This document shows positions 1-64,000 of a DNA stretch of 64,000 nt, piece after piece. A program made the translations under genes and the position numbers. Position 1 is the first letter of the stretch. Each line of letters begins with the position of its first letter. The stretch lies in assembly GCF_001654455.1 (NCBI RefSeq), contig NZ_CP015772.1, forward strand, positions 3,410,001 through 3,474,000. Direction: 5' to 3'. The notes under the pieces were generated by a model that saw only the letters and a program-made list of their open reading frames with translations, had not been told where the DNA came from and ran no database searches. The stretch comes from Niabella ginsenosidivorans. GTDB taxonomy: Bacteria; Bacteroidota; Bacteroidia; Chitinophagales; Chitinophagaceae.

Positions 1-1103
1 TCCAGCCAGCCTAATGCCCTTTTATCATTACCGGTAGCCTTTTCAATTTCCCATAAAGTCTTATATTCTGTCAGCCGGTTCAGCGCTATTGTATCGTGCA
101 GATCGTCATTTACTTTTTTAATGCTGTAAGCCACCTTTTTTGCATCCCCAAATTTCTGCTGCATAAACAAAAGATCATACTTTGCAAACAACACATTTAC
201 CAGGCTTGCCGTATCATTAATTTTTTTACCTGCATCCAGGGCCTGGTCGTAATTAGCAAGCGCATCGGAGAAGTGGCCGGATTCTTTTTCCCAATAGCCC
301 AAAAAGTAAAAATATTTAAGCCAGGGGTAAGACATGGGAGTGTTTTTAAGGATGCGGTAGGCCGAATCAAAGCAGGGGCGGGCTTCCTGCAGCCTTTTCA
401 GGCGGGTTAAACAAAAACCGAGGCGACTGAAGTCGGTGGCATAAAACGTTTCTTTTTTTTCTATATGCGTATCAAAAAGCTCTTTTTTATAATAAACGGC
501 AGCTTTTTCATAATCATTAAAATTCAGGAAAGTAACGCCCAGATCAGAATAGATGCTTGCGATCCTGGCCTGGTTACCTGCTTTTTCAAAATAAGGCAGG
601 GCTTTCGTTAAAGAAACAGCGGTGCTGGTTTCCAGGTTGCCCTGCCGGTCGTAAACAGCGCTGATCTGGTTCCAGATGGTGCCCAGTAATTCATTTTTCC
701 GCTTTGCCGTATCAGTGATCGGAATATCTTTTGCTGATTGTAAAACGGCAAGGGCTGAATCCAGCAGCCGCATATTCATCAGCGCAGAGCCTTCCTCGAA
801 TTTGGCCCAGGCCATTCCAAAACCATTGCCTGAACTCCTGAAAACCCCGAATGCTTTACGGGCATACGGTAAAGCCGCACTGTCGGCCCCTTTATTCAAC
901 CGCTGGTAATAATCTGCAATACGCACCAGGGTATAACCGGCTTCATTACCGGATTGTATGGCCAGCGCACGTTTCAGGCTGTCGAGCCGCTGCGGGCTGG
1001 CCAGGGGATCCTGGCAAAGCCCGCTGACGGCACCACAGAACAGCAGGTATACAGCCAGTAAATACCTGTATGTGACAATGAAGTATCTCTGTTGTTCCTG
1101 CAT
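1..1103 (-). CDS. TPR-repeat signalling protein, N-terminal part (runs off window)
   Basis: An open frame reads without a stop from an ATG at 1103 to the window edge, giving about 367 residues; an in-frame TAA upstream of the ATG fixes the start region. The N-terminus has a hydrophobic segment ending in GLCQ (about residues 14-31), consistent with a signal peptide or signal anchor. After it come helical repeats rich in Ala, Tyr and Leu, spaced like tetratricopeptide repeats (for example around YEKAAVYYKKEL and FSDALANYDQALDAG). The same build, signal plus TPRs, forms the sensor half of the histidine kinase at 18201. This may therefore be the N-terminus of a TPR histidine kinase or TPR-LuxR regulator, but the output domain lies outside the window, so that is inference. 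Confidence 0.75.
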   Translation of the reverse strand, partial: MQEQQRYFIVTYRYLLAVYLLFCGAVSGLCQDPLASPQRLDSLKRALAIQSGNEAGYTLVRIADYYQRLNKGADSAALPYARKAFGVFRSSGNGFGMAWAKFEEGSALMNMRLLDSALAVLQSAKDIPITDTAKRKNELLGTIWNQISAVYDRQGNLETSTAVSLTKALPYFEKAGNQARIASIYSDLGVTFLNFNDYEKAAVYYKKELFDTHIEKKETFYATDFSRLGFCLTRLKRLQEARPCFDSAYRILKNTPMSYPWLKYFYFLGYWEKESGHFSDALANYDQALDAGKKINDTASLVNVLFAKYDLLFMQQKFGDAKKVAYSIKKVNDDLHDTIALNRLTEYKTLWEIEKATGNDKRALGWL

Positions 1104-1164
1104 TAGGTAAAAGATGGTTACTCCCCATTAATAGCAACAATCCTTCCAAACTTTTGCCAGGTAT

Positions 1165-1368
1165 TATCTGTTTTCAATTGTCAGTTATCAGCCGTCAGCA
1201 TTGAGCATCCACGCTATGGACTATATACTCCTCCTATTCGCTGCTGGCTGCTCCTGTTTCCCTGCTTCAGGCAAAATTGAGAATTGAGAGATGAGATTTG
1301 AGATGCCATCAACTACTGAGCCTGGATGATGAACCAGCCATGAACTTATGAGCCATGAACCATGCCCC
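1165..1368. repeat. Degenerate intergenic word repeat, copy 1
   Basis: The gap between the TPR gene and the DUF-like gene is made of short recurring words: CAGTTATCAG, GAGATTTGAGA, and ATGAACC/CCATGAAC strings. The same words appear at 9730, 16492, 38828 and 60636, always between genes. No coding potential is seen. Confidence 0.55.
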
Positions 1369-1369
1369 C

Positions 1370-1867
1370 CTACACAAACAATCCCCAGTCATCAGTAAAC
1401 TCATCTTTCTCAAAAGTGCCCACCCATACTTTAAATAACTCTTTAAATACATCAATCTCGGTGCGGATCAGCTCCACATACTTTTCTTCAACAGCGCCCT
1501 CAGCTCCTAATGACAATAAGGAACTGGCAACGGACTGGGCATTTTTGCGGATAATGGCAGCATTTTCCATACGCAGCACATACATACCCCCTACTTCCGA
1601 GCTTCTGATCTTTGCGCCTACTTCATAAGCGTCGCCTAAAACCATTTGCTTAAAATCGTCCGTATAGGATTTCAGGTGGGCATCATCCGAATGGAAATCA
1701 TTTCCAAGCGCTCCGTTCAGCATTGTTATGATCTCCCGCCACTTCAGATAAAGTGCTTTACAGGCTTCACGGGTAGGCCGGGGCTTCCATTCCTCTCCTT
1801 CTTCATCATAGCGGCTGAATTTTTCATCATCCCAATCGGGCAAATCGGTAAGATCATCGTTACGCAT
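1370..1867 (-). CDS. Conserved-type hypothetical protein downstream of uvrA
   Basis: This encodes 165 residues and I recognise no named domain. The protein is soluble and acidic, with an Asp/Glu-rich N-terminus (LPDWDDEKFSRYDEEGEEW) followed by long predicted helices. No signal peptide or membrane segment is visible. The ATG lies 6 nt after the uvrA stop on the same strand, so the two genes are almost certainly co-transcribed. A link to DNA repair is only inferred from position. The reading frame is clean and its composition matches its neighbours. Confidence 0.75.
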   Translation of the reverse strand: MRNDDLTDLPDWDDEKFSRYDEEGEEWKPRPTREACKALYLKWREIITMLNGALGNDFHSDDAHLKSYTDDFKQMVLGDAYEVGAKIRSSEVGGMYVLRMENAAIIRKNAQSVASSLLSLGAEGAVEEKYVELIRTEIDVFKELFKVWVGTFEKDEFTDDWGLFV

Positions 1868-1873
1868 GGCTGG

Positions 1874-4741
1874 TTAATTTAATTCTTCCTTTAAATACAA
1901 ACCGGTATAGCTGTCTTTTATTTTTACCAATGCTTCCGGCGTGCCTTCAAACAGGATCCGGCCGCCACCGTCGCCGCCTTCCGGGCCTAAGTCAATAATA
2001 TGATCTGCCACTTTTATGACGTCCATGTTGTGCTCAATTACCAATACGGTATTTCCTTTATCTGCCAGCTTATTCAGCACGCTCAGCAGGTGCTTGATGT
2101 CTTCAAAATGCAGCCCGGTAGTAGGCTCATCCAGTATATAAAATGTTTTCCCTGTATCTTTTTTTGAAAGCTCCGTGCTCAGCTTTACCCGCTGCGCTTC
2201 CCCCCCGCTAAGGGTTACAGCACTCTGGCCCAGGGTAATATATCCCAATCCCACATCCTGCAGGGTCTTTATTTTCCGGTAAATAGAAGGAACGGGCTGA
2301 AAGAATTCCACCGCATCATCTACCGTCATATCCAGCACATCGGAGATCGATTTTCCTTTATAACGGATTTCCAGTGTTTCCCGGTTATACCGTTTGCCAT
2401 TGCATTTTTCACAGGGCACATATACATCCGGTAAAAAATTCATTTCGATCACGCGCATGCCGCCGCCTTCACAAACATCGCAGCGGCCGGTTTTTACGTT
2501 AAAGGAAAAACGGCCGGCATTATAGCCCCGGATCTTTGCTTCAGGCACGGAAGCAAACAGGGCACGTATATCCGTAAAAAATCCGCAATAAGTTGCAGGA
2601 TTGCTCCGCGGGGTTCTGCCAATGGGCGACTGGTCTATTTCCACCACCTTATCAATGTGCTCCAAACCTTTAATGGACTTGTGGGGCATCGCCTGCATTT
2701 TGCTGGCCGGAAAACAATGGTTGCTTAACAGCGGGTAAAGGGTATCATTGATCAAAGTAGATTTCCCCGAGCCGCTTACCCCTGTTACCACGATCATTTT
2801 CCCCAGCGGGAATTTCACATGCACATTCCTGAGGTTATTGCCACTGGCGCCTTTCAGTTCCAGGAACTGCCCGTTGCCTTTTCGCCTTTCTTCAGGAACC
2901 GCTATTTTTAAATGCCCGTTCAGGTAACCGGAGGTAATGGTATCTAATTTCAAAATTTCTTTGGGCGTACCTTTTGCCACTATACGCCCGCCATGGTAAC
3001 CCGCTTTTGGTCCTATATCAATCAGGTAGTCGGCTGCCAGCATAATGTCTTTATCATGCTCTACCACCAGCACGCTGTTCCCGATATCCCGCAGGTTTTG
3101 CAGGGACCGGATCAGCCGGTGATTGTCGCGCTGATGCAGCCCTATGGAAGGTTCATCCAGGATATAGGTAATGCCCTGCAACTGGGAGCCGATCTGCGTC
3201 GCCAGCCGGATCCGTTGAGATTCGCCACCACTAAGGGTTCTGGACGGGCGGTACAGGGTAAGATACGTCAGCCCCACATCCAAAAGGAACTGCAGCCGTT
3301 CGCGGATCTCCTTCAGAATATCCTTGGCAATAAGATTCTGTTTTTTGGTCAGGCGTTTTTCAAGCCCTTTCAGCCATAAGGCCAGCTTATCAAGGTTCAG
3401 AGAACTAAGCTCTGCAATATTCCGGTCATCGATCTTAAACCAGAGGCTTTCTTTTTTCAACCGGGATCCGTTGCATACAGGACACGGCTTTAGCCTCATA
3501 AACTGCTCTACCCACTCGCGCAGCCATTCCGTTGTCTGCGTTGAAAAAAACCATCGTTTCAGCATGGGAATAATGCCTTCATAATTTCCGGTATAGGTAT
3601 CCGGAATGGAATCATCAGACCCATCCAGTTCCAGATCATGACTGGCATTGCCATCTCCATACAACAGCATATCCAGTTGTTGTTCCGGCAAACCTTCTAT
3701 CGGTTTTGACAGGCTGATTTTATGCTTTTTTGCAAAACCCACTACCTGCTGATACACACTGGCATTGCGCTCTTCTCCCAAAGGTGCGATCCCCCCCTCA
3801 CTGATGCTCAGCTTCCGGTTGGGCAGCACCGCATTCAGGTCAATAGCATAGGCCGTACCAATCCCTTTGCAATAGGGACAGGCACCATAAGGCGAATTAA
3901 AGGAAAAAGTGTTGGGCGATGGCTCTTCGTAACTGATACCGGTGTCTTCACACATCAGTTGCTTACTGTACTGCACCGGTTGCTCTTTTCCGTTCTCCAG
4001 TAAGAACAGCAGTTCCCTGCCCAGCCGCAGCGTTTCCTGAACGCTTTGGCTAAGGCGTGCCCTGGATGCATCATTCACTTCCAGCCGGTCTACCACCAGT
4101 TCAATGTCATGGATCTTATAACGATCCACCTGCATTTTGGGAACAAGGTCCTTTATTTCACCATCTATCCGGACTTTTAAATAGCCCTTCTTGCGCACCT
4201 CCTCAAACAGCTCGCGGTAATGCCCTTTGCGCCCACGCACCAATGGCGCCAGCAGGTTGATCTTTTTATCCCGGAAGCGCTCAAAAATATTTGCCACGAT
4301 CTCCTCCTCGCTCCACTTTACCATTTTTTTTCCGGTATTGTACGAGTAGGCCTCGCCGACCCGGGCAAACAGCAACCGGAAAAAATCATACACCTCAGTG
4401 ATGGTGCCAACGGTTGATCTCGGATTTTTATTGGTGGTTTTCTGCTCAATAGAAATTACAGGAGAAAGACCGCTGATCTGATCCACTTCCGGGCGTTCCA
4501 TGTTCCCGATGAATTGCCGGGCATAGGCCCCAAAGGTTTCCATATAGCGGCGCTGCCCTTCAGAATAAATGGTATCAAAAGCCAGGGACGATTTTCCGCT
4601 TCCGCTGATGCCGGTGATGACCACCAGCTCATTTTTAGGAATAGCAATATCAATATTTTTCAAATTGTGCACCCGCGCGCCGGTTACCTCAATTACTTCA
4701 TTTTCAGGTTTCAAGTGTATATAACGTTTGGAATTTTTCAA
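1874..4741 (-). CDS. uvrA: Excinuclease ABC subunit A (UvrA)
   Basis: UvrA is the damage-recognition ATPase of nucleotide excision repair; it loads UvrB at lesions. The protein has 955 residues, normal for the family. Two ABC modules are visible: Walker A GISGSGKS at 44-51 and GVSGSGKST near 653. The signature/Walker B blocks are LSGGESQRIRLATQ with YILDEPSIGLH, and LSGGEAQRVKLSTE with YILDEPTTGLH. The C-terminal zinc finger is complete (CDVC, then CEKC, from about 755). The first zinc module looks incomplete: near 262 it reads CEDT where many homologues have CxxC, before the later CPYC. The start is a TTG at 4741, because the first downstream ATG would remove the first Walker A. A TATATTTG -7 box lies 10 nt upstream. 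Confidence 0.96.
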   Translation of the reverse strand: MKNSKRYIHLKPENEVIEVTGARVHNLKNIDIAIPKNELVVITGISGSGKSSLAFDTIYSEGQRRYMETFGAYARQFIGNMERPEVDQISGLSPVISIEQKTTNKNPRSTVGTITEVYDFFRLLFARVGEAYSYNTGKKMVKWSEEEIVANIFERFRDKKINLLAPLVRGRKGHYRELFEEVRKKGYLKVRIDGEIKDLVPKMQVDRYKIHDIELVVDRLEVNDASRARLSQSVQETLRLGRELLFLLENGKEQPVQYSKQLMCEDTGISYEEPSPNTFSFNSPYGACPYCKGIGTAYAIDLNAVLPNRKLSISEGGIAPLGEERNASVYQQVVGFAKKHKISLSKPIEGLPEQQLDMLLYGDGNASHDLELDGSDDSIPDTYTGNYEGIIPMLKRWFFSTQTTEWLREWVEQFMRLKPCPVCNGSRLKKESLWFKIDDRNIAELSSLNLDKLALWLKGLEKRLTKKQNLIAKDILKEIRERLQFLLDVGLTYLTLYRPSRTLSGGESQRIRLATQIGSQLQGITYILDEPSIGLHQRDNHRLIRSLQNLRDIGNSVLVVEHDKDIMLAADYLIDIGPKAGYHGGRIVAKGTPKEILKLDTITSGYLNGHLKIAVPEERRKGNGQFLELKGASGNNLRNVHVKFPLGKMIVVTGVSGSGKSTLINDTLYPLLSNHCFPASKMQAMPHKSIKGLEHIDKVVEIDQSPIGRTPRSNPATYCGFFTDIRALFASVPEAKIRGYNAGRFSFNVKTGRCDVCEGGGMRVIEMNFLPDVYVPCEKCNGKRYNRETLEIRYKGKSISDVLDMTVDDAVEFFQPVPSIYRKIKTLQDVGLGYITLGQSAVTLSGGEAQRVKLSTELSKKDTGKTFYILDEPTTGLHFEDIKHLLSVLNKLADKGNTVLVIEHNMDVIKVADHIIDLGPEGGDGGGRILFEGTPEALVKIKDSYTGLYLKEELN

Positions 4742-4751
4742 AAACAGAGCA

Positions 4752-4759
4752 CAAATATA
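4752..4759 (-). promoter_or_regulatory. -7 box of uvrA promoter
   Basis: TATATTTG on the minus strand matches the Bacteroidota -7 consensus TAnnTTTG. It lies 10 nt before the TTG start, so the transcript would have a very short leader or none. I see no clear TTTG -33 box. Confidence 0.5.
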
Positions 4760-4840
4760 CTAACACCGGATTGCTTTAGCTGATTAAATAAATCATAAGC
4801 AAAATTTAAAATATATATTTTTTATTCTCCGTTTTCTTTG

Positions 4841-4857
4841 TTTGGCATAATAATTTC
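4841..4857 (+). promoter_or_regulatory. Putative promoter box TTTGGCATAATAATTTC
   Basis: This AT-rich box sits 65 nt before the ATG at 4906. A near copy (TTTTGGCATATTATTTGG) lies before the OmpA-lipoprotein gene. It faintly resembles a sigma-54 -24/-12 pair, but the spacing and -12 half do not fit well. Confidence 0.35.
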
Positions 4858-4905
4858 AGTACAGAATATCAATTAATCGAAATTAAATAAAACAAAAAAG
4901 CATTT

Positions 4906-5637
4906 ATGAAAAGAAAGTCGCTTCTTACAGTATTTTTAGCAATTGCTATAACAACTGTAACGTTTGCCCAGGTTTCCACTACTCCAGAAGTTCCAAAAAA
5001 CTATAAACCACAACCTAAAGAATTACTACCTATGCCCGATTCCTTAACAGATGAGAGCATCTTTCCGGTGCTGGGAGCATTTAACCTGGCCGATAAGGCA
5101 GGAAATGCAGCACAGGTAACAATAACAAGGGACCCTGACAACAAAGGAATTATTTGGGTAAACGGACTGCCGGAAGGAAAGTTTAAAGCATTACTAAAAG
5201 GATCACCGGCTACTTATAAAATCCCCGCACAAAAAACACTGGCCAACGATGAAGCTACCGACGTTGCAATGGATGTTGCTGATACGGCAACTGCAGCAGC
5301 AAAGCCCAAAAGCAAGGTGGTAAGCGGCCGCTCCATACAGGAAGGAACATTGATCTACGATCAGGATGCCAATACTTTATATGTGAATATCGGCAATAAG
5401 TTTAATGAAGATAATCCTGCCATTGTTTTCCCTGAAATGAATGCAGGCACAGACAGCACAGCACTTGCCACAACAGAGAATACTACAAGTGCCGAACCGG
5501 TAAAAAAATCCAAAAAGGCCTCAAAAAAGCCTGTTATAAAAAGCGTTACATATACCGGGTCTAAAATAGATGCACCAACAACCCAGCCTGAGCCGGCCGA
5601 ACCTGCTTCTACAGATTCAACCGGCACACAAAATTAA
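4906..5637 (+). CDS. Secreted or periplasmic protein of unknown function
   Basis: This encodes 243 residues that I cannot assign to a family. An N-terminal signal peptide is clear (Lys-Arg start, hydrophobic core, cleavage after TFAQ near residue 22). The mature part starts with a Pro-rich stretch, then a region with beta-type alternation (about 70-160), and ends in a low-complexity tail of Ala, Thr, Ser, Pro and Lys (about 180-243) that looks unstructured. A strong terminator follows at 5668. The gene is monocistronic and probably exported to the periplasm. The similar promoter box before the next gene suggests shared control with an envelope lipoprotein. Confidence 0.75.
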   Translation: MKRKSLLTVFLAIAITTVTFAQVSTTPEVPKNYKPQPKELLPMPDSLTDESIFPVLGAFNLADKAGNAAQVTITRDPDNKGIIWVNGLPEGKFKALLKGSPATYKIPAQKTLANDEATDVAMDVADTATAAAKPKSKVVSGRSIQEGTLIYDQDANTLYVNIGNKFNEDNPAIVFPEMNAGTDSTALATTENTTSAEPVKKSKKASKKPVIKSVTYTGSKIDAPTTQPEPAEPASTDSTGTQN

Positions 5638-5667
5638 TCCGGATCAATTTAAAATGTTAAAATACAG

Positions 5668-5696
5668 GGGTTGCCGGTTTTAAGGCAACCCTTTTT
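5668..5696 (+). terminator. Rho-independent terminator
   Basis: GGGTTGCC pairs with GGCAACCC (8 bp, 8-nt loop), followed by five T. It ends the 4906-5637 gene. Confidence 0.85.
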
Positions 5697-5738
5697 CTGT
5701 GAAAAGCCTCTTTTGGCAGAACCATTAACTAAAATATG

Positions 5739-5758
5739 TTTTGGCATATTATTTGGCA
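5739..5758 (+). promoter_or_regulatory. Putative promoter box of the OmpA-lipoprotein gene
   Basis: TTTTGGCATATTATTTGGCA ends 24 nt before the ATG at 5783. It shares TTTGGCATAnTAnTTT with the box at 4841. The two TGGCA half-motifs resemble a sigma-54 site, but with 11 rather than 10 nt between GG and GC. Confidence 0.4.
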
Positions 5759-5782
5759 AAACATGAATACAAAACAAAACAA

Positions 5783-6463
5783 ATGAAACAATTAAGAAAT
5801 TTATCGCTTGGATTGGCTCTGACCGGTCTTACACTTGCAGGTTGCGACTCAATGAACCGTACTCAAAAAGGTGCTGTTATAGGAACCGGTGGCGGTGCTG
5901 CTATGGGTGCCGTTATAGGTAAAGCAGCCGGAAATGCCGGATTAGGGGCCATCATTGGCGCTGCCGTAGGAGGTACTGCCGGGGCACTTATCGGCAAAAA
6001 GATGGATAAACAGGCCGAAGAAATCAAACAGGAAGTACCCGGTGCCAAAGTAGAACGGGTAGGCGAAGGCATCACTGTAGAGTTCAATAGCGCTGTACTA
6101 TTTGGTTTCGACCAGTCAAGCATTACTGCACAGGCACAACAAACATTAAACGAGCTGATCAAAATCTTAAATAAATACCCGGATACAGACCTGGAAATAC
6201 AGGGATATACAGATAATACGGGTACTGCAAAATACAACCAGGCACTATCAGAAAGAAGGGCTTCTTCCGTTGCCAATTATTTAGGCAGTAACGGTATTGC
6301 TCTGGAGCGGATGACGACAAAAGGCTTTGGTTTGAATAATCCCAAATACAGCAATGATACGCCTGAGGGCCGCGCACAGAACCGCCGGGTAGAGTTTGTA
6401 ATCTCTGCCAACGATAAAATGAAGGCCGATGCGCAAAAAGAAGCCGGCTCAGGCACAAACTAA
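5783..6463 (+). CDS. OmpA-family outer-membrane lipoprotein with glycine zipper
   Basis: The product is a peptidoglycan-linked outer-membrane lipoprotein. From the ATG at 5783 it has 226 residues. A signal peptide ends in the lipobox LAGC with Cys21 as lipid site. Next comes a Gly/Ala-rich zipper (about 30-85: GTGGGAAMGAVIG, GLGAIIGAAVGG) and then a C-terminal OmpA domain (about 105-210) with the peptidoglycan-binding pattern LEIQGYTDNTG, NQALSERRA and NRRVEFVI. The frame is open from a TTG at 5741, but that would put 14 charged residues before the signal peptide, so 5783 is chosen. The next gene, 40 nt downstream, encodes an outer-membrane barrel, so an envelope operon is likely. Confidence 0.92.
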   Translation: MKQLRNLSLGLALTGLTLAGCDSMNRTQKGAVIGTGGGAAMGAVIGKAAGNAGLGAIIGAAVGGTAGALIGKKMDKQAEEIKQEVPGAKVERVGEGITVEFNSAVLFGFDQSSITAQAQQTLNELIKILNKYPDTDLEIQGYTDNTGTAKYNQALSERRASSVANYLGSNGIALERMTTKGFGLNNPKYSNDTPEGRAQNRRVEFVISANDKMKADAQKEAGSGTN

Positions 6464-6503
6464 ACAACAGATAAAAGACACGAATCACTAAACCTTTAAT
6501 GTT

Positions 6504-7184
6504 ATGAAAATGAAAAATCAATTATTAAAAACCCTGGCTGTTGCAATAGCCGCCGTTACCCTTTCAGGCTCAGCTATGGCTCAGGTTGAAATCGGGATCA
6601 GGGCTGGTGCTAACTTTTCCAATGCAGCAATTAAAAGCGGAAGCAATGATTGGGACACAAAACTGCAGCCTGGCTGGCATGCCGGCTTAACGTTTGACAT
6701 TCCGGTGGCTGATGAGTTTTATGTGCAGCCGGGTGCACTGTACAGTTCCAAGGGCTTTAAACTGGAAAGCAACGGTGCCGTAAATTCAGAAACAAAGTTC
6801 AATGCTTCTTATATTGAAGTGCCCGTTAACTTTCTTTACAAACCGGAGGTAGGCAACGGCAATCTTTTATTAGGTGTTGGACCTTATTTAGGCATTGGTT
6901 TAGGTGGTAAGGTAAAGGGTGATTTTTCTGCGGGCTCTTTTAGTTACAGCGATGATGCCAAATTACAGTTTGTAAATGATGCTGATGATGCAGACAACAA
7001 CAAATTCCCTTATGCCAAGCCCATTGACTTTGGTGGCAATCTGCTCTTTGGCTATGAATTTGCCAACAAACTATCAGTACAACTGAATGGCCAGCTGGGG
7101 CTGATCAATGTAGCTCCTAAAAACGGATTTTACGACAAAATGAAAACCAGCCAGTTTGGTGTTTCACTGGGGTACAAATTCTAA
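6504..7184 (+). CDS. Outer-membrane beta-barrel protein (porin-like family)
   Basis: This encodes 226 residues: a typical signal peptide (cleavage after SAMAQ, about residue 27), then alternating amphipathic strands and a terminal aromatic residue (LGYKF), the usual end of a barrel recognised by the BAM machinery. It fits the small Bacteroidota OMP_b-brl_2-type barrel family; ligand or transport role is unknown. Glycine-rich turns such as GVGPYLGIGLGG are typical of these 8-10-strand barrels. The gene follows the OmpA lipoprotein by 40 nt and ends in a strong terminator at 7207, so the two probably share a transcript. Confidence 0.88.
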   Translation: MKMKNQLLKTLAVAIAAVTLSGSAMAQVEIGIRAGANFSNAAIKSGSNDWDTKLQPGWHAGLTFDIPVADEFYVQPGALYSSKGFKLESNGAVNSETKFNASYIEVPVNFLYKPEVGNGNLLLGVGPYLGIGLGGKVKGDFSAGSFSYSDDAKLQFVNDADDADNNKFPYAKPIDFGGNLLFGYEFANKLSVQLNGQLGLINVAPKNGFYDKMKTSQFGVSLGYKF

Positions 7185-7206
7185 ACCTGCGGATAAGCAG
7201 CTGTAA

Positions 7207-7236
7207 AACCGCTTCCTTTAAGGAGCGGTTTTTTTC
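7207..7236 (+). terminator. Rho-independent terminator
   Basis: AACCGC and TCC pair with GGA and GCGGTT around a short loop, followed by seven T. It closes the 5783-7184 operon; the next gene's -7 box starts only 15 nt later. Confidence 0.85.
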
Positions 7237-7250
7237 ATATCCGGCATCGT

Positions 7251-7258
7251 TATCTTTG
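7251..7258 (+). promoter_or_regulatory. -7 box of the GNAT gene promoter
   Basis: TATCTTTG is an exact match to TAnnTTTG and ends 4 nt before the ATG at 7263. Transcription would begin at or next to the start codon, predicting a leaderless mRNA. Confidence 0.6.
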
Positions 7259-7262
7259 AAGT

Positions 7263-7766
7263 ATGATCCAAAAAGGAAATACCTTCATCAGAAAAGCCAT
7301 ACCGCAGGAAGCTTCCTTAATTCATGAGCTGGCGCTTGACATCTGGCCCAAAGCTTTTGAAGAAATTTTATCACCGGAACAGATCCGGTATATGTTCCGC
7401 ATGATGTACGCAACGGATGTGCTGAAAAAAGAAATGGAGCGGGGCGTGGAATTTTATATCCTGAATCATGAAGGAGCCGCCGCCGGTTACACGGCTATTG
7501 AACAGAAAAATGAAACGGCCTGGAAACTGCATAAGATTTATCTCTCTCAAAAACTCCATGGCAAAGGATTTGGAAAATACCAGTTACATACAATGGAGGC
7601 CATTGCCCGGAATAATGGCGCTGAATACCTGTGCCTGAATGTAAACCGCTATAATAAAGCTCTTGATTTTTACAGATCGCAGGGATATATCATTACAGGA
7701 ACGGAAGATATTGATATTGGCGGCGGCTATTTTATGAATGATTATGTTATGCAAAAAAGATTATAA
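7263..7766 (+). CDS. GNAT-family N-acetyltransferase
   Basis: This encodes 167 residues and is probably a cytoplasmic acetyl-CoA-dependent N-acetyltransferase of unknown substrate. The GNAT fold is visible: an N-terminal helix with IRKAIPQEASLIHELA, a central strand pair (FYILNHEGAAAGYTAIE), the acetyl-CoA pyrophosphate loop near 95-105 (LHGKGFGKYQ, the Q/RxxGxG/A motif), and the C-terminal block LNVNRYNKALDFYRSQGY, typical of RimI-like members. Its length is normal. It stands alone between a terminator and a 500-nt gap. A -7 box 4 nt upstream fixes the start and suggests a leaderless transcript. Confidence 0.9.
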   Translation: MIQKGNTFIRKAIPQEASLIHELALDIWPKAFEEILSPEQIRYMFRMMYATDVLKKEMERGVEFYILNHEGAAAGYTAIEQKNETAWKLHKIYLSQKLHGKGFGKYQLHTMEAIARNNGAEYLCLNVNRYNKALDFYRSQGYIITGTEDIDIGGGYFMNDYVMQKRL

Positions 7767-8268
7767 AGAGCCACAACAGCTGCTGAAATAAATAGCCGGT
7801 ACCACTTCTCCGTTTTCACAGCAGGGGGCTAACACCGGGTATCATGCGCAGGTATTAGATCCGGGTTCTTTGCTCTGTGTATGAAGCTGCAGGCACAGCA
7901 CTGGTAATAAATAAAAAGACAGGCATCCGGATCAGACAATTTTTTTTCCGGTTACGCTGTCCAAATGATTCTCTCCTTTCCGGATTTATAGCGGCATATT
8001 CTACGTGCTTAAAACTGAGATAAATTACAATTCATTAATTATCAATGAAATGCGAAGATATCAGGGTGCCAGATGCCAATCATTGGGGCTTGGGTAATTC
8101 CTCAAATTCAGGCGTCGTTTTACATTTTCCAAAAAACGGGGCAATCCTCTCAACGGCTTAAATACCAACCTGCAAACAGGTTATTCTTTAAAATAAATTT
8201 TAATTTTACAGACGCTTAATCTGGGTGCAGAACATCCAGGTGTTTTCATAAAAAAATCAATTTAAAGA
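7767..8268. other. Gene-poor gap before leuC
   Basis: No convincing gene is seen. The longest forward frame from an ATG is a 38-codon run at 8045-8161, with no family resemblance and no leucine-rich stretch, so it does not look like a leu attenuator leader. The last 100 nt are AT-rich and probably hold the leuC promoter. Confidence 0.4.
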
Positions 8269-9687
8269 ATGAGCAACGCTACTACTTTGTTTGATAAGGT
8301 TTGGGACGCGCACGTGGTGCGTCATATTGATGACGGTCCGGATGTTTTGTTTATCGATCGTCATTTTATTCATGAAGTAACCAGTCCTGTAGCTTTCCTT
8401 GGACTGGAAAAAAGAGGTATTCCTGTATTGTACCCGCAGCGCACTTTTGCAACGGCTGATCACAACACCCCCACAATGCACCAGGACCAGCCGGTTAAAG
8501 ACCCGCTATCCGCCAACCAACTGGCAGCGCTTTCCAGCAATGCGGCTAAATGGGGCATCTCTTTATGGGCATTGGGCAGTCCCAAGAACGGGATCGTGCA
8601 CGTAGTAGGCCCGGAGAACGGTATTACACAACCCGGGATGACTATTGTTTGCGGCGACTCCCACACTTCCACCCATGGTGCTTTTGGCTGTATTGCCTTT
8701 GGCATTGGCACTTCAGAGGTAGAAATGGTGCTTTCTTCCCAATGCATTATGCAGCCCAAGCCCAAGAAAATGCGTATTACCATTAATGGCAAACTGGGTA
8801 AAGGCGTATTACCCAAAGACGTAGCCCTTTATATGATCTCCCGGATCACTGCCAGCGGCGCTACCGGTTATTTTGTGGAGTATGCCGGTGAAGTTTTTGA
8901 AAACATGAGCATGGAAGGCCGCATGACGGTTTGCAATATGTCTATTGAAATGGGCGCCCGCGGCGGTATGATCGCCCCGGACCAAACCACTTTTGATTAT
9001 GTAAACGGCAAAGAAAAAGCGCCCAAAGGCGAAGCCTGGGACAAGGCGCTTGCCTACTGGAAAACCTTAAAAACAGACGAAGACGCTGTATTTGATAAAG
9101 AATTACATTTTGATGCAGCTGATATTGAGCCGCAGATCACTTACGGTACCAACCCGGGTCTGGGAACGGGCATTACCCATCAGATACCCAAAGCATCTGA
9201 AGTAAAGGACGGTGAGGCTTCCTATAAAAAATCACTGGCCTATATGGATTTTGAGGAAGGCCAGCCCTTAATTGGTAAAAAGATCGATTATGTGTTCCTC
9301 GGCAGCTGTACCAATGGCCGCATTGAAGACTTCCGTGCCTTTGCCTCCATTGTAAAAGGCAAGAAAAAGGCAGACAATATCACCGCATGGCTGGTGCCCG
9401 GCTCACATATTGTAGAAGAACAGATCAAGGCGGAAGGCATTCTGGATATTTTAAATGAGGCAGGCTTTGAATTACGGCAGCCGGGCTGTTCCGCCTGTCT
9501 GGCTATGAATGAAGACAAAATACCCGCCGGCAAATACGCGGTAAGCACCAGCAACCGCAATTTTGAAGGCCGCCAGGGGCCCGGCGCCCGTACACTGCTG
9601 GCCAGCCCTTATGTAGCGGCTGCCGTTGCTGTAACCGGGGTAGTAACCGACCCGCGTGAACTGATGACCGAAGGAGCTATGGCATAG
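8269..9687 (+). CDS. leuC: 3-isopropylmalate dehydratase large subunit
   Basis: LeuC is the large subunit of isopropylmalate isomerase; with LeuD it interconverts 2- and 3-isopropylmalate and, in organisms with citramalate synthase, also handles citramalate. The protein has 472 residues, the usual length. The aconitase-family pattern is clear: [15 protein letters not shown] near 130, and the 4Fe-4S ligands in [12 protein letters not shown] (about 345) and [10 protein letters not shown] (about 405). It heads the leuC-leuD-citramalate synthase-leuB series. Only 117 nt, filled by a degenerate repeat, separate it from leuD, so co-transcription is likely. Confidence 0.97.
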
Positions 9688-9729
9688 CATGGTTCACCGG
9701 TAAAATCCGGTGCTATAATAAATAAAGAT

Positions 9730-9803
9730 AAAAATCTGAAATCTAAAATCTTATCCTGATCCTGATAGCTATCGGGACTCAAATCTCAAAACCTGAATTC
9801 TAA
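9730..9803. repeat. Degenerate intergenic word repeat, copy 2
   Basis: The leuC-leuD gap carries AAATCTGAAATCTAAAATC, ATCCTGATCCTGAT, AGCTATCGGGA and CAAATCTCAAAA words. ATCCTGAT and AGCTATC recur in inverted orientation near 16520. It ends directly before the leuD start codon. Confidence 0.5.
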
Positions 9804-9804
9804 A

Positions 9805-10401
9805 ATGGCATACGATAAATTTACAGTGCTCACTTCTACAGCAGTTCCCTTACCCATTGAGAACGTGGATACCGACCAGATCATTCCGGCCCGGTTCCTG
9901 AAAGCTACCGAACGCAAAGGCTTTGGCGACAACCTGTTCCGCGACTGGCGGTATAACAGTGACGATACTCCCAAAAAGGATTTCGTTTTAAACAATCCCA
10001 TCTACTCCGGGAAGATCCTGGTAGGAGGTAAAAATTTTGGCAGCGGCAGCAGCCGTGAGCATGCCGCCTGGGCGATTTACGATTACGGGTTCCGGTGCGT
10101 GGTGTCCAGTTTCTTTGCAGACATCTTTAAAGGCAATTCCCTGAACATTGGCCTGCTGCCCGTTACGGTAAGTGAAACCTTTCTCGACAAGATCTTCAAA
10201 GCCATTGAAGCCGATCCTAAAACTGAAATTGAGGTAAACCTTCCGGAGCAGACCATTACGATTCTGGCTACCGGCGACCAGGAAAGCTTCGACATTAACG
10301 GTTATAAAAAGCACAATATGCTGAACGGGTTTGATGATATTGATTATCTTCAGTCAGCAAAAGAAGACATTAAAGCATTTGCCGAAAAAAGTTTGTATTA
10401 G
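9805..10401 (+). CDS. leuD: 3-isopropylmalate dehydratase small subunit
   Basis: LeuD is the small, swivelling subunit that pairs with LeuC. The protein has 198 residues, normal for the family. Hallmarks are the N-terminal [13 protein letters not shown] and the substrate-binding loop [15 protein letters not shown] (about 74-88). It follows leuC and precedes the citramalate-synthase-type gene. The start at 9805 is supported by the conserved [13 protein letters not shown] beginning. I see nothing unusual in the coding region; the upstream gap consists of a degenerate repeat. Confidence 0.97.
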
Positions 10402-10509
10402 ACCTGCTGCTATTTTTTATTAAGATCTTTTAACAATAGTGCCCACCCTGGCGAAGCAAAATATATTATTGTTGATCCTTTGTCAGGCCCAGGATGACTT
10501 CCGGAAGAA

Positions 10510-12027
10510 ATGAAACAACGATATATTGAAATAATGGATACCACCCTGCGCGATGGAGAGCAGACCAGCGGGGTATCCTTTTCAGCATCAGAAAAATTAA
10601 CGATCGCACAGCTCCTTTTAACCGAAGTAAAAGCAGATCGTATAGAGATCGCTTCGGCACGGGTTTCGGAAGGCGAATTTCAAGCCGTAAAGCGCATTAC
10701 CGGCTGGGGCAGCCAGAACGGGCATTTGCAGAAGATCGAAGTGCTCACTTTTGTAGACGGTGATACCTCCATCAACTGGGTGGAAAAGGCCGGTGCCAGG
10801 GTAATGAACATCCTTACAAAAGGTTCATTAAATCACCTCACGCACCAGTTAAAAAAAACACCGGACCAGCATTTTAAGGACATCGCTGCCGTTATCAAAA
10901 AGGCACAGAAAAAAGACATTGATTGCAATGTGTACCTCGAAGACTGGAGTAACGGTATGCGCCATTCAAAAGAGTACGTGTTTCAATACATCGATTTTTT
11001 GAGCCGGCAACCGGTAAAAAGAATTATGCTGCCGGATACTTTAGGCGTTCTCACTCCTTCTGAATCCTATACCTTTCTTTCGGAAATTACCCAAAAATAC
11101 CCGCAGCTGCATTTTGATTTTCATGGGCACAACGATTATGACCTGGGGGTGGCCAACGCGCTGGAAGCTGTTAAGGCAGGCATCAGCGGCCTGCACCTTA
11201 CTATTAACGGTATGGGTGAGCGGGCCGGAAACACGCCGCTGGCAAGCATTATAGCCGTACTGAACGATTTTCAAAAGGATGTAAAGACATCCGTAAACGA
11301 AAAAGCCCTTTATAAAATAAGTAAGCTGGTAGAAGCCTTTTCAGGCTTCCGTGTTTCACCAAACAAACCTATTGTTGGCGAAAATGTATTTACCCAAACA
11401 GCAGGGATTCACGCTGATGGCGATAAAAAGAAAAACCTTTATTACAATGACCTGATGCCGGAGCGGTTTGGCCGCAAACGGAAATATGCACTGGGTAAGA
11501 CCTCCGGAAAGGCCAATATTGAAAACAACCTGGCGCAACTGGGCATACAACTGGGCAATGAGGATCTTAAAAAAGTAACCCAGCGCATCATTGAACTGGG
11601 AGATAAAAAAGAAACGGTTACGCAGGACGATCTGCCTTTTATCATATCAGACGTGCTGGACAGCAATACCACGCATGAAAAAGTGCTGGTAGAGAATTAT
11701 GTGCTTACGCATTCCAAAAACATGCGGCCTTCCACAACCATCCGTATAAAATTTGAAGACGGTGTGGTGGAAGAGAACGCCCAGGGCGATGGCCAGTATG
11801 ATGCATTTATGAATGCATTGCGGAAAATATATGCACAGAAAAAACTGCCGCTTGCAAAATTGGTGGATTATATTGTACGCATCCCGCCGGGAGGTAAATC
11901 AGACGCATTGTGCGAAACAATCATTACCTGGAACTTTGATGGGCGCGAGTTTAGCACCACCGGGCTGGACAGCGACCAAACGGTAGCTGCGATCAAAGCC
12001 ACACAAAAAATGCTGAACCTGATATGA
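10510..12027 (+). CDS. cimA: (R)-citramalate synthase / 2-isopropylmalate synthase family (Leptospira CimA type)
   Basis: This encodes 505 residues: a TIM-barrel acyl-condensing domain (DTTLRDGEQTSG at 10-21, metal ligands in DFHGHND and ADGDKK), then a linker and a C-terminal LeuA-type regulatory domain (from about 385, ending near VAAIKATQKML). From memory it resembles Leptospira interrogans citramalate synthase closely (shared ASARVSEGE, VYLEDWSNG, FTQTAGIHADGDKK, RIPPGGK). Residues recalled as forming the pyruvate-specific pocket there (L81, L104, Y144) are kept as L79, L102 and Y142. The likely reaction is pyruvate plus acetyl-CoA to (R)-citramalate, the threonine-independent isoleucine route using LeuCDB. 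True 2-isopropylmalate synthase activity cannot be excluded. Confidence 0.85.
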   Translation: MKQRYIEIMDTTLRDGEQTSGVSFSASEKLTIAQLLLTEVKADRIEIASARVSEGEFQAVKRITGWGSQNGHLQKIEVLTFVDGDTSINWVEKAGARVMNILTKGSLNHLTHQLKKTPDQHFKDIAAVIKKAQKKDIDCNVYLEDWSNGMRHSKEYVFQYIDFLSRQPVKRIMLPDTLGVLTPSESYTFLSEITQKYPQLHFDFHGHNDYDLGVANALEAVKAGISGLHLTINGMGERAGNTPLASIIAVLNDFQKDVKTSVNEKALYKISKLVEAFSGFRVSPNKPIVGENVFTQTAGIHADGDKKKNLYYNDLMPERFGRKRKYALGKTSGKANIENNLAQLGIQLGNEDLKKVTQRIIELGDKKETVTQDDLPFIISDVLDSNTTHEKVLVENYVLTHSKNMRPSTTIRIKFEDGVVEENAQGDGQYDAFMNALRKIYAQKKLPLAKLVDYIVRIPPGGKSDALCETIITWNFDGREFSTTGLDSDQTVAAIKATQKMLNLI

Positions 12028-12037
12028 AACCATTAAA

Positions 12038-12697
12038 TTGGAAAACGTTTTGAAAATAGCCGGAAACCTGAAATATTTTATACCGCTTTTTATTTTACTG
12101 TCTGTAGACCTGTTCCTGATCATCATGGATCTGATCAATTTTTACCATCCCTTTCCGGACCCGAAAATATTCGACATTGGCCTGAACGAAAGCTATGCAG
12201 AGACTTATCAGAATTTTAAGTGGATCTTAATGATCATCGCCCTGCTGATGCTGGCCCTGTTCCGGAAAGAAAAGCGCTATTTTACGTGGATACTGGTGTT
12301 CATAGTGCTCTTCCTGGAAGATGTGTTTAGGGTGCATGATGTGATGGCCAATGCACTGTGCAGTGCGTTTCAGTTAGACAGCCAGCGAAGCGAAAAGATC
12401 ATAGAACTGGTTTTAGCCCTCTTTCTCGGTATTGTTTTTCTGACACCGGTTTACCGGGCATACAAAAGCGGTGATGCTACTTTCAGAAAATATTCGAAAG
12501 CAACTTTTATACTTTTATTATTATTTTTATTTTGCGCCGTTATATTGGACCAGGTGCACAGGTTATCAGTAGTTGAATACAACTGGAAATACAATGCGGC
12601 ATTTGGTATGTTTGAAGATGGCGGGGAACTGATTACCGAGAGTTGCTTAACGGGCTACCTCTTATCAATAGCGTTTAAACAGCAGGCATCAATTTAA
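12038..12697 (+). CDS. Polytopic membrane protein of unknown function
   Basis: This encodes 219 residues with about five or six hydrophobic segments (near 13-33, 62-78, 85-102, 124-142, 156-176 and possibly 200-215); I recognise no family. Charged loops with His and Asp (VFRVHDVMANAL, LDQVHRLSVVEYN) might bind metal or heme, but that is speculation. The frame begins at a TTG 10 nt after the citramalate synthase stop; the first ATG would cut into the first membrane helix, so TTG is preferred. The tight spacing suggests transcription with the upstream biosynthetic gene, although a functional link is not evident. Confidence 0.65.
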   Translation: MENVLKIAGNLKYFIPLFILLSVDLFLIIMDLINFYHPFPDPKIFDIGLNESYAETYQNFKWILMIIALLMLALFRKEKRYFTWILVFIVLFLEDVFRVHDVMANALCSAFQLDSQRSEKIIELVLALFLGIVFLTPVYRAYKSGDATFRKYSKATFILLLLFLFCAVILDQVHRLSVVEYNWKYNAAFGMFEDGGELITESCLTGYLLSIAFKQQASI

Positions 12698-12818
12698 ATT
12701 TGTAAAAAGCAAATGACATGGGGCCGGTATATGCAGGGGAAACAGCAATAACAGGCGCACACTTTGTTAATAACGGATCGGAGAATCAATCGGACAAAGT
12801 ACATACCGGAACAACAGC

Positions 12819-13913
12819 CTATAATTTAAAGAAGATCTTCTTCTTATAAAGAAAATAACATAGCCCCCATTCCAGGACAAAGATGCAAAGCGATGAAATA
12901 ATGGCTTTGGGCATTTCCGGCACATATGCCAGTTGCATAAGACCACCGCTTAAAGCAGTGATATATTCATTAAACCAGCGGTGGCCTACAATTTCGAAAA
13001 ACAAATAAATAAAAATAGAGTTCATGCCAACTACCAGGAAAAACTGCAGGTGCTTCCTGTGATTCCGGATATCGATCCACCAGTAACAAAACGCCAGCCC
13101 CAATAAACACCATCCCAATGAAGCCAGTGTAAAAGAAGAGGTGGCTATACGCTTTATGATAGGCGTAATGCCGGCAGCATCAAGCCCATATCCAAGGGTC
13201 AGGCAAATAATACCCCAAACCAGGAGCGGTTTTATTTTACTGGCTTTGCTGCTTAAAAATAATTTCCCTGCCAAAGCACCGGCAATCGTATGCACTGCTG
13301 TGGGAATGCAGTTAATAGCCACCCAACCGTCCGGGTTTATTTTATTCATCAGCAGCAGGTCTGCATAATTTCCGAAATTGTGCTGATTGGTAAACGGCTG
13401 ATCAAAACCGGGAATACCGGTAAACCGGTATAAGATTTCCGTTGCCAGCAAAAGGAAAACACAAACTATGATTTGTGTGGTTACGCGCCATTGAAAGATC
13501 AAAAAAGCAACCAGTGTTGTAAACGACAGCTGGGTAAGCACATCCCACAGTTCAAAGGATAAACCTGTTTTCCGGACGGCATAATCCAATACGCCCCAAA
13601 AGAACAGCCAGGCACTGCGCCGTAATGTCTTTTTCAAAGACCGGTTCCAGCTATAACCCAGTTCTTGTTGTTTTTTGAGCGAATAAGCCATCGCAACACC
13701 GGCCATAAACATAAAGCCCGGCTGAATAAGGTCCCAGAAATGCAGGCCATGCCAGGGATGGTGAAAAAACTGCTGCATAAAACCCTGAAACCAGCTCCCG
13801 GCCGATGCATCGGATAAGTGCTCATATAAACCGGTACTTTCCAACGCCAGTAATACCATAATGAATCCACGCATAAAATCAAGAGAAAGTAATCGGGGCG
13901 ATGACTGTTGCAT
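12819..13913 (-). CDS. DUF5009 / heparan-alpha-glucosaminide acetyltransferase-like membrane protein
   Basis: This encodes 364 residues with about nine to ten membrane segments. The N-terminal block LLSLDFMRGFIMVLLALEST, and the following long loop with HHPWHG and FWDLIQPGFMFMAGVAMAY, are typical of the DUF5009/DUF1624 acyltransferase group related to human HGSNAT, which moves acetyl groups from cytoplasmic acetyl-CoA to a sugar on the other side of the membrane. The substrate here is unknown. The gene sits opposite to the leu genes on both sides. A TATATTTA box (one mismatch to the -7 consensus) ends 4 nt before the ATG. Confidence 0.82.
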   Translation of the reverse strand: MQQSSPRLLSLDFMRGFIMVLLALESTGLYEHLSDASAGSWFQGFMQQFFHHPWHGLHFWDLIQPGFMFMAGVAMAYSLKKQQELGYSWNRSLKKTLRRSAWLFFWGVLDYAVRKTGLSFELWDVLTQLSFTTLVAFLIFQWRVTTQIIVCVFLLLATEILYRFTGIPGFDQPFTNQHNFGNYADLLLMNKINPDGWVAINCIPTAVHTIAGALAGKLFLSSKASKIKPLLVWGIICLTLGYGLDAAGITPIIKRIATSSFTLASLGWCLLGLAFCYWWIDIRNHRKHLQFFLVVGMNSIFIYLFFEIVGHRWFNEYITALSGGLMQLAYVPEMPKAIISSLCIFVLEWGLCYFLYKKKIFFKL

Positions 13914-13917
13914 AGGT

Positions 13918-13925
13918 TAAATATA
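13918..13925 (-). promoter_or_regulatory. Possible -7 box before the DUF5009 gene
   Basis: TATATTTA on the minus strand differs from TAnnTTTG by one base and lies 4 nt from the ATG at 13913, another possible leaderless start. Confidence 0.35.
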
Positions 13926-14188
13926 CTTCATTTCTTTATCAGACATAGATTTTCAAACAGAGGTAAAAGACCTGTTTTTTACAGAGTATGTTACTGAACA
14001 GGAATGCAGCGGGATAAAAGCAAAAGGTATTTTACAATATACAGCTCTTAGCCGGGACGCTGTAAGGCCGCATTATAGTTTTTTTTAAAAAACAGGTACG
14101 CTTCCTTATCTTAGGGGCCTGCTGAAATGACATTTTAAAAAATTTCTAATAAAGCAGGCCATTCAACTAAAATCAAAAAAATTTACGA

Positions 14189-15259
14189 ATGAAAAAAAAT
14201 ATTCTCATTGTTCCCGGGGATGGCATCGGACAGGAAGTAACTGCCGTTGGTAAAAAAGTGCTGGATAAAATTGCCGCAAAATACGGCCATGACTTTTCTT
14301 ATGATGAAGCATTGATCGGTCATGCAGCCATAGAAGCAACCGGCGCCCCCCTTCCGGACGAAAGCCTGGAAAAAATGAAACAATCAGATGCCGTATTGTT
14401 TGGCGCTGTAGGCCATCCCAAATATGATAATGATCCTTCCGCCAAAGTACGGCCGGAACAGGGATTATTAAAGATGCGCAAAGAGCTGGGGCTGTATGCC
14501 AATCTGCGGCCTATAAAGCTATTTGATGAGCTGTTAAGCGCTTCCAGCATCAAGCCGGAAATTCTGAAAGGCGCAGACATACTCTTTTTCCGTGAACTGA
14601 CCGGTGATATCTATTTTGGGGAAAAAGGCCGTAAAGATAACGGGGATACGGCTTTTGACATTGCCCAATACAGCCGTTTTGAAGTAGAGCGCATTGCACG
14701 CAAAGCATTTGAAGCCGCCCGCACCCGCAGAAAAAAGCTTTGCTCTGTGGATAAGGCGAATGTTCTGGAAACAAGCCGCCTCTGGAGGGAAGTAGTGCAG
14801 CAGGTGGCCAAAGATTATCCGGATGTGGAAGTAGAATATCAATTTGTTGATGCAATTGCCATGCTGCTGATCAAAGATCCGAAAAAGTTTGATGTGATCG
14901 TTACTGCCAACCTGTTTGGCGACATCCTTACCGATGAAGCCTCACAGATAGCAGGCTCTATGGGCATGCTGGCCTCTGCCTCTATTGGCGATGGCACCGG
15001 TGTTTATGAGCCCATACACGGGTCTGCGCACGACATCACTGGGAAGGGAATTGCCAATCCGATGGCCTCTGTCCTGTCAGCCGCGCTGCTGCTGGATATC
15101 TCATTCGGTTTGAAAGCAGAAAGTGAAGATGTAATCAACGCAGTAGACCAGGTCTTAAAAGCGGGCTTCCGTACCGGCGACATTGCAGATGCAACCACTC
15201 CTAAAGACAAAATATTGGGCACAGAGGCAATCGGGGAAGAATTATTAAGCAGGATATAA
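14189..15259 (+). CDS. leuB: 3-isopropylmalate dehydrogenase
   Basis: LeuB oxidatively decarboxylates 3-isopropylmalate with NAD+ and can also act on methylmalate in the citramalate route. The protein has 356 residues, the usual size. Motifs seen: N-terminal VPGDGIGQEV, the phosphate/substrate arginines in the RPEQGLLKMRKELGLYANLRP region (98-118), ELTGDIYFGEKG, and the signature GDILTDEASQIAGSMG followed by EPIHGSAHDITGKGIANP for NAD and Mg2+ binding. It is separated from leuC-leuD-cimA by a divergent DUF5009 gene and a 275-nt gap, so it probably has its own promoter in the AT-rich stretch before 14189. Confidence 0.97.
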   Translation: MKKNILIVPGDGIGQEVTAVGKKVLDKIAAKYGHDFSYDEALIGHAAIEATGAPLPDESLEKMKQSDAVLFGAVGHPKYDNDPSAKVRPEQGLLKMRKELGLYANLRPIKLFDELLSASSIKPEILKGADILFFRELTGDIYFGEKGRKDNGDTAFDIAQYSRFEVERIARKAFEAARTRRKKLCSVDKANVLETSRLWREVVQQVAKDYPDVEVEYQFVDAIAMLLIKDPKKFDVIVTANLFGDILTDEASQIAGSMGMLASASIGDGTGVYEPIHGSAHDITGKGIANPMASVLSAALLLDISFGLKAESEDVINAVDQVLKAGFRTGDIADATTPKDKILGTEAIGEELLSRI

Positions 15260-15556
15260 ATTGCTATACCTGCTTTTTAACCAAAAAGGCTGTCTATTGC
15301 AGCATGCTGTTCTGTCTGCCGGTTGGCGGATCAGCATATATTGGCAAGCAACCGCTGTTTCAGATGCTGCAATACCCGTCCGACCAGGGTCATTCGGGCG
15401 GGAATTCAGCATGACAAAAGGGGCTTTTGGTCAGCCCCTAAATCTAACCTAAAGCAATGGTCAGAAAAAACATTGTCATTCGTCATATTGGTTTTACCCC
15501 TGTTCTATACTAAGCTTTAGCAGGCACCAATCAGGTTGCAGTTTTGATGTTTATCG
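15260..15556. other. Intergenic gap after leuB
   Basis: No gene is seen. A weak GGGGC/GCCCC stem near 15417-15441 lacks a T-run. The rest is unassigned. Confidence 0.35.
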
Positions 15557-15816
15557 TCATTCCATCGTACCACCGCACATTTCATTGGTGCTTTTACCTT
15601 TAAGCCGTATCTGAATCACCCGGTCGTCAGCGCCCTCATTTACATGATATTGCTGCCCATCGGCAGGTATGATTGCCACGCGCCATACATCATCGCTAAA
15701 TACACCGGAACCACCCGGATCTCCGGTAGACTCAATAAAGTGGTGCCAATTAACAGGTAGTTACCATCCGGAGAAGAGGTTGGATAGGCTTCTTCATCCG
15801 TGCTTTGGCTTACCAA
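15557..15816 (-). pseudogene. Frameshifted remnant of a beta-propeller (PD40-like) protein
   Basis: Reading the minus strand gives STDEEAYPTSSPDGNYLLIG, a typical PD40/TolB-propeller strand with the SPDG turn. The frame then shifts near 15745 and continues as ESTGDPGGSGVFSDDVWRVA to a TGA at 15557. Neither part has a start of its own. This is best explained as the broken C-terminal end of a larger propeller lipoprotein whose remainder is lost. It directly abuts the stop of the lipoprotein gene at 15818, so it may once have been the C-terminal part of that gene. Confidence 0.5.
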
Positions 15817-15817
15817 C

Positions 15818-16474
15818 TTAAAACGTTACCGCCCTGAAATAATCCATCTGCAGAGTAGTGCCGCGGTCGGCTATAAAGCCTGCCAGATCCAGTGCCCCCT
15901 CGCTTGTGGCCGGCATGCTGTGCACTTCTTTATCATTAATGAAAAAATGCAGGGTGCCCGTGGTTAATGTTATTCTTAGTTTATTAAAAGAGTCCGTCTT
16001 AATAGCACTGCTGAGCGTCCAGCTCACGTATTCTGTATAGCTGTCCTGATCGCCATTCGGATACCCGTATATTTCAAATTTTCCATTATAGGAAATTACA
16101 AACCCGAACTCATAATAATTATTATTGCTGATCTTCTTCAGGTTCCATAACAAGCCTCCGCTACCCCATCCATCGTTCCCCGTTTGTGCTGTTTTTATGG
16201 ATGCCTCAATGGCTGACCTGGCCGGAGTTCCCGTAAAAACAGGATTCTCCAGCCAGCTGCCATAGGAGCCCGTTGAGCTGTTGCGGAATGTATAATAGCC
16301 GTCACTGATTGATAATACAATGCCGTTAGATGGCGTACCGGTTCCCCATTTCCCGTCATTACTGCTAAAATCTGTTTCATACAAAACAGTTTCTTTAGGT
16401 TTTACGTCACTCTTTTTGCAGGCAGTAAAAACAATAACTGTCAGGAGCAGAAAGAAAAAAATGTTCTTTTTCAT
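15818..16474 (-). CDS. Lipoprotein with concanavalin-like (LamG/DUF1080-type) domain
   Basis: This encodes 218 residues. A signal peptide ends in the lipobox FTAC (Cys19), so the product is probably an outer-membrane or periplasmic lipoprotein. The mature part opens with LYETDFSSNDGKWGTGT, and its beta-strand pattern with FRNSSTGSYGSWLE, WNLKKISNNNYYEFGF and LRITLTTGTLHFFINDKEV is typical of jelly-roll domains that bind or cleave sugars. No catalytic residues can be assigned. The protein ends shortly after the jelly roll, and a decayed beta-propeller fragment follows directly, so it may be the surviving N-terminal half of a longer protein. Confidence 0.75.
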   Translation of the reverse strand: MKKNIFFFLLLTVIVFTACKKSDVKPKETVLYETDFSSNDGKWGTGTPSNGIVLSISDGYYTFRNSSTGSYGSWLENPVFTGTPARSAIEASIKTAQTGNDGWGSGGLLWNLKKISNNNYYEFGFVISYNGKFEIYGYPNGDQDSYTEYVSWTLSSAIKTDSFNKLRITLTTGTLHFFINDKEVHSMPATSEGALDLAGFIADRGTTLQMDYFRAVTF

Positions 16475-16491
16475 ATTTGTTTAGTTTGTAA

Positions 16492-16705
16492 GTTTTGAGA
16501 TGTGTGAGCTGTCAGCTATCAATCCCGATCAGGATCAGTTATCAGTTGTCAACGATCAGCATTGCAAGTGCAGCACCCATGAACGATGAACCCTCAACCA
16601 ATACAATAATGCGAAATGTAATCATCCGGTCGCTACCCTGTTCACTTCCTACTTCCTGATCCATGGACTATTGCCCCACTCGCCACTTGTTACTCCCTAC
16701 TTCTC
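16492..16705. repeat. Degenerate intergenic word repeat, copy 3
   Basis: The region contains GTCAGCTATCAATCCC, CAGTTATCAGTTGTC, CCCATGAACGATGAACC, ACTTCCTACTTCCTGATCC, GGACTATTG and CGCCACTTGTTACTCCCTAC. It shares words with copies at 1165, 9730, 38828 and 60636. Confidence 0.6.
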
Positions 16706-16764
16706 CTAACAAGCATCCGAATAAACTATGGGGCCATCGGTCATAAGCAAGATCCAGTCTTATC

Positions 16765-17202
16765 CTACCGTTCTCTTCCAAACCGTTTTTGCATTTCGCC
16801 TACAATCTTTCTCACCGTAGCCTGTGCCGTATTAAAACCATTGGTGCCATTAGGATTTGCCCTATATTCCCTGGACTGCCACAGCGTTTCACCGGAAGGA
16901 TCCTCAATAGACGCAGCAGCACGAACGGTTACTCCGCCCCAGGACCAGGCCGTCATACCACGGTGTGTTTGTACATTCAGATCCAGTACCAGGTCAGCCT
17001 CTTTTTTGGAGCGGACCACTTTCCAATATCCCCATTCCTCCAGTTGGCGGATCATTTCATCCTTTACCGTACCTGCATGCTCCTGTTTGTTAACGGAACT
17101 CACATAAATTTTACTCCCCTGTTGCAGGAACTGTTGTCCTTTAATGGTATTACCAATAACCAGCAGGGTTATCAATAAGACCACGGTTCTTAATCCTTTC
17201 AT
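16765..17202 (-). CDS. Secreted protein of unknown function
   Basis: This encodes 145 residues. The signal peptide is clear (cleavage near IKGQQ, about residue 23). The mature part of about 120 residues has the order strand, helix, strand (KIYVSSV, DEMIRQLEEWGYWKVVRS, ADLVLDLNVQT), resembling DUF4136-like or LptE-like periplasmic folds, but I cannot assign a family with certainty. The neighbouring gene at 17222 on the same strand ends 20 nt before this one starts and is also secreted, so the pair is likely one unit with linked envelope functions. Confidence 0.7.
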   Translation of the reverse strand: MKGLRTVVLLITLLVIGNTIKGQQFLQQGSKIYVSSVNKQEHAGTVKDEMIRQLEEWGYWKVVRSKKEADLVLDLNVQTHRGMTAWSWGGVTVRAAASIEDPSGETLWQSREYRANPNGTNGFNTAQATVRKIVGEMQKRFGRER

Positions 17203-17221
17203 TTTGTATCCGTTTAAAAAG

Positions 17222-17989
17222 TTATCGCATACGGGTCAGCCCGGCTTCAGTGATCTGTATTTTTCTCAGATCCAGTCGATTCTGTCGTAAAAAACGCTCG
17301 TAAACAGCATCTGAATCTGCCTGCATTTGCTTTTTATTTCCTCCTTTGCGGGATGCTTCATAAGGCTCATTGGCAAAAATGAGGTCATAGATCATATACT
17401 CAGCGGCTTCCTGCTTTTTGCGTGCACTCCATCCCCTCATGTCCAGGTTCATGGCTGTTTGTGCCTGTGCCGCCTTTATCTGCCAGGCAGCAGGGTCCGC
17501 GCTCCTGCCGTTGGCGATCCGCCACATGCCCAGCATATAAGCAGCAAAGGCATCCGCATAATTGTGCTGTACATCCAGTCCCGCTGCTTTCAGGTATTTT
17601 ACATAAGCAGGGAACGGGTTGTCCCGGGTCAATGCCTTTTCCAGTTCCCTGCCGGGCACTGGATTTTTCCTTTTAAGGTTGTCAATGATCGATTGCCTTA
17701 CAGAAGCTGATACCTGCCCCTGCGGAGTAAACAGGAAATCGCCGGAGGCAGCGCTCCGTTTGGGTGTGCTGGATGCCGTTTCGCTCAGGTTCCGGTTTCT
17801 GTTATCCCGTTCCAGGTTTTCCATAGCCATATTACTATAGATATTGCTCTGGATGGTCATAAACTGGGTCTGGCTTTGAAGGAACAATAACTGGTCAGAA
17901 AATACCTGTGCCGGTACTGTGAGGCCGGCAAGCAGGAGGCTGCACATTAAAACGGCTATACAACAAAAATGGTTTCCCCGCGCTTTCAT
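17222..17989 (-). CDS. DUF6683-like secreted protein
   Basis: This encodes 255 residues with an N-terminal signal peptide (hydrophobic core to about 28, ending VPAQ). The mature protein is mostly helical. The segment FPAYVKYLKAAGLDVQHNYADAFAAYMLGMWRI and the following YMIYDLIFANEPYEASRKGG match my memory of the DUF6683 family of secreted bacterial proteins of unknown role. No catalytic motif is evident. It is the first gene of a two-gene minus-strand unit with 16765-17202 and lies divergent from the histidine kinase at 18201; the 210-nt gap between them probably holds both promoters. Confidence 0.7.
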   Translation of the reverse strand: MKARGNHFCCIAVLMCSLLLAGLTVPAQVFSDQLLFLQSQTQFMTIQSNIYSNMAMENLERDNRNRNLSETASSTPKRSAASGDFLFTPQGQVSASVRQSIIDNLKRKNPVPGRELEKALTRDNPFPAYVKYLKAAGLDVQHNYADAFAAYMLGMWRIANGRSADPAAWQIKAAQAQTAMNLDMRGWSARKKQEAAEYMIYDLIFANEPYEASRKGGNKKQMQADSDAVYERFLRQNRLDLRKIQITEAGLTRMR

Positions 17990-18200
17990 ATTGCTGGTTT
18001 ATTTACTGAACAATTATTTTTCGGATCTCAATTTTGGATGGGTTAAATCCTGGTGCTAAATTCCTTTCAAAAATGTCGAAAAACAATCGGCAAAAACCTT
18101 CATTTTTTATATCCATGAAAACCGTTAGATGAAATACAGGAATTCAGGGATTGGAAGGTTGGCCAATAACATCGATTTTTGTTACTTATAAAAGCAGTCA

Positions 18201-20165
18201 TTGAACCGGTTAAAGAACAGAAACAGCTCCTGTGCCGCCAAGATCTCCGCGTTGCTCTTAACGCTGCTGATCATGCTGCCGGCTTATAGTCAGCCTATTG
18301 AGCCGGTCACTCTCCAACTGGACAGCCTGCAGCACCTGTTGGAAAAGGCATCGAGTGATACGGCAAAAGCAACCCTCCTGTACCAGATGGGCGATGAATG
18401 GTCCCTGGCCGATACAACAAAAGCACTACAACTGGTACGCAAAGGGCTGCTGCTGGCCGGTAACCATCCTTTTTATACAGGCCTCGGTTATTTTTACATC
18501 GGCAGGGTTTATATGGATCATGATCTTTTACCGGCCGAAAAAGCATTCCTGCAATCGAATACCTATTTTGAAAAGGTGCATACTCCCCAATCCTGGTCCT
18601 ACCAAAGCCGCTGCTGGGCGAACCTGGCCAACATCAACCAACGCCAGAACAATGAAAAATCATATATCGACCTGCTGTTAAACAAGGCAATACCCCTTGC
18701 TATAAAAGCGGGCGACAACCTTCGCACTGCCAGGTACTATATGAATGTAGGCATTCCCTTTATGGAAGACCGTAATACACAAAAGGCAATTTCTTATTTT
18801 CTGAGATCAAACGATATACTGAAAAAAAGTGATCCGGGCAGTGTGCAGTTTGCAGAAAACTATACCCTTTGCGCAAAAACCTATCTGTATGCCCATAATC
18901 TAAATGCAGCCAAAGCCTATTTAGACAGTGCTCACAACATCCTCCGGGGAAAACCGCTCTCTGTTGAACAGCTATCCTACTATTCCATAGAGAGCATGTA
19001 CTATATTGATAAAAAGGATCTTGAAAAAGCGTCAAAAAGCATCGGCAAGGGCCTGGATATTGCCAACCAGCTGCATGACAACATCGGCATCAGGGACCTG
19101 TTATATCAGAAAGCCAGGATCTATGATGAACAAAAAAATTACAAAAAGGTAAAAAGCACGCTCTTCCAGATCCTTTACGGAAAATTTATAATAACGGATG
19201 GAGACAGGAAGCAGCTCTATCATGATATTGCAGCCACCGAAGCCAATATGGGGCATATGGACAGTGCCTATAACTGGCTGCTGCAATACAGTGCACTGGC
19301 GGATAGCATCAGCAAAAAAGAGGCCGAGAAACAGATTGCTACTTTTGAAGCAAAATTCAATTATACAGAAAAGGAAAAAGAATTGCTGGTGATCAGTAAC
19401 CGCGCCAGGATCCAGCGCCTAATTATGTGGATGAGCATCGGGGGCCTCCTTGTGGTATCACTACTGTCCGCTCACCTGTACCGCTTAAGAAAAACCAAAG
19501 CCGAGCAGGAAGTACGATCATTGGAACAGCAGCAGCAAATAGCATTAACAGCCGCATTGCTACAGGGTGAGGAAAAAGAGCGCGTGCGGCTGGCACGTGA
19601 TCTGCATGACGGCTTAGGCGGAATGCTGGCGGGGGTAAAGATCAACCTGACCAATGCCATACAGGATCATACATCCGAAGAGCTCAATAAAGTGATCGGC
19701 CAGCTGGACGGATCCGTAACAGAGCTGCGCCGTATAGCGCGCAATATGATGCCGGAAGCATTGCTGCGCTCCGGCCTGGAAACAGCCCTGGCTGATCTTT
19801 GCCAGTCTGTTTCCACCGAAAAACTGCGGATCGATTTCAGCTTTATGAACATCAGCCCGCACATTCCTATGCAGGAGCAGATCATCATTTACCGCATCAT
19901 ACAGGAACTGCTGGCCAATATCGTAAAACATTCTCTTGCATCCGAAGCGTTTATACAATGCAGCCAGAACGGAACGCTATTTTATATTACAGCAGAAGAT
20001 AACGGTAAAGGCATCAACCAGACCCTGCCGGCCGGCCGGCGCGGCATCGGGCTCGACAATATTCAAAGCCGGGTCGATTTCCTGGAAGGAAAAATGGACT
20101 TCAGTTCCCAACCCGGAAGAGGCACTGTGACCAACATTGAAATAAAAGTACATGACGGCAAATAA
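18201..20165 (+). CDS. TPR-domain sensor histidine kinase (HisKA_3 / NarL-system type)
   Basis: This encodes 654 residues. Order: signal peptide (1-31, ending PAYSQ), periplasmic TPR-like helical repeats (about 40-385), one membrane helix (about 408-428), coiled coil (about 430-455), a HisKA_3 dimerisation domain with the phospho-His in LARDLHDGLGG (about 469), and a HATPase_c domain (about 560-652) with AEDNGKGI and GIGLDNIQSR. The start is a TTG at 18201, since the first ATG would remove the signal peptide. The gene overlaps the LuxR-type response regulator by 14 nt, so they form a translationally coupled two-component pair. The signal is unknown. Confidence 0.92.
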   Translation: MNRLKNRNSSCAAKISALLLTLLIMLPAYSQPIEPVTLQLDSLQHLLEKASSDTAKATLLYQMGDEWSLADTTKALQLVRKGLLLAGNHPFYTGLGYFYIGRVYMDHDLLPAEKAFLQSNTYFEKVHTPQSWSYQSRCWANLANINQRQNNEKSYIDLLLNKAIPLAIKAGDNLRTARYYMNVGIPFMEDRNTQKAISYFLRSNDILKKSDPGSVQFAENYTLCAKTYLYAHNLNAAKAYLDSAHNILRGKPLSVEQLSYYSIESMYYIDKKDLEKASKSIGKGLDIANQLHDNIGIRDLLYQKARIYDEQKNYKKVKSTLFQILYGKFIITDGDRKQLYHDIAATEANMGHMDSAYNWLLQYSALADSISKKEAEKQIATFEAKFNYTEKEKELLVISNRARIQRLIMWMSIGGLLVVSLLSAHLYRLRKTKAEQEVRSLEQQQQIALTAALLQGEEKERVRLARDLHDGLGGMLAGVKINLTNAIQDHTSEELNKVIGQLDGSVTELRRIARNMMPEALLRSGLETALADLCQSVSTEKLRIDFSFMNISPHIPMQEQIIIYRIIQELLANIVKHSLASEAFIQCSQNGTLFYITAEDNGKGINQTLPAGRRGIGLDNIQSRVDFLEGKMDFSSQPGRGTVTNIEIKVHDGK

Positions 20166-20784
20166 ACTATCTGTGATCATTGTAGAAGACCATTCCATTA
20201 TTGTGGAAGGGCTCAGCAGCATTTTGAACAATGCAGCCGGGCTGGAGCTTACCGGTACTTTCCTGAACGCAGAAGATGCCCTGGAATTTCTGCAAACAAA
20301 CCGGGCAGACGTTGTATTGCTCGACATCAGCCTGCCGGAAATGTCCGGCATTGAACTTTGCCAGCTTCTTAAGAAACAGGACAGGAACATAAAGATCATC
20401 GCCCTCACTAACCATACGGAAAAAAGTGTGATACAGGAAATGCTGCAAAACGGGGCCGATGGCTATCTTTTAAAAAACACTTCCAAGCAGGATCTGGTAA
20501 CGGCTATTGCCCAGGTAATGAACAACCAGTTCACCATGCAGTCGGAATTGCAGCAGATCCTTTTCAGCCAGGCACCTAAAGACAAAGAGATCCCGCGGCT
20601 TACCACGCGTGAAAAGGAAATATTACAACTGGTAAGCCAGGGAATTACCACCAGCGCTATTGCAGCACAACTATTCATCAGCCCCCAGACCGTTGAAACG
20701 CACCGGCGCAACCTGATGCAAAAATTTGAAGTGAACAATTCTGCAGCGCTTATCAAAAAAGCAACAGAAAAAGGATTGCTGTAA
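20152..20784 (+). CDS. LuxR/NarL-family response regulator
   Basis: This encodes 210 residues. The receiver domain (about 5-120) has the acidic pair in VEDHS, phospho-acceptor Asp58 in VVLLDISLPEMSG, and the conserved Lys in YLLKNTS. The C-terminal LuxR-type HTH (about 147-207) has LTTREKEILQLVSQG and the recognition helix in ISPQTVETHRRNLMQKF. It overlaps the 3' end of the kinase at 18201, which is surely its partner. The target genes cannot be read from the sequence; no repeated operator is evident near 20785-21046. Confidence 0.95.
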   Translation: MTANKLSVIIVEDHSIIVEGLSSILNNAAGLELTGTFLNAEDALEFLQTNRADVVLLDISLPEMSGIELCQLLKKQDRNIKIIALTNHTEKSVIQEMLQNGADGYLLKNTSKQDLVTAIAQVMNNQFTMQSELQQILFSQAPKDKEIPRLTTREKEILQLVSQGITTSAIAAQLFISPQTVETHRRNLMQKFEVNNSAALIKKATEKGLL

Positions 20785-20993
20785 AGGGAGCACTATGAGC
20801 ATTGAGAATCAGTACCGGACCGGAACCAGGATTTGAAGCCTGTAATTTCAGTTATCGCAGACCTTGCAGGTCAGTGTTCTGTGTTCAAAGGCGGTATTAA
20901 TTTTTACAGGATGAATGCCCCATCTCCCGCGCATATTCATCAGAATATAAGTAGATCCTGCCTGTTATCAGCATCCTTCCCTGTTCCACTGCA

Positions 20994-21018
20994 ATAAAAA
21001 ACCCCGCAGATGCGGGGG
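20994..21018 (-). terminator. Rho-independent terminator of the NlpC/P60 gene
   Basis: On the minus strand CCCCGCA pairs with TGCGGGG around a short loop and is followed by a run of T, 29 nt after the stop at 21047. Confidence 0.85.
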
Positions 21019-21046
21019 TACTCGAATCATTTAAATATCCCTTTCC

Positions 21047-21802
21047 TTAGTTACTGTTGGCAATTTTTGAAGGAGCCGCACTGTGTGCATAGTAATCATC
21101 TGCATCATCAATACGACCGGCACCAATAAAATGGGTGATATAATAGGTTTCGTATAAATCACTGATGGTTACGCCGCGGCTTGTAGATGCATGAACAAAC
21201 TTATTGTTACCAAGGTACATTCCTACATGAGATACGCCCCCGGTTGTATTAAAAAACACCAGGTCTCCCTCCCTCAGTTCGGTAGTGGAAATTTTGCGTA
21301 CCCTGCCGTATTGCTCGCGTGCTGTCCTGGGCAGTTCAATCCCATAAGTTCCTCTATACATTTCACGTGTAAAAGCGCTGCAATCAATTCCGTTTTTTGT
21401 AGTGCCTCCGTATACATAGCGGGTACCATACCAGTTATCCATTGTTGCCAGTAATTCATTGGATATGGAATTGGGCAACACATTTAAAATAGCAGCGTAC
21501 TTCTTCTGCAATTCAGTTGCAGGAAGCGTTCTGGGCATCACTACTGCATGCACTGCTTTAATATCTCTCACCTCTGAGGAAGCAATGGTTCTTTCAATAC
21601 GCTCCATGCGGGTATCACTTTTTGAATTCCCCGGCGTAATGGTAACCTGTGCCATATAAGCCTGTTTTGCCGCTGCAGGCGTTTGCTGGGCAGCAGAAGC
21701 AGTATTTGTATTCTTTTTATCGGCTGATCCAAAAAATTTAGCAGTGGTTGAACAGCTAGCCATCAAAACCATCACACTAAAGCCAGTCAATATAAATCTC
21801 AA
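21047..21802 (-). CDS. NlpC/P60-family lipoprotein (cell-wall endopeptidase)
   Basis: This encodes 251 residues and is a likely D,L-endopeptidase acting on peptidoglycan stem peptides. Its signal peptide ends in MASC (lipidated Cys17). The NlpC/P60 domain occupies about 118-235 with the triad visible: Cys141 in NGIDCSAF, His192 in SHVGMYLG and His204 in KFVHAS. A linker of about 100 residues with low-complexity Ala/Thr precedes it. Family members from E. coli (Spr/MepS) have a similar layout. It is a single-gene unit with its own terminator, divergent from dnaE across a 300-nt AT-rich gap. Confidence 0.93.
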   Translation of the reverse strand: MRFILTGFSVMVLMASCSTTAKFFGSADKKNTNTASAAQQTPAAAKQAYMAQVTITPGNSKSDTRMERIERTIASSEVRDIKAVHAVVMPRTLPATELQKKYAAILNVLPNSISNELLATMDNWYGTRYVYGGTTKNGIDCSAFTREMYRGTYGIELPRTAREQYGRVRKISTTELREGDLVFFNTTGGVSHVGMYLGNNKFVHASTSRGVTISDLYETYYITHFIGAGRIDDADDYYAHSAAPSKIANSN

Positions 21803-22110
21803 AATGTTGCTTTTAAAATTAATTAAAAATCAGAAATAATTGCCATTCAGGTAAAACCCCGTCTAACATCTAAACAGAAACGAAAAATGTTAAAGTTTAT
21901 TGCATTTTTGTTTAATATTTTTATTTCATATATATAATTAACTTGTATTAAATAATTTACAAACATCAGTTTGTTATAAAATTTAATATATGCTACTTAT
22001 ACAGGAAACGATCGTTCGTATCTAAACTTCTCCCCTTTTCTGTTGTTACCCTTACCGGATGTGCATAAAAAGTACATGCCTGTTTTGAATTTTTGTAGCA
22101 TTTTAGCACT
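21803..22110. other. AT-rich divergent promoter region (NlpC gene / dnaE)
   Basis: No gene is seen. The centre (about 21895-21990) is nearly all A/T. A GAATTTTTG string at about 22088-22096, shortly before the dnaE ATG, resembles a -7 box imperfectly. Confidence 0.4.
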
Positions 22111-25100
22111 ATGAAATTTTCCCATTTACACGTTCATACCCAATATTCTTTGCTGGATGGAGCTGCCCCCATCAGTTCCCTGTATAAAAAAGCTATTGCA
22201 GACGGAATGCCGGCGCTGGCTATCAGTGATCATGGTAATATGTTTGGTGTCTTCCAGTTTGTGGCAGAAGCGTATAAGCACCTGGATGAAAATGGCAAGC
22301 CAAAAGTAAAACCGGTGGTGGGCTGTGAGTTTTACATTGTAGAGAACCGCCATGAAAAAACATTTACCAAAGAAAAAAAAGACAGGCGTTATCACCAGAT
22401 ACTCCTGGCCAAAAACGAAACCGGCTACAAAAACCTGGTTAAGCTTACCTCCCTGGGTTTTATTGAAGGACTGTATGGAAAATATCCCCGTATTGACAAG
22501 GAACTGATCCTGCAATATCATGAAGGGCTGATTGCAACCACCTGCTGCCTGGGAGCCTCCGTTCCGCAGGCCATCCTGCGTAAAGGAGAAACGGAAGGTG
22601 AACAGGAGTTTAAATGGTGGCTGGATCTTTTCGGGGAAGACTTTTATGTAGAACTGCAGCGGCATGGCATTGGCGATCAGGATAAAGTAAACCAGGTGCT
22701 GCTGAAATGGGCCGCCAAATACAATGTGCCCATCATCGCCAGTAACGATTCCCATTACGTAGAGCAGGATGATTTTAATGCGCACGATATCCTGCTCTGT
22801 ATCAATACCGGCGAAAAGCAATCGACCCCAGCCTTCCGGGGCGATTTTGCAGATGATGACGTGAACATGAAAAACATGCGGTTCGCTTTTGCAAACGACC
22901 AGTTCTACTTTAAGAATACGGAAGAAATGAGCAAATTGTTCCAGGACATCCCGGCAGCAATTGATAATACAAACGCTATTGTAGATAAGATCGAATTACT
23001 GGACTTAAAGCGCAACATCCTGCTGCCCAACTTTCCCATTCCGGACGATTACAAAAAATATACGGAGGACGAAAAAACGGATAAAGGTATTGTTTCTGCC
23101 GATTCCCTGAACCAATGGGAATATCTGCGGCATCTGACTTATGAAGGCGCACAGAAAAAATACGGGGTCATTACCGATGAAGTAAAAGAACGGCTGGATT
23201 TTGAATTATTCACCATTAAAACAATGGGCTTTGCAGGTTATTTCCTTATTGTAAGCGACTTTATAAAAGCGGGAAGGGATAATGGCGTGTTTATTGGCCC
23301 CGGGCGTGGCTCCGCTGCAGGTTCTGTAGTAGCTTATTGTATTGGCATTACGAATATAGACCCGATAAAATACGACCTGCTGTTTGAACGCTTCCTGAAC
23401 CCGGACCGTAAATCCATGCCGGATATTGATACGGATTTTGATGATGAAGGCCGCCAGAAAGTGATAGACTATGTGGTACAGAAATATGGTAAGAACCAGG
23501 TAGCCCAGATCATTACGTATGGCACCATGGCCGCCAAAATGAGTATTAAAGACGTAGCGCGCGTAATGGATCTTCCCCTGGCAGAATCAAACGCCCTGGC
23601 AAAACTGGTTCCGGAAAAACCAGGCATTTCCCTTAAACGGGTGCTGCACGCCCCCATTCAGCCAAAGGCCGGGGAAAAATCGCTTATAGAAAAAGAAGGG
23701 TTAGGTGCAGACGATATTGAAAATGTAAAAAAGATCCGCGAAATATATAATGGCAGCGACCTGCAAAGTAAAGTATTGCATGAGGCTGAGATCCTGGAAG
23801 GTTCCGTAAGGAATACCGGCATCCACGCCGCAGGGATTATTATTGCTCCCAAAGATCTCACAGAGCTGCTGCCGGTAAGCACTGCAAAAGATTCAGACCT
23901 GTGGGTAACGCAGATCGAGGGTAGTGTGATTGAAGAAGCAGGTGTTATCAAAATGGACTTCCTGGGCTTAAAAACGCTCACCATTATTAAGGATGCATTA
24001 AAACTCATAAAACAGAACCATGGTATTGATATTGATATTGACAGCATACCGCTGGACGATGAAAAAACTTACGAGCTTTACCAGAAAGGAGAAACCAATG
24101 CCACTTTCCAGTTTGAAAGTGCCGGAATGCAGAAATACCTGCGCGAGCTGAAGCCCGACCGTTTTGGCGACCTGATTGCTATGAACGCCCTGTACCGCCC
24201 CGGCCCTATGGCTTATATTCCGCAATACGTTGATCGTAAACATGGCCGCGAAGAAGTTACTTATGATCTTCCTGAAATGGAAGAATATCTGAAAGATACC
24301 TATGGTATTACTGTATACCAGGAACAGGTGATGCTGCTGAGCCAGAAACTTGCCGGATTTAGTAAAGGAGATGCAGATGTATTGCGCAAGGCAATGGGGA
24401 AAAAGCAGAAAGCCGTACTGGACAAAATGAAAAAGCAATTTGTGGAAGGAGCCGCAAAAAAGGGCCATCCCGCAGAAATCCTGGAAAAGATATGGACCGA
24501 CTGGGAAGCTTTTGCCCAATATGCATTCAATAAATCGCACTCCACCTGTTATGCCTTTGTAGCTTATCAAACCGCTTATTTAAAGGCGCACTATCCCAGC
24601 GAGTACATGGCCGGGGTGCTGAACAACGCCGGTTCGCTGGAAAAGATCACTTTCTTTATGGAAGAATGTAAACGCATGGGATTGCCTGTACTGGGGCCGG
24701 ATATTAATGAATCGCAAAAAGGTTTTGCGGTAAATAAAAAAGGAGAAATCCGCTTTGGGTTAGGAGGCCTAAAAGGCGTAGGTGAAGCTGCGGTGGAAAG
24801 CCTGATCAAAGAAAGAGAAGAAAACGGGAATTATACATCCATCTTTGACATGATCAAGCGGGTGAACCAGCGTACCGTAAATAAGAAAACCCTGGAAAGC
24901 CTGGCGTATGCAGGTGCCTTTGATTGTTTTAAAGACCTGCATCGTGCACAGTATTTTTATGTACCGCAGGGAGATACTACCAACGGACTGGAAAAAATTA
25001 TAAAATACGGGCAGATCTGCTCTGCCCAGGCGCAAACAAGCACCAATACGCTTTTTGGCGACCTGGCGGAAGTTATGGAGGTGCAGGTACCGAAGATTCC

Positions 25101-25782
25101 TGACTGTGCCCCCTGGCCGCTGGTGGTGCAGTTAGACTATGAGAAGCAGGTAACAGGAATCTTCATCAGCGGGCATCCCCTGGACGATTACCGGTTTGAA
25201 ATGGAGCACTATGGCATCTCCAAAATTGCTTTCCTGAACGATTACAGGAACGGGGAAAAAGAAAAAATAAGCTCTGCTGTCAGCTTCAAGATTATGGGGC
25301 TGGTATCGGATGCACAGCACCGTATTTCCCGGTCCGGTAATAAATTCGGCAGCTTCATCATTGAAGATTACAGCGGAAAGCTGGACCTGGTGCTGTTTTC
25401 AGAAGATTATATGAAATATGCGCCTATGCTGCAGCTGGGTGCCACCGTTTACATAACCGGTTATTTCAAACAACGGTTCAATGGTGAATACGACTTCAAA
25501 ATAGCTTCATTATGCCTTGCGGAAAGCGTTATCAAAAATCAAACAAAGAAATTGACTATTGAGCTGCCGGTGGAAGAGATCACAAAAGAAACGGTCCAGT
25601 TTATTCAAACAAATATTAAAACGCATAAAGGTCCCAGCATGCTGAAACTTTCTATTAAGGATAAAACGGAAGATATACAGGTAGATCTTATGACACAGGG
25701 AAAAGGGTTTGAAATGAACACGGAGCTGATCGAATACCTCTCCAAACAAATTAACTGGAATGTAGCAGTAGAACTGAACTGA
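22111..25782 (+). CDS. dnaE: DNA polymerase III subunit alpha
   Basis: This is the catalytic subunit of the replicative DNA polymerase. It has 1223 residues, normal for DnaE. Order: N-terminal PHP domain (FSHLHVHTQYSLLDG, VIASNDSHYVEQDDF), then the C-family polymerase core with GPGRGSAAGSVVAYCIGI (about 393), the metal-binding PDIDTDF (about 435) and the third Asp in VIKMDFLGLKTL (about 613). Tandem helix-hairpin-helix follows (about 850-930) and an OB-fold (about 1050-1110, IMGLVSDAQHRISRSGNKFG). No inteins or frameshifts are visible. It is monocistronic, with no terminator recognised downstream. Confidence 0.98.
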   Translation: MKFSHLHVHTQYSLLDGAAPISSLYKKAIADGMPALAISDHGNMFGVFQFVAEAYKHLDENGKPKVKPVVGCEFYIVENRHEKTFTKEKKDRRYHQILLAKNETGYKNLVKLTSLGFIEGLYGKYPRIDKELILQYHEGLIATTCCLGASVPQAILRKGETEGEQEFKWWLDLFGEDFYVELQRHGIGDQDKVNQVLLKWAAKYNVPIIASNDSHYVEQDDFNAHDILLCINTGEKQSTPAFRGDFADDDVNMKNMRFAFANDQFYFKNTEEMSKLFQDIPAAIDNTNAIVDKIELLDLKRNILLPNFPIPDDYKKYTEDEKTDKGIVSADSLNQWEYLRHLTYEGAQKKYGVITDEVKERLDFELFTIKTMGFAGYFLIVSDFIKAGRDNGVFIGPGRGSAAGSVVAYCIGITNIDPIKYDLLFERFLNPDRKSMPDIDTDFDDEGRQKVIDYVVQKYGKNQVAQIITYGTMAAKMSIKDVARVMDLPLAESNALAKLVPEKPGISLKRVLHAPIQPKAGEKSLIEKEGLGADDIENVKKIREIYNGSDLQSKVLHEAEILEGSVRNTGIHAAGIIIAPKDLTELLPVSTAKDSDLWVTQIEGSVIEEAGVIKMDFLGLKTLTIIKDALKLIKQNHGIDIDIDSIPLDDEKTYELYQKGETNATFQFESAGMQKYLRELKPDRFGDLIAMNALYRPGPMAYIPQYVDRKHGREEVTYDLPEMEEYLKDTYGITVYQEQVMLLSQKLAGFSKGDADVLRKAMGKKQKAVLDKMKKQFVEGAAKKGHPAEILEKIWTDWEAFAQYAFNKSHSTCYAFVAYQTAYLKAHYPSEYMAGVLNNAGSLEKITFFMEECKRMGLPVLGPDINESQKGFAVNKKGEIRFGLGGLKGVGEAAVESLIKEREENGNYTSIFDMIKRVNQRTVNKKTLESLAYAGAFDCFKDLHRAQYFYVPQGDTTNGLEKIIKYGQICSAQAQTSTNTLFGDLAEVMEVQVPKIPDCAPWPLVVQLDYEKQVTGIFISGHPLDDYRFEMEHYGISKIAFLNDYRNGEKEKISSAVSFKIMGLVSDAQHRISRSGNKFGSFIIEDYSGKLDLVLFSEDYMKYAPMLQLGATVYITGYFKQRFNGEYDFKIASLCLAESVIKNQTKKLTIELPVEEITKETVQFIQTNIKTHKGPSMLKLSIKDKTEDIQVDLMTQGKGFEMNTELIEYLSKQINWNVAVELN

Positions 25783-25906
25783 TGTCCTATCAAACAAAGT
25801 TTTGGTTTGCAAACGCCTGATATCTGGTGTGAGGCCCCGCGGCTAAAAAAAGACGCTGCCGGCATCCGGGATAATCCAACATTCAATTTTACCGGGTCAC
25901 TTAAAA

Positions 25907-26755
25907 TTATTTCAATATCAGTACCACCTGATGCACATTCTGGTAAATACCTTCGGAAATGCTTCTGTTGGCCAGGTAATAAAGAAAACTATGTTTGCCC
26001 GGCAGGGCTATGATCAGGTCTGCTTTGTTAGATGCCGTAAAGGAAAGAATACCCTTGATAATATTCCTATCAAAAGAATAATAAACACTGTACGGGATAT
26101 CCGTTAAATATTGCTGTATATGCTCCTCCCACTCTTTCTTTTTACTATCTGTCACCTCCGTATCTCCCTTCGTATTTACATTTAAAATCACCAACCGGGC
26201 ATCTTCCTGTTTAAGTATGGATCTAAACCTGGAAAGCCTGTCCAGGTTTGTAATACGGCTCACATCACAGGGAATAAGTACCTTTTTAACAGGCTTATAG
26301 TCATATCCGCTGGGAACAATTAAGGTTTTGACAGGGCTTGTTCTGGCAATGCCTATAATATTGGCAGAAACAACGCTATTATTAGAAACGGCTTTATCAT
26401 CACTGCCCAAAACAATCAGCTCAACAGTTGCGTCATTTTTTACCAGATCAATAGTGCTCCGCAAAAGCGATAGCCCGCTTACGGTTGTCGTAACTTTCAT
26501 ATCAGGAGCCTTTTCAACTATCAGGCTGCGCAGATGCTCTAATAATATTTCTGTATTTTCCTGCTGGCTGTTTACGCTTTCTTCATTAACAAAGGCATAA
26601 CCATCGGCAATGGTTACATAGTCAAACATAGATTCATAAGAAGTCTTTAAAAGCACAATATGGTCATATCCATACTGTATGCCCCATTCAGCAGCAAACT
26701 TTACTGCATTTTCAGAGGTTGACGTAGCATCAACCGGTACAAGTATTGTTCTCAT
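25907..26755 (-). CDS. Universal stress protein, tandem UspA domains
   Basis: This encodes 282 residues containing two UspA-type alpha/beta domains (about 1-143 and 150-282). The first begins MRTILVPVDATSTSENAVKF and has the ATP-loop-like LIVLGSDDK; the second begins KKVLIPCDVSR and is more degenerate. Such tandem proteins are cytoplasmic stress proteins, some binding ATP. The canonical G-2x-G-9x-G(S/T) loop is not clear, so nucleotide binding is uncertain. It lies 32 nt behind the MarR-family gene on the same strand, so the two probably form an operon under MarR self-control. Confidence 0.88.
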   Translation of the reverse strand: MRTILVPVDATSTSENAVKFAAEWGIQYGYDHIVLLKTSYESMFDYVTIADGYAFVNEESVNSQQENTEILLEHLRSLIVEKAPDMKVTTTVSGLSLLRSTIDLVKNDATVELIVLGSDDKAVSNNSVVSANIIGIARTSPVKTLIVPSGYDYKPVKKVLIPCDVSRITNLDRLSRFRSILKQEDARLVILNVNTKGDTEVTDSKKKEWEEHIQQYLTDIPYSVYYSFDRNIIKGILSFTASNKADLIIALPGKHSFLYYLANRSISEGIYQNVHQVVLILK

Positions 26756-26787
26756 TTTGTAAGATATTAATCTTTACAATCTCACAT

Positions 26788-27258
26788 TCAGTTGAGATTG
26801 GTAATCATTTTTTTTACAAGGAAAAGCGCGTTCCTTATTTCTTCTTCACTTAAATCACCAGCCGCCTGTTCGTACAGTTCCAATGCCCAGGGAAATATGA
26901 TTTTCCTTTTTTGCTTTCCCTTTTGGGTAAGAAAGATCTGCTTATTCCTTCTGTCTTCTTTATTTGCCACCCGTTCTACCAAACCCCGTTTTACCAGGTT
27001 GTTAATTAAATAAGTGATGCTTGATTTGTCTTTGCTTACAATGCTCCCTATCTCCTGCTGGTTAATGCCGTCATTACGCCAAAGAAGCCCTATAATTTCC
27101 AGCAGCTCAAAAGAAAGGTCCGGGTCATGTTCGTTGATCTTTGCCTGAATTTTCTGACGCAAACGACTTTTCATTTCGTTCATAGCCCACCCCAATTCAA
27201 GCGCAAGCTCAGAAATCGTATAGGATTGTACAGCCATTTTACCAGGTATTGCATCCAT
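26788..27258 (-). CDS. MarR-family transcriptional regulator
   Basis: This encodes 156 residues with the MarR winged-helix layout: dimerisation helices at both ends, an HTH at about 68-95 (GINQQEIGSIVSKDKSSITYLINNLVKRG) and a wing with RVANKEDRRNKQIFLTQKG. No redox Cys pair of OhrR type is visible, so the ligand is unknown. It is divergent from the YceI lipoprotein gene; a near-perfect 18-bp palindrome in the gap (27364) is a good operator candidate controlling both directions. The universal stress gene follows it. Confidence 0.93.
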   Translation of the reverse strand: MDAIPGKMAVQSYTISELALELGWAMNEMKSRLRQKIQAKINEHDPDLSFELLEIIGLLWRNDGINQQEIGSIVSKDKSSITYLINNLVKRGLVERVANKEDRRNKQIFLTQKGKQKRKIIFPWALELYEQAAGDLSEEEIRNALFLVKKMITNLN

Positions 27259-27363
27259 TTATTAATTCGATAAAAAACAGGTCAGGATTACAACCCTGAT
27301 CAGGGAATCATTTTTGTTTACGCCTGCCTTTTATCCTCCTCTTTCCTGTAAAGATAATTAAAT

Positions 27364-27381
27364 TAGTTTGAATTTAAACTA
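27364..27381. promoter_or_regulatory. Candidate MarR operator (18-bp palindrome)
   Basis: TAGTTTGAATTTAAACTA is symmetric except at one pair of positions. It lies in the divergent gap between marR (27258) and the yceI-like start (27495), where MarR-family repressors usually bind; site sequences of this AGTTT...AAACT type are common for the family. Confidence 0.55.
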
Positions 27382-27460
27382 TTTAAATAGATACTGTCCT
27401 GAGAATTGTTATAAAATTGTCTTATTTATTGTTTCAATTCCATATTCTCACTTGTCCCAC

Positions 27461-27468
27461 TAAATTTG
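27461..27468 (+). promoter_or_regulatory. -7 box of the YceI lipoprotein gene
   Basis: TAAATTTG matches TAnnTTTG exactly and ends 26 nt before the chosen ATG at 27495, giving a leader of about 20 nt and supporting that start. Confidence 0.5.
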
Positions 27469-27494
27469 TGGACAATTTAAAACTCAAAACAATT

Positions 27495-28166
27495 ATGAAG
27501 CAAACAATCTCTATCCTGACCCTTGCAGTATGTTTAGCTGCCTGCGGAGGAGCATCCAGCGACCAGGCTAAAACCGAAGAACAAAAAGAAGCCTCAGTGG
27601 CTACCGGCAACACCTATGTTATTGACACCGCCATTACCACTGTTGAATGGAGGGCCACACATAAAGGAGGCTTTGCTCCCCGTTTTGGTACAATCAGCGT
27701 TAATGACGGTACGCTTTCCGTAGAGAATGGCACTGTTACCGCAGGTAATTTTGTAGCAAATCTGGCGGCGTTAAAAGTAGACACAGCTTCTGTTACAGAA
27801 CCCGATAAAAAAGCGGCAGATCTGGAAACCCATTTAAAAAGCCCGGACTTTTTTGATGCAGCCAGATACCCCACTGCAAAATTTGTAATTACTAAAGTGG
27901 CCCCTTACGACAGTACACAGCAAAAGAGCCTGCTGCCCGGTGCCACCAACCTGATCAGCGGCAACCTTACTTTAAAGGACAGTACCCTGAATATTACATT
28001 TCCTGCGCAGATCACCGTTACTGGTCAGGAGGTAACCGCACATGCAAAATTCACTATTGACCGCAGTGCCTGGGGTATCCATTACAAAACAGAAGGAAGT
28101 CCGGAAAACTGGGCCATCAGTAAAGATGTTGAAATCGGGTTTAACCTGAAGGCTGTAAAACAATAG
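27495..28166 (+). CDS. YceI-family lipoprotein
   Basis: This encodes 223 residues from the ATG at 27495. The signal peptide ends in the lipobox LAAC (Cys18), so the product is probably anchored in the periplasm or outer membrane. The rest is a YceI-type lipocalin-like barrel (about 45-222): YVIDTAITTVEWRATHKGGF at its start, and LETHLKSPDFFDAARYPTAKF in the middle, the family hallmark. YceI proteins bind isoprenoid-like lipids. The frame is open further upstream from a TTG, but that would bury the signal peptide. It is divergent from and probably controlled by the MarR protein. Confidence 0.93.
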   Translation: MKQTISILTLAVCLAACGGASSDQAKTEEQKEASVATGNTYVIDTAITTVEWRATHKGGFAPRFGTISVNDGTLSVENGTVTAGNFVANLAALKVDTASVTEPDKKAADLETHLKSPDFFDAARYPTAKFVITKVAPYDSTQQKSLLPGATNLISGNLTLKDSTLNITFPAQITVTGQEVTAHAKFTIDRSAWGIHYKTEGSPENWAISKDVEIGFNLKAVKQ

Positions 28167-28260
28167 ACAGCAGGAAAAAAATAGCGGGAACCAGATCTTA
28201 AATCATTATTTATTATCCGCCTCGCATAACATAATATTTCATTTCTGCTATCTTTCGCAT

Positions 28261-28302
28261 AAAGAGGTTGTCCCAGATAAAACCGGGACAACCTCTTTTT
28301 TT
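28261..28302. terminator. Bidirectional terminator between yceI-like and SMR genes
   Basis: AAGAGGTTGTCCC pairs fully with GGGACAACCTCTT around a 10-nt loop, with T-runs on the plus side and A-runs on the other. It serves the two converging genes. Confidence 0.85.
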
Positions 28303-28306
28303 CAGA

Positions 28307-28636
28307 TCAATGCGCTGAAACAGCTTTTAATCCTATAATAGAACCGATCAGGGTTGTAATAAAAAACAACCTCCAGAAAGTAGCCGGCTCCTTAAATATA
28401 AGAATGCCCATTAAAGCAGCCCCTACCGCTCCGATCCCTGTCCACACGGCATAGGCCGTTCCGATAGGCAGCGTCTGGATGGCTTTCATCAGAAGCAGCA
28501 TGCTTGCCGTAACCGAAACAAAAAAACCGGCATACCATCCGTATGCCGCAGCCCCTGAAGCATCTTTAGCTTTTCCCAGGCAGGAAGTAAATGCCACTTC
28601 AAATACTCCTGCAATAATTAAAATGATCCAGTTCAT
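28307..28636 (-). CDS. Small multidrug resistance (SMR) family protein, SugE/Gdx-like
   Basis: This encodes 109 residues with four membrane helices and the essential Glu13 in helix 1 (IAGVFEVAF). The block LPIGTAYAVWTGIGAVGAAL is the hallmark of the SugE/Gdx subgroup, many of which export guanidinium ion, rather than of broad multidrug EmrE types. The subtype call is from motif memory. No guanidine riboswitch is seen upstream. Such proteins work as dual-topology dimers in the inner membrane; no second SMR gene is adjacent, so a homodimer is expected. Confidence 0.9.
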   Translation of the reverse strand: MNWIILIIAGVFEVAFTSCLGKAKDASGAAAYGWYAGFFVSVTASMLLLMKAIQTLPIGTAYAVWTGIGAVGAALMGILIFKEPATFWRLFFITTLIGSIIGLKAVSAH

Positions 28637-28756
28637 GGTTGTACTACTTTCTGCAAAGAAAAGTATTAATAAAATAAAATTTTTTAAATGATAAATATCT
28701 CTGAGGGCGTTTAAACCTTATTCTCAACCAATGCGGTTGTTATGCGGATACTGCCA

Positions 28757-28791
28757 CAAAAAAAGAGGCTGTCAATAAAGACAACCTCTTT
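28757..28791 (-). terminator. Terminator of rpsA
   Basis: On the minus strand AAAGAGGTTGTC pairs with GACAGCCTCTTT (one wobble) around a 6-nt loop, then a T-run. It sits 20 nt after the rpsA stop. Its stem shares AGAGGTTGTC with the terminator at 28261. Confidence 0.85.
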
Positions 28792-28810
28792 ACTATCAGA
28801 AAAGACCGGA

Positions 28811-30769
28811 TTATTCTGCTTTACCAGAATTTTCCTGATCCAGTTTCTTTCTAATATCTGCCAGAGCGCTCAGATCACCCAGTGTAGCTTTTTCAACTTT
28901 ATTTTGAATATTCTTCACTGCTTTTTTAGTCTTTTCAGCTTCAGCCCTTGCTTCTTTCTTCACTGCTTCTTTCTCATCATACGCAGCCTGTTCCCAAACA
29001 CGCGCATGGGATAAAACAATGCGTTTTTCGTTACGATCAAATTCTATAACCATAAAGGGAGCAGTTTCATCCAGGCTCACAGATTTTCCATCCTGTGTAG
29101 CCAGGTGACGGTTGGGAGCAAACCCTTCCAAACCGTAGGGCAATTGTACGGTAGCGCCTTTGTCGTCCCTGCGTACAATGGTTCCTTCATGCACACTGCC
29201 AATAGCAAAAGTGTCCTGAAGGGTGTTCCAGGGATCTTCTTCCAGTTGTTTGTGCCCCAGCTGTAATTTGCGGTTCTCTTTATCAATCCCCAGGATGATC
29301 ACATCAATCTTATCGCCTACTTTAGTATACTCATTAGGATGATTGAAGCGTTTCAACCAGCTCAGGTCGCTGATATGGATCATACCGCCAATACCAGGCG
29401 CCAGTTCCACAAACACACCATAATTGGTAATATTTTTCACCTCACCGGTATGCTTGCTGCCTTCTGCAAATCTTGTTTCTATATCGCTCCATGGGTCTTC
29501 TGTTAACTGCTTAATAGAAAGGCTCATTTTGCGGGTATCTTTATCAAGCGTTACGATCTTGGCTTCATGCTCATCGCCCAGCTTAAAGAAGTCTTTTGCA
29601 TTTACAGGAGTGTTTGCCCATGTAATTTCACTTACGTGCACCAGGCCTTCCACACCAGGGGTAATTTCCAGGAATGCACCATAGTCTTCAATATTCACCA
29701 CCTTACCTTTTACGGTATTACCTTCTACAATTCCTTCCGGCAATACATCCCATGGGTGCGGTGTTAATTGTTTCAGACCAAGGCTGATGCGTTTCTTTTC
29801 ATCGTCAAAATCCAGTACCACCACGTTCACCTTCTGGTCAATCTTCAGTACTTCATTCGGATGAGAGATCCGTCCCCAGGAAATATCAGTGATATATAAC
29901 AGGCCATCCAGTCCGCCCAGGTCCATGAACGCACCAAAGTCCGTGATGTTCTTAACCGTACCTTCCAGTACCTGGCCTTTTTCCAGTTTACCGATGATCT
30001 CTGCACGTTGTGCTTCAATATCGCTTTCAATAAGCGCTTTGTGAGATACAACAGCGTTCTTAATGGTTTCGTTGATCTTCACCACTTTAAACTCCATTGT
30101 TTTTCCAACAAACTGGTCGTAGTCGGTAACAGGTTTCACATCGATCTGAGAGCCAGGCAGGAAGGTTTCCATCCCAAACACATCCACGATCAGGCCGCCC
30201 TTGGTTTTTGAAGTAACCAACCCGGTAACTACTTCTCCTGTTTTGTTCACTTCCACGATCTTTTCCCATGCACGGGTAGTGCGGGCCTGTTTGCGGCTCA
30301 GGTTCAGATGACCGTCCCTGTCTTCTTTCTCTACAATCATCACTTCCACTTCATCACCCACTTTTAAACCGGGAAGATCGCGGAATTCGTTCAAAGAGAT
30401 CAGGCCATCGCTTTTAAAGCCAATGTTCAGCACCACGTCTGTTTTAGTGATCCCTACAACAGTTCCGTTAATGAGCTCACCGTCGTTCAGTTGTACAAAA
30501 GTGTTTTCATATACTTTGTCATACTTTTCTTTTTCTTCTTTTGAGTAAGAAGAAACGTTCCGTTTGTCCACACTCCAGTCAAAATCATCGTGTGCGCTCT
30601 CCTGTTCAGCAGGCGGGGCTTCAACTGTTGCGGGTGTTTCAGCAGGTTTTGCATCTTCTACAGGTGCAGTGGTTATCGCTGTAGATGCTTCTTCCACCGG
30701 CTCTCCGGCAGTGCCCGCATTCTCCTGTGCATCAGCGTTTAATTGTTTAACAAATAAATTTTCAAACAT
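28811..30769 (-). CDS. rpsA: 30S ribosomal protein S1
   Basis: This encodes 652 residues. S1 binds mRNA on the small ribosomal subunit. An acidic, Ala/Glu/Pro-rich N-terminal extension (about 1-80) precedes six S1 OB-fold repeats, for example LINGTVVGITKTDVVLNIGF, VLEGTVKNITDFGAFMDLGG, TVKGKVVNIEDYGAFLEITP and HTGEVKNITNYGVFVELAPG. The C-terminal tail is Lys/Ala-rich. The extension and longer length are usual in Bacteroidota. A TAACTTTG -7 box lies upstream, and the short leader can fold into a hairpin at its extreme 5' end (30777-30798). Confidence 0.97.
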   Translation of the reverse strand: MFENLFVKQLNADAQENAGTAGEPVEEASTAITTAPVEDAKPAETPATVEAPPAEQESAHDDFDWSVDKRNVSSYSKEEKEKYDKVYENTFVQLNDGELINGTVVGITKTDVVLNIGFKSDGLISLNEFRDLPGLKVGDEVEVMIVEKEDRDGHLNLSRKQARTTRAWEKIVEVNKTGEVVTGLVTSKTKGGLIVDVFGMETFLPGSQIDVKPVTDYDQFVGKTMEFKVVKINETIKNAVVSHKALIESDIEAQRAEIIGKLEKGQVLEGTVKNITDFGAFMDLGGLDGLLYITDISWGRISHPNEVLKIDQKVNVVVLDFDDEKKRISLGLKQLTPHPWDVLPEGIVEGNTVKGKVVNIEDYGAFLEITPGVEGLVHVSEITWANTPVNAKDFFKLGDEHEAKIVTLDKDTRKMSLSIKQLTEDPWSDIETRFAEGSKHTGEVKNITNYGVFVELAPGIGGMIHISDLSWLKRFNHPNEYTKVGDKIDVIILGIDKENRKLQLGHKQLEEDPWNTLQDTFAIGSVHEGTIVRRDDKGATVQLPYGLEGFAPNRHLATQDGKSVSLDETAPFMVIEFDRNEKRIVLSHARVWEQAAYDEKEAVKKEARAEAEKTKKAVKNIQNKVEKATLGDLSALADIRKKLDQENSGKAE

Positions 30770-30776
30770 AAATAAA

Positions 30777-30798
30777 TCCGAAGGGTTTTAAATTCGGA
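30777..30798 (-). promoter_or_regulatory. Hairpin at the 5' end of the rpsA leader
   Basis: On the minus strand TCCGAA pairs with TTCGGA around a 10-nt A/C-rich loop. Given the -7 box at 30802-30809, the stem would start within a few nt of the transcript's 5' end and end 7 nt before the ATG. Confidence 0.4.
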
Positions 30799-30801
30799 CT
30801 G

Positions 30802-30809
30802 CAAAGTTA
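30802..30809 (-). promoter_or_regulatory. -7 box of rpsA promoter
   Basis: TAACTTTG on the minus strand fits TAnnTTTG exactly, 32 nt before the rpsA ATG. Confidence 0.55.
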
Positions 30810-31516
30810 CGTAATTTCACAGGAATTGCCTAATCTGTTTATCACCTCTAATCCGTTGATTTTCATTAAGTCAGCACAATTACTACTATCGGCATCCTTG
30901 CCACGCTCGCTTGTACTGCAGTACCTGCATCCGCTTTTTTGGCGGAACTGGTATGCTTATCTAATACCAAAGTATGGAACAGGAGAGAAATGCTGGTTGA
31001 ATGCCCCGACGGCATATCATTAGATTTGGACGTAACACTTCTTGTGATCAAAGATATCGGGCAGTGGTACGTTAAAGTCTGATACACATGCATTACATTA
31101 GACATGATAATAAGGAACAGGTTCTGCATCTTTTAATCCTGTTAATGCTTCTTGCAAGCTGCAATTTCATAGCAGGAAAATAAAAAAGACAGATTTCACA
31201 ATCTTTACGGACAACGGATAACCGGCAGCTGACTGGTAATTTACGGCTTCAGTTTTCCGGAGGTTTTGTAACAGGGCTTACAGTTTCTGAACTCAGCAGT
31301 CCCGTTTTCAAAAAAGGCAAATTATGGCCCGGGGTTTGAAGAATAAATTTCAGTTTTAGTGCTTAACTTCAACAAATATTAACCGGTTTTAGTTGCCGGC
31401 TGACGTATTTCGGTTACTGCCCGGCCCTGCTAGCAGCAAATATGCGGGCGGAGCCATAAAAACAAACAATAACGCTTGTTCTATTATTACTGATTTTGAA
31501 AATCAAGAATACAGAA
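30810..31516. other. Long gap without a recognisable gene
   Basis: About 700 nt. Short frames exist on both strands (87 codons on minus at 30866-31129, 65 on plus at 30826) but show no family resemblance or plausible start context. It may hold a decayed gene. The DUF2200 promoter should lie in the last 100 nt. Confidence 0.4.
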
Positions 31517-31873
31517 ATGAAAACAGATAATACAAGAGTTTATAAAATGTCATTTGCAGGTGTTTATCCGCATTATATCACAAAGGCAGAAAAGAAAGGC
31601 CGGACAAAAGCCGAAGTAGATGAAATTATATTTTGGCTTACAGGATATAATGCACAAACATTGCAGGAGCACCTTGATCATAAAACCAATTTTGAAGATT
31701 TTTTTGGACAGGCGCCGCAAATCAATCCCAATGCCTCAAAAATCACAGGTGTAATTTGCGGCTATCGCGTTGAAGAAATAGAAGACACGCTGATGCGGCA
31801 GATCCGCTATTTAGATAAAATGATTGACGAACTGGCAAAAGGCAAAGCCATGGAAAAGATTTTAAGGAAATAA
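31517..31873 (+). CDS. DUF2200-family protein
   Basis: This encodes 118 residues from the ATG at 31517, a small soluble protein. The whole sequence matches the DUF2200 pattern I know: [48 protein letters not shown] and [21 protein letters not shown]. The function is unknown; homologues are short cytoplasmic proteins found across bacteria. The frame extends 7 codons further upstream to a TTG, but the family begins near the internal Met. The gene is isolated, with 700 nt upstream and 450 nt downstream empty. Confidence 0.88.
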
Positions 31874-32319
31874 ACCGGCAACCGGAATGTCTGCTTTGCT
31901 ATAAGAGGCAAACAATCATACCGCACTTTTCGGGCAATCTGCTTCTGATAAGGAGGAAATACTAAAAATGACTGGCTCATATGGACAATATTGCCATTTT
32001 ACAGAGAACTCCAGAAACGTCTGTAACTTTAATCAGCATAAGCCAAACGATATACAAAACACACTTAGATCGTTAAAGTGCTATTCCAACCCTGCAAATG
32101 AAGCAAACAACCTTTATAATAATTTTTATCAAAAGCGGGCAGGTTGTTCAGTTAGGCCTTATCAACCGGATAGGGAAAAGAACAACGCCGCTAATAAATT
32201 TTAGCTTACACAAAAGCTGACGGGAATATTACGCATAACCCCCATTGAAGTGAACACAGGTTATACCCGTTGAACATTCCGCCTTTGCATTTCTCATTTA
32301 TTATTTTACATTTCTCCAC
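31874..32319. other. Gap without a supported gene
   Basis: A 78-codon frame at 31968-32204 follows an AAGGAGG string 13 nt upstream, but its product (Asn-rich, three Cys) resembles no family and the spacing and host make a Shine-Dalgarno reading doubtful. I leave it as uncertain. Confidence 0.35.
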
Positions 32320-32784
32320 TCAGGTACCCTTTTTCTTTACCCTGCTTGGCGCATTTTCGTACCACTTCCGGTCATATTTTACAAAAAAGGAAAGCCAGAT
32401 GCTCCTTGACATACGCATGAGCACCGGCTGAATGCAAATGAGGAACACTGCATTAAAAGCCAGCCAGTAAAGCCACCGGTCATCATTAATACCAAGCCCG
32501 ATAAAGACCCACCATGCTACCAGCGTAGCCACGCTAAGCGCCACGCTTAATGCATAACTGACATAGCCGGCTCCAAAATAAAACCCGGTTTCCAGCTCAA
32601 AGGGCTGTTTACATACCGGGCATTCCTTATACATCCGCATTGTGGTTTTCAGTTTGTACGGATTGTTTACCTCAAACATATGACCTCTCCGGCAACGCGG
32701 ACATTTTGAGGCCACCACATTCATATACCCCGGCACACGGTCTTTATCAGCATCTGTTGTTGCTATATTTCTTACTGTTTCCAT
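32320..32784 (-). CDS. DUF983-family membrane protein
   Basis: This encodes 154 residues. The N-terminal part carries two CxxC zinc-ribbon-like pairs (SKCPRCRRGHMF at about 28-33 and KECPVCKQPFE at about 53-56), followed by two membrane helices (about 75-97 and 105-125) and a conserved tail with SIWLSFFVKYDRKW. This is the DUF983 layout, common in Bacteroidota and Alphaproteobacteria and of unknown function. It starts 7 nt after the AraC-family gene ends on the same strand, so it is probably transcribed with it. Confidence 0.9.
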   Translation of the reverse strand: METVRNIATTDADKDRVPGYMNVVASKCPRCRRGHMFEVNNPYKLKTTMRMYKECPVCKQPFELETGFYFGAGYVSYALSVALSVATLVAWWVFIGLGINDDRWLYWLAFNAVFLICIQPVLMRMSRSIWLSFFVKYDRKWYENAPSRVKKKGT

Positions 32785-32791
32785 GATCTGT

Positions 32792-33676
32792 TCATTTTAA
32801 AAAGTTATTTCTGAATGCATCAGGCGTTATCCCCTCGTACTTTTTAAAAAAGCGGTTAAAATAGGAATTGTCCTGAAAATCCAGCTCATAAGCGATCTCT
32901 GCTACGGTCATATTCACATTGGTCAGCAAGCGTTTTGCCTCCAGCAGCACCCTGTTGCGGATGAGCTCACCGGCCGTCATGCCCAGCAGGTCCCGGCACA
33001 ACGCGTTCAGGTGGTTGGGGGTGACGTACAATAAATCTGCATATTCCTTTGGCAGCCGCATTAATTTATAATTTGAGTCGATCAACCGGCGTAAATGCTG
33101 CAAAAGTACTTTTTTTTGTTCAGGAATTGCTTTTGTGCTTCGCCTGGTGAGCCCGTTTTCCATGAGCAGAAAAACTTCCAGCAGCCATACACGCACCATA
33201 TCCTGCTGCGGAGCTTCTCCTCCGGCATACCGGATCACGTCTTCCAGCAGCCGGACTATTCTGGTATGTAATGCCTCAGGCAACCGGAACACACACTCAT
33301 CAACTACGCCGCTGAAAAAAGAAAAACGCTCCGGGTAATAGGGGTTCAATAGGAAATCCCTGAAAAAATGCTCCGAAAAATTAACCACATAACCAGTGAC
33401 CGCTGATGTAAAATGCCAGCTGTGCACCTGCCCCGGAGTCATACAGTACACCTGAAACGGCTGTACTTCAAAACGGCTAAAATCTACCGTATGCGTTCCT
33501 TTTCCGGAGGTAAAAAGTACCATATGGTAAAAAGAATGCCGGTGCGGCCGGTGCAGGTGCTCATAGTGCTGTTCCAGGTACAATGCAAAAGGAGCTGCCA
33601 GGAAATCGGACCGCTGTAATGCTTCCGGTTGCAGGCTCCGGATGGAGTAAACAGGTATTTTCTTTGTGCTGCCCAT
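32792..33676 (-). CDS. AraC-family transcriptional regulator with cupin sensor domain
   Basis: This encodes 294 residues. The N-terminal cupin-type sensor (about 20-165) has HRPHRHSFYHMVLFTSGKG and YCMTPGQVHSWHF; the C-terminal double HTH (about 195-292) has LPKEYADLLYVTPNHLNALC and MTVAEIAYELDFQDNSYFNR, then FKKYEGITPDAFR. The ligand is unknown. It forms a unit with the DUF983 gene. A TACCTTTG -7 box ends 8 nt before the ATG, so the transcript may be leaderless. Confidence 0.93.
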   Translation of the reverse strand: MGSTKKIPVYSIRSLQPEALQRSDFLAAPFALYLEQHYEHLHRPHRHSFYHMVLFTSGKGTHTVDFSRFEVQPFQVYCMTPGQVHSWHFTSAVTGYVVNFSEHFFRDFLLNPYYPERFSFFSGVVDECVFRLPEALHTRIVRLLEDVIRYAGGEAPQQDMVRVWLLEVFLLMENGLTRRSTKAIPEQKKVLLQHLRRLIDSNYKLMRLPKEYADLLYVTPNHLNALCRDLLGMTAGELIRNRVLLEAKRLLTNVNMTVAEIAYELDFQDNSYFNRFFKKYEGITPDAFRNNFLK

Positions 33677-33684
33677 TTGCTGCG

Positions 33685-33692
33685 CAAAGGTA
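33685..33692 (-). promoter_or_regulatory. -7 box of the AraC/DUF983 unit
   Basis: TACCTTTG on the minus strand is an exact TAnnTTTG match, 8 nt from the start codon at 33676. No convincing -33 box is seen. Confidence 0.5.
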
Positions 33693-33849
33693 AACCGGAA
33701 GCCGTTCCTGTCCCGGACTAAAAGTGGTTATTTATGGTACTTTTTACTGATCTTGCTAATTGAAGAGGGTTCCTGGTAAAAAATACCATCCTTTGAACAA
33801 ACATTCTGTCAATAAAAAAGCCCCTGATCGCCGCTTCAAAAGGAGCCGG

Positions 33850-35700
33850 CTAATACTTTAATTCAATTTTATTATTTGCCCGGTTCACATCTGCCATGCG
33901 CTGCGATGGGTCAATTTCTCCTACCTGTATATCTGTCAGCCGGTGGTCTGTGGAAAGGGTGTAATATTTATTGGTCCAGGGCCAGGGCTTATGAGTGACC
34001 CATTTGGAATAGGGATCATTTTCCCTGGGCTTGACATTGTACATAAGATCCAGCGGAATAGTATGCATTTCTGTTGATCCATCCTTAAAAGTAATTACAA
34101 AATCTACCGGCATCGGCATCAGGCCGTCATCACGCAAACGGATCTGTGTTTTACCGCCTTCTTCCCAAAGGCTGTCAATGGCATAGTCGATCGTTTTAGT
34201 GCTGTTGATCCAGAATTCCTTGTACCAGTCCAATTTTGTACCGCTTGTCTTTTCAGCCACCCGTATAAAAGCGTCCGCATCAGGGTGTTTGAATTTCCAC
34301 TGGTCATAATAGTTGAGGAATACCCTGTCTCTTACCCCCGCGCCAATAATATAGCCCAGTTGTTCCAGGAAGATGGCGCCTTTGGCATAACTGCCTATTG
34401 TATAGGCCCTGTTGGTATTATAATGATCAGCATGCGTGCTCAGGGGCTCTTCCATCCGGCTCTTTACAATACTAAAATAGCTTTTATAGGAGGCTGCCTG
34501 CGGAAAAGCTGCCGTATCCCCGTTTAACCAGTTGGAGATTCTTGCATCTGCATAGTTGGCACTGCCTTCATCCATCCAGGGATACATACTTTCATTGGTG
34601 GCCAGCCTGCCGTAAAACCATTCATGCATCCATTCATGCAGCCAGGCGCCAGGGCCTGCTAACAGGGTAGCCATAGGATATTCCATGCCTCCATCGCCAC
34701 CGGTTATAAAGGAATATTGCTTATAAGGATAGGGCCCAAATGTTTTTTCAATATAAGGCAATGCTTTTGCTGCATTCGTAAGGATCTTCTCCCATTCTTC
34801 CGGGGTCGATTTGGCTGCTTTATATAAGAGGTGAAAAGTAAGATCTTTTCTTATCTTTTTTGTTTTATGAATAAATTCCGGATCAGCCGCCCACATAAAA
34901 TCATGTACCCGGGGCGCTGAAAATTTCCAGGTCAACTTGTCGCCGGCAGGACGGTTTACTTTTACACCGGCCTCCTCATACCCATAGCCAACCTGGTTGG
35001 CATTTATTAAATAGCCCGTTCCTCCCAGGATATAATGCTTATCGATGGTAATATTCACTTCAAAATCGCCCCAAACACCATAAAACTCACGTGCCACATA
35101 AGGTGTAGGGTGCCAGCCCTGACGATCGTACTCGCACATTTTAGGGTACCACTGGCTCATGGAGTACCGTACTTTGGTATCGGGGTTATCCCTGCCGCTT
35201 CTTCTGATCTGCAAGGGTACCTGCGCTTCAAAATTCATGTTAAAGGTTACCTTTTGCTTTGGCAAAATGGGTTGGGTTAGCTTTACAATCAATAGGGTTC
35301 CCTGCACTTCATAGGGCTGCGGCACCCCATTCATGGTGAGCGACTGTACCTTCTGGTACCCTATTTCATCAGGTTTCAGCTTGCTGATCCGGTCTGTTAC
35401 CCGCGCATCCCAGTCCGGTTTATCACCTATGAGAATGGTGCCCTGCCTTTTACTGCGCTCATCCATCATGCTTCCCGGCTGAAACGCGTTCCAGTATAAA
35501 TGATAAAATACACGGTCTAAAGTGTCCGGAGAGTTATTCCAGTATTCCAGTTGCTGCCTGCCCGTAAACCGGTTGGTGGTTACATCCATATTTATGTTCA
35601 TCACATATTTTACCTGTTGCTGCCAGTAACAATCCTGCCCTTCTGCCGCTGCAACCAGGAACAAGGATGATAAGATCAAGAAACACTTAAGCGTACGCAT
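33850..35700 (-). CDS. M1-family zinc metallopeptidase (secreted)
   Basis: This encodes 616 residues, exported by a signal peptide ending near AAAEGQ (about 22). It starts with the M1 beta-sheet domain and then has the gluzincin core near 355-380: HEWMHEWFYG, with the third zinc ligand Glu 18 residues on in WMDEGSANYAD, i.e. HExxH-x18-E. The GxMEN exopeptidase motif appears as GGMEYPM, with Tyr for Asn, so N-terminal amine recognition may differ from classic aminopeptidases. C-terminal beta domains follow (DDGLMPMPVDFVITFKDGST). It is monocistronic and probably periplasmic, acting in peptide scavenging. Confidence 0.92.
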   Translation of the reverse strand: MRTLKCFLILSSLFLVAAAEGQDCYWQQQVKYVMNINMDVTTNRFTGRQQLEYWNNSPDTLDRVFYHLYWNAFQPGSMMDERSKRQGTILIGDKPDWDARVTDRISKLKPDEIGYQKVQSLTMNGVPQPYEVQGTLLIVKLTQPILPKQKVTFNMNFEAQVPLQIRRSGRDNPDTKVRYSMSQWYPKMCEYDRQGWHPTPYVAREFYGVWGDFEVNITIDKHYILGGTGYLINANQVGYGYEEAGVKVNRPAGDKLTWKFSAPRVHDFMWAADPEFIHKTKKIRKDLTFHLLYKAAKSTPEEWEKILTNAAKALPYIEKTFGPYPYKQYSFITGGDGGMEYPMATLLAGPGAWLHEWMHEWFYGRLATNESMYPWMDEGSANYADARISNWLNGDTAAFPQAASYKSYFSIVKSRMEEPLSTHADHYNTNRAYTIGSYAKGAIFLEQLGYIIGAGVRDRVFLNYYDQWKFKHPDADAFIRVAEKTSGTKLDWYKEFWINSTKTIDYAIDSLWEEGGKTQIRLRDDGLMPMPVDFVITFKDGSTEMHTIPLDLMYNVKPRENDPYSKWVTHKPWPWTNKYYTLSTDHRLTDIQVGEIDPSQRMADVNRANNKIELKY

Positions 35701-36005
35701 ATTAAAAAATTGATTTTCGCCGGAAAGTAATTAAAAAAATGAAACAGGAAAGGCCAGAAAGGAATAATGGCCTTAATAAAGGAACAACGGGTTGTGGGTG
35801 CTATAATATCTTTCCTTCAAAACTGTCAATACCATACATTACCCGTTCCTGTTAATTCAATGCAGCACGTATCCCCGCCCGGGCAGGCATAACAGGTTTT
35901 ATAACAACAGCTTACAGGGGAACCGCAGGATTATAAAAAATTACCTGAAGGAGTGCGTTATAAATTATTTTGCGATTTTTACACGCACAAAAATCATTTT
36001 TAAAT
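35701..36005. other. Divergent gap, M1 peptidase / lipoprotein
   Basis: No gene is seen. A TTATTTTG string at about 35964-35971 is one base off the -7 consensus and could serve the lipoprotein at 36006. Confidence 0.35.
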
Positions 36006-36473
36006 ATGAAAACGTTTGTTATCATTGCCTGTTGCACTTTTTTATTCAGTTGCAAAAACAGTAATACAGCAAAAAATGAATCAAAAAGCGATACCGCCAC
36101 CGGCAACAGTACTACCGAAAAGGCTGGAAAGGCCTGTTTTCAGCTGGCTTTAAACCGCGATACTTTTGATCTGCGCTATACCAGAAATAACGATACGATC
36201 AACGGAACAATGCGTTTCAATTATTTTGAAAAAGATAAAAGCGCGGGTACTATCCACGGTATTTTTAGCGGGGATACTTTAAAGCTCTTTTATGACTTTC
36301 AGTCTGAGGGTAAATCCAGTGTCCGCCAGATTTACTTTAAACAGGAAGAAGAACAGCTGATCATGGGCACCGGCGATGAATATACAAAAGGTGATAGCGC
36401 ATTATTGAAAGATCCTTTAAAGGTACAGTTCAACGGAATGATTTATAAGAAAACCGGTTGCGGAAAAGAATAG
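36006..36473 (+). CDS. Small lipoprotein of unknown function
   Basis: This encodes 155 residues from the ATG at 36006. The signal peptide is short and ends in LFSC (Cys16), so the product is a lipoprotein. After a Ser/Thr/Lys linker (about 17-40) comes a single beta-rich domain (CFQLALNRDTFDLRYTRNND, MRFNYFEKDKSAGTIHGIFS, LKLFYDFQSEGKSSVRQIYF). Two Cys at the ends of the domain (CFQLAL and TGCGKE) could form a disulfide. I recall similar hypothetical lipoproteins in Bacteroidota but know no function. The open frame begins upstream at a TTG; the internal ATG gives the proper signal peptide. Confidence 0.75.
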   Translation: MKTFVIIACCTFLFSCKNSNTAKNESKSDTATGNSTTEKAGKACFQLALNRDTFDLRYTRNNDTINGTMRFNYFEKDKSAGTIHGIFSGDTLKLFYDFQSEGKSSVRQIYFKQEEEQLIMGTGDEYTKGDSALLKDPLKVQFNGMIYKKTGCGKE

Positions 36474-36480
36474 GTAATAC

Positions 36481-36765
36481 TTACCGGCCCAGCTCATTGC
36501 GCAATCGTTTTATCTCATGCTGCAACGCATGTATCCTGTTCAGCAGGTGCGTTATGGCTTCCAGCCCTTCCATATTAATATCCATATCATAATGCATGTG
36601 CATGTATTTCTCCAAATCGGCCAGTTGCTCAAAGCTGATAAAGTAAGCGTCCTGTTCCTGTTTTAATTCAATAAGCCCGTATTCATCCAGGGAACGGATA
36701 AAAGAGGCTTCAATACTGTAATAGGAGCAACATTCTTCTATTGATATCTGATTTGCAGTTTCCAT
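36481..36765 (-). CDS. cbpM: CbpM-like chaperone modulator
   Basis: This encodes 94 residues with a MerR-like helical layout: SIEECCSYYSIEASFIRSLDEYGLIEL (about 7-33), the YISFEQLADLEKYMHMHYDM block, and a C-terminal coiled coil (IHALQHEIKRLRNELG). CbpM binds the J domain of CbpA and blocks its co-chaperone activity. It starts 6 nt after the cbpA stop, the usual cbpA-cbpM order. It is cytoplasmic. Assignment rests on length, fold pattern and the strong neighbour. Confidence 0.85.
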   Translation of the reverse strand: METANQISIEECCSYYSIEASFIRSLDEYGLIELKQEQDAYFISFEQLADLEKYMHMHYDMDINMEGLEAITHLLNRIHALQHEIKRLRNELGR

Positions 36766-36771
36766 AATTCA

Positions 36772-37695
36772 TTATTTCTTTTCAGCCTCCCTGGCCAGCT
36801 CTTTAAACAATTCTTTTTCCTTTTCTGTAAGGTTCCGGGGCAGCCGGATCTGGTAGGTTACATACAGATCACCAAATACGTCATCTTTTTTATATACAGG
36901 AAAGCCTTTCCCCTTCAGCCGTACCTTTGTGCCGTTCTGCGTTTCAGGGGCGATCGTCAGTTTTACTTTGCCGCTCATTGTATCAATCGTTTCATTTCCG
37001 CCCAGAACGGCTTTATACAGGTCTAAAGGCACATCCAGGTACAGGTCATTGTCCTTACGTACAAAGGGAGTATCATTATGGATATCGAACGTAATATAAA
37101 GATCTCCGTTAGGGCCACCGTTCACTCCTGGTGCGCCGTATCCGGCAATCTTTATTTCCTGCCTGTTCTCAATTCCGGCAGGAACGGTTATGCGGATGTT
37201 CTTACCATTGACCGTAAAGGTTTGCTGATGCGTTTTATAGGCTTCAGATAAATTGATCTGTAAAGCAGCCCGGTAATCCTGGCCCTTGAATTTTGTCTGG
37301 CGCCGCCTTCCGCCATCGCCTCCGCTGCCAAACATAGAGGCAAAGAAGTCAGAAAAATCGCCTCCATCGTCAGTGTTAAATGCATAGTGCTCTCTGCCGC
37401 TAAAAGGATTGCCGCCGCCGGAATATCCGGAAGCCTGCTGCTGCCTCTTTGCTTCCTCAAACTGGTCTGCATGCTTCCAGTCTGCCCCATACTGGTCGTA
37501 TTTCTTCCGTTTTTCCGGATCGCTCAGTACTTCATGCGCTTCATTGATCTGCTGAAACAGCTTGACAGCTTCTTTATCATTGGGGTTCAGATCCGGATGA
37601 TGTTTCCGGGCCAGTTTCCTGTATGCTTTTTTTATATCCTCTGCTGTTGCATCCTTATTAACACCAAGAATCTTATAATAATCTATGTAATCCAT
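36772..37695 (-). CDS. cbpA: CbpA-type DnaJ co-chaperone
   Basis: This encodes 307 residues. An N-terminal J domain (1-70) has [20 protein letters not shown] and the HPD tripeptide in [10 protein letters not shown]; a Gly/Phe-rich linker follows (about 90-130, [21 protein letters not shown]); then comes the DnaJ C-terminal substrate-binding domain pair (about 140-300, [40 protein letters not shown]). The zinc finger of canonical DnaJ is absent, which is the CbpA (class II Hsp40) layout. It stimulates DnaK and in E. coli also binds curved DNA. It is co-transcribed with cbpM. Confidence 0.95.
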
Positions 37696-37767
37696 CTGTT
37701 CAAAAAATATGTGTCAAGTTAATACTTAAATCAATAATTTCCAACAGAGTTCCTGATTCCGGGTTAT

Positions 37768-37959
37768 TTACTTAACAAGAAAAAGCAGTATAAGCGCAAT
37801 GCTTACAAATGAAATCACCCATAAACTGATCAGGGATGTTTTAAGAATAATTGCATATTTTTCTTTATACAAACGATCTTTCATGAAGAGATACATAACG
37901 ACCGAATAAACACCGTTTGCAACAATCCAAACTACAGGAAACAGAATATAAGGATTCAT
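37768..37959 (-). CDS. Small two-helix membrane protein
   Basis: This encodes 63 residues with two clear hydrophobic helices (about 3-24 and 39-61), separated by a charged loop FMKDRLYKEKYAI. I recognise no family. The frame has a normal ATG, lies alone on the minus strand just upstream of cbpA (about 70 nt before its start), and has a composition like its neighbours. It could be a small membrane stress peptide, which is speculation. It is moderately likely to be a real gene. Confidence 0.55.
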   Translation of the reverse strand: MNPYILFPVVWIVANGVYSVVMYLFMKDRLYKEKYAIILKTSLISLWVISFVSIALILLFLVK

Positions 37960-38152
37960 TTGATGTGGTTTAGTGCCGATAAAAATAATTGAAAAAGCAT
38001 GCAGGGCAATACTGTTCCTGTTAAATTCTTATTTTTTTAATATTTGAAAAAAATACAAATATCTACCGTTCTCTAAACCAGCCTGTAGCAATTGCTAATA
38101 AATGTTGGCCGTTCTGCTCAATGTAATTATTTTTACTCAAAAGTTGAAATAA

Positions 38153-38830
38153 ATGGAGGTAGCAATTGAACCATCATGGAAGAAAGAGCTGGAGGCCGAA
38201 TTCAAAAAACCTTATTTTGAATCGCTTGTACATCACCTGAAGACAGAAAAACAGGCCGGAAAAATTATTTATCCTGCCGGAAAAAATATTTTCAACGCCT
38301 TTAATACCACTCCATTTAATAAAGTAAAAGTATTGTTACTGGGGCAGGACCCCTATCATGGACCCGGGCAGGCCCATGGTCTTTGCTTTTCTGTTCAGAA
38401 GGGCGTACCGCCACCGCCGTCTTTGGTTAATATTTATAAAGAATTGCATGACGACCTGGGAGTGCCCGTTCCCCGTACCGGCGACCTGACCAAATGGGCA
38501 CAGCAGGGGGTTTTTATGCTCAATGCTTCATTGACCGTACGCGCCGGTGAGCCCATGAGCCATGCAAAAATCGGCTGGGCGATCTTTACCGATGCGGTCA
38601 TAAAAAAAGTGTCGGAAGACAAGGAACATGTTGTATTTATTCTATGGGGAAAATTCGCCCAGGAAAAAGCGGCGCTGATCGATGCTTCCAAACATTGCAT
38701 TATCAAATCCGCGCACCCTTCTCCGTTATCCGCCAATAATGGCTTCTTTAAAAGCAAACCCTTTTCAAGAACCAATGAATACCTGGTGGCGCATGGTATT
38801 GACCCGATTGACTGGAGGATTGAGGATTGA
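38153..38830 (+). CDS. ung: Uracil-DNA glycosylase (family 1)
   Basis: This encodes 225 residues. UDG removes uracil from DNA, starting base excision repair. Family-1 motifs are all present: the water-activating loop [16 protein letters not shown] with Asp66, the Phe of GLCFSVQKG that stacks on uracil, [14 protein letters not shown], and the minor-groove/catalytic His loop SAHPSPLSA (about 186-194). Length and ends are typical. It is monocistronic; a degenerate intergenic repeat starts directly at its stop codon. The ATG at 38153 is the conserved start ([13 protein letters not shown]). Confidence 0.97.
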
Positions 38831-39001
38831 GATCAACTGATAATCTTCAGTTATCAGTTATTAGTTATCAGCATGTAGTTATCAGAACAGGGGGCAAAAC
38901 TCCTGCCTGATATTCCCCACTTACCAGGATCAACCATGAACTATTGACCATGAACCATCAACCTACTTGCTACTTGCCATTTGCTAACTACCAGCTAACC
39001 T
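38828..39001. repeat. Degenerate intergenic word repeat, copy 4
   Basis: The region contains CAGTTATCAGTTATTAG and TTATCAGCATGTAGTTATCAG, then ACCATGAACTATTGACCATG, AACCATCAACC and CTACTTGCTACTTGCCATTTG. It is the clearest copy of the family; related copies are at 1165, 9730, 16492 and 60636. Confidence 0.65.
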
Positions 39002-39016
39002 GAAACCCTTCTTCTC

Positions 39017-39047
39017 TTTGCCCCTTTCCTTTCATGAAGTATATTTG
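39017..39047 (+). promoter_or_regulatory. pyrD promoter
   Basis: TTTG (39017-39020), 19 nt, then TATATTTG (39040-39047) is an exact match to the Bacteroidota promoter (TTTG / TAnnTTTG). The ATG at 39054 follows only 6 nt later, so the mRNA is probably leaderless. Confidence 0.7.
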
Positions 39048-39053
39048 CGTTAT

Positions 39054-40094
39054 ATGTACCAGCTGTTACGCAAATTTTATTTCAATTTTGATCCTGAACG
39101 TGCTCATTATATGGCTATGCGTAACCTGCAGTTGTTTACAAAAACCAGAGCCGGTAAAAACCTGGTCCGTTCATTTACAGAACCACCTTTAAAAGAAACC
39201 CATTTTTTGAATCTGAAATTTAAAAACCCGGTTGGCCTTGGTGCAGGTTTTGATAAAAACGCCGTTTTTTTAAACGAGCTGGAAGCGCTGGGCTTCGGAT
39301 TCGTGGAAATAGGCACGGTTACTCCCCTGGCACAGGAAGGTAACGGAAAGCCACGCCTCTTCCGGCTTCCGGCAGATAAGGCCCTGATCAACCGGATGGG
39401 GTTTAATAATGACGGAGCCGAACAGATAGCGCGGCGCCTGGAAGCCTGGAGGGAGCAAACAGCCGGCAGTAAAAATCCCTATCCGCTCATCATTGGAGGG
39501 AATATTGGCAAAAACAAGAACACACCAAATGAAAATGCCTGGCAGGATTATGCGATCTGCTTTAATAAGCTACATCATTTTGTAGACTATTTTGTAGTAA
39601 ATGTCAGCAGCCCTAATACACCGGGGCTCCGGGAACTGCAGGATAAGGAGGCACTCAGAAAAATATTGCTGAACCTGGAAATGATCAATAACGGAAAGGC
39701 TTTTGCCAAACCCATCCTTTTAAAAATAGCGCCGGATCTTACCCAATCACAGGTTGATGATGTTATTGCACTGGCGCTTGAAATAAAACTGGATGGACTG
39801 GTGGTTTCAAATACCACAATTGACCGCAGCCACCTGCAGACACCGGTTACAACATTAACCGAGATTGGTGCAGGCGGGCTGAGCGGTAAACCGTTGCAAT
39901 CCAGGAGCACTGCGCTGATCCGGTACATTACGGAACAAACCAACCACCAGATCCCCATTATAGGATCAGGTGGAATTTTTACAGGACTTGATGCCCGGGA
40001 AAAACTGGATGCGGGTGCATCACTGGTTCAGATATGGACCGGTTTCATTTATGAAGGCCCAACAATTGTAAAGAACATCTGCAAAGACTTATAA
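39054..40094 (+). CDS. pyrD: Dihydroorotate dehydrogenase (class 2, quinone)
   Basis: This encodes 346 residues from the ATG at 39054. PyrD oxidises dihydroorotate to orotate in pyrimidine synthesis, passing electrons to quinone. Class 2 features: an N-terminal helical extension for membrane association (MYQLLRKFYFNFDPERAHYM), NPVGLGAGFDKNA for FMN, the VNVSSPNTPGLRELQ active-site block with the catalytic Ser, and the phosphate loop IPIIGSGGIFTGLDAREKLD. The longer frame from a TTG at 39018 is rejected because it would overlap the perfect promoter and adds 12 residues before the usual N-terminus. Confidence 0.96.
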   Translation: MYQLLRKFYFNFDPERAHYMAMRNLQLFTKTRAGKNLVRSFTEPPLKETHFLNLKFKNPVGLGAGFDKNAVFLNELEALGFGFVEIGTVTPLAQEGNGKPRLFRLPADKALINRMGFNNDGAEQIARRLEAWREQTAGSKNPYPLIIGGNIGKNKNTPNENAWQDYAICFNKLHHFVDYFVVNVSSPNTPGLRELQDKEALRKILLNLEMINNGKAFAKPILLKIAPDLTQSQVDDVIALALEIKLDGLVVSNTTIDRSHLQTPVTTLTEIGAGGLSGKPLQSRSTALIRYITEQTNHQIPIIGSGGIFTGLDAREKLDAGASLVQIWTGFIYEGPTIVKNICKDL

Positions 40095-40107
40095 ACCAAA
40101 AAACCTT

Positions 40108-40920
40108 ATGCATCTTTTATTTATTTCCACCTCCGAAATCTTTTCTATGGAGTCGCTGATCAGTTTCCTGATCCTCGCCATCCTTGAAATTGTTCTCGGT
40201 ATTGACAACGTTATATTTGTCAGCATTATCTTAAATCGCCTTCCGAAAGACCTCCAGAAAAAAGCGCGCCGTACCTGGATGTTTACCGGCATTATTACCC
40301 GCTGCCTGTTGCTGGCTGCGCTGAGCTGGCTGCTGAGCCAGAAAGGCAAATACATCATTCCCGAATCCTGGTTCGGCAAGGGGTTTGATCTTGCCAGTAT
40401 TGTAATGCTGGCAGGCGGCCTGTTCCTTATTTATAAATCCGTAAAGGAAATTCACCATAAGCTGGAGGGGGAAGATCCGGCAGCAACAACAAAAAATCAG
40501 CCGCAACTCAGCTTTGGGCAGGCCATTGGTCAGATCCTTATCATTGACGCCGTATTTTCATTCGACAGTGTCATCACCGCAGGAGGTACTGCAAAGCATC
40601 TTGAAATCATGATTGCGGCCGTAATTGTAGCCATGTTTGTCATGTTCCTGTTCAGTGCCAGAATATCCAGCTTTATTATGCAGCACCCCACTGTAAAAAT
40701 GCTGGCGCTGTCTTTTCTGGTCATGATCGGGGTAAGCCTTATTGTTGAAGGCTGGAATGCAGATATGGCCCATGAGCTGCACTTAAAGAATTACATCTAT
40801 TTTGCAATGGCCTTTTCTTTTATTGTAGAGCTCCTGAACCTGTTCATGCGCAGAAAACAGCAAAAGAATGCAGTGCATTTAAAAGGCCCTGTTTTGCCGG
40901 GCCAGGAGGAAAAAAAATAA
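40108..40920 (+). CDS. TerC-family integral membrane protein
   Basis: This encodes 270 residues with about seven to eight membrane helices. The TerC signature is visible: LAILEIVLGIDNVIFVSIIL (acidic residues in a helix) and IGQILIIDAVFSFDSVITAG, the repeat-related second half. Family members are implicated in manganese export or metal loading of exported enzymes and in tellurite resistance; the ion here cannot be told. It starts 13 nt after pyrD, so the two probably share a transcript. An alternative start is the Met at 40147, but it would trim the first helix. Its 3' end overlaps the converging broken SnoaL-like gene. Confidence 0.88.
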   Translation: MHLLFISTSEIFSMESLISFLILAILEIVLGIDNVIFVSIILNRLPKDLQKKARRTWMFTGIITRCLLLAALSWLLSQKGKYIIPESWFGKGFDLASIVMLAGGLFLIYKSVKEIHHKLEGEDPAATTKNQPQLSFGQAIGQILIIDAVFSFDSVITAGGTAKHLEIMIAAVIVAMFVMFLFSARISSFIMQHPTVKMLALSFLVMIGVSLIVEGWNADMAHELHLKNYIYFAMAFSFIVELLNLFMRRKQQKNAVHLKGPVLPGQEEKK

Positions 40921-41381
40921 GCTCCTATACTTGCTTCCGCGTTTAGCTTTTGTTTTATCTTGTAAAAAGCCGGGTGGCTGAATCCTGCTGTTTTGAAATG
41001 AAGCCAGCTTCCAGTCGCCATTCTGCCGGCGAACAAACACATTGGTATTAATGGAGCGGCGGCGTTTCGACAGTTTTTTTTGCCAGCGGAACTTTATTCC
41101 TCCGGTTACAATAGTTACAGCCGTATCGGGGTTCAGCACCTGATCTGCCGGCTTTCCCACAGCAGCTCTGCACCGCGGAATAACCGGAGGCCTGCAAGCT
41201 GCTGATGCGCTCTGAGATTCTCTTCTATCCCTTTGAGATGCCGGCCATTGAAAGTAATATAATCACAATCTTCTGTAAAAAGTTCCCGGAACAATTCAGG
41301 AGTAGGCTCCCTGAAAATTGCGCTCATTTTCTCCAGTTTTTCATTAATGATTGCTTCGTCTCCCATAACCTGTTTTTGCAC
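40879..41381 (-). pseudogene. Frameshifted SgcJ/EcaC-type SnoaL-like protein
   Basis: Two overlapping minus frames together make one SnoaL-like protein of about 150 residues. The first (41381 to 41133) has KMSAIFREPTPELFRELFTE, DCDYITFNGRHLKGIEE and FRGAELLWESRQIR, then a TGA. The second continues as VLNPDTAVTIVTGGIKF, RSINTNVFVRRQNGDWKLAS and FQNSRIQ, the normal end of the SgcJ/EcaC group. Restoring one G in the GG tract at 41139-41140 would turn AGG-TGC-TGA into AGG-GTG-CTG and rejoin the frames. So this is either a fresh pseudogene or a sequencing error. The tail runs 42 nt into the TerC gene. Confidence 0.7.
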
Positions 41382-41558
41382 AAACCTAATTTACTCAATT
41401 GCTGCGGGTAAACCTTTTTAGGCTGCAAGGCGGTTATTACCGGCGGGTAGACTAAAAAGAACGGCAAAATTCCACTGGCCTGCCTGTTGGTTAAGCAGCA
41501 TAAAAGTTATCGCGGAATGAAAAATCTTTTTTATATTGCGCGCCCTTTTATTCCAATT

Positions 41559-41635
41559 CGGGATGTAGCGCAGCCCGGTAGCGCGCTTCGTTCGGGACGA
41601 AGAGGCCGCTGGTTCGAATCCAGTCATCCCGACCA
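41559..41635 (+). tRNA. tRNA-Pro (anticodon CGG)
   Basis: A full cloverleaf: acceptor CGGGATG/CATCCCG, D stem GCGC/GCGC with a GG loop, anticodon stem CTTCG/CGAAG with loop TTCGGGA (anticodon CGG, reading CCG), T arm GCTGG-TTCGAAT-CCAGT, discriminator A and an encoded CCA. The identity follows from the anticodon. Confidence 0.97.
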
Positions 41636-41640
41636 ACATC

Positions 41641-41674
41641 AAATGGCGTCATGTGCCTTTACATAGCGCCATTT
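41641..41674 (+). terminator. Hairpin after tRNA-Pro
   Basis: AAATGGCG pairs with CGCCATTT and, inside, ATGT pairs with ACAT. It starts 5 nt after the CCA; it lacks a strong T-run, so it may be a terminator or processing site. Confidence 0.55.
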
Positions 41675-41902
41675 GATTTATCAATGCTTAGTTTTTGTAA
41701 GATAACGCCCGGTAAACAAGGTTTTCCATCATTAACATTCATTTTATAGCGTAACCGGGCACTGCCGGGGCTTTTATTCCGGGCAAAAAATTAACCAGGA
41801 TCTGGACCTAACCGTATATGAAGCAATGTCTTGTACCTCATCATTTTTTTTTTACTTCCAGGGTTTTGATGGGGCAGATGCTCTAACCGAAGGAGCTTTC
41901 TC

Positions 41903-41969
41903 AACAGAGATTCTGTTACAACTTCCACTGATCAGGATACAGCTATTTTGGTATTCCTTCTGAACTTTG
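41903..41969 (+). promoter_or_regulatory. Operator plus promoter upstream of the epimerase gene (copy A)
   Basis: The inverted repeat AACAGA-GAT-TCTGTT (41903-41917) is followed by ACAACTTCCACTGATCAGG and, 44 nt after the repeat, GAACTTTG (41962-41969), a near -7 box. The same arrangement lies at 43974-44041 upstream of the DJ-1 gene. Confidence 0.55.
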
Positions 41970-42052
41970 CCCTACTAAAAAACAGCGGCATTTTTTGATC
42001 CTGAAAAATTCATGTATGCCAAAAACTTTATCAACAATTAAACAGTAAACAT

Positions 42053-42991
42053 ATGCAAACGATACTAGGAGCCAATGGGCAGATTGGTGAAGAGTTGGCA
42101 AAAGCGTTAAAACGTAATTTCACTTCCGCCATCAGGATTGTAAGCAGAAGGGCAAAAAAGGTAAATGATACCGACACGGTCTTTCCTGCGGATCTGTCTG
42201 TTCGTGAAAAAGCTATTGAAGCGGTGAAAGACAGCGAGATCGCTTATTTCACTTTAGGGCTTCCGATCAGTTCGGATCTGTGGGAAAAACAGTTCCCGCT
42301 CATTACGAGAAATGTGATGGATGCCTGTAAAATCAATGGAACAAAACTGGTGTTTTTTGACAATACCTATATGTATCCCCAGGATGGCCGGGTGCTTACA
42401 GAAAATACCTTTTTCGCTCCTGTAGGAAGGAAAGGCAAGGTAAGAAAAGAGATGGCAGAAATGATTTTAAAGGAAATGCAGTCGGGCGAACTGGAAGCGG
42501 TGATTTGCCGGGCTCCTGAATTTTACGGTCCCGGCAAAACGCAAAGTATTACCAATACCTTGATTTTTAACAACATCAAAGAAGGCAAAAAACTGAAAGT
42601 TCCATTAAGCGCCGATAAAAAGAGAAGCCTGATCTGGACGCCCGATGCAAGCCGGGCCACCGCATTAATCGGGAACACACCCGATGCTTTTGGTCAAACC
42701 TGGCATCTTCCTGTTGATGAAACGCATCCCACCTACAGCCAATTTATTGCATTGGCTTCAGAAATTTACGGCCAGAAATTGAAATACGCCGTTGTGCCAA
42801 AATTTGTTTTTAAGATCGGTGCAAAATTCAATCACCGCATAAAAGAGCTGCAGGAATTACTTCCGAGATATGAGCATGACAATGTATTTGACGATTCAAA
42901 ATTTAAAAGGCGTTTTCCTGATTTCGAGGTAACAACTTACAGGACAGGGATCGAACAGATCAAGAATGGGCAGCTTTCCATACAAAATTAA
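42053..42991 (+). CDS. NAD(P)-dependent epimerase/dehydratase-like (atypical SDR)
   Basis: This encodes 312 residues. The N-terminal Rossmann motif ILGANGQIG (GxxGxxG at 6-12) binds NAD(P). Later motifs VFFDNTYMYPQDGRVL and VICRAPEFYGPGKTQSITN follow the extended-SDR pattern, with Tyr of NTYMY near the catalytic position, but the YxxxK dyad is not clearly kept, so a reductase or NmrA-like sensor role is also possible. The gene heads the 42053-45797 cluster. It ends 16 nt before the chosen ATG of the AraC gene, so the two are co-transcribed. Confidence 0.85.
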   Translation: MQTILGANGQIGEELAKALKRNFTSAIRIVSRRAKKVNDTDTVFPADLSVREKAIEAVKDSEIAYFTLGLPISSDLWEKQFPLITRNVMDACKINGTKLVFFDNTYMYPQDGRVLTENTFFAPVGRKGKVRKEMAEMILKEMQSGELEAVICRAPEFYGPGKTQSITNTLIFNNIKEGKKLKVPLSADKKRSLIWTPDASRATALIGNTPDAFGQTWHLPVDETHPTYSQFIALASEIYGQKLKYAVVPKFVFKIGAKFNHRIKELQELLPRYEHDNVFDDSKFKRRFPDFEVTTYRTGIEQIKNGQLSIQN

Positions 42992-43007
42992 AAATAGTAA
43001 TTTAGTG

Positions 43008-43943
43008 ATGGATAAATATGAAAATAAAAATATGAAAGCCCCGGAAAAAGTTTCATCCATAAGTGCATTGCATCAGTTTTTGGGATTGAAAAAACCATCC
43101 AATCCGCTGATCAGCGTATTTAACTTTGATAATGTAAAACTGGAGCCGGAAACTATTCTCAGTGCAATAACAACGGATTTTTATGTAGTTGCCTTAAAGA
43201 AAGATTGTGCAGGCGGTAAATGTAAATACGGTCAGCAGTATTATGATTTTGACGAAGGGGTTATGTACTTTATTGCTCCGCATCAGGTATTACAGTTTGA
43301 AGATGTTCTCCTGAACGGCGTGAAGGGGTTCGTACTGGTTATGCACCCTGATTTTTTTCAGGGCTACCCTTTGGCATCGCAAATCAAAACCTATGGCTAT
43401 TTTTCATATGCAAGCAATGAAGCGCTTCATCTTTCAGAAAAGGAAGAAAAATCCATAATGGATATTATAGAAAATATCAGCCGGGAAACCGATGCCAATA
43501 TGGATGCATTTACACAGGATCTGCTGGTGTCCAATATTGACCTGTTGTTGAAATATTGCGACCGCTTTTATAACCGGCAGTTTCTTACCAGAAAAAAAGC
43601 CAGCAGCGATTTACTTACAAAGCTGGAAGCCCTGCTGGATAATTATTTTAAAAATGATCAATTGGTTGTATATGGCATTCCTACCGTCCATTTTGTGGCC
43701 AATGCATTGCATTTAAGCCCCAATTACCTCAGTGATATGTTACGGGTACAAACCGGCCAGACCACTCAACAGCACATTCAAAACCGGTTAATTGAGAAAG
43801 GAAAAGAACTTTTATCCACCACAGGAATGTCTGTATCTGAGATTGCTTATCACCTTGGCTTTGAGCATCCGCAATCTTTTCATCGTTTGTTCAAAAACCG
43901 TACCTCGGTTTCGCCGTTAGAATTCCGGGCTTCATTTAACTGA
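43008..43943 (+). CDS. AraC-family transcriptional regulator
   Basis: This encodes 311 residues from the ATG at 43008 (frame open from 42966; a further Met lies at 43032). The N-terminal sensor domain begins near ISALHQFLGLKKPSNPLISV, and KKDCAGGKCKYGQQYYDF is characteristic of a Bacteroidota AraC subgroup. The C-terminal HTH pair (about 215-309) has IPTVHFVANALHLSPNYLSD and GMSVSEIAYHLGFEHPQSF. It sits between two transcription units that share an inverted repeat in their promoters, so it is the likely activator of both. Two Cys in the sensor part (DCAGGKC) could sense redox or electrophiles, which is speculation. Confidence 0.92.
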   Translation: MDKYENKNMKAPEKVSSISALHQFLGLKKPSNPLISVFNFDNVKLEPETILSAITTDFYVVALKKDCAGGKCKYGQQYYDFDEGVMYFIAPHQVLQFEDVLLNGVKGFVLVMHPDFFQGYPLASQIKTYGYFSYASNEALHLSEKEEKSIMDIIENISRETDANMDAFTQDLLVSNIDLLLKYCDRFYNRQFLTRKKASSDLLTKLEALLDNYFKNDQLVVYGIPTVHFVANALHLSPNYLSDMLRVQTGQTTQQHIQNRLIEKGKELLSTTGMSVSEIAYHLGFEHPQSFHRLFKNRTSVSPLEFRASFN

Positions 43944-43973
43944 AAAATTCATCCGAAGAAAAATGAAATCTTA

Positions 43974-44041
43974 AACAGAGATTTTGTTACAAACTTCATT
44001 GATCGGGCTACCGGAGCCTGCTATTTTTGACACGAATTTTG
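43974..44041 (+). promoter_or_regulatory. Operator plus promoter upstream of the DJ-1 gene (copy B)
   Basis: AACAGA-GAT-TTTGTT (43974-43988, one mismatch in the right arm), then ACAAACTTCATTGATCGGG and GAATTTTG (44034-44041) 45 nt after the repeat. Spacing and sequence match copy A at 41903. Confidence 0.55.
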
Positions 44042-44069
44042 CTACTGATCAATAACAAATTCATCAACA

Positions 44070-44765
44070 ATGAAAGAGCTCCTGCTAATAGTAACCAACG
44101 TAGCTATGTATGCAAGCGGCAGGCTGAAAACCGGTTTGTGGCTGAGCGAACTGACCCATATATATCACAGTGCAAAAGAAAAAGGCTGGGGCATTACCAT
44201 TGCAAGCCCTAAAGGTGGAAAAGTACCCATTGACCCGGAAAGCCTGAAACCTTTGGTTTTGGATAAAATTTCAAGGGATTATTACGAAAATCCGGCTTTT
44301 ATGGATGAGCTGAACCATTCCGGAAGTCTGGAGGCCGTAAAGAACGATGCTTTTGATTGTGTGTATCTGGCAGGCGGGCACGCTACAATGTACGATTTTC
44401 CGGATGATGCCACGCTGCAAGCGATCATCAGCAATCAATACGGGAAAGGAAAAATGGTAGCAGCTATTTGCCATGGTGTAGGCGGATTGCTGAATGTGAA
44501 ACTCCCCGATGGTGAATATTTGATCAGGGGAAAATCAATGACCGGCTTTGACTGGTTTGAAGAAGCGATAGCAAGGCGAAAAAGAGAGGTTCCTTTTAAC
44601 CTGGAGGCAGCCATTAAGGAACGTGGAGCTGATCTGAAAAAAGCGTTTATACCTATGACTTCAAACGTAGTGGTGGACGGCAATCTGATCACAGGGCAAA
44701 ATCCTTTCAGCTCAAAAGAAATGGCAAAGGTGGTTATCAGGGAACTTGAAAAACAATATTATTAA
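44070..44765 (+). CDS. DJ-1/PfpI-family protein (class I amidotransferase-like, Hsp31-type)
   Basis: This encodes 231 residues. The nucleophile elbow is AAICHGVGGLL with Cys134-His135; an acidic partner is probably Glu27 in TGLWLSELTH. YLAGGHATMYDFPDD is the GGHG-like loop of the Hsp31/GATase1 subgroup. Members act as glyoxalase III, deglycase or chaperone, protecting against reactive aldehydes. It has its own promoter with the AraC-type repeat (43974) and is followed 52 nt later by the esterase. Together with the SDR and esterase this suggests carbonyl/electrophile detoxification. Confidence 0.9.
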   Translation: MKELLLIVTNVAMYASGRLKTGLWLSELTHIYHSAKEKGWGITIASPKGGKVPIDPESLKPLVLDKISRDYYENPAFMDELNHSGSLEAVKNDAFDCVYLAGGHATMYDFPDDATLQAIISNQYGKGKMVAAICHGVGGLLNVKLPDGEYLIRGKSMTGFDWFEEAIARRKREVPFNLEAAIKERGADLKKAFIPMTSNVVVDGNLITGQNPFSSKEMAKVVIRELEKQYY

Positions 44766-44816
44766 AATGACGCAGAGCAGGTCATTTATTCAACATTCAT
44801 CACAAAAAATTTTATT

Positions 44817-45797
44817 ATGCCTCAAATTATCCCGGCGGAAAAAGATCCGCAAATATTAACAGGAATCAGAGCATTTCTGAAAGAACTGAATAGCAGTGGC
44901 GGAAAGCCAATGGAGGAAATGGAGCCCGATGAAGCAAGAAAAGTGCTGGAAAGCGCCCAAAAATCTGTAAAAGTTGATACTTCCGGTATAACCGAAAAAG
45001 AAAAAGAAATCGTACAGGATGGCATTACTGTGAAAACCGTAATCGTAAAACCGGAAGAGGCAAAAGATACAGTGCTGCCGGTGTTTCTTTTTATTCACGG
45101 TGGCGGCTGGGTTTTGGGAGATTATCCGACGCACAGAAGACTCGTGAGGGATTTAGTGGTGAACAGCGGTACAGCAGCGGTTTTTGTAGACTATACCCGG
45201 TCTCCTGAAGCAAAATTTCCAACAGCTATCAATGAAATTTACGCAGTTACAAAATGGGTAGCAGCAAACGGTGCAGCAATAGGTGTGGATGGATCAAATT
45301 TAGCCATTGCCGGAAACAGTGTGGGTGGCAATATGGCTGCCGTAACCTGCCTGATGGCAAAAGATAAAGGCGGACCGGCTATAAAATTCCAATTGCTTTT
45401 ATGGCCTGTAACAGATGCTGATTTCACCCGTGCATCCTGGCAGCAATACGCAGAAGGGCGATTTTTGACTGCAGGAATGATGAAATGGATGTGGAATCAT
45501 TATTTACCCGATACAGGCAAAAGAAAAGAATATTACGCGTCACCATTGCAGGCATCATCGGAAAAGCTGAAAGGCCTGCCGCCGGCTTTGGTACAGCTGG
45601 CGGAAAATGATATTCTTTTTGATGAGGGATTAGCTTATGCCCGCAAATTAGATGAAGCAGGTGTGCCCGTAACCATTCAAACCTGCAACGGGCTTATTCA
45701 TGATTACGGCCTGTTAAATCCGTTAGATCACATTGAAGCTGTCAAATTCTCAATAAAGGAAGCGGCATTAGGGTTACGCAAAGCATTGTTTTCTTAA
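44817..45797 (+). CDS. Alpha/beta hydrolase, HSL-type esterase
   Basis: This encodes 326 residues. Hallmarks of the hormone-sensitive-lipase group: oxyanion motif IHGGGW (93-98) and nucleophile elbow AGNSVGGNMA with Ser168, where the usual GDSAGG reads GNSVGG. Catalytic Asp is probably in LAENDILFDEG (about 264) and His in LIHDYGLL (about 294). It has no signal peptide and is cytoplasmic. It follows the DJ-1 gene in the AraC-controlled cluster and might hydrolyse esters or lactones in the same stress response. The substrate is unknown. Confidence 0.9.
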   Translation: MPQIIPAEKDPQILTGIRAFLKELNSSGGKPMEEMEPDEARKVLESAQKSVKVDTSGITEKEKEIVQDGITVKTVIVKPEEAKDTVLPVFLFIHGGGWVLGDYPTHRRLVRDLVVNSGTAAVFVDYTRSPEAKFPTAINEIYAVTKWVAANGAAIGVDGSNLAIAGNSVGGNMAAVTCLMAKDKGGPAIKFQLLLWPVTDADFTRASWQQYAEGRFLTAGMMKWMWNHYLPDTGKRKEYYASPLQASSEKLKGLPPALVQLAENDILFDEGLAYARKLDEAGVPVTIQTCNGLIHDYGLLNPLDHIEAVKFSIKEAALGLRKALFS

Positions 45798-46195
45798 CAT
45801 CTGAATTCATGTATCAGTTACTCCTGACTACAAACATTAAAATATTAACAGGTCCAGGTCAGTTTAAGGCCATATAAACAAAGTATCAAGGTACGGTTAT
45901 GACCATGCTCTCTACGCAGCTCTTATCGTATAAAGGCCTCCTCAAGAAAAACAGCCGAAGGCCTTTGTGAATATGGTCTTTTCATATTAAAAACCCAGCA
46001 ATCATCCCAACCCTTTTACAACGCAACAGGTCTTTTTGCTGCTGCGTTGTATTATTTTCAGGCTTTCTATAAACCATTGTTTATTAATTGCTCCTTTATT
46101 AATATTAAATGAAATAAAAGCGCATAAGCTACGTTCCTCATTCAGATTTTGCGGGCAATATCCTTACTTTTGCAGCCTCAAAAAATAATAAGAAA
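45798..46195. other. Gap with a hairpin
   Basis: No gene is seen. AAAGGCCT (45932-45939) pairs with AGGCCTTT (45959-45966) across a 19-nt loop; there is no T-run, so terminator function is doubtful. The last 35 nt hold the promoter of the next gene. Confidence 0.4.
46165..46172 (+). promoter_or_regulatory. -7 box of the YjdM/PhnA-like gene
   Basis: TACTTTTG fits TAnnTTTG exactly; the ATG at 46196 is 23 nt further on. Confidence 0.5.
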
Positions 46196-46534
46196 ATGAC
46201 GGAACTGGCGCCATGCCCATTATGCAAATCCCTATATACCTACCAGATGGATAACCTGCTGGTTTGCCCTGAATGCGGACATGAATGGAACCCGGAAGAC
46301 AATGATACAAATGAAGATGCGCTTGTGGTGAAGGATTGCAACGGGAATATACTTCAAAACGGCGACACCGTTATAACCATAAAAAACCTGCCGGTGAAGG
46401 GCGCTTCCCAAAGTATAAAAGCGGGAACCAAAGTAAAAAATATCCGCCTTGTGGATGGCGATCATAATATTGACTGTAAGATTGACGGTTTCGGAGCTAT
46501 GGCGCTCAAATCAGAATTTGTGAAGAAAGCCTGA
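46196..46534 (+). CDS. yjdM: YjdM/PhnA-family zinc-ribbon protein
   Basis: This encodes 112 residues. The N-terminal zinc ribbon has CPLC (Cys7, Cys10) and CPEC (Cys24, Cys27), followed by an acidic loop ([10 protein letters not shown]) and a small beta-barrel domain ([37 protein letters not shown]). This is the layout of YjdM, formerly called PhnA and named as an alkylphosphonate protein, although the link with phosphonates is not firmly established. It is a short cytoplasmic protein. It stands alone with its own -7 box. Confidence 0.92.
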
Positions 46535-46746
46535 TCTGATCCGCCGTGAATCCGATTTGCATATACACCCCATCAGGCGGATTCATTTTCCTGGCGAGTA
46601 AAAGTTCTGCCGGGCTGACCCAATGGCTGCTATACTGAAGGAATAAGCCTGATGAAGCGGCGCGCCACAGGAAATGGATAAAAATTAAAAATACCTTTAC
46701 TTTTATCTTCCAGAAGAAGAACAACAGCACCTTTAACAAATAGCAG

Positions 46747-46860
46747 ATGGATGATCCGCAATTCAATTTCCAGGTCAGAAAGAAAATAATCCTTTTTGCC
46801 TCCCTGCTGCTTATCGGCATTATTATTATTGCCCTCAACACCTGCGGGAACGCTCAATGA
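46747..46860 (+). CDS. Putative 37-residue single-pass membrane peptide
   Basis: The frame ATG GAT GAT... to TGA encodes a polar start (MDDPQFNFQVRKK), then a clean hydrophobic helix (IILFASLLLIGIIIIAL) and a short tail NTCGNAQ. The charge pattern, with Arg-Lys-Lys directly before the helix, gives a defined topology (N-terminus in the cytoplasm). A possible -7 box (TACTTTTA) lies about 50 nt upstream. I recognise no family. The size, neat helix and isolated position make it a plausible small protein, but it could be chance. Confidence 0.4.
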   Translation: MDDPQFNFQVRKKIILFASLLLIGIIIIALNTCGNAQ

Positions 46861-46900
46861 CAAACCTATCCTTTAATCTTACCCAACCTAACAGGCGCAC

Positions 46901-46929
46901 TTGTACAGCGGAACCAATCAGTATCTTTG
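46901..46929 (+). promoter_or_regulatory. Promoter of the DUF1275 gene
   Basis: TTG (46901-46903), 18 nt, TATCTTTG (46922-46929): close to the Bacteroidota consensus. The ATG at 46954 follows 24 nt later. Confidence 0.6.
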
Positions 46930-46953
46930 CATTCAGAAATCTTATATTCAGAT

Positions 46954-47697
46954 ATGTTCAGGCATAAGGGAAAAAGCAGGCGGCTGGTGCACAATCTCAA
47001 ACTGGCATCACTCTTATCTTTTGTTGCAGGCATTGTAAATGTAGCCGGGTTCTTTGCGGTACAGGTGCTTACCACTAATATTACAGGGCATTTTGCCTAT
47101 TTTGCAGATGGAGTTGTTAAAAAAGATGCAGCTGCTACATGGGTGTTCCTGATCTACATTATATCTTTTCTTTCAGGGGCTTTTGTTTCCAGCACCATTG
47201 TTGAAATTACAATAAAGCGCAACCAGCGTTATGCCAATGCAATACCTGTGTTTACTGAAATACTGCTGCTTACGGGCGTTGCGCTGTCAGGTACCGGCGT
47301 TGCGCAAAAGCATGCGTACATCATCGCCTGTACGCTTTTATTTGCCATGGGACTGCAAAACGCGCTGGTAACCCGTATTTCCAATGCGGTGGTGCGCACT
47401 ACGCATCTTACAGGGCTGTTTACTGACCTGGGCATTGAGCTTTCCCAGCTATTCTTTTACCGCAAGCCGGAGCAAAAAAAGAAACTGAATGCGTCCATAA
47501 AATTACGTTTTGCAATCATCAGTTTCTTCTTCTTGGGGTGTATTGCAGGCGGTATCGGCTATATTAAATACAATACCGGTATTCTGTACCTGGCTGCGGG
47601 CTGCCTGTTTGTAGGCATCATTTACAGTGACGTCCGGTACCGGCTTTTATTGCTGAGGAAAAATTTTCCCGATCTGAAGATCCATTCCGGTAAATAA
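46954..47697 (+). CDS. DUF1275 (YoaK-like) membrane protein
   Basis: This encodes 247 residues from the ATG at 46954, with about six membrane helices. Recognisable family blocks: SLLSFVAGIVNVAGFFAVQ, LTTNITGHFAYFADG (the conserved TGN-like region) and FAMGLQNALVTRISNAVVRT followed by THLTGLFTDLGIEL, the DUF1275 hallmark. The function is unknown; proposed as a small-molecule transporter. The open frame from a TTG at 46927 starts inside the -7 box, so 46954 is the better start. It converges on the histidine kinase gene at 47745. Confidence 0.88.
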   Translation: MFRHKGKSRRLVHNLKLASLLSFVAGIVNVAGFFAVQVLTTNITGHFAYFADGVVKKDAAATWVFLIYIISFLSGAFVSSTIVEITIKRNQRYANAIPVFTEILLLTGVALSGTGVAQKHAYIIACTLLFAMGLQNALVTRISNAVVRTTHLTGLFTDLGIELSQLFFYRKPEQKKKLNASIKLRFAIISFFFLGCIAGGIGYIKYNTGILYLAAGCLFVGIIYSDVRYRLLLLRKNFPDLKIHSGK

Positions 47698-47744
47698 ACG
47701 ATAGCCTGTGACAGTAACAATGGGCCCTTAAAACGCGGTTTCAG

Positions 47745-49064
47745 TTAAAAATGCAAATCTTTTTGTGTCCGGGCTTTGTGCGCCCTTACTACAGGCACAG
47801 AAGGCAGTGTTAAAACAAAAGTAGTGCCCCCGGCGGCATCGCTTGTAAAAGTCAGTTGCCCGCCCATTATATCTGTAAACTCCTTACAGAGCATCAGCCC
47901 AAGCCCCGTTCCTTTTTCCGATTCAGTTCCAAACCTTGGTCTGGACTCCAATGAGAATATATGCGGTTGCAATGCTTCAGGAATGCCGATACCATCATCC
48001 CTTACTATGATCCTGCAATCAGTGCCATCAATTTGGGCCGACAAACAGATATTACCTTCTTTTGGCGTAAATTTAATGGCATTCATCAGCAGGTTCCGCA
48101 CAATGAGCTCAAGCATCTGCCGGTCTGCCATAACTCCCGCATCCTCCGGTAAATCAGACCGGAAAGTGATCTGCTTCCTGCTGCTGATGCTGCGCGCCAG
48201 GTCATTAACAGACCGGAGCGCATCACTAACGGCCAGGGGCTGAAGGTTTGCATGAAAGTGTTGCTCCTGGTTTCTTGTCCATAAAAGAATATTGGAAAGC
48301 ATTATAGACGTATTCTTCGTCATTACCAGCAACTGGCTGTTTATTTCCTTTTTCTCTTCTTCTTCCAGGTCAAAATCTGCCAGCATTTCCAGGTAGCCCT
48401 GCAAGGAAGCCAACGGTTCTTTCAGATCATGCCCAAGTATGGATAAAAGCCTGTTCCTGGTATTGTTTGCCGCCCGGAGCGCGGCGGATTGCGCTACCAG
48501 TTCTTCACGCTGACGGTTATATGCTTTCCGGATGTACGCTGTAATCAGGAAAGCAAATCCTGCAATAATGCAATAAGAAGTAGCCAGGTCAACATACCTG
48601 CTGGTTGCATTCCGGTAGGTCAGCCGGATCATTCCCGGCTGCATCAGTTCCACGGTCATCAGGCCGGTGATCAGCAGCACATTCAATGGCAGCCATATGT
48701 AATACTGCCGGGTGGGCGAAGTGGCCACTGAAACCAGGAAGGCAAGCAGGAAGATGGTATAGGTAGGCCCGTTGATGCCGGAATTGAAATAATAGTTGGC
48801 AATAAGGGCTATATTTACAAAAACCTGGAATAGAGCCACACTTACCGGGTACAGCCCTTTAAATCTTGACAGGTAATACAATACGCCGGCCACCACAGAT
48901 ACCCCGCTTAACAGAAGCGGTACCCGGGGAATGCCCAGGTAAACAGCAATGGGAATATTAACGGAGATGCAGGCTATAAGCCCGATGCATACCGCATGAA
49001 AGATCCTTGCTTCCAGGGTAAAAAAAATACTGCTGCCTATTAACCATTTGCAATAACGTACCAT
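47745..49064 (-). CDS. Membrane-bound sensor histidine kinase
   Basis: This encodes 439 residues. The N-terminal 195 residues hold about six membrane helices without a periplasmic domain of note, so sensing may occur in the membrane. Then come a short coiled coil, a HisKA domain with the phospho-His in LSILGHDLKEPLAS (about 215), and a HATPase_c domain with NLLMNAIKFTP (N box), RDDGIGIPE (G1) and GTGLGLMLCKEF (G2). No receiver domain or partner regulator lies nearby, so it is an orphan kinase here. Confidence 0.93.
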   Translation of the reverse strand: MVRYCKWLIGSSIFFTLEARIFHAVCIGLIACISVNIPIAVYLGIPRVPLLLSGVSVVAGVLYYLSRFKGLYPVSVALFQVFVNIALIANYYFNSGINGPTYTIFLLAFLVSVATSPTRQYYIWLPLNVLLITGLMTVELMQPGMIRLTYRNATSRYVDLATSYCIIAGFAFLITAYIRKAYNRQREELVAQSAALRAANNTRNRLLSILGHDLKEPLASLQGYLEMLADFDLEEEEKKEINSQLLVMTKNTSIMLSNILLWTRNQEQHFHANLQPLAVSDALRSVNDLARSISSRKQITFRSDLPEDAGVMADRQMLELIVRNLLMNAIKFTPKEGNICLSAQIDGTDCRIIVRDDGIGIPEALQPHIFSLESRPRFGTESEKGTGLGLMLCKEFTDIMGGQLTFTSDAAGGTTFVLTLPSVPVVRAHKARTQKDLHF

Positions 49065-49354
49065 ATCATCCTTTAATGTGATCCTCTTCTAAAAACTTGT
49101 CTTTTGGCGCTGCTTCACCAGCCGGCGGAGTATACAGGAAGGCCTACCATGATTTATATACCAGTGATATGCGATCTTTGCTGTGCTCTGTTCATGCCTT
49201 TTTCTTAACCCGTTCAATAAAAACGCTGACCATTGGATACTGCTGCACTATAAAACCCGGAACCACCCAAACAGTCAGATTTAATAGCGTAAAGATATAA
49301 CGATTTCTGAACCTGCTCAATATTACCCTTCTTATTGTATTTTTATCCTCAATT

Positions 49355-50026
49355 ATGAGTATTGAAACAACTGAACCAAGATCATTGCCGGTACTGGACA
49401 GCGAAGAGATCCGCGTATTGGGAGCGTTGATGGAAAAGTCAAAAACCACCCCGGAATATTATCCCATGACACTGAATGCACTCACCGCTGCCTGTAATCA
49501 AAAAACAGCGCGGCACCCGGTAGTGAATTACAATGAGCAGACGGTTGCCCTGGTGCTGGATCGTTTAAAACGGAAAGGCCTGGCTGCAACAGTAACCGGC
49601 GGTAGCAGCAGGGTGGTAAAATACAGGCATACGATTGCATTAAATTACCAGTTTACCCCTGATGAGCTGGCTGTATTGTGCCTCCTCTTTTTAAGAGGGC
49701 CGCTTACCCCCGGTGAGATCAACAGCAATGCAGGCAGGCTGTATGAATTTGATGACCTGTCTGAAGTGCAAACCGTACTGGAAAAACTGTCCGCAGGCGC
49801 CATACCTTATATACGCCAGTTGCCGCGCCAGCCGGGACAAAAAGAAGCCCGTTATATGCATTTATTTGCCAATGCAGCTACCCTTGAAACCTATACCTCA
49901 GAACCCGCTGCTGCAGCCTCCGCGCCTGCTAATAACGCTATAGAAGAGCGCTTGGGCGTGGTAGAACGGGAACTGGCAGCCTTAAAAGCAGCTTTTGAGC
50001 AACTCATGAAAGAGCTCAACGGATAA
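49355..50026 (+). CDS. YceH-family (DUF480) protein
   Basis: This encodes 223 residues. The two tandem winged-helix repeats of the DUF480/YceH family are visible: RVLGALMEKSKTTPEYYPMT and NALTAACNQKTARHPVVNYN in the first, and LAVLCLLFLRGPLTPGEINS with the RLYEFDDLSEVQ block in the second. A C-terminal coiled coil (VERELAALKAAFEQLMKEL) follows an Ala/Pro linker. It is cytoplasmic; its function is unknown although the fold suggests nucleic-acid or protein binding. It precedes the Rrf2 operon by about 100 nt. Confidence 0.92.
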   Translation: MSIETTEPRSLPVLDSEEIRVLGALMEKSKTTPEYYPMTLNALTAACNQKTARHPVVNYNEQTVALVLDRLKRKGLAATVTGGSSRVVKYRHTIALNYQFTPDELAVLCLLFLRGPLTPGEINSNAGRLYEFDDLSEVQTVLEKLSAGAIPYIRQLPRQPGQKEARYMHLFANAATLETYTSEPAAAASAPANNAIEERLGVVERELAALKAAFEQLMKELNG

Positions 50027-50069
50027 AGAGCATCCCCCGTTCCCGGTTTCGGCATTACGGCTTATGTAA

Positions 50070-50095
50070 AATAAAAGATATTTTTGTCTTTTATT
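50070..50095 (+). promoter_or_regulatory. Inverted-repeat operator around the -7 box of the Rrf2 gene
   Basis: AATAAAAGA (50070-50078) and TCTTTTATT (50087-50095) are perfect inverted arms around TATTTTTG, itself a perfect TAnnTTTG box. Binding by a dimeric regulator would cover the promoter, as expected for Rrf2 self-repression. The left half (AATAAAAGATA) recurs at 50575. Confidence 0.65.
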
Positions 50096-50130
50096 AAATT
50101 TGAAGCTATCTTCGCACTGAAAAAGAAAAA

Positions 50131-50565
50131 ATGTTTTCAAAGACTTGTGAATATGCAATACGGGCAGTCCTGTTCATTGCCCATAAATCGGAGGGTGGCA
50201 ATAAAGTAAGCATTAAAGACATTGCCAGAGGCATTGACTCCCCGGAGCACTTTGTTGCCAAGATCCTGCAAAACCTCAGTAAAAAGGGGTTGCTCCAATC
50301 ACAGAAAGGCCCTGCCGGCGGGTTTTACCTGGATGATGCCAGCAGGAAGCATTCTCTGGCGGATATTGTAAAAGCCATAGACGGTGATAAGCTCTTTTCA
50401 GGCTGTGGGTTAGGATTGAAGCAATGCTCGGAAACACGCCCCTGCCCCATTCATAATGAATACAAAGAAATAAGGAAAAAGCTGATCTCCATGCTGGAAA
50501 AGGCAAGGGTGGGCATTTTCAGCGAGGAGCTGGCAAAAAACATGCTCTTCCTGAAACGGAAATAA
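50131..50565 (+). CDS. Rrf2-family regulator with three-cysteine cluster motif
   Basis: This encodes 144 residues. The winged HTH (about 1-80) has MFSKTCEYAIRAVLFIAHKS, the recognition-helix block IDSPEHFVAKILQNLSKKG and the wing QKGPAGGFYLD. Cys92, Cys99 and Cys105 (GCGLGLKQCSETRPCPIH) form the site that carries an iron-sulfur cluster in NsrR/IscR-like members, which sense nitric oxide, oxygen or iron-sulfur status. It begins the cluster of respiratory and NO-defence genes and has an inverted repeat over its own promoter. NO sensing is inferred from context (globin, RIC, haemerythrin). Confidence 0.92.
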   Translation: MFSKTCEYAIRAVLFIAHKSEGGNKVSIKDIARGIDSPEHFVAKILQNLSKKGLLQSQKGPAGGFYLDDASRKHSLADIVKAIDGDKLFSGCGLGLKQCSETRPCPIHNEYKEIRKKLISMLEKARVGIFSEELAKNMLFLKRK

Positions 50566-50574
50566 TTTTCAGAT

Positions 50575-50605
50575 AATAAAAGATAAAAAGGTATTAATAT
50601 CCTTT
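50575..50605 (+). promoter_or_regulatory. Second Rrf2 half-site plus inverted repeat before the oxidase gene
   Basis: AATAAAAGATA (50575-50585) is identical to the left arm at 50070. It is followed by AAAGG-TATTAATAT-CCTTT (50587-50605), which ends 2 nt before the ATG. It could be a second regulatory site or an RNA hairpin near the start codon. Confidence 0.45.
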
Positions 50606-50607
50606 AT

Positions 50608-52764
50608 ATGAAATCACAAGGCTATTTAAAAAAGATCATCTCCTGTGCGTTCGCCTGTCTGGCAGGAATGGTGCGGTTGCAGGCGCAGACAATGCGTCCT
50701 TACAGGTTTTCGCTTGATTCAGGCGATGGGCCCCTGTTCATTTTGCTGGTACTTGCATTGTTCTTATTTGCTATTGTACTGTTATTGCTGGTTAAAGTGC
50801 AGCAGATCAGAGAACTGCTCCGGAAAAAAACAGGCAGACCGGACGCCTCCTTTTTAAAAGAATGCACTGGCAGCTTAAGCAGCCGGCAAATTGAAAGGGT
50901 ACTGCAGACCAAGATCCCCAAAAATACTGTACGCATCCTGCTGGTAGCCTGGACCAGCCTGTCAGCTACAGATATTCCGTTAAATACATTTGCGCAGGCA
51001 GCAGCAGATGCAACCCATAAACCGCTTTTAAGCCAAACGGGCATCCTCATTACCATTGTACTGTTGCTGATCCCCATTTCATTAGCAATTGTGCTATTGA
51101 CCATTAAATTAAAAAATGTATATACCCGGTTTCAAAACAGGCAAAATCTGGAAAAGGCCGGTCAGCTGGCAGCTTACCTGGATCATTTACCGGAACAAGA
51201 GGCAGCCCGGCTGCTGAGCAGGAGAAAACAGGCGCTGGATTATCAATTATCGAACAGGGAATTATCCGGTGATCAGCCTGCTGAGGATAAAAGGGGCCTG
51301 CTGAGCATCAACGGGGAGCCCGGCCTGCCCATAGTTGCGGTGAAACAAAAAGCGCAACAGCGTCCGAACATAGACCCGGAGTTGGGGCGCCTGGTGCTGT
51401 GGTACCTGGGCTGCGCCACATTCTGGCTGTTATTCGGCACTACCGTTGGGGAATATATAGGGATCAAATTTGTAGCGCCGGATGCGGATCATATAAGCTG
51501 GCTCAGCTTTGGCAGGTTACGGCCGGTGCATACCAATTCGGTTTTCTGGGGCTGGGCTTCGCTGGGCATGTTGGGGCTTGGCTATTATATTGTGCCACGG
51601 GTATGCAATACAAAGCTGGCTAATATAAAATGGGCATGGTACAGTTTATACCTGATCAATGCGTCAGTAATAGCCGGCACGATCTGCCTGCTGGCCGGCA
51701 TTAATAATGGCGGCGGTGAATACCGCGAATACATCTGGCCGGTAATGCTGCTGTTCGCGATCGGGCTGGTCTTAACATTGATCAACTTTATGAAAACCAT
51801 AGCCCGGCGCACCACAAAGGAAATTTACATCTCCAGCTGGTACATCGTTTCATCCATCATCTTTACCATTGTTATTGCATTGGTAGCTTATATCCCTTAC
51901 TGGCAAAACGGACTGGGTGAGACCATAGCACAGGGCTATTATATGCACCAGGGTGTGGGAATGTGGTTTATGCTGTTCACGCTTGGTATTGTATATTACT
52001 TTCTGCCGCAGCAATTGAACAAGCCCATTTATTCCTATAGCCTGGGTATCCTCGCCTTCTGGACGCAGATCCTATTTTATACCTTAATAGGAACACATCA
52101 CTTTGTGTTCAGTGCTATTCCCTGGTGGCTGCAAACCGTTGCCATTGTAGGAAGTGCCGGCATGGCTATTCCGGTCATTGCCGGAACCACTAATTTCCTG
52201 ATGACGTTTAAAGGAACCTGGTATAAGGTCAAGGGCAGCTATACGCTCCCCTTCTTCCTGGTAGGCACCGTATTTTATTTTACAGGCTCTATGCAGGGGA
52301 CAGCAGAAGCGTTTCGCGAAACAAACCTGATATGGCACTTTACTGACTTTACTGTGGCACACTCCCACTTGACCATGTATGGCATCATTTGCTTCTTTTT
52401 GTGGGCAGCCATATACGCGCTCATACCCAGGCTCACGGGTAAGGAGGCTCCGCAGATCACCATCGGGGTGCATTTTTGGCTGGCATTCATCGGCATGCTG
52501 TTTTATACAATTCCACTGATGTATGGCAGCACTTTAAAAGGCCTGTTGTGGAAAGAAGGGAAACCTTTTATTGATGGTGTAGTGCTGATGGCACCTTACT
52601 GGCTGTGGCGTGCCATCGGCGGCAGCCTGATGTGGCTGTCGCACCTGTTCTTTGCCTATAATATATACAGGATGTTGTCCAGGAGCTATATAGTAGATGT
52701 AAAAGAAGCGGCTATAGAAAAGCTGGAAAAGGACAATAACCTCTCCGCACAACCCATTGCATAA
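50608..52764 (+). CDS. C-family (cbb3-like) heme-copper oxidase subunit I with N-terminal membrane extension
   Basis: This encodes 718 residues. Residues from about 260 on form a CcoN-like core of 12 or so helices: low-spin heme His308 (LRPVHTN), CuB ligands His447 and His497-His498, Tyr491 six residues before the HH pair, as the cross-linked Tyr of cbb3 oxidases, and heme ligands His585/His587 (VAHSHLT). So the O2-reducing centre looks complete. The first 250 residues are unusual: a signal peptide-like start, a helix (42-63), a soluble loop, a second helix (145-166) and a charged stretch; this resembles the N-terminal part of Bacteroidota CcoP fused in front. Bacteroidota normally fuse CcoN to CcoO instead. 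Function: terminal oxidase; NO reduction cannot be excluded. Confidence 0.85.
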   Translation: MKSQGYLKKIISCAFACLAGMVRLQAQTMRPYRFSLDSGDGPLFILLVLALFLFAIVLLLLVKVQQIRELLRKKTGRPDASFLKECTGSLSSRQIERVLQTKIPKNTVRILLVAWTSLSATDIPLNTFAQAAADATHKPLLSQTGILITIVLLLIPISLAIVLLTIKLKNVYTRFQNRQNLEKAGQLAAYLDHLPEQEAARLLSRRKQALDYQLSNRELSGDQPAEDKRGLLSINGEPGLPIVAVKQKAQQRPNIDPELGRLVLWYLGCATFWLLFGTTVGEYIGIKFVAPDADHISWLSFGRLRPVHTNSVFWGWASLGMLGLGYYIVPRVCNTKLANIKWAWYSLYLINASVIAGTICLLAGINNGGGEYREYIWPVMLLFAIGLVLTLINFMKTIARRTTKEIYISSWYIVSSIIFTIVIALVAYIPYWQNGLGETIAQGYYMHQGVGMWFMLFTLGIVYYFLPQQLNKPIYSYSLGILAFWTQILFYTLIGTHHFVFSAIPWWLQTVAIVGSAGMAIPVIAGTTNFLMTFKGTWYKVKGSYTLPFFLVGTVFYFTGSMQGTAEAFRETNLIWHFTDFTVAHSHLTMYGIICFFLWAAIYALIPRLTGKEAPQITIGVHFWLAFIGMLFYTIPLMYGSTLKGLLWKEGKPFIDGVVLMAPYWLWRAIGGSLMWLSHLFFAYNIYRMLSRSYIVDVKEAAIEKLEKDNNLSAQPIA

Positions 52765-52783
52765 TTTTCATTAAACCGGCAGC

Positions 52784-53791
52784 ATGAATTTTTTTAATAA
52801 TCATAAAAAACTTTTTGGAACCGCAGCATTGTTTTTTATTGGCCTTACTGTTATGGTGGCTATACTGCCCGCCATCAATAACCAGCAGCACAATGCCCCG
52901 CTGCCCGGCGCCTCCCCCCTGAGTACGGACGCCAGAAAGGGAAAAGCAATATTTGTAGCTAACGGCTGCGTTGCCTGTCATACCCAACAGGTGCGTAATG
53001 TGGATATGGATAAAGTTTGGGGAAGCCGCCCCAGCCTTGCGGCAGATTATGCAGCTATTCACCGTACCGATTTCTGGAGAAATACCGCTACCCTGATGGG
53101 CACAGAACGCACAGGGCCCGATCTTACAGATGTAGGCAACCGGCAGCCCGGCAAAGACTGGAACCTGGTGCACCTGTATAATCCCAGGGCGGTAGTAAAA
53201 GAATCAGTAATGCCCGCATATACCTGGTTATTTACCGTAAAAAAAGAGCCTGCAAAAAATGATGTGGTGGTTAATGTACCCGCCGGATTTATGAAAGGTG
53301 CAGATGGGAAAATAGTAGCCACCAAAGAGGCGCTTTACCTGATCGCCTATCTGCAATCCCTGAAGCAGACTCCGCTGCCTGACGGCAGCTCTGCCCCGGC
53401 ATTTTTATACAAATCCGGAAAGAAAACGGTACCGGGAAACCCTGATGCAGTACCCGAACTGGACGGGAAAGCATTATTTGCCGCTAATTGCCAGGCCTGC
53501 CACCAGGAAAACGGGGAAGGGCTGCCGGGCGCTTTTCCGCCGCTGAAAGGAAGCCCGGTTGTATTGGGCGATGATCTGGAAAAATATGTAGACATTATTA
53601 TGAACGGCTACGATGCCCGGCCTGAATATGGTGCAATGCCTTCCGTAGGAACCAATATGAGTTTTACAGAAAACGAAGTAGCCGCTATTATTAACCACGA
53701 ACGTACCAGTTGGGGAAACAATGGCAAAAAAGTAACCCCTGATGAAATAAAGAAAATTATAGAACTGGTAAAATCCAAAGCTCAGAAATAA
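52784..53791 (+). CDS. Diheme cytochrome c: CcoO-like domain plus class I cytochrome c
   Basis: This encodes 335 residues anchored by one N-terminal helix (about 12-32). The first domain is CcoO-like: heme site CVACH (Cys62, Cys65, His66) in NGCVACHTQQVRN, and axial Met143 in VMPAYTWLF. The second domain is a class I cytochrome c with CQACH (236-240) and Met285 in GAMPSVG. It thus joins the roles of CcoO and of a CcoP heme domain in one protein, matching the CcoP-like N-terminus on subunit I. It starts 19 nt after the oxidase gene; the product is periplasmic and should feed electrons to it. Confidence 0.9.
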   Translation: MNFFNNHKKLFGTAALFFIGLTVMVAILPAINNQQHNAPLPGASPLSTDARKGKAIFVANGCVACHTQQVRNVDMDKVWGSRPSLAADYAAIHRTDFWRNTATLMGTERTGPDLTDVGNRQPGKDWNLVHLYNPRAVVKESVMPAYTWLFTVKKEPAKNDVVVNVPAGFMKGADGKIVATKEALYLIAYLQSLKQTPLPDGSSAPAFLYKSGKKTVPGNPDAVPELDGKALFAANCQACHQENGEGLPGAFPPLKGSPVVLGDDLEKYVDIIMNGYDARPEYGAMPSVGTNMSFTENEVAAIINHERTSWGNNGKKVTPDEIKKIIELVKSKAQK

Positions 53792-54057
53792 TGAAAAGAA
53801 AAACAACAACCTCCTTATTGTTGCTCCTGCTGTTGCACCTGGCTGCAATAGCCTGCCCGGTATGCGAGCGCAATCAACCCCGGGTTTTAAAAGGGATTAC
53901 CCATGGTGCCGGTCCCAATAACAGATGGGACTATATAATCGTATGGACAGCCGTTGTTATTGTACTGGCAACCCTGTTCTTTTCGGTAAAATGGCTGATC
54001 CGGCCCGGGGAAAAGTCCGCCAGTCACATTAAAAGATCCATTTTAAACAACCTGTAA
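53791..54057 (+). CDS. Small membrane protein with CPVC motif
   Basis: This encodes 88 residues; its ATG overlaps the stop of the diheme cytochrome gene by one base, so translation is coupled. A signal peptide-like N-terminus is followed directly by CPVCERNQP (Cys22, Cys25), then by one membrane helix (about 46-66) and a basic tail. The CxxC after the export signal would face the periplasm; it could hold metal or a disulfide, or help copper or heme insertion. I know no named family. An oxidase assembly or accessory role is inference from position. Confidence 0.7.
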   Translation: MKRKTTTSLLLLLLLHLAAIACPVCERNQPRVLKGITHGAGPNNRWDYIIVWTAVVIVLATLFFSVKWLIRPGEKSASHIKRSILNNL

Positions 54058-54058
54058 G

Positions 54059-54460
54059 ATGCATAAAAGCATTATATACATTTTTATTGATGAGGATCCC
54101 CAACCCGTTGCTGCAGTAGCCGCACCTGTAAATTTTGAACTGGATACACGCAAACTGGTTGACGGAGAGCATGTATTAAAAATTGTAAGCAAAGACCCAA
54201 CCGGAAAAGAAGGCATCCGGAAAATCCCTTTTACAGTACGCAACGGGCCTTCCATTGCTATTGAGGGTATCAAAGAAAACGCTATAGTAGACGGGGTGGT
54301 GCCATTAATGGTCAATGCCTATGGTAAAGGGGATCAAAAGTCCTTTTTAATAGAGGGCAGCGAAACACCACAAAGCATTCCTGCATGGGTGTGGATACTC
54401 ATCATCAGCTTTACAGGCTGGGCATTATTTTACCTGGCAAGGTATTTTTATATGACCTGA
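54059..54460 (+). CDS. Tail-anchored Ig-like protein of unknown function
   Basis: This encodes 133 residues. A beta-rich, Ig-like region covers about 20-100 (NFELDTRKLVDGEHVLKIVS, IRKIPFTVRNGPSIAIEG) and a single C-terminal membrane helix covers about 108-128 (WVWILIISFTGWALFYLARY). No signal peptide is seen, so topology is unclear. It starts 1 nt after the previous stop, clearly in the same operon as the oxidase and cytochrome. I cannot name a family; it may be a small extra oxidase subunit. Confidence 0.65.
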   Translation: MHKSIIYIFIDEDPQPVAAVAAPVNFELDTRKLVDGEHVLKIVSKDPTGKEGIRKIPFTVRNGPSIAIEGIKENAIVDGVVPLMVNAYGKGDQKSFLIEGSETPQSIPAWVWILIISFTGWALFYLARYFYMT

Positions 54461-54470
54461 TTATTTTATC

Positions 54471-54866
54471 ATGACTGAAAAAAAAGATATTACAACAATT
54501 GAAGACATCCGCCTGCTGGTGGACACGTTCTATGGAAAGGTGAGAGCAGACGTCCTGATCGGCCCCATCTTTAACCGGGTCATTACAGACCGGTGGCCGG
54601 AGCACCTGGAAAAGATGTACCGTTTCTGGCAAACCGTATTACTGGGCAAGCACACCTACTTTGGAAGCCCTTTTCCACCACATGCCCGGTTGCCGGTGGA
54701 GCAAAAACATTTTGACAGATGGCTGAAGCTCTGGCAGGAAACGCTTAATGAGCTCTATACAGGCCCCGTTGTTGAGGAGGCCTTATGGCGAAGCGGAAAA
54801 ATGGCAGTAATGTTCTTATCAAAAATAGCATACTACCGCGGCAGCGCCGAAAAACCCCTGGTATAA
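54471..54866 (+). CDS. Group III truncated haemoglobin
   Basis: This encodes 131 residues, a short globin. The start EDIRLLVDTFYGKVRAD, the GPIFNRVI block, FWQTVLLGKHTYFGSPFPPH and the proximal His80 in LPVEQKHFDRWLKLW are the pattern of group III truncated globins; the group II/I Gly-Gly motifs are missing. Such proteins bind O2 and NO and are often found with NO-stress genes. It lies 10 nt behind the Ig-like gene and is in the same operon, upstream of the RIC and haemerythrin genes. Confidence 0.93.
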   Translation: MTEKKDITTIEDIRLLVDTFYGKVRADVLIGPIFNRVITDRWPEHLEKMYRFWQTVLLGKHTYFGSPFPPHARLPVEQKHFDRWLKLWQETLNELYTGPVVEEALWRSGKMAVMFLSKIAYYRGSAEKPLV

Positions 54867-54900
54867 ACAACCGTTTTTTTAATCCGTAAAATAAAATCAA

Positions 54901-55338
54901 ATGATCGTTAAATACCCCTTTGCTGTTCCTTTGGTCTTTATATGGATCGGGTTCCTGTGCGCGATCAGCTTTATGGAGGCCTGGCTTAAGTTCAGGGCTC
55001 CGGGCATTACCGTGCCGCTGGGGCTGGGCATTGGTAAAATAGTATTCACGGCGCTCAATAAGGTTGAACTCGTTTTAGCAATTGCCATCGGGCTGGTTAT
55101 TGTTACCGCCAAAACTCCTGCGTGGTCAAAAATGAACCTGTTATTTGCACTGCCGCTTTGCCTGTTAATACTGCAAAAGATCTGGTTATTGCCTTCATTA
55201 AATGCAAGGGCTGAATTGGCGATACAGGGAGTGCCACAGGCCCCGTCCTGGTTGCATTTTTATTTTGTTACCTGCGAAATCCTGAAGCTGGCGGGCCTGA
55301 CCACATTTGGCATTTCTTTATTTGTAAAACCAACATAA
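54901..55338 (+). CDS. Four-helix membrane protein of unknown function
   Basis: This encodes 145 residues with four membrane helices (about 8-27, 45-68, 77-98, 121-140). The block AISFMEAWLKFRAPGITVPLG is distinctive; Glu26 and Lys30 within or next to a helix could be functional. It faintly recalls the TMEM205/DUF4149 group. I have seen similar genes beside globins and haemerythrins in Bacteroidota, but have no firm function. It lies 34 nt after the globin gene and 144 nt before RIC. Confidence 0.65.
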   Translation: MIVKYPFAVPLVFIWIGFLCAISFMEAWLKFRAPGITVPLGLGIGKIVFTALNKVELVLAIAIGLVIVTAKTPAWSKMNLLFALPLCLLILQKIWLLPSLNARAELAIQGVPQAPSWLHFYFVTCEILKLAGLTTFGISLFVKPT

Positions 55339-55482
55339 AACAGAGGGCTATAAACACAGGATATAACGCCCTTACGCACCGGCGGGGAAGAAAACGGATC
55401 CCGGAAATGCGCAGGGTTTTCAGAAAATTTAAAAAGCACATAAATGCGCTCCTTCTCATTTTTAAAAACAATAAAAAAATAG

Positions 55483-56211
55483 ATGATGAATATTTCTAAA
55501 GATGATAGCATTGGTACAATTGCAGCCAGCGACCTGCGTACCGGAATTGTATTTGAAAAATTCGGACTGGATTTTTGCTGCAATGGAAACCGGTCCATAG
55601 AAACGGCCTGTAAAGAAGCACAGGTCGATCTGAACAAAGTATTAAGTGCTCTTAAAGAAATTGATCCCCAGGGGAAGCCTGGTGTTGATTATAACACCTG
55701 GCCGCTGGACCTGCTGGCCGATTATATAGAAAAAAAGCATCACCGGTATGTATCAGCACAAATACCGGCAATAGAAGGCCTGCTTGAAAAAATAAATACC
55801 GTTCACGGGCAAAAGCACCCGGAGCTTTCTGAAATAAAAAAACTTTTTTCTGAATGTGCAGGAGAGCTGACAATGCATATGAAAAAAGAGGAGCTGATGC
55901 TATTTCCTTTTATAAAAAAAATGGTACAGGCCAGCCAGTTGCATACCCGGCAGCCATCCGCCCCGTTCGGCTCTGTGCAAAATCCCATATATACGATGCT
56001 GCACGAGCACAATACGGAAGGAGAGCGCTTCAATACCATCAGGTTGCTTACCAGTGATTATACGGTACCCCCGGATGGCTGTAACACCTACCGTACGGCA
56101 TACCATGCCCTTAAGGAATTTGAAGAAGACCTGCACCTGCATATTCACTTGGAAAACAATATCCTGTTTCCCAAAGCAATTGACCTGGAAAAATCATTCT
56201 CCTATTTATAA
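55483..56211 (+). CDS. ric: RIC/ScdA/YtfE-type di-iron iron-sulfur cluster repair protein
   Basis: This encodes 242 residues. The ScdA_N domain (about 5-60) holds VFEKFGLDFCCNGNRSIETA with the Cys32-Cys33 pair. The haemerythrin-like domain (about 80-232) has His/Glu ligands in EKKHHRYV, TMHMKKEELMLFP, MLHEHNTEGERF and LHLHIHLENNILFP, the di-iron pattern. RIC proteins restore iron-sulfur clusters after NO or oxidative damage. Its presence behind an Rrf2 gene and a globin is a strong sign of NO response. A 144-nt gap upstream could hold an extra promoter. Confidence 0.94.
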   Translation: MMNISKDDSIGTIAASDLRTGIVFEKFGLDFCCNGNRSIETACKEAQVDLNKVLSALKEIDPQGKPGVDYNTWPLDLLADYIEKKHHRYVSAQIPAIEGLLEKINTVHGQKHPELSEIKKLFSECAGELTMHMKKEELMLFPFIKKMVQASQLHTRQPSAPFGSVQNPIYTMLHEHNTEGERFNTIRLLTSDYTVPPDGCNTYRTAYHALKEFEEDLHLHIHLENNILFPKAIDLEKSFSYL

Positions 56212-56219
56212 AGAACCAT

Positions 56220-56690
56220 ATGAAAAGAGCCGAACAGATCATCCAGCTTTCCCGCGATCATCATTTCGGGTTACTGTTTTGCTGGAAAATCAAACAGGGC
56301 CTGTGTTTAAAAGTGGCCGCAGCGCGCATACAGGCATACATCCGTTATTACTGGCAGGAGCAACTGCAGCAACATTTTCATGAAGAAGAAACCCTGCTTT
56401 TCGGCAACAGGGAAGACCTGCTTTGCCGGCAGGCTATGAAAGAGCACAGGGAAATAGAGCAACTGATACAGCAAATTGCCGGGGGCAACCCTGATGTGGC
56501 GCAGTTCCAATCACTTGCAGACCTGCTGCATCGCCATATACGTTATGAGGAACGAACGGTTTTTCCCCATCTGGAAAAAACACTTACAGATGAGCAACTG
56601 AATAACGTTGGGAAAGCACTGCAGCAGTTGCATACAGCGCCCCCGGCTGACAACTTCCCGGACCCTTTCTGGGCCAGCCCCCAAAGCTGA
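56220..56690 (+). CDS. Haemerythrin-like domain protein
   Basis: This encodes 156 residues and starts 8 nt after the RIC gene. It is an all-helical four-helix bundle with His/Glu pairs at regular places: LSRDHHFGLLF, LQQHFHEEETLLF, AMKEHREIEQ and DLLHRHIRYEERTVFPHLEK. These resemble the di-iron ligands of haemerythrins, though one or two may be lacking. Likely a soluble O2/NO-binding or iron-handling partner of RIC. It is the last gene of the cluster. Confidence 0.88.
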   Translation: MKRAEQIIQLSRDHHFGLLFCWKIKQGLCLKVAAARIQAYIRYYWQEQLQQHFHEEETLLFGNREDLLCRQAMKEHREIEQLIQQIAGGNPDVAQFQSLADLLHRHIRYEERTVFPHLEKTLTDEQLNNVGKALQQLHTAPPADNFPDPFWASPQS

Positions 56691-56796
56691 AACAACAGTT
56701 TAAGGTACCCTTAACCAAGAAGCACAGGAGCAACATCCCGGAGGCCAATGCGGACCTGTTTCCTTAGTAAGCCGTGCTCCGTTTTTCAACTTATTA

Positions 56797-56804
56797 TAAC
56801 TTTG
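56797..56804 (+). promoter_or_regulatory. -7 box of the methyltransferase gene
   Basis: TAACTTTG exactly matches TAnnTTTG and ends 9 nt before the ATG at 56814, suggesting a leaderless mRNA. Confidence 0.55.
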
Positions 56805-56813
56805 GTTGTTTAA

Positions 56814-57410
56814 ATGGAAAACAAAAACCATTTGCCTGAACTTGATAAAGATTACTGGAATAACCGCTGGCTGGCAGGAGCAACCGGCTGGGATGTAGGC
56901 TATGCCACACCGCCCATTGTACAATTTATGCAGCAGGTACCTGATAAGAACATAGCGATACTGATACCGGGTTGCGGCAATGCCTATGAGGCTGCAGCGC
57001 TTTTGAACCTGGGTTTTACCAATCTTACTTTAATAGATATTGCACCTGCCGCAGTAGCAAACCTGCAACAGCTTTTTGGTAACCAGGTCACTGCCGTGTG
57101 TACCAATTTTTTTCATTACGAAGGGTCTTATGACCTGGTGCTGGAGCAAACATTCTTCTGTGCATTGAACCCTTCATTAAGAAAAAACTATGTTGCTAAA
57201 ATGCACCAGCTATTAAATACAAATGGCAAACTGGCCGGGGTGTTGTTCAGCACCCGGTTCCCTGACCCCGGCCCTCCGTTTGGAGGTACAAAGCCCGAAT
57301 ACCGGCAGTTGTTCTGGTCAGGTTTTAAGATCATTCACCTGGAAGCATGTTATAACAGCATTCCTCAAAGAAAAGGCCGTGAGTTATTTATTGAGTTAAT
57401 AAAGAAATAA
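56814..57410 (+). CDS. TPMT-like SAM-dependent methyltransferase
   Basis: This encodes 198 residues. The start YWNNRWLAGATGWDVGYATP and the SAM loop ILIPGCGNAYEAAALLNLGF are typical of the thiopurine S-methyltransferase-like group, whose bacterial members methylate thiol, selenium or tellurium compounds. Motif II-like LTLIDIAPAAV and the YDLVLEQTFFCALNP block agree. The gene has its own promoter, and two half-size YeeE/YedE (sulfur-compound permease) genes follow 31 nt later, so a role in sulfur or selenium handling is likely but inferred. Confidence 0.88.
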   Translation: MENKNHLPELDKDYWNNRWLAGATGWDVGYATPPIVQFMQQVPDKNIAILIPGCGNAYEAAALLNLGFTNLTLIDIAPAAVANLQQLFGNQVTAVCTNFFHYEGSYDLVLEQTFFCALNPSLRKNYVAKMHQLLNTNGKLAGVLFSTRFPDPGPPFGGTKPEYRQLFWSGFKIIHLEACYNSIPQRKGRELFIELIKK

Positions 57411-57441
57411 TTGAATAGATTGCATTGCATAAAATTTTATT

Positions 57442-58005
57442 ATGTCTGCATTTATAACACAGCCCTGGCCCTGGTATATAGCCGGTCCGCTCATAGGGCT
57501 CATGGTTCCGGCACTCCTGCTCCTGGGCAATAAATCACTGGGCATCAGCTCTTCATTACGGCATATTTGCGCAGCCTGTTTTCCATCCAAAATACCTTTC
57601 TTCCGGTACAATTGGAGGAAAGAGGTCTGGAACCTGTTTTTTGTGCTGGGAATTTTAACAGGAGGGGCCATCGCTGCCCTTTTCCTTACCGGCTCTGAGC
57701 CGGTGCAGGTGGCACCAGCGCTGGTTGCTGACCTGGCTAAATACGGCATTCACGATTACAGCAACCTGGTGCCGCTGGACATTATCAACTGGCATGCATT
57801 GTTTACAATACGCGGCTTTTTACTGATGGTCGCAGGTGGGTTCCTGGTAGGTTTTGGCACCCGATATGCCGGAGGCTGCACCAGCGGTCATGCTATTATG
57901 GGATTATCCAACCTGCAATGGCCCTCCCTGGTAGCAACCATATGTTTTATGACCGGGGGATTCGTTGTAGCTAACCTGATACTTCCATGGGTGCTTTCTT
58001 TATAA
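57442..58005 (+). CDS. YeeE/YedE-family transporter, first half
   Basis: This encodes 187 residues with about five membrane helices. The signature VGFGTRYAGGCTSGHAIMGL (about 134-153) with its Cys is the YeeE/YedE (DUF395) hallmark; in the full-length relative TsuA such cysteines relay thiosulfate. The protein is half the length of TsuA, and the next gene supplies a second half, as in the PmpA/PmpB-like pairs of many bacteria. The loop near 45-60 (CAACFPSKIPFFRYNW) has two more Cys. Confidence 0.9.
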   Translation: MSAFITQPWPWYIAGPLIGLMVPALLLLGNKSLGISSSLRHICAACFPSKIPFFRYNWRKEVWNLFFVLGILTGGAIAALFLTGSEPVQVAPALVADLAKYGIHDYSNLVPLDIINWHALFTIRGFLLMVAGGFLVGFGTRYAGGCTSGHAIMGLSNLQWPSLVATICFMTGGFVVANLILPWVLSL

Positions 58006-58023
58006 CTTAAAAATGTTCAAAAA

Positions 58024-58518
58024 ATGATCAGGGGAGATAATGATCCGGTATTGAAAAATCAGGATGAATTTATTGCAACAACTGCTGCAGAAAAAACTGG
58101 AAAAGGGTATTCCAATATAAAGTTTCTGATTGCAGGAATCATTTTTGGTATTGTGCTGACAAAAGCCCAGGTCATCAGCTGGTTCCGCATACAGGAAATG
58201 TTTCGCTTCCAGTCTTTTCATATGTACGGAGTGATCGGCAGCGCCGTTGGGGTGGGAATGCTCTCAGTATTCCTGATCAAAAAATTCAACATAAAAACGA
58301 TCTCAGGGGAAAAAATTGAAATACCTTCTAAAAAATTTAATAAGGGACAGATCTTTGGCGGGCTGATCTTTGGAGCGGGCTGGGCGCTTACCGGTGCCTG
58401 CCCGGGCCCTTTGTACGCCCAGATCGGCACAGGAGCCACGGTAGTCATCATTACCCTGCTCAGCGCGATTGCAGGCACCTGGGTATATGGAAGGATCAGC
58501 CAGAAACTGCCGCACTAA
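58024..58518 (+). CDS. YeeE/YedE-family transporter, second half (DUF6691-like)
   Basis: This encodes 164 residues with four membrane helices. The key block GLIFGAGWALTGACPGPLYA (about 116-135) has the conserved Cys of the family (GxCPGP). It starts 18 nt after the first half and surely works with it as a two-subunit channel for a sulfur compound. The N-terminal 30 residues are hydrophilic (MIRGDNDPVLKNQDEF...), longer than usual; a later start cannot be excluded. Confidence 0.9.
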   Translation: MIRGDNDPVLKNQDEFIATTAAEKTGKGYSNIKFLIAGIIFGIVLTKAQVISWFRIQEMFRFQSFHMYGVIGSAVGVGMLSVFLIKKFNIKTISGEKIEIPSKKFNKGQIFGGLIFGAGWALTGACPGPLYAQIGTGATVVIITLLSAIAGTWVYGRISQKLPH

Positions 58519-58606
58519 AATTTAAGATTTCTCCTGATTTGTCCGGATTATCCGGTTTTTCATGTCATTATTCCCGGTACTTTTACAGTATAAAACAGGC
58601 CTGTCT

Positions 58607-59299
58607 ATGAAGGGGATACTTATTTTTGCAGCACTGGTCCTGTCTGGAATGATCAGTTCCGGGCAGACAGTCATTCATCAATCATTAAAAAATAAGCTGG
58701 ATACTATTCTGATAATGGATCAGGGCATCAGAGAATACATAGTGGGCAATCCCACCGAAACAAGAAAGGACACGATCTCCAAACTACTGAAAATACCACG
58801 GGATTCGCTGGACAGGAATGGCTGGGGCATTATGAATAGCATCGATAAAATGAACCTGGCAAAGGTTGAAAAAATTATCGCCCACTATGGTTATCCAGGA
58901 AAGTCGCTTGTTGGTGAGCCCACCAATACTGCTGTTTTTTTTGTAATACAACATTCCGACAAAATCCCCTTTTACTTACCACTGATAAAAAAAGCTGCTG
59001 AAACAAAAGAACTCCCGTTCCGGTACTATGCGATGATGCTGGACAGAAAGCTGGCAGGCGAAGGAAAAGAACAGGTCTATGGCACCCAGGTTTTCAGTCA
59101 GCAGATCACTGATCCTGGAACAGGGGAAAAGAAAATGTTTGACTATGTTGTTCCGGTCAGAGACCCAAAAAATGTAAACAAAAGGCGGAAAGATGCCGGC
59201 TTTGATTCCACCATAGAAGAAAATGCATTAAGGCTTGGTGTAACCTATAAACCCTACACCTATGACGAAATCTATAAAATCACCGGTCAAAAGAAATGA
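58607..59299 (+). CDS. DUF6624-like secreted protein
   Basis: This encodes 230 residues from the ATG at 58607, which gives a good signal peptide (cleavage after SSGQ, about 18); the frame opens 15 codons earlier at 58562, but that would weaken the export signal. The mature part is helical: LDTILIMDQGIRE, WGIMNSIDKMNLAKVEKIIAHYGYP, FFVIQHSDKIPFYLPLIKKAA, and the conserved DRKLAGEGKEQVYGTQV, which matches my memory of DUF6624. Function is unknown. Its stop is directly next to the stop of the converging kinase gene (no gap). Confidence 0.82.
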   Translation: MKGILIFAALVLSGMISSGQTVIHQSLKNKLDTILIMDQGIREYIVGNPTETRKDTISKLLKIPRDSLDRNGWGIMNSIDKMNLAKVEKIIAHYGYPGKSLVGEPTNTAVFFVIQHSDKIPFYLPLIKKAAETKELPFRYYAMMLDRKLAGEGKEQVYGTQVFSQQITDPGTGEKKMFDYVVPVRDPKNVNKRRKDAGFDSTIEENALRLGVTYKPYTYDEIYKITGQKK

Positions 59300-60622
59300 T
59301 CAATAGCGTTTTACTTCCACCAGGTGATCTATTTTTTCTTTCGTATTCCAGGCCGAATGAATGGCCAGTGCCGCACCAACTGCCGTAGCCTGTGATACGG
59401 ACGCAGCATACACTTCCAGCTGCGGGAAGGCCTTTGCCAGCAGGTTCATAAAGATTCCGTTGCGCGCGAATCCCCCGTCAACATACAGCTGCTTTACCGG
59501 TGTATTGCTCAATACCAGCCGGGTTGATCTTTCCTGTTTCCTTACCAGGTGGGCGATCAGTTCATGATAGGCTTTCTGTATGGTTGCCCCTTCTGAGAAA
59601 CGGAATGCAGCAGTGGGGTTAACGCCGGGCGCATCAGCCAGTAATTCCGGATCATAACGGATATCATGTAAACAGGCAGGGTTCACATGAAAATGATCCG
59701 CCAGTTTTTTGACCTCCTGCTCATGCTCATTGCCTGCAAACAATCTTGATGATTTTAACGGGCTTCCTTCATAAGTAAGGTACGATAAGCAATCCTGCCT
59801 GAGCTCTGCTACAGTAAGCGGGGCTTTATTAAACGGGTTCATAGAAATGCACCAGGTTCCGGTAGAAAGCAGTAAAAAGGGGGCTTTGATCACCTGCATA
59901 TAAGGAATAAAGGCAGCAGAGCTGTCATGCAGGCCAACCCCGCATTTTAACGGCTGTCCCTCAATCATTGCATTAACGGTGTCTTTTGATGAAAAGACCG
60001 GCGCCAGTTTCTGATCCAGACCCTCGGCTGCAACCCAGCGGTGATACCTGTTTTCCTGAAAATTCCATAGCGCGGTATGACACCCGATGCTGGTAATATC
60101 GGAAAACAGCTGCCCGTGGATCAGGTAGCCCATATATTGGGGCAGGTGCAGGGAGGTATGTATTTGCCGGAATAATGCCGGTTTCTGTTCTTTTATCTGG
60201 TATAGCTGCAACCCTGAATTCAGGTTGCCTAAAACAGGTGATGCCGTTTCTGTTGCAAACAGATCGGCACCGCCGTATTTTGCATAAAAGGCCGTTTCCA
60301 ATTCCCCGGGGAAAGGTTTTAAATAATTATACAAAGGCGCAATGGCCTTGCCGGAAGCGCCTAAATGCACAAAACTGGCGCCATAAGCAGAAAAACTGAC
60401 CGCTTTTATTTTTATACCGGGGTCTTTTAATTTGGCAGCCAGTTTGCCCTTTACCCATTGGGTCAGCAAACGGATATCATCACAGGCAAAACCATCTTCA
60501 TCAACCGTTTCCTCAAAGGAGTGGCAATCCTCTTCCACAATCTGATAGTCCTCATTAAAGAAAAAAAATTTCTTATTGGTTTTTCCAATATCGAAAACTG
60601 CTATTCCTGGAATCGCGCTCAT
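59300..60622 (-). CDS. rhaB: FGGY-family carbohydrate kinase, probable L-rhamnulokinase
   Basis: This encodes 440 residues. The N-terminal ATPase fold starts with GIAVFDIGKTNKKFFFF (phosphate 1 motif); SVGLHD-like substrate contact is CGVGLHDSSAAFIPY, the adenosine/second phosphate motif is LLLSTGTWCISMNP, and LYVDGGFARNGIFMNLLAKA ends the FGGY domain. Family members phosphorylate rhamnulose, fuculose or xylulose. The isomerase and aldolase/dehydrogenase genes beside it make L-rhamnulose the likely substrate. It is last of the three rha genes on this strand. Confidence 0.88.
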   Translation of the reverse strand: MSAIPGIAVFDIGKTNKKFFFFNEDYQIVEEDCHSFEETVDEDGFACDDIRLLTQWVKGKLAAKLKDPGIKIKAVSFSAYGASFVHLGASGKAIAPLYNYLKPFPGELETAFYAKYGGADLFATETASPVLGNLNSGLQLYQIKEQKPALFRQIHTSLHLPQYMGYLIHGQLFSDITSIGCHTALWNFQENRYHRWVAAEGLDQKLAPVFSSKDTVNAMIEGQPLKCGVGLHDSSAAFIPYMQVIKAPFLLLSTGTWCISMNPFNKAPLTVAELRQDCLSYLTYEGSPLKSSRLFAGNEHEQEVKKLADHFHVNPACLHDIRYDPELLADAPGVNPTAAFRFSEGATIQKAYHELIAHLVRKQERSTRLVLSNTPVKQLYVDGGFARNGIFMNLLAKAFPQLEVYAASVSQATAVGAALAIHSAWNTKEKIDHLVEVKRY

Positions 60623-60635
60623 TTATATATAGAAT

Positions 60636-60761
60636 CGAGATTTGAGTGTTCCGATTTGAGTGTTGAGTGTTCAGTTAGCATTGCATTCTTCAGATCCCGC
60701 TTCCTGCTTTCCACTTGCGGCTTCCTACTCGCCACTCCCCATTTACTATTGACCATTGCCT
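60636..60761. repeat. Degenerate intergenic word repeat, copy 5
   Basis: The region contains GAGATTTGAGTGTTCCGATT and TTGAGTGTTGAGTGTTCAG, then CTTCCTGCTTTCCACTTGCG and CTACTCGCCACTCCCCATTT, with ACTATTGACCATTG at the end. Related words occur at 1165, 9730, 16492 and 38828. Confidence 0.6.
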
Positions 60762-62036
60762 CTATAACCCGGTTGCCACCGCATGCTCCCCGCGCTCTTT
60801 TACCAACTGCTCCCGCACTTTCAATTGCCGGTACAAACCAATAGGATCCAGTGCAGCACCTGCTTTCAGCCTTGCTGCTGCCAGCAGGGGGCGCACATCT
60901 GTGCGGTAGGCTCCCTGCAGCAGTTCCTGTGCCAGCACCACATCATTGTTCTGTTGTGCGGCTTCCAGTTTTTTCGGATCAACCAATAATGCCTGGGCAT
61001 ACGCTATTTTTATGGCTTCCACGCTTTGCAGCAGATCTTCCAGCGGGTCTTTTACGTTATGACTGGCATCTATCATCCAGCCCAGGTCTTTTGTATGATC
61101 CATTCCACGCGCATCCATTCCTTCTACCAGCTCTTTAAAGATCAGGAACAACTGATAAGGCTTAATGCTTCCCACTGTAAGATCATCATCGCCATATTTG
61201 CTGTCATTAAAATGAAAACCGCCCAGTTTTTTCTCATTCAGTAACAGGGCTACGATCTGCTCAATATTTGCATTGGGCAGGTGATGCCCCAGATCAACCA
61301 GGGTATAAGCCTTATCGCCCAGCTTGCTTGCAAACAGGTAAGACTGTCCCCAATCTCCTACTGTTGTTGAATAAAAATTGGGCTCATACGCTTTATATTC
61401 TACAAACATTTTCCAGTTATCCGGCAGGGCATCATAAATAATACCAAGGCTGTCCAGCGTGTTATTAAATGCTTTGCGAAAATTCAGCTGTCCGGGAAAG
61501 CAGGAACCGTCTGCCAGCCACACTGTCAGGGATTCAGCGCCCAACTCCTTTCCATATTTTATTACTTCGATGTTGTGATCGATTGCCTGCTGACGCACCG
61601 CTTTATCTACATGCTGTAAGGAGCCAAACTTATAGCTCAGTTGCTGACCCGGCTGATCCTGGAACGTATTGGAGTTCATGGCATCAAACTTCAGGTCCAG
61701 TTGGGCGGCCAGTTGTTTCAATGCACCTGCATCTTTGGGAATATCCCAGGGAATATGCAGGGAAATAGCGCCGCTCGATCTGTTCAGCTGGTGCAGCAAT
61801 CCCACATCTTCCAGTTTCTGTTCCAGGGTAGAAGGTTCGCCCTTTCCGGCAAACCGCCCGAAACGCGTACCGCCATTCCCCAGGGCCCAGGAAGGGATCG
61901 CTACCTGGAAGTCTATCAGCTTTTTTATAAGGGCATCTGCATTTGGAATACAGCCGGAAACAAATTCAAAGTTTCGCTGGTGTTGTTTCAGTAATGCCTC
62001 GTTATGCTGCTCTATCTGCAATTTCGTTAATAACAT
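60762..62036 (-). CDS. rhaI: L-rhamnose isomerase (RhaI-type sugar isomerase)
   Basis: This encodes 424 residues from the ATG at 62036; the frame opens at a TTG at 62060, but MLLTKLQIEQHNEALLKQH is the family start. It is a TIM-barrel xylose-isomerase-like enzyme: IPSWALGNGGTRFGRF, FVEYKAYEPNFYSTTVGDWG with metal-ligand Glu, YTLVDLGHHLPNANIEQIVA with Asp/His, and GGFHFNDSKYGDDDLTVGS. These match the Pseudomonas/Rhizobium RhaI type rather than E. coli RhaA. Reaction: L-rhamnose to L-rhamnulose. It lies between the kinase and the aldolase/dehydrogenase. Confidence 0.93.
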   Translation of the reverse strand: MLLTKLQIEQHNEALLKQHQRNFEFVSGCIPNADALIKKLIDFQVAIPSWALGNGGTRFGRFAGKGEPSTLEQKLEDVGLLHQLNRSSGAISLHIPWDIPKDAGALKQLAAQLDLKFDAMNSNTFQDQPGQQLSYKFGSLQHVDKAVRQQAIDHNIEVIKYGKELGAESLTVWLADGSCFPGQLNFRKAFNNTLDSLGIIYDALPDNWKMFVEYKAYEPNFYSTTVGDWGQSYLFASKLGDKAYTLVDLGHHLPNANIEQIVALLLNEKKLGGFHFNDSKYGDDDLTVGSIKPYQLFLIFKELVEGMDARGMDHTKDLGWMIDASHNVKDPLEDLLQSVEAIKIAYAQALLVDPKKLEAAQQNNDVVLAQELLQGAYRTDVRPLLAAARLKAGAALDPIGLYRQLKVREQLVKERGEHAVATGL

Positions 62037-62190
62037 AAATGTATTTTTTTCAATCAACAATCAGGGCCCTGATAAATATACAACTATCAAAGCCGGTTTT
62101 CGTACACCTGTTCACCAAAAGATTAAAAAACGAGTTGACCGGCTAGACAACCATCAACTCTTGTATTGCTTGTTATATGAAGACGTTTTT

Positions 62191-64000
62191 TTATCTCAGG
62201 AAAGCCGCTGCTACTCCGCCATCCACATTCAGCACATTACCGGTCGACTTATTTAACAACCCGCTTACAAATACAAAACAGGCGTTGGCAATGTCTTCCG
62301 GCAGGATCATTTCATTCATGAGCGTGCGCTTTGCATAATAGGCAGGTAATTCTTCTACTGTTATGCCATAAGCTTTTGCCCGTCCTTCTGCCCAGCCACC
62401 GGCCCAGATGTTGGAATCGGCGATCACCGCATCGGGGTTCACGCTGTTTACACGGATCTTATCGGCTCCAAGTTCGGCAGCCAGCAGCCTCGACAGGTGC
62501 GCCTGTGCGGCCTTTGCAGAACCATACCCTGCATTATTAGGCCCTGATACCACCGCATTTTTTGAAACGATATTGATTATATCTCCTCCCATCTCCTGCT
62601 TCCGCATAACAGCAACACCTTGTTTGGAAACAATAAACTGCCCCTTAACAAGGATGTCATACAGCCGGTCCCATTCTTCAATGGAATGGTCTGTTATAGA
62701 TTTTGAAATGCTGATACCTGCATTATTGACGATGATGTCCACGCCTCCAAACGCCAGCACTGCTGCATCCATTGCTGCTTTTACAGAATCACTGCTGGTT
62801 ACATCCAGCATCACAGCAGCTGCGGTATCTTTGCCAAACTGTTTTTGAAATTCGTTCCTGGTTACTTCAACCCGCTCCGCGTTAATATCATTAATGATCA
62901 CACAGGCGCCTTCTGCAGCAAACTTTTTGGCAATGGCTTTTCCTATGCCTCCCCCGCTGCCTGTGATGAGCGCTATACGCCCACTCAATGGCCTGGGCTT
63001 TGGCATGCGTTGCAGCTTTGCCTCCTCCAGCAGCCAGTATTCAATATTAAAAGCTTCCTGCCTTGGCAGGGAGGTATAGGCAGAAATGGCTTCTGCCCCG
63101 CGCATTACATTAATGGCATTGGTATAAAACTCCGCTGCTACCCTTGCCGTTTGCTTATCCTTTGAAAAGGCAAACAGGCCTACACCCGGGTAAATAATGA
63201 TCACCGGGTTGGGATCGCGCATGGCAGGACTGTCCGGGTGTTTGCAGGCATTATAATAATCTGCATACATTTTCCGGTAGTCTTCAAACAGTGGTGCTAT
63301 TTTTTCCCTGATGGCCGTTACATCATCCAGCGCTGCATCCGGTGCCAGGTTCAGCACCAGCGGACTGATCTTGGTACGCAGAAAATGATCAGGGCAGGAA
63401 GTGCCCATAGGCGCCAAACGATCCAGGTCATTGGAATTAATGAATTCCAGCACTTTTTCATCATCTGTAAAATGGCCTACCATCTTTACGTAGGAGGAAC
63501 AAAAACCTCTTAATACGGGAGCCAGCGCCGCTGCTTTTTTCAGCCGCTCTTCTTTTGAAAGTGCCGTTACCTTTTCTCCGCCGAACACCGGTCCGTTCTT
63601 TCCGATATGCGCTTCAATATATTCAGCGCATTTTTCAATCACTTCGAGGGTATTCAGGTAGCTTTCATAAGCAGTATCACCCCATGTAAATAACCCGTGC
63701 GACCCCAACATAATACCCCGGATGCCGGGGTTCTCATCCAGGCATTGCTTCAATTGCAACCCCAGGTCAAAGCCCGGTCTTTGCCAGGGCACCCATCCTA
63801 TGGATCCGCCAAACAGCTCTGCTGTTATTTTCTTTCCGTCCTTTGCAGCAGCAACAGCAATAGCAGCATCCGGATGCAAATGATCTATATGCTTAAACGG
63901 AAGGAATGCATGTAATGGCGTATCAATAGAGGGGGCTTTTGAATTAAGGTCATAAATACAATGATTGAACAGCTCTACCATCTCATCTTCCTGCTCAATG
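62191..64000 (-). CDS. Bifunctional rhamnulose-1-phosphate aldolase / lactaldehyde dehydrogenase, C-terminal part
   Basis: About 603 residues are visible; the frame stays open to the window edge, so the Met at 63981 is internal and the N-terminus lies outside. The first part is a class II aldolase domain (HAFLPFKHIDHLHPDAAIAV, LGSHGLFTWGDTAYESYLN). The second, from about residue 340 of the visible part, is a short-chain dehydrogenase with ALITGSGGGIGKAIAKKFAA, NNAGIS and the YGSAKAAQAHLSR catalytic Tyr-x3-Lys. Such fusions split rhamnulose-1-phosphate into DHAP and lactaldehyde and oxidise the latter. It is first of the three rha genes. Confidence 0.92.
   Translation of the reverse strand, partial: IEQEDEMVELFNHCIYDLNSKAPSIDTPLHAFLPFKHIDHLHPDAAIAVAAAKDGKKITAELFGGSIGWVPWQRPGFDLGLQLKQCLDENPGIRGIMLGSHGLFTWGDTAYESYLNTLEVIEKCAEYIEAHIGKNGPVFGGEKVTALSKEERLKKAAALAPVLRGFCSSYVKMVGHFTDDEKVLEFINSNDLDRLAPMGTSCPDHFLRTKISPLVLNLAPDAALDDVTAIREKIAPLFEDYRKMYADYYNACKHPDSPAMRDPNPVIIIYPGVGLFAFSKDKQTARVAAEFYTNAINVMRGAEAISAYTSLPRQEAFNIEYWLLEEAKLQRMPKPRPLSGRIALITGSGGGIGKAIAKKFAAEGACVIINDINAERVEVTRNEFQKQFGKDTAAAVMLDVTSSDSVKAAMDAAVLAFGGVDIIVNNAGISISKSITDHSIEEWDRLYDILVKGQFIVSKQGVAVMRKQEMGGDIINIVSKNAVVSGPNNAGYGSAKAAQAHLSRLLAAELGADKIRVNSVNPDAVIADSNIWAGGWAEGRAKAYGITVEELPAYYAKRTLMNEMILPEDIANACFVFVSGLLNKSTGNVLNVDGGVAAAFLR

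Follow-up and report, generated by a model that had tools for sequence, protein, structure and literature searches.

The 64,000-nucleotide stretch analysed here (the window), from Niabella ginsenosidivorans, probably carries an NO-stress operon controlled by an Rrf2-family regulator, in which the rrf2 and globin genes flank a cassette of four genes that, as judged from gene content and order, encodes a divergent terminal reductase of cbb3-like type. Nine ORFs, all on the + strand, are found at 50131-56690 and were assigned to families by profile match. The initial annotation, which described nine same-strand genes spaced mostly 1-45 nt apart, is borne out: successive genes are separated by 42, 19, an overlap of 1, 1, 10, 34, 144 and 8 nt, so that seven of the eight gaps do not exceed 45 nt and one is 144 nt. 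Profile matches also confirmed the proposed combination of a three-Cys Rrf2 regulator with an oxidase, a dihaem CcoO-like protein, a globin, RIC and a haemerythrin. The features are:

50070-50095, no strand: perfect 26-nt palindrome, AATAAAAGA-N8-TCTTTTATT, upstream of rrf2
50131-50565, + strand: Rrf2-family regulator (PF02082, 93.8 bits) with probable Fe-S ligands C-x6-C-x5-C-xx-H
50608-52764, + strand: CcoN-like oxidase gene, whole (COX1 at aa 261-673)
50608-51357, + strand: N-terminal extension of the oxidase gene, two signal/helix units (hhalign against CcoP N-termini)
51358-52764, + strand: catalytic domain, CcoN-like, from a separate branch of the C-family haem-copper reductases (PF00115, 284.6 bits)
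52784-53791, + strand: CcoO-like subunit with a fused second c-type haem domain (FixO 99.1, aa 5-155; Cytochrom_C, aa 227-305; two CxxCH)
53791-54057, + strand: protein of 88 aa occupying the CcoQ position, one helix and a CxxC (25-sequence alignment)
54059-54460, + strand: 133-aa CcoP-position subunit, beta domain (Ig-like) and C-terminal helix, haem domain apparently lost (basal homologues, model)
54471-54866, + strand: group III truncated haemoglobin (PF01152, Bac_globin 29.5; 2ig3_A)
54901-55338, + strand: conserved multi-helix (four-helix) membrane protein of no family
55483-56211, + strand: RIC, iron-sulfur cluster repair di-iron protein (ScdA_N; TIGR03652, 235.4 bits, cut-off 204.7)
56220-56690, + strand: haemerythrin-like HHE protein (PF01814, 40.8 bits, cut-off 25.3)

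The catalytic domain belongs to the C family, as initially annotated, but is not that of a canonical cbb3 oxidase. It shares 26-33% identity with canonical CcoN, in a comparison from which the can_L058 row was left out, and scores 243 bits against the CcoN equivalog TIGR00780, below the cut-off of 583.15. In the tree, window-type oxidases form a C-family branch of their own (35 rows, support 98/99), located outside both the CcoN branch (100/99) and the branch joining cNOR and qNOR (100/99); together these group apart from the A and B families with support 100/100, the latter being represented by six A/B-type rows only. Five canonical loci, where no motif match was obtained, were left out of the tree, in which NORs are represented by cNOR and qNOR.

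The features of the C family, i.e. the His ligands of haem b, haem b3 and CuB, the Tyr on a separate helix and the Ca-site Glu, are present, with roles as in the P. stutzeri structure. When the 115 branch sequences were reduced to 111 distinct ones, the CuB ligands and the active-site Tyr were found to be invariant and the haem ligands to be kept in 109-111: positions 308, 371, 447, 491, 497 and 498 are conserved in all 111, position 585 in 110 and position 587 in 109. The residues Ser-His-Thr-Glu of the cbb3 proton channel (P. stutzeri residues 240, 243, 321 and 323) are retained in 26/26 distinct canonical sequences, out of a set of 30, and are replaced by Gly-Ala-Ser-Gln in the window branch (Gly 109 and Ser 2, Ala 109 and Gly 2, Ser 111, Gln 111). 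A new Gln sits one turn before the active-site Tyr. The cNOR-type Glu motif HLWVEGVWE is absent, the consensus of the clade being YYMHQGVGMW.

About 250 aa precede the COX1 domain. They are not CcoN but resemble Bacteroidota CcoP: aa 11-186 align with the N-terminal half of that protein at a hhalign probability of 96.9, versus 0.1-22.7 for five control profiles. The extension is absent in seven distant loci (L084-L090) and shorter in many other branch members. A structure model of the oxidase gene was set aside (pLDDT 59.1, pTM 0.48).

The CcoO-like subunit matches solved structures of CcoO over profile positions 8-193 and bears two c-haems, as indicated by its two CxxCH motifs. In 25 aligned sequences of the 88-aa protein, the first Cys of the CxxC is found in at least 90% and the second in all; shorter, CxxC-less forms occur in the two basal members read. 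The window's 133-aa protein is without CxxCH; both basal homologues read have one, and combine an Ig-like part, a FixP_N-like helix and a cytochrome c. Its model consists of a beta domain and one helix (pLDDT 73.6), and retrieved no match at E 0.001 or better in a fold search. The label "Ig-like" derives from predicted strands and from a Big_7 match in one basal homologue (E 9.3e-4, below its cut-off), which also matches FixP_N at E 0.006, below the cut-off of that profile. Because this match is weak and the haem-less form reaches 12.6% against CcoP by hhalign, the assignment to CcoP is based on the haem domain fused in the basal homologues and on gene order, which point to a CcoP-like subunit whose haem domain was lost in the window.

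The four-gene core (oxidase, CcoO-like, 88-aa and 133-aa proteins) is complete in 73 of the 80 named loci, and is found in ccoNOQP order in 56/56 named loci of at least 19 kb and in 23/23 loci of the same family; matches up to 60 bits (40 for the two small proteins in the 80-locus count) were ignored in core and neighbour counts. Six of the seven incomplete loci end at or near a contig end, and one, L163, is a true exception, where the oxidase is present without the other three genes and no CcoO-like gene is found within 2.6 kb downstream. In addition, L081 (genome G433) contains Rrf2, the two small proteins, globin, RIC and HHE, with a 74-aa piece of the extension only and no CcoO. These exceptions indicate that the unit can break up. 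The oxidase, the dihaem CcoO-like protein and the 88-aa and 133-aa proteins form one unit; the inclusion of the two unnamed genes in the oxidase system, as initially suggested, is supported.

Distribution is patchy: by the 133-aa profile, clear carriers are 13 of 395 in the phylum, a count from which G275, G394 and G178 were excluded, being either weak or part of another protein. Carriers of the branch are found within Bacteroidota (Chitinophaga, Pedobacter, Dyadobacter, Algoriphagus, Chryseobacterium and others), and further in Verrucomicrobiota, in one Ignavibacterium MAG and in a few proteobacterial MAGs.

A globin, RIC or HHE gene is located within up to 10 kb at 37 of the 56 named loci of at least 19 kb, and at 47/80 overall; the remaining 19 of the 56 have none nearby, so that the link is common, not universal. 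Within the same family, such genes were found near 18/23 cassette loci versus 5/24 canonical ccoNO loci, all five positive through RIC alone. The 23 loci are taken from a set of 25, omitting the window's own locus and L018, which spans 4.3 kb, and five of them are shorter than 13 kb, a bias which runs against the cassette. Cassette and canonical loci differ for Rrf2 (19/23 versus 0/24), globin (15/23 versus 0/24), the four-helix protein (11/23 versus 0/24) and HHE (6/23 versus 0/24), and are not separated by RIC alone (11/23 versus 5/24, p 0.07). The proposed association of homologous oxidases with globin and RIC genes thus withstood this comparison. In the distant classes, RIC immediately precedes the cassette in L084 and L086, gene order being otherwise different, and a strong RIC match is found in only 4/7 of the loci L084-L090. 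The best solved relative of the globin is 2ig3_A (E 2.3e-19), a group III truncated haemoglobin, followed by YjbI (E 0.0082). The four-helix protein has no Pfam or NCBIfam matches; it also follows rrf2-globin in G022, where the oxidase is absent.

A palindrome starting exactly at 50070 had been overlooked in the initial annotation. The sequence at 50070-50095, the only perfect copy in its genome, is a probable Rrf2 operator. At least 8 of its 9 arm pairs are found in 38 of 56 distinct rrf2-upstream regions, against a mean of 6.3 and a maximum of 11 in 200 block shuffles. In G084, the same palindrome closely precedes a small cytochrome-like gene together with nosZ; it is also found before DUF2249/HHE and DUF1858 genes in G007 and before an oxidase-less rrf2-globin-RIC operon in G119, of the same genus. 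In G022, also of the same genus, the copy in front of rrf2-globin-m145 differs by two matched changes. The interval between rrf2 and ccoN in the window was inspected by eye for a second palindrome, and none is claimed.

The spacing C-x6-C-x5-C-xx-H is common to 38/38 oxidase-adjacent Rrf2 proteins, that of the window included. IscR/SUF-type Rrf2 regulators sense Fe-S or iron state. The window's regulator falls below the NsrR and IscR equivalog cut-offs (PRK11014, NsrR, 34 bits versus 182), and its best equivalog-level match is a SUF regulator, at 62.8 bits, below the cut-off; for this reason, it is the neighbouring genes which suggest NO sensing.

According to the reading favoured here, NO damage to the Fe-S cluster of Rrf2 would lift repression at the 50070-50095 palindrome, the globin, RIC and the HHE protein would handle NO and NO damage, and the oxidase complex would meanwhile sustain cytochrome c-driven electron flow. 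The oxidase may thus work in, or be protected from, NO, as initially proposed. Its most likely chemistry would be O2 reduction at low O2 with NO present; NO reduction to N2O is plausible as an additional activity, or even as the main one. Retention of the Tyr favours an O2 reductase. With Gly, Ala, Ser and Gln in the channel and a new Gln one turn before the Tyr, the proton path would be rewired or weaker. An oxidase that pumps protons efficiently would hardly be expected to lose these residues, and the altered channel, together with the nirK/nosZ association reported below, would allow an NO reductase. In the window's own genome there is neither nirK over cut-off nor nosZ, so that NO would come from outside.

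The complex could also be a dedicated NO reductase, converting NO to N2O with Tyr kept, as a third route in the C family next to those of cNOR and qNOR, and passing N2O to NosZ where present, a possibility which we consider rather unlikely. In its favour, the proton-channel set is altered in 109-111 of 111 sequences, and genomes with the enzyme more often have nirK over cut-off than those without (7/25 versus 9/122, p 0.007), and likewise nosZ over cut-off (19/25 versus 56/122, p 0.008), both uncorrected for kinship. Two genomes listed as 100% complete (G007, G045) have nirK, nosZ and the enzyme, and otherwise only aa3-type and ccoNO genes by COX1; the position of the palindrome in G084 also fits, as does NO reduction in vitro by the cbb3 of P. 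stutzeri (PMC8780969). Evidence against it comes from the Tyr and the three CuB-ligating His, which are those of O2 reductases and invariant, from the gene content of the window's own genome and from the missing Glu motif, an active-site Glu being attributed to NORs (PMC6713497). Furthermore, among the 46 family genomes with nirK over cut-off (all those found in 394 searched), no other NOR candidate was detected in 7/18 with the enzyme versus 6/28 without (p 0.31), or versus 10/28 (p 1.0) when genes of 565-570 aa were not taken as NORs; gap filling by the window-type enzyme is therefore not supported. For this count, candidate classes were set by COX1 bits and frame length, sequences being read for some genes only, and a low-scoring COX1-like type of 440-510 aa from the nos region was not counted. 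Genomes with neither a NOR candidate nor the window-type enzyme are G035, G583, G614, G627, G689 and G694, of which G614 and G689 are listed as 87% and 88% complete. It is likewise doubtful that the complex constitutes an unrecognised class of C-family NO reductases, defined by the Tyr and CuB site of O2 reductases, a rewired channel, a CcoO bearing two haems and a CcoP that lacks haem and carries an Ig-like domain facing the cytoplasm, and that such a class would perform the NO-to-N2O step in part of Bacteroidota.

It appears unlikely that the enzyme is an ordinary microaerobic oxidase, found close to NO genes only because both share a regulon for low-oxygen or Fe-S stress. The sub-cut-off SUF match of the regulator, Crp/Fnr-like genes read from the sequences near several loci and the many loci without NO genes would agree with this reading; on the other hand, canonical ccoNO of the same family lie outside such a setting (0/24 with globin, Rrf2 or HHE), and the palindrome also occurs with a regulator-globin-RIC operon that lacks the oxidase. 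Finally, same-genus genomes having the regulator-globin operon without the cassette, and the low number of clear carriers in the phylum, might suggest that the cassette lies next to the NO operon of this genome by chance; the association recurs across families and phyla and the 18/23 versus 5/24 control disfavours this explanation, which is very improbable.

The favoured operon can be compared with known systems. The gene order of cbb3 oxidases is N-O-Q-P. With these (CcoNOQP) the complex shares gene order, catalytic fold, haem and CuB ligands, separate-helix Tyr, Ca-site Glu and a CcoO-like subunit; it differs in its low identity and separate branch, in four channel residues, in the second haem domain of CcoO, in the Ig-like, haem-less subunit in the CcoP position and in the CcoP-like extension of the catalytic subunit. 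Unlike L058, the canonical locus of the same genome, whose neighbours are read as CcoP, CcoG and CcoI, the window oxidase is found in an Rrf2/NO-gene setting. It resembles cNOR and qNOR in C-family kinship and NO setting, but lies on a separate branch, without the cNOR-type Glu motif and with Tyr kept. Among NO-response regulons, RIC/YtfE is linked to NsrR. Ctb, the group III globin of Campylobacter, is controlled by NssR (PMC3820574). A same-group globin, RIC and a regulator of Fe-S type are in common with these regulons, whereas the window's regulator is an Rrf2 protein below the NsrR cut-off, with its own palindrome, and the operon includes an oxidase-like complex.

No C-family branch of the window type was named in the literature searches. 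General models place the branch only as sub-cut-off CcoN, so that genome surveys could miscount both high-affinity oxidases and NO-reducing potential. If the interpretation is true, the branch would be a third deep one of C-family reductases, beside cbb3 oxidases and cNOR/qNOR, and would offer a natural test of which residues distinguish reduction of O2 from that of NO, and of the extent to which the cbb3 proton channel is required.

The nine same-strand open reading frames at 50131-56690 (rrf2, a CcoN-like oxidase, a CcoO-like cytochrome, proteins of 88 and 133 aa, a globin, a four-helix membrane protein, RIC and HHE) have the order and tight spacing described in the initial annotation. The gene families proposed there were confirmed by Pfam and NCBIfam (Rrf2, COX1, FixO, bacterial-type globin, RIC and a haemerythrin protein); in addition, the CcoO-like protein carries a second cytochrome c domain, the 88-aa protein gave sub-cut-off matches only, and the 133-aa and four-helix proteins gave zero family matches in either collection. 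Classification of the globin as a group III truncated haemoglobin agrees with its nearest solved relative, the group III protein 2ig3, which we take to be Ctb of Campylobacter jejuni. Ctb is described as NO-inducible and of uncertain function in a passage of a review (PMC3820574). Downstream of the operon, tandem small membrane proteins are encoded at 57442-58005 and 58024-58518, the former with a match to the thiosulfate transporter TsuA at 34.5 bits (cut-off 400); this weak match suggests a split YeeE/YedE-type transporter.

Orthologues of the catalytic protein, at 54-76% identity, were found in 24 other genomes of the Chitinophagaceae set (147 genomes, own included); the next matches, at 33% identity or less, fall in the range of the same genomes' canonical CcoN. 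Members from seven distant loci of other classes (L084-L090) share 57-60% identity with the window protein, and all eight share 26-33% with the two canonical CcoN compared; the own-genome Bacteroidota CcoN itself shares 56% identity with Pseudomonas stutzeri CcoN. A tree of 53 haem-copper reductases places the 35 members in a single group (support 98/99), separate from CcoN (100/99) and from the nitric oxide reductases cNOR and qNOR (100/99). The branching order among these three is unsettled, with a long-branch warning from the program, and with CcoN and NOR represented by just six rows each, the exact placement of the enzyme branch is provisional. As far as the searches go, this branch is new within a known superfamily.

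Six residues do not vary across 111 distinct members: His 308, 447, 497 and 498, the Ca-site Glu 371, and Tyr 491. His 585 and His 587 are kept in 110 and 109, respectively. The positions of P. stutzeri Ser240, His243, Thr321 and Glu323 are occupied by Gly (109/111, Ser in 2), Ala (109/111, Gly in 2), Ser (111/111) and Gln (111/111), while all 26 distinct canonical sequences of the family retain Ser, His, Thr and Glu. Every member has Tyr 477 and Tyr 557. At position 487, one turn ahead of Tyr 491, 107 members have Gln and 4 have His, against Leu in 30/30 canonical proteins. The structure literature assigns these positions to the cbb3 proton channel. A passage of a review (PMC8780969) goes no further than describing a proton path by way of polar residues that reaches the cross-linked Tyr.

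All 56 named loci of at least 19 kb contain the oxidase, CcoO-like, 88-aa and 133-aa genes as one set, arranged like ccoNOQP, which upholds the earlier placing of the two unrecognised small proteins in the same system. This four-gene core is complete in 23/23 own-family loci and in 73 of the 80 named loci overall (the best 80 of 542 candidates listed). Six of the seven incomplete loci stop at or close to a contig end; in the exception, L163, the oxidase is followed by an opposite-strand gene, with no CcoO-like gene within 2.6 kb. A broken cassette in genome G433 (L081, 7695-9579, minus strand) has Rrf2, the 88-aa and 133-aa proteins and the globin, with RIC and HHE also kept. Of its oxidase only 74 aa of the N-terminal extension remain, the catalytic domain being absent, as is CcoO. 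G433 carries a cNOR elsewhere (L209).

In all seven distant loci the 133-aa protein extends into a c-haem domain, which argues that it is the CcoP-position subunit, its haem lost in the window's lineage. In the one distant homologue scanned, the start resembles Big_7 (E 9.3e-4) and a helix resembles FixP_N (E 0.006), each match falling below its cut-off. The haem-less protein has a single C-terminal helix and none at the N-terminus, an arrangement that would leave its Ig-like domain in the cytoplasm. The 88-aa protein occupies the place of CcoQ in the gene order; a CxxC lies near its N-terminus and is absent from two basal forms read. Residues 11-186 of the window's catalytic protein resemble canonical Bacteroidota CcoP over its N-terminal half (hhalign 96.9%, E 1.5e-10, a single comparison with a 23-sequence profile); hydrophobic composition may inflate such scores, which is answered in part by five control profiles, giving 0.1 to 22.7%. 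The CcoP-like stretch is absent from L084-L090, and in 41/111 members 160-219 residues precede the first haem His, about 100 fewer than in the window protein.

Among 395 genomes of the phylum, with the own genome counted, the 133-aa profile gave 13 clear matches, of which one is the broken set of G433. Carriers among the best 80 of 542 candidates listed include Chitinophaga, Pedobacter, Dyadobacter, Sphingobacterium, Myroides, Pontibacter, Kaistella, Chryseobacterium, Flavobacterium, Gramella, Algoriphagus and the verrucomicrobial Pelagicoccus; one Ignavibacterium and two proteobacterial MAGs, whose assignments may be wrong, lie near the base of the branch.

The neighbourhood was evaluated by comparing 23 own-family cassette loci (6.5-19 kb) with 24 canonical ccoNO loci from the same family (16-19 kb, one 12 kb). 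Rrf2 (19/23), globin (15/23), the four-helix protein (11/23) and HHE (6/23) were each found near the cassette and in 0/24 canonical loci; for RIC the counts were 11/23 and 5/24 (p 0.07). The association of the oxidase with globin and RIC genes, expected from the window, recurs, globin, RIC or HHE being present in 18/23 cassette against 5/24 canonical loci. Neighbour clusters over 90 loci include Rrf2 (52), globin (43), HHE (24) and RIC (21) and, named by reading sequences, a 114-aa cupin-like protein (24), a ferredoxin-like protein (17), Crp/Fnr-like regulators (12 and 5) and a flavohaemoglobin-like protein (5). RIC matches above 300 bits occur in four of the seven distant loci, directly upstream of the cassette in L084 and L086 and downstream in L087 and L089; L085, L088 and L090 have none, and L088 has a globin. 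A further recurrent set consists of a DUF1858/DUF2249 protein, a many-helix protein of about 420 aa (COX1-like or NnrS-like by eye; no Pfam match in the one scanned) and a PaaD/DUF59-like protein:

L080, 11260-13689, DUF1858/DUF2249 set
L084, 15238-17614, DUF1858/DUF2249 set
L086, 2045-4432, DUF1858/DUF2249 set
L229 (genome G007, C28:346293-349691), DUF1858/DUF2249 set, with the Rrf2 palindrome ahead of it

The palindrome in the window is as follows:

50070-50095, AATAAAAGA-N8-TCTTTTATT, upstream of rrf2

At least 8 of its 9 arm pairs were found in 38 of the 56 distinct upstream regions of oxidase-linked rrf2 genes; 200 shuffles within 10-base blocks gave 6.3 such regions on average and 11 at most. 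The palindrome most often lies 38 nt from the rrf2 start. The window copy is the sole perfect one in its genome, where four sites have two mismatches against two for the reversed control pattern. Among the perfect or near sites that were followed up in relatives, perfect copies lie ahead of a small cytochrome-like gene and nosZ in G084, of an HHE-rrf2 operon adjoining nos genes in G050, of DUF2249/HHE and DUF1858 genes in G007 and of an rrf2-globin-RIC operon without the oxidase cassette in G119, which belongs to the window's genus (L228, C1:2177226-2178921). A symmetric variant precedes rrf2, globin and the four-helix protein gene in G022, of the same genus and also lacking the cassette (L232, C1:2274260-2275602). 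From these cassette-free operons it appears that the cassette was inserted as a module between rrf2 and globin, and the G119 and G022 operons mark its point of insertion or loss.

Other haem-copper proteins were also noted. Frames of 444-489 aa in L198, L200, L201, L203 and L205, some on the nosZ contig within about 12 kb of nosZ, encode a divergent COX1-like protein of the nos region that has HH and lacks HxH, its preceding helix, by reading, lacking a CuB-type His; possibly they form another uncharacterised haem-copper-like family. The following B-family-like reductases lack the usual Tyr four residues past the first CuB His (GHSSQQ, GHTLVN or GHTIAN) and are likely NOR-type enzymes of the Chitinophagaceae:

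L196, 1632-3299, minus strand, B-family-like reductase
L197, 2093-3760, B-family-like reductase
L199, 1439-2977, minus strand, B-family-like reductase
L204, 1902-3344, minus strand, B-family-like reductase

As to the gas reduced by the enzyme, O2 is favoured by the intact Tyr and CuB site. Perhaps it reduces NO: the proton channel is altered, the palindrome stands ahead of nosZ in one genome, and both nirK (7/25 genomes with the enzyme against 9/122 without, p 0.007) and nosZ (19/25 against 56/122, p 0.008) are commoner with it, kinship being ignored in both tests; moreover, G007 and G045 combine nirK, nosZ and the enzyme with no other NOR candidate by COX1. Among all 46 nirK-positive genomes, however, another NOR candidate is absent from 7/18 with the enzyme and 6/28 without (p 0.31), or 7/18 and 10/28 (p 1.0) when genes of 565-570 aa are not classed as NORs. 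The window's own genome has no nirK over cut-off and no nosZ, and its four COX1 genes are two read as aa3 type, ccoNO and the enzyme. Taken together, these points lean towards an NO-tolerant oxidase, perhaps NO-consuming. The system is real and recurrent, and context and the shared palindrome both give good support to its link with NO.
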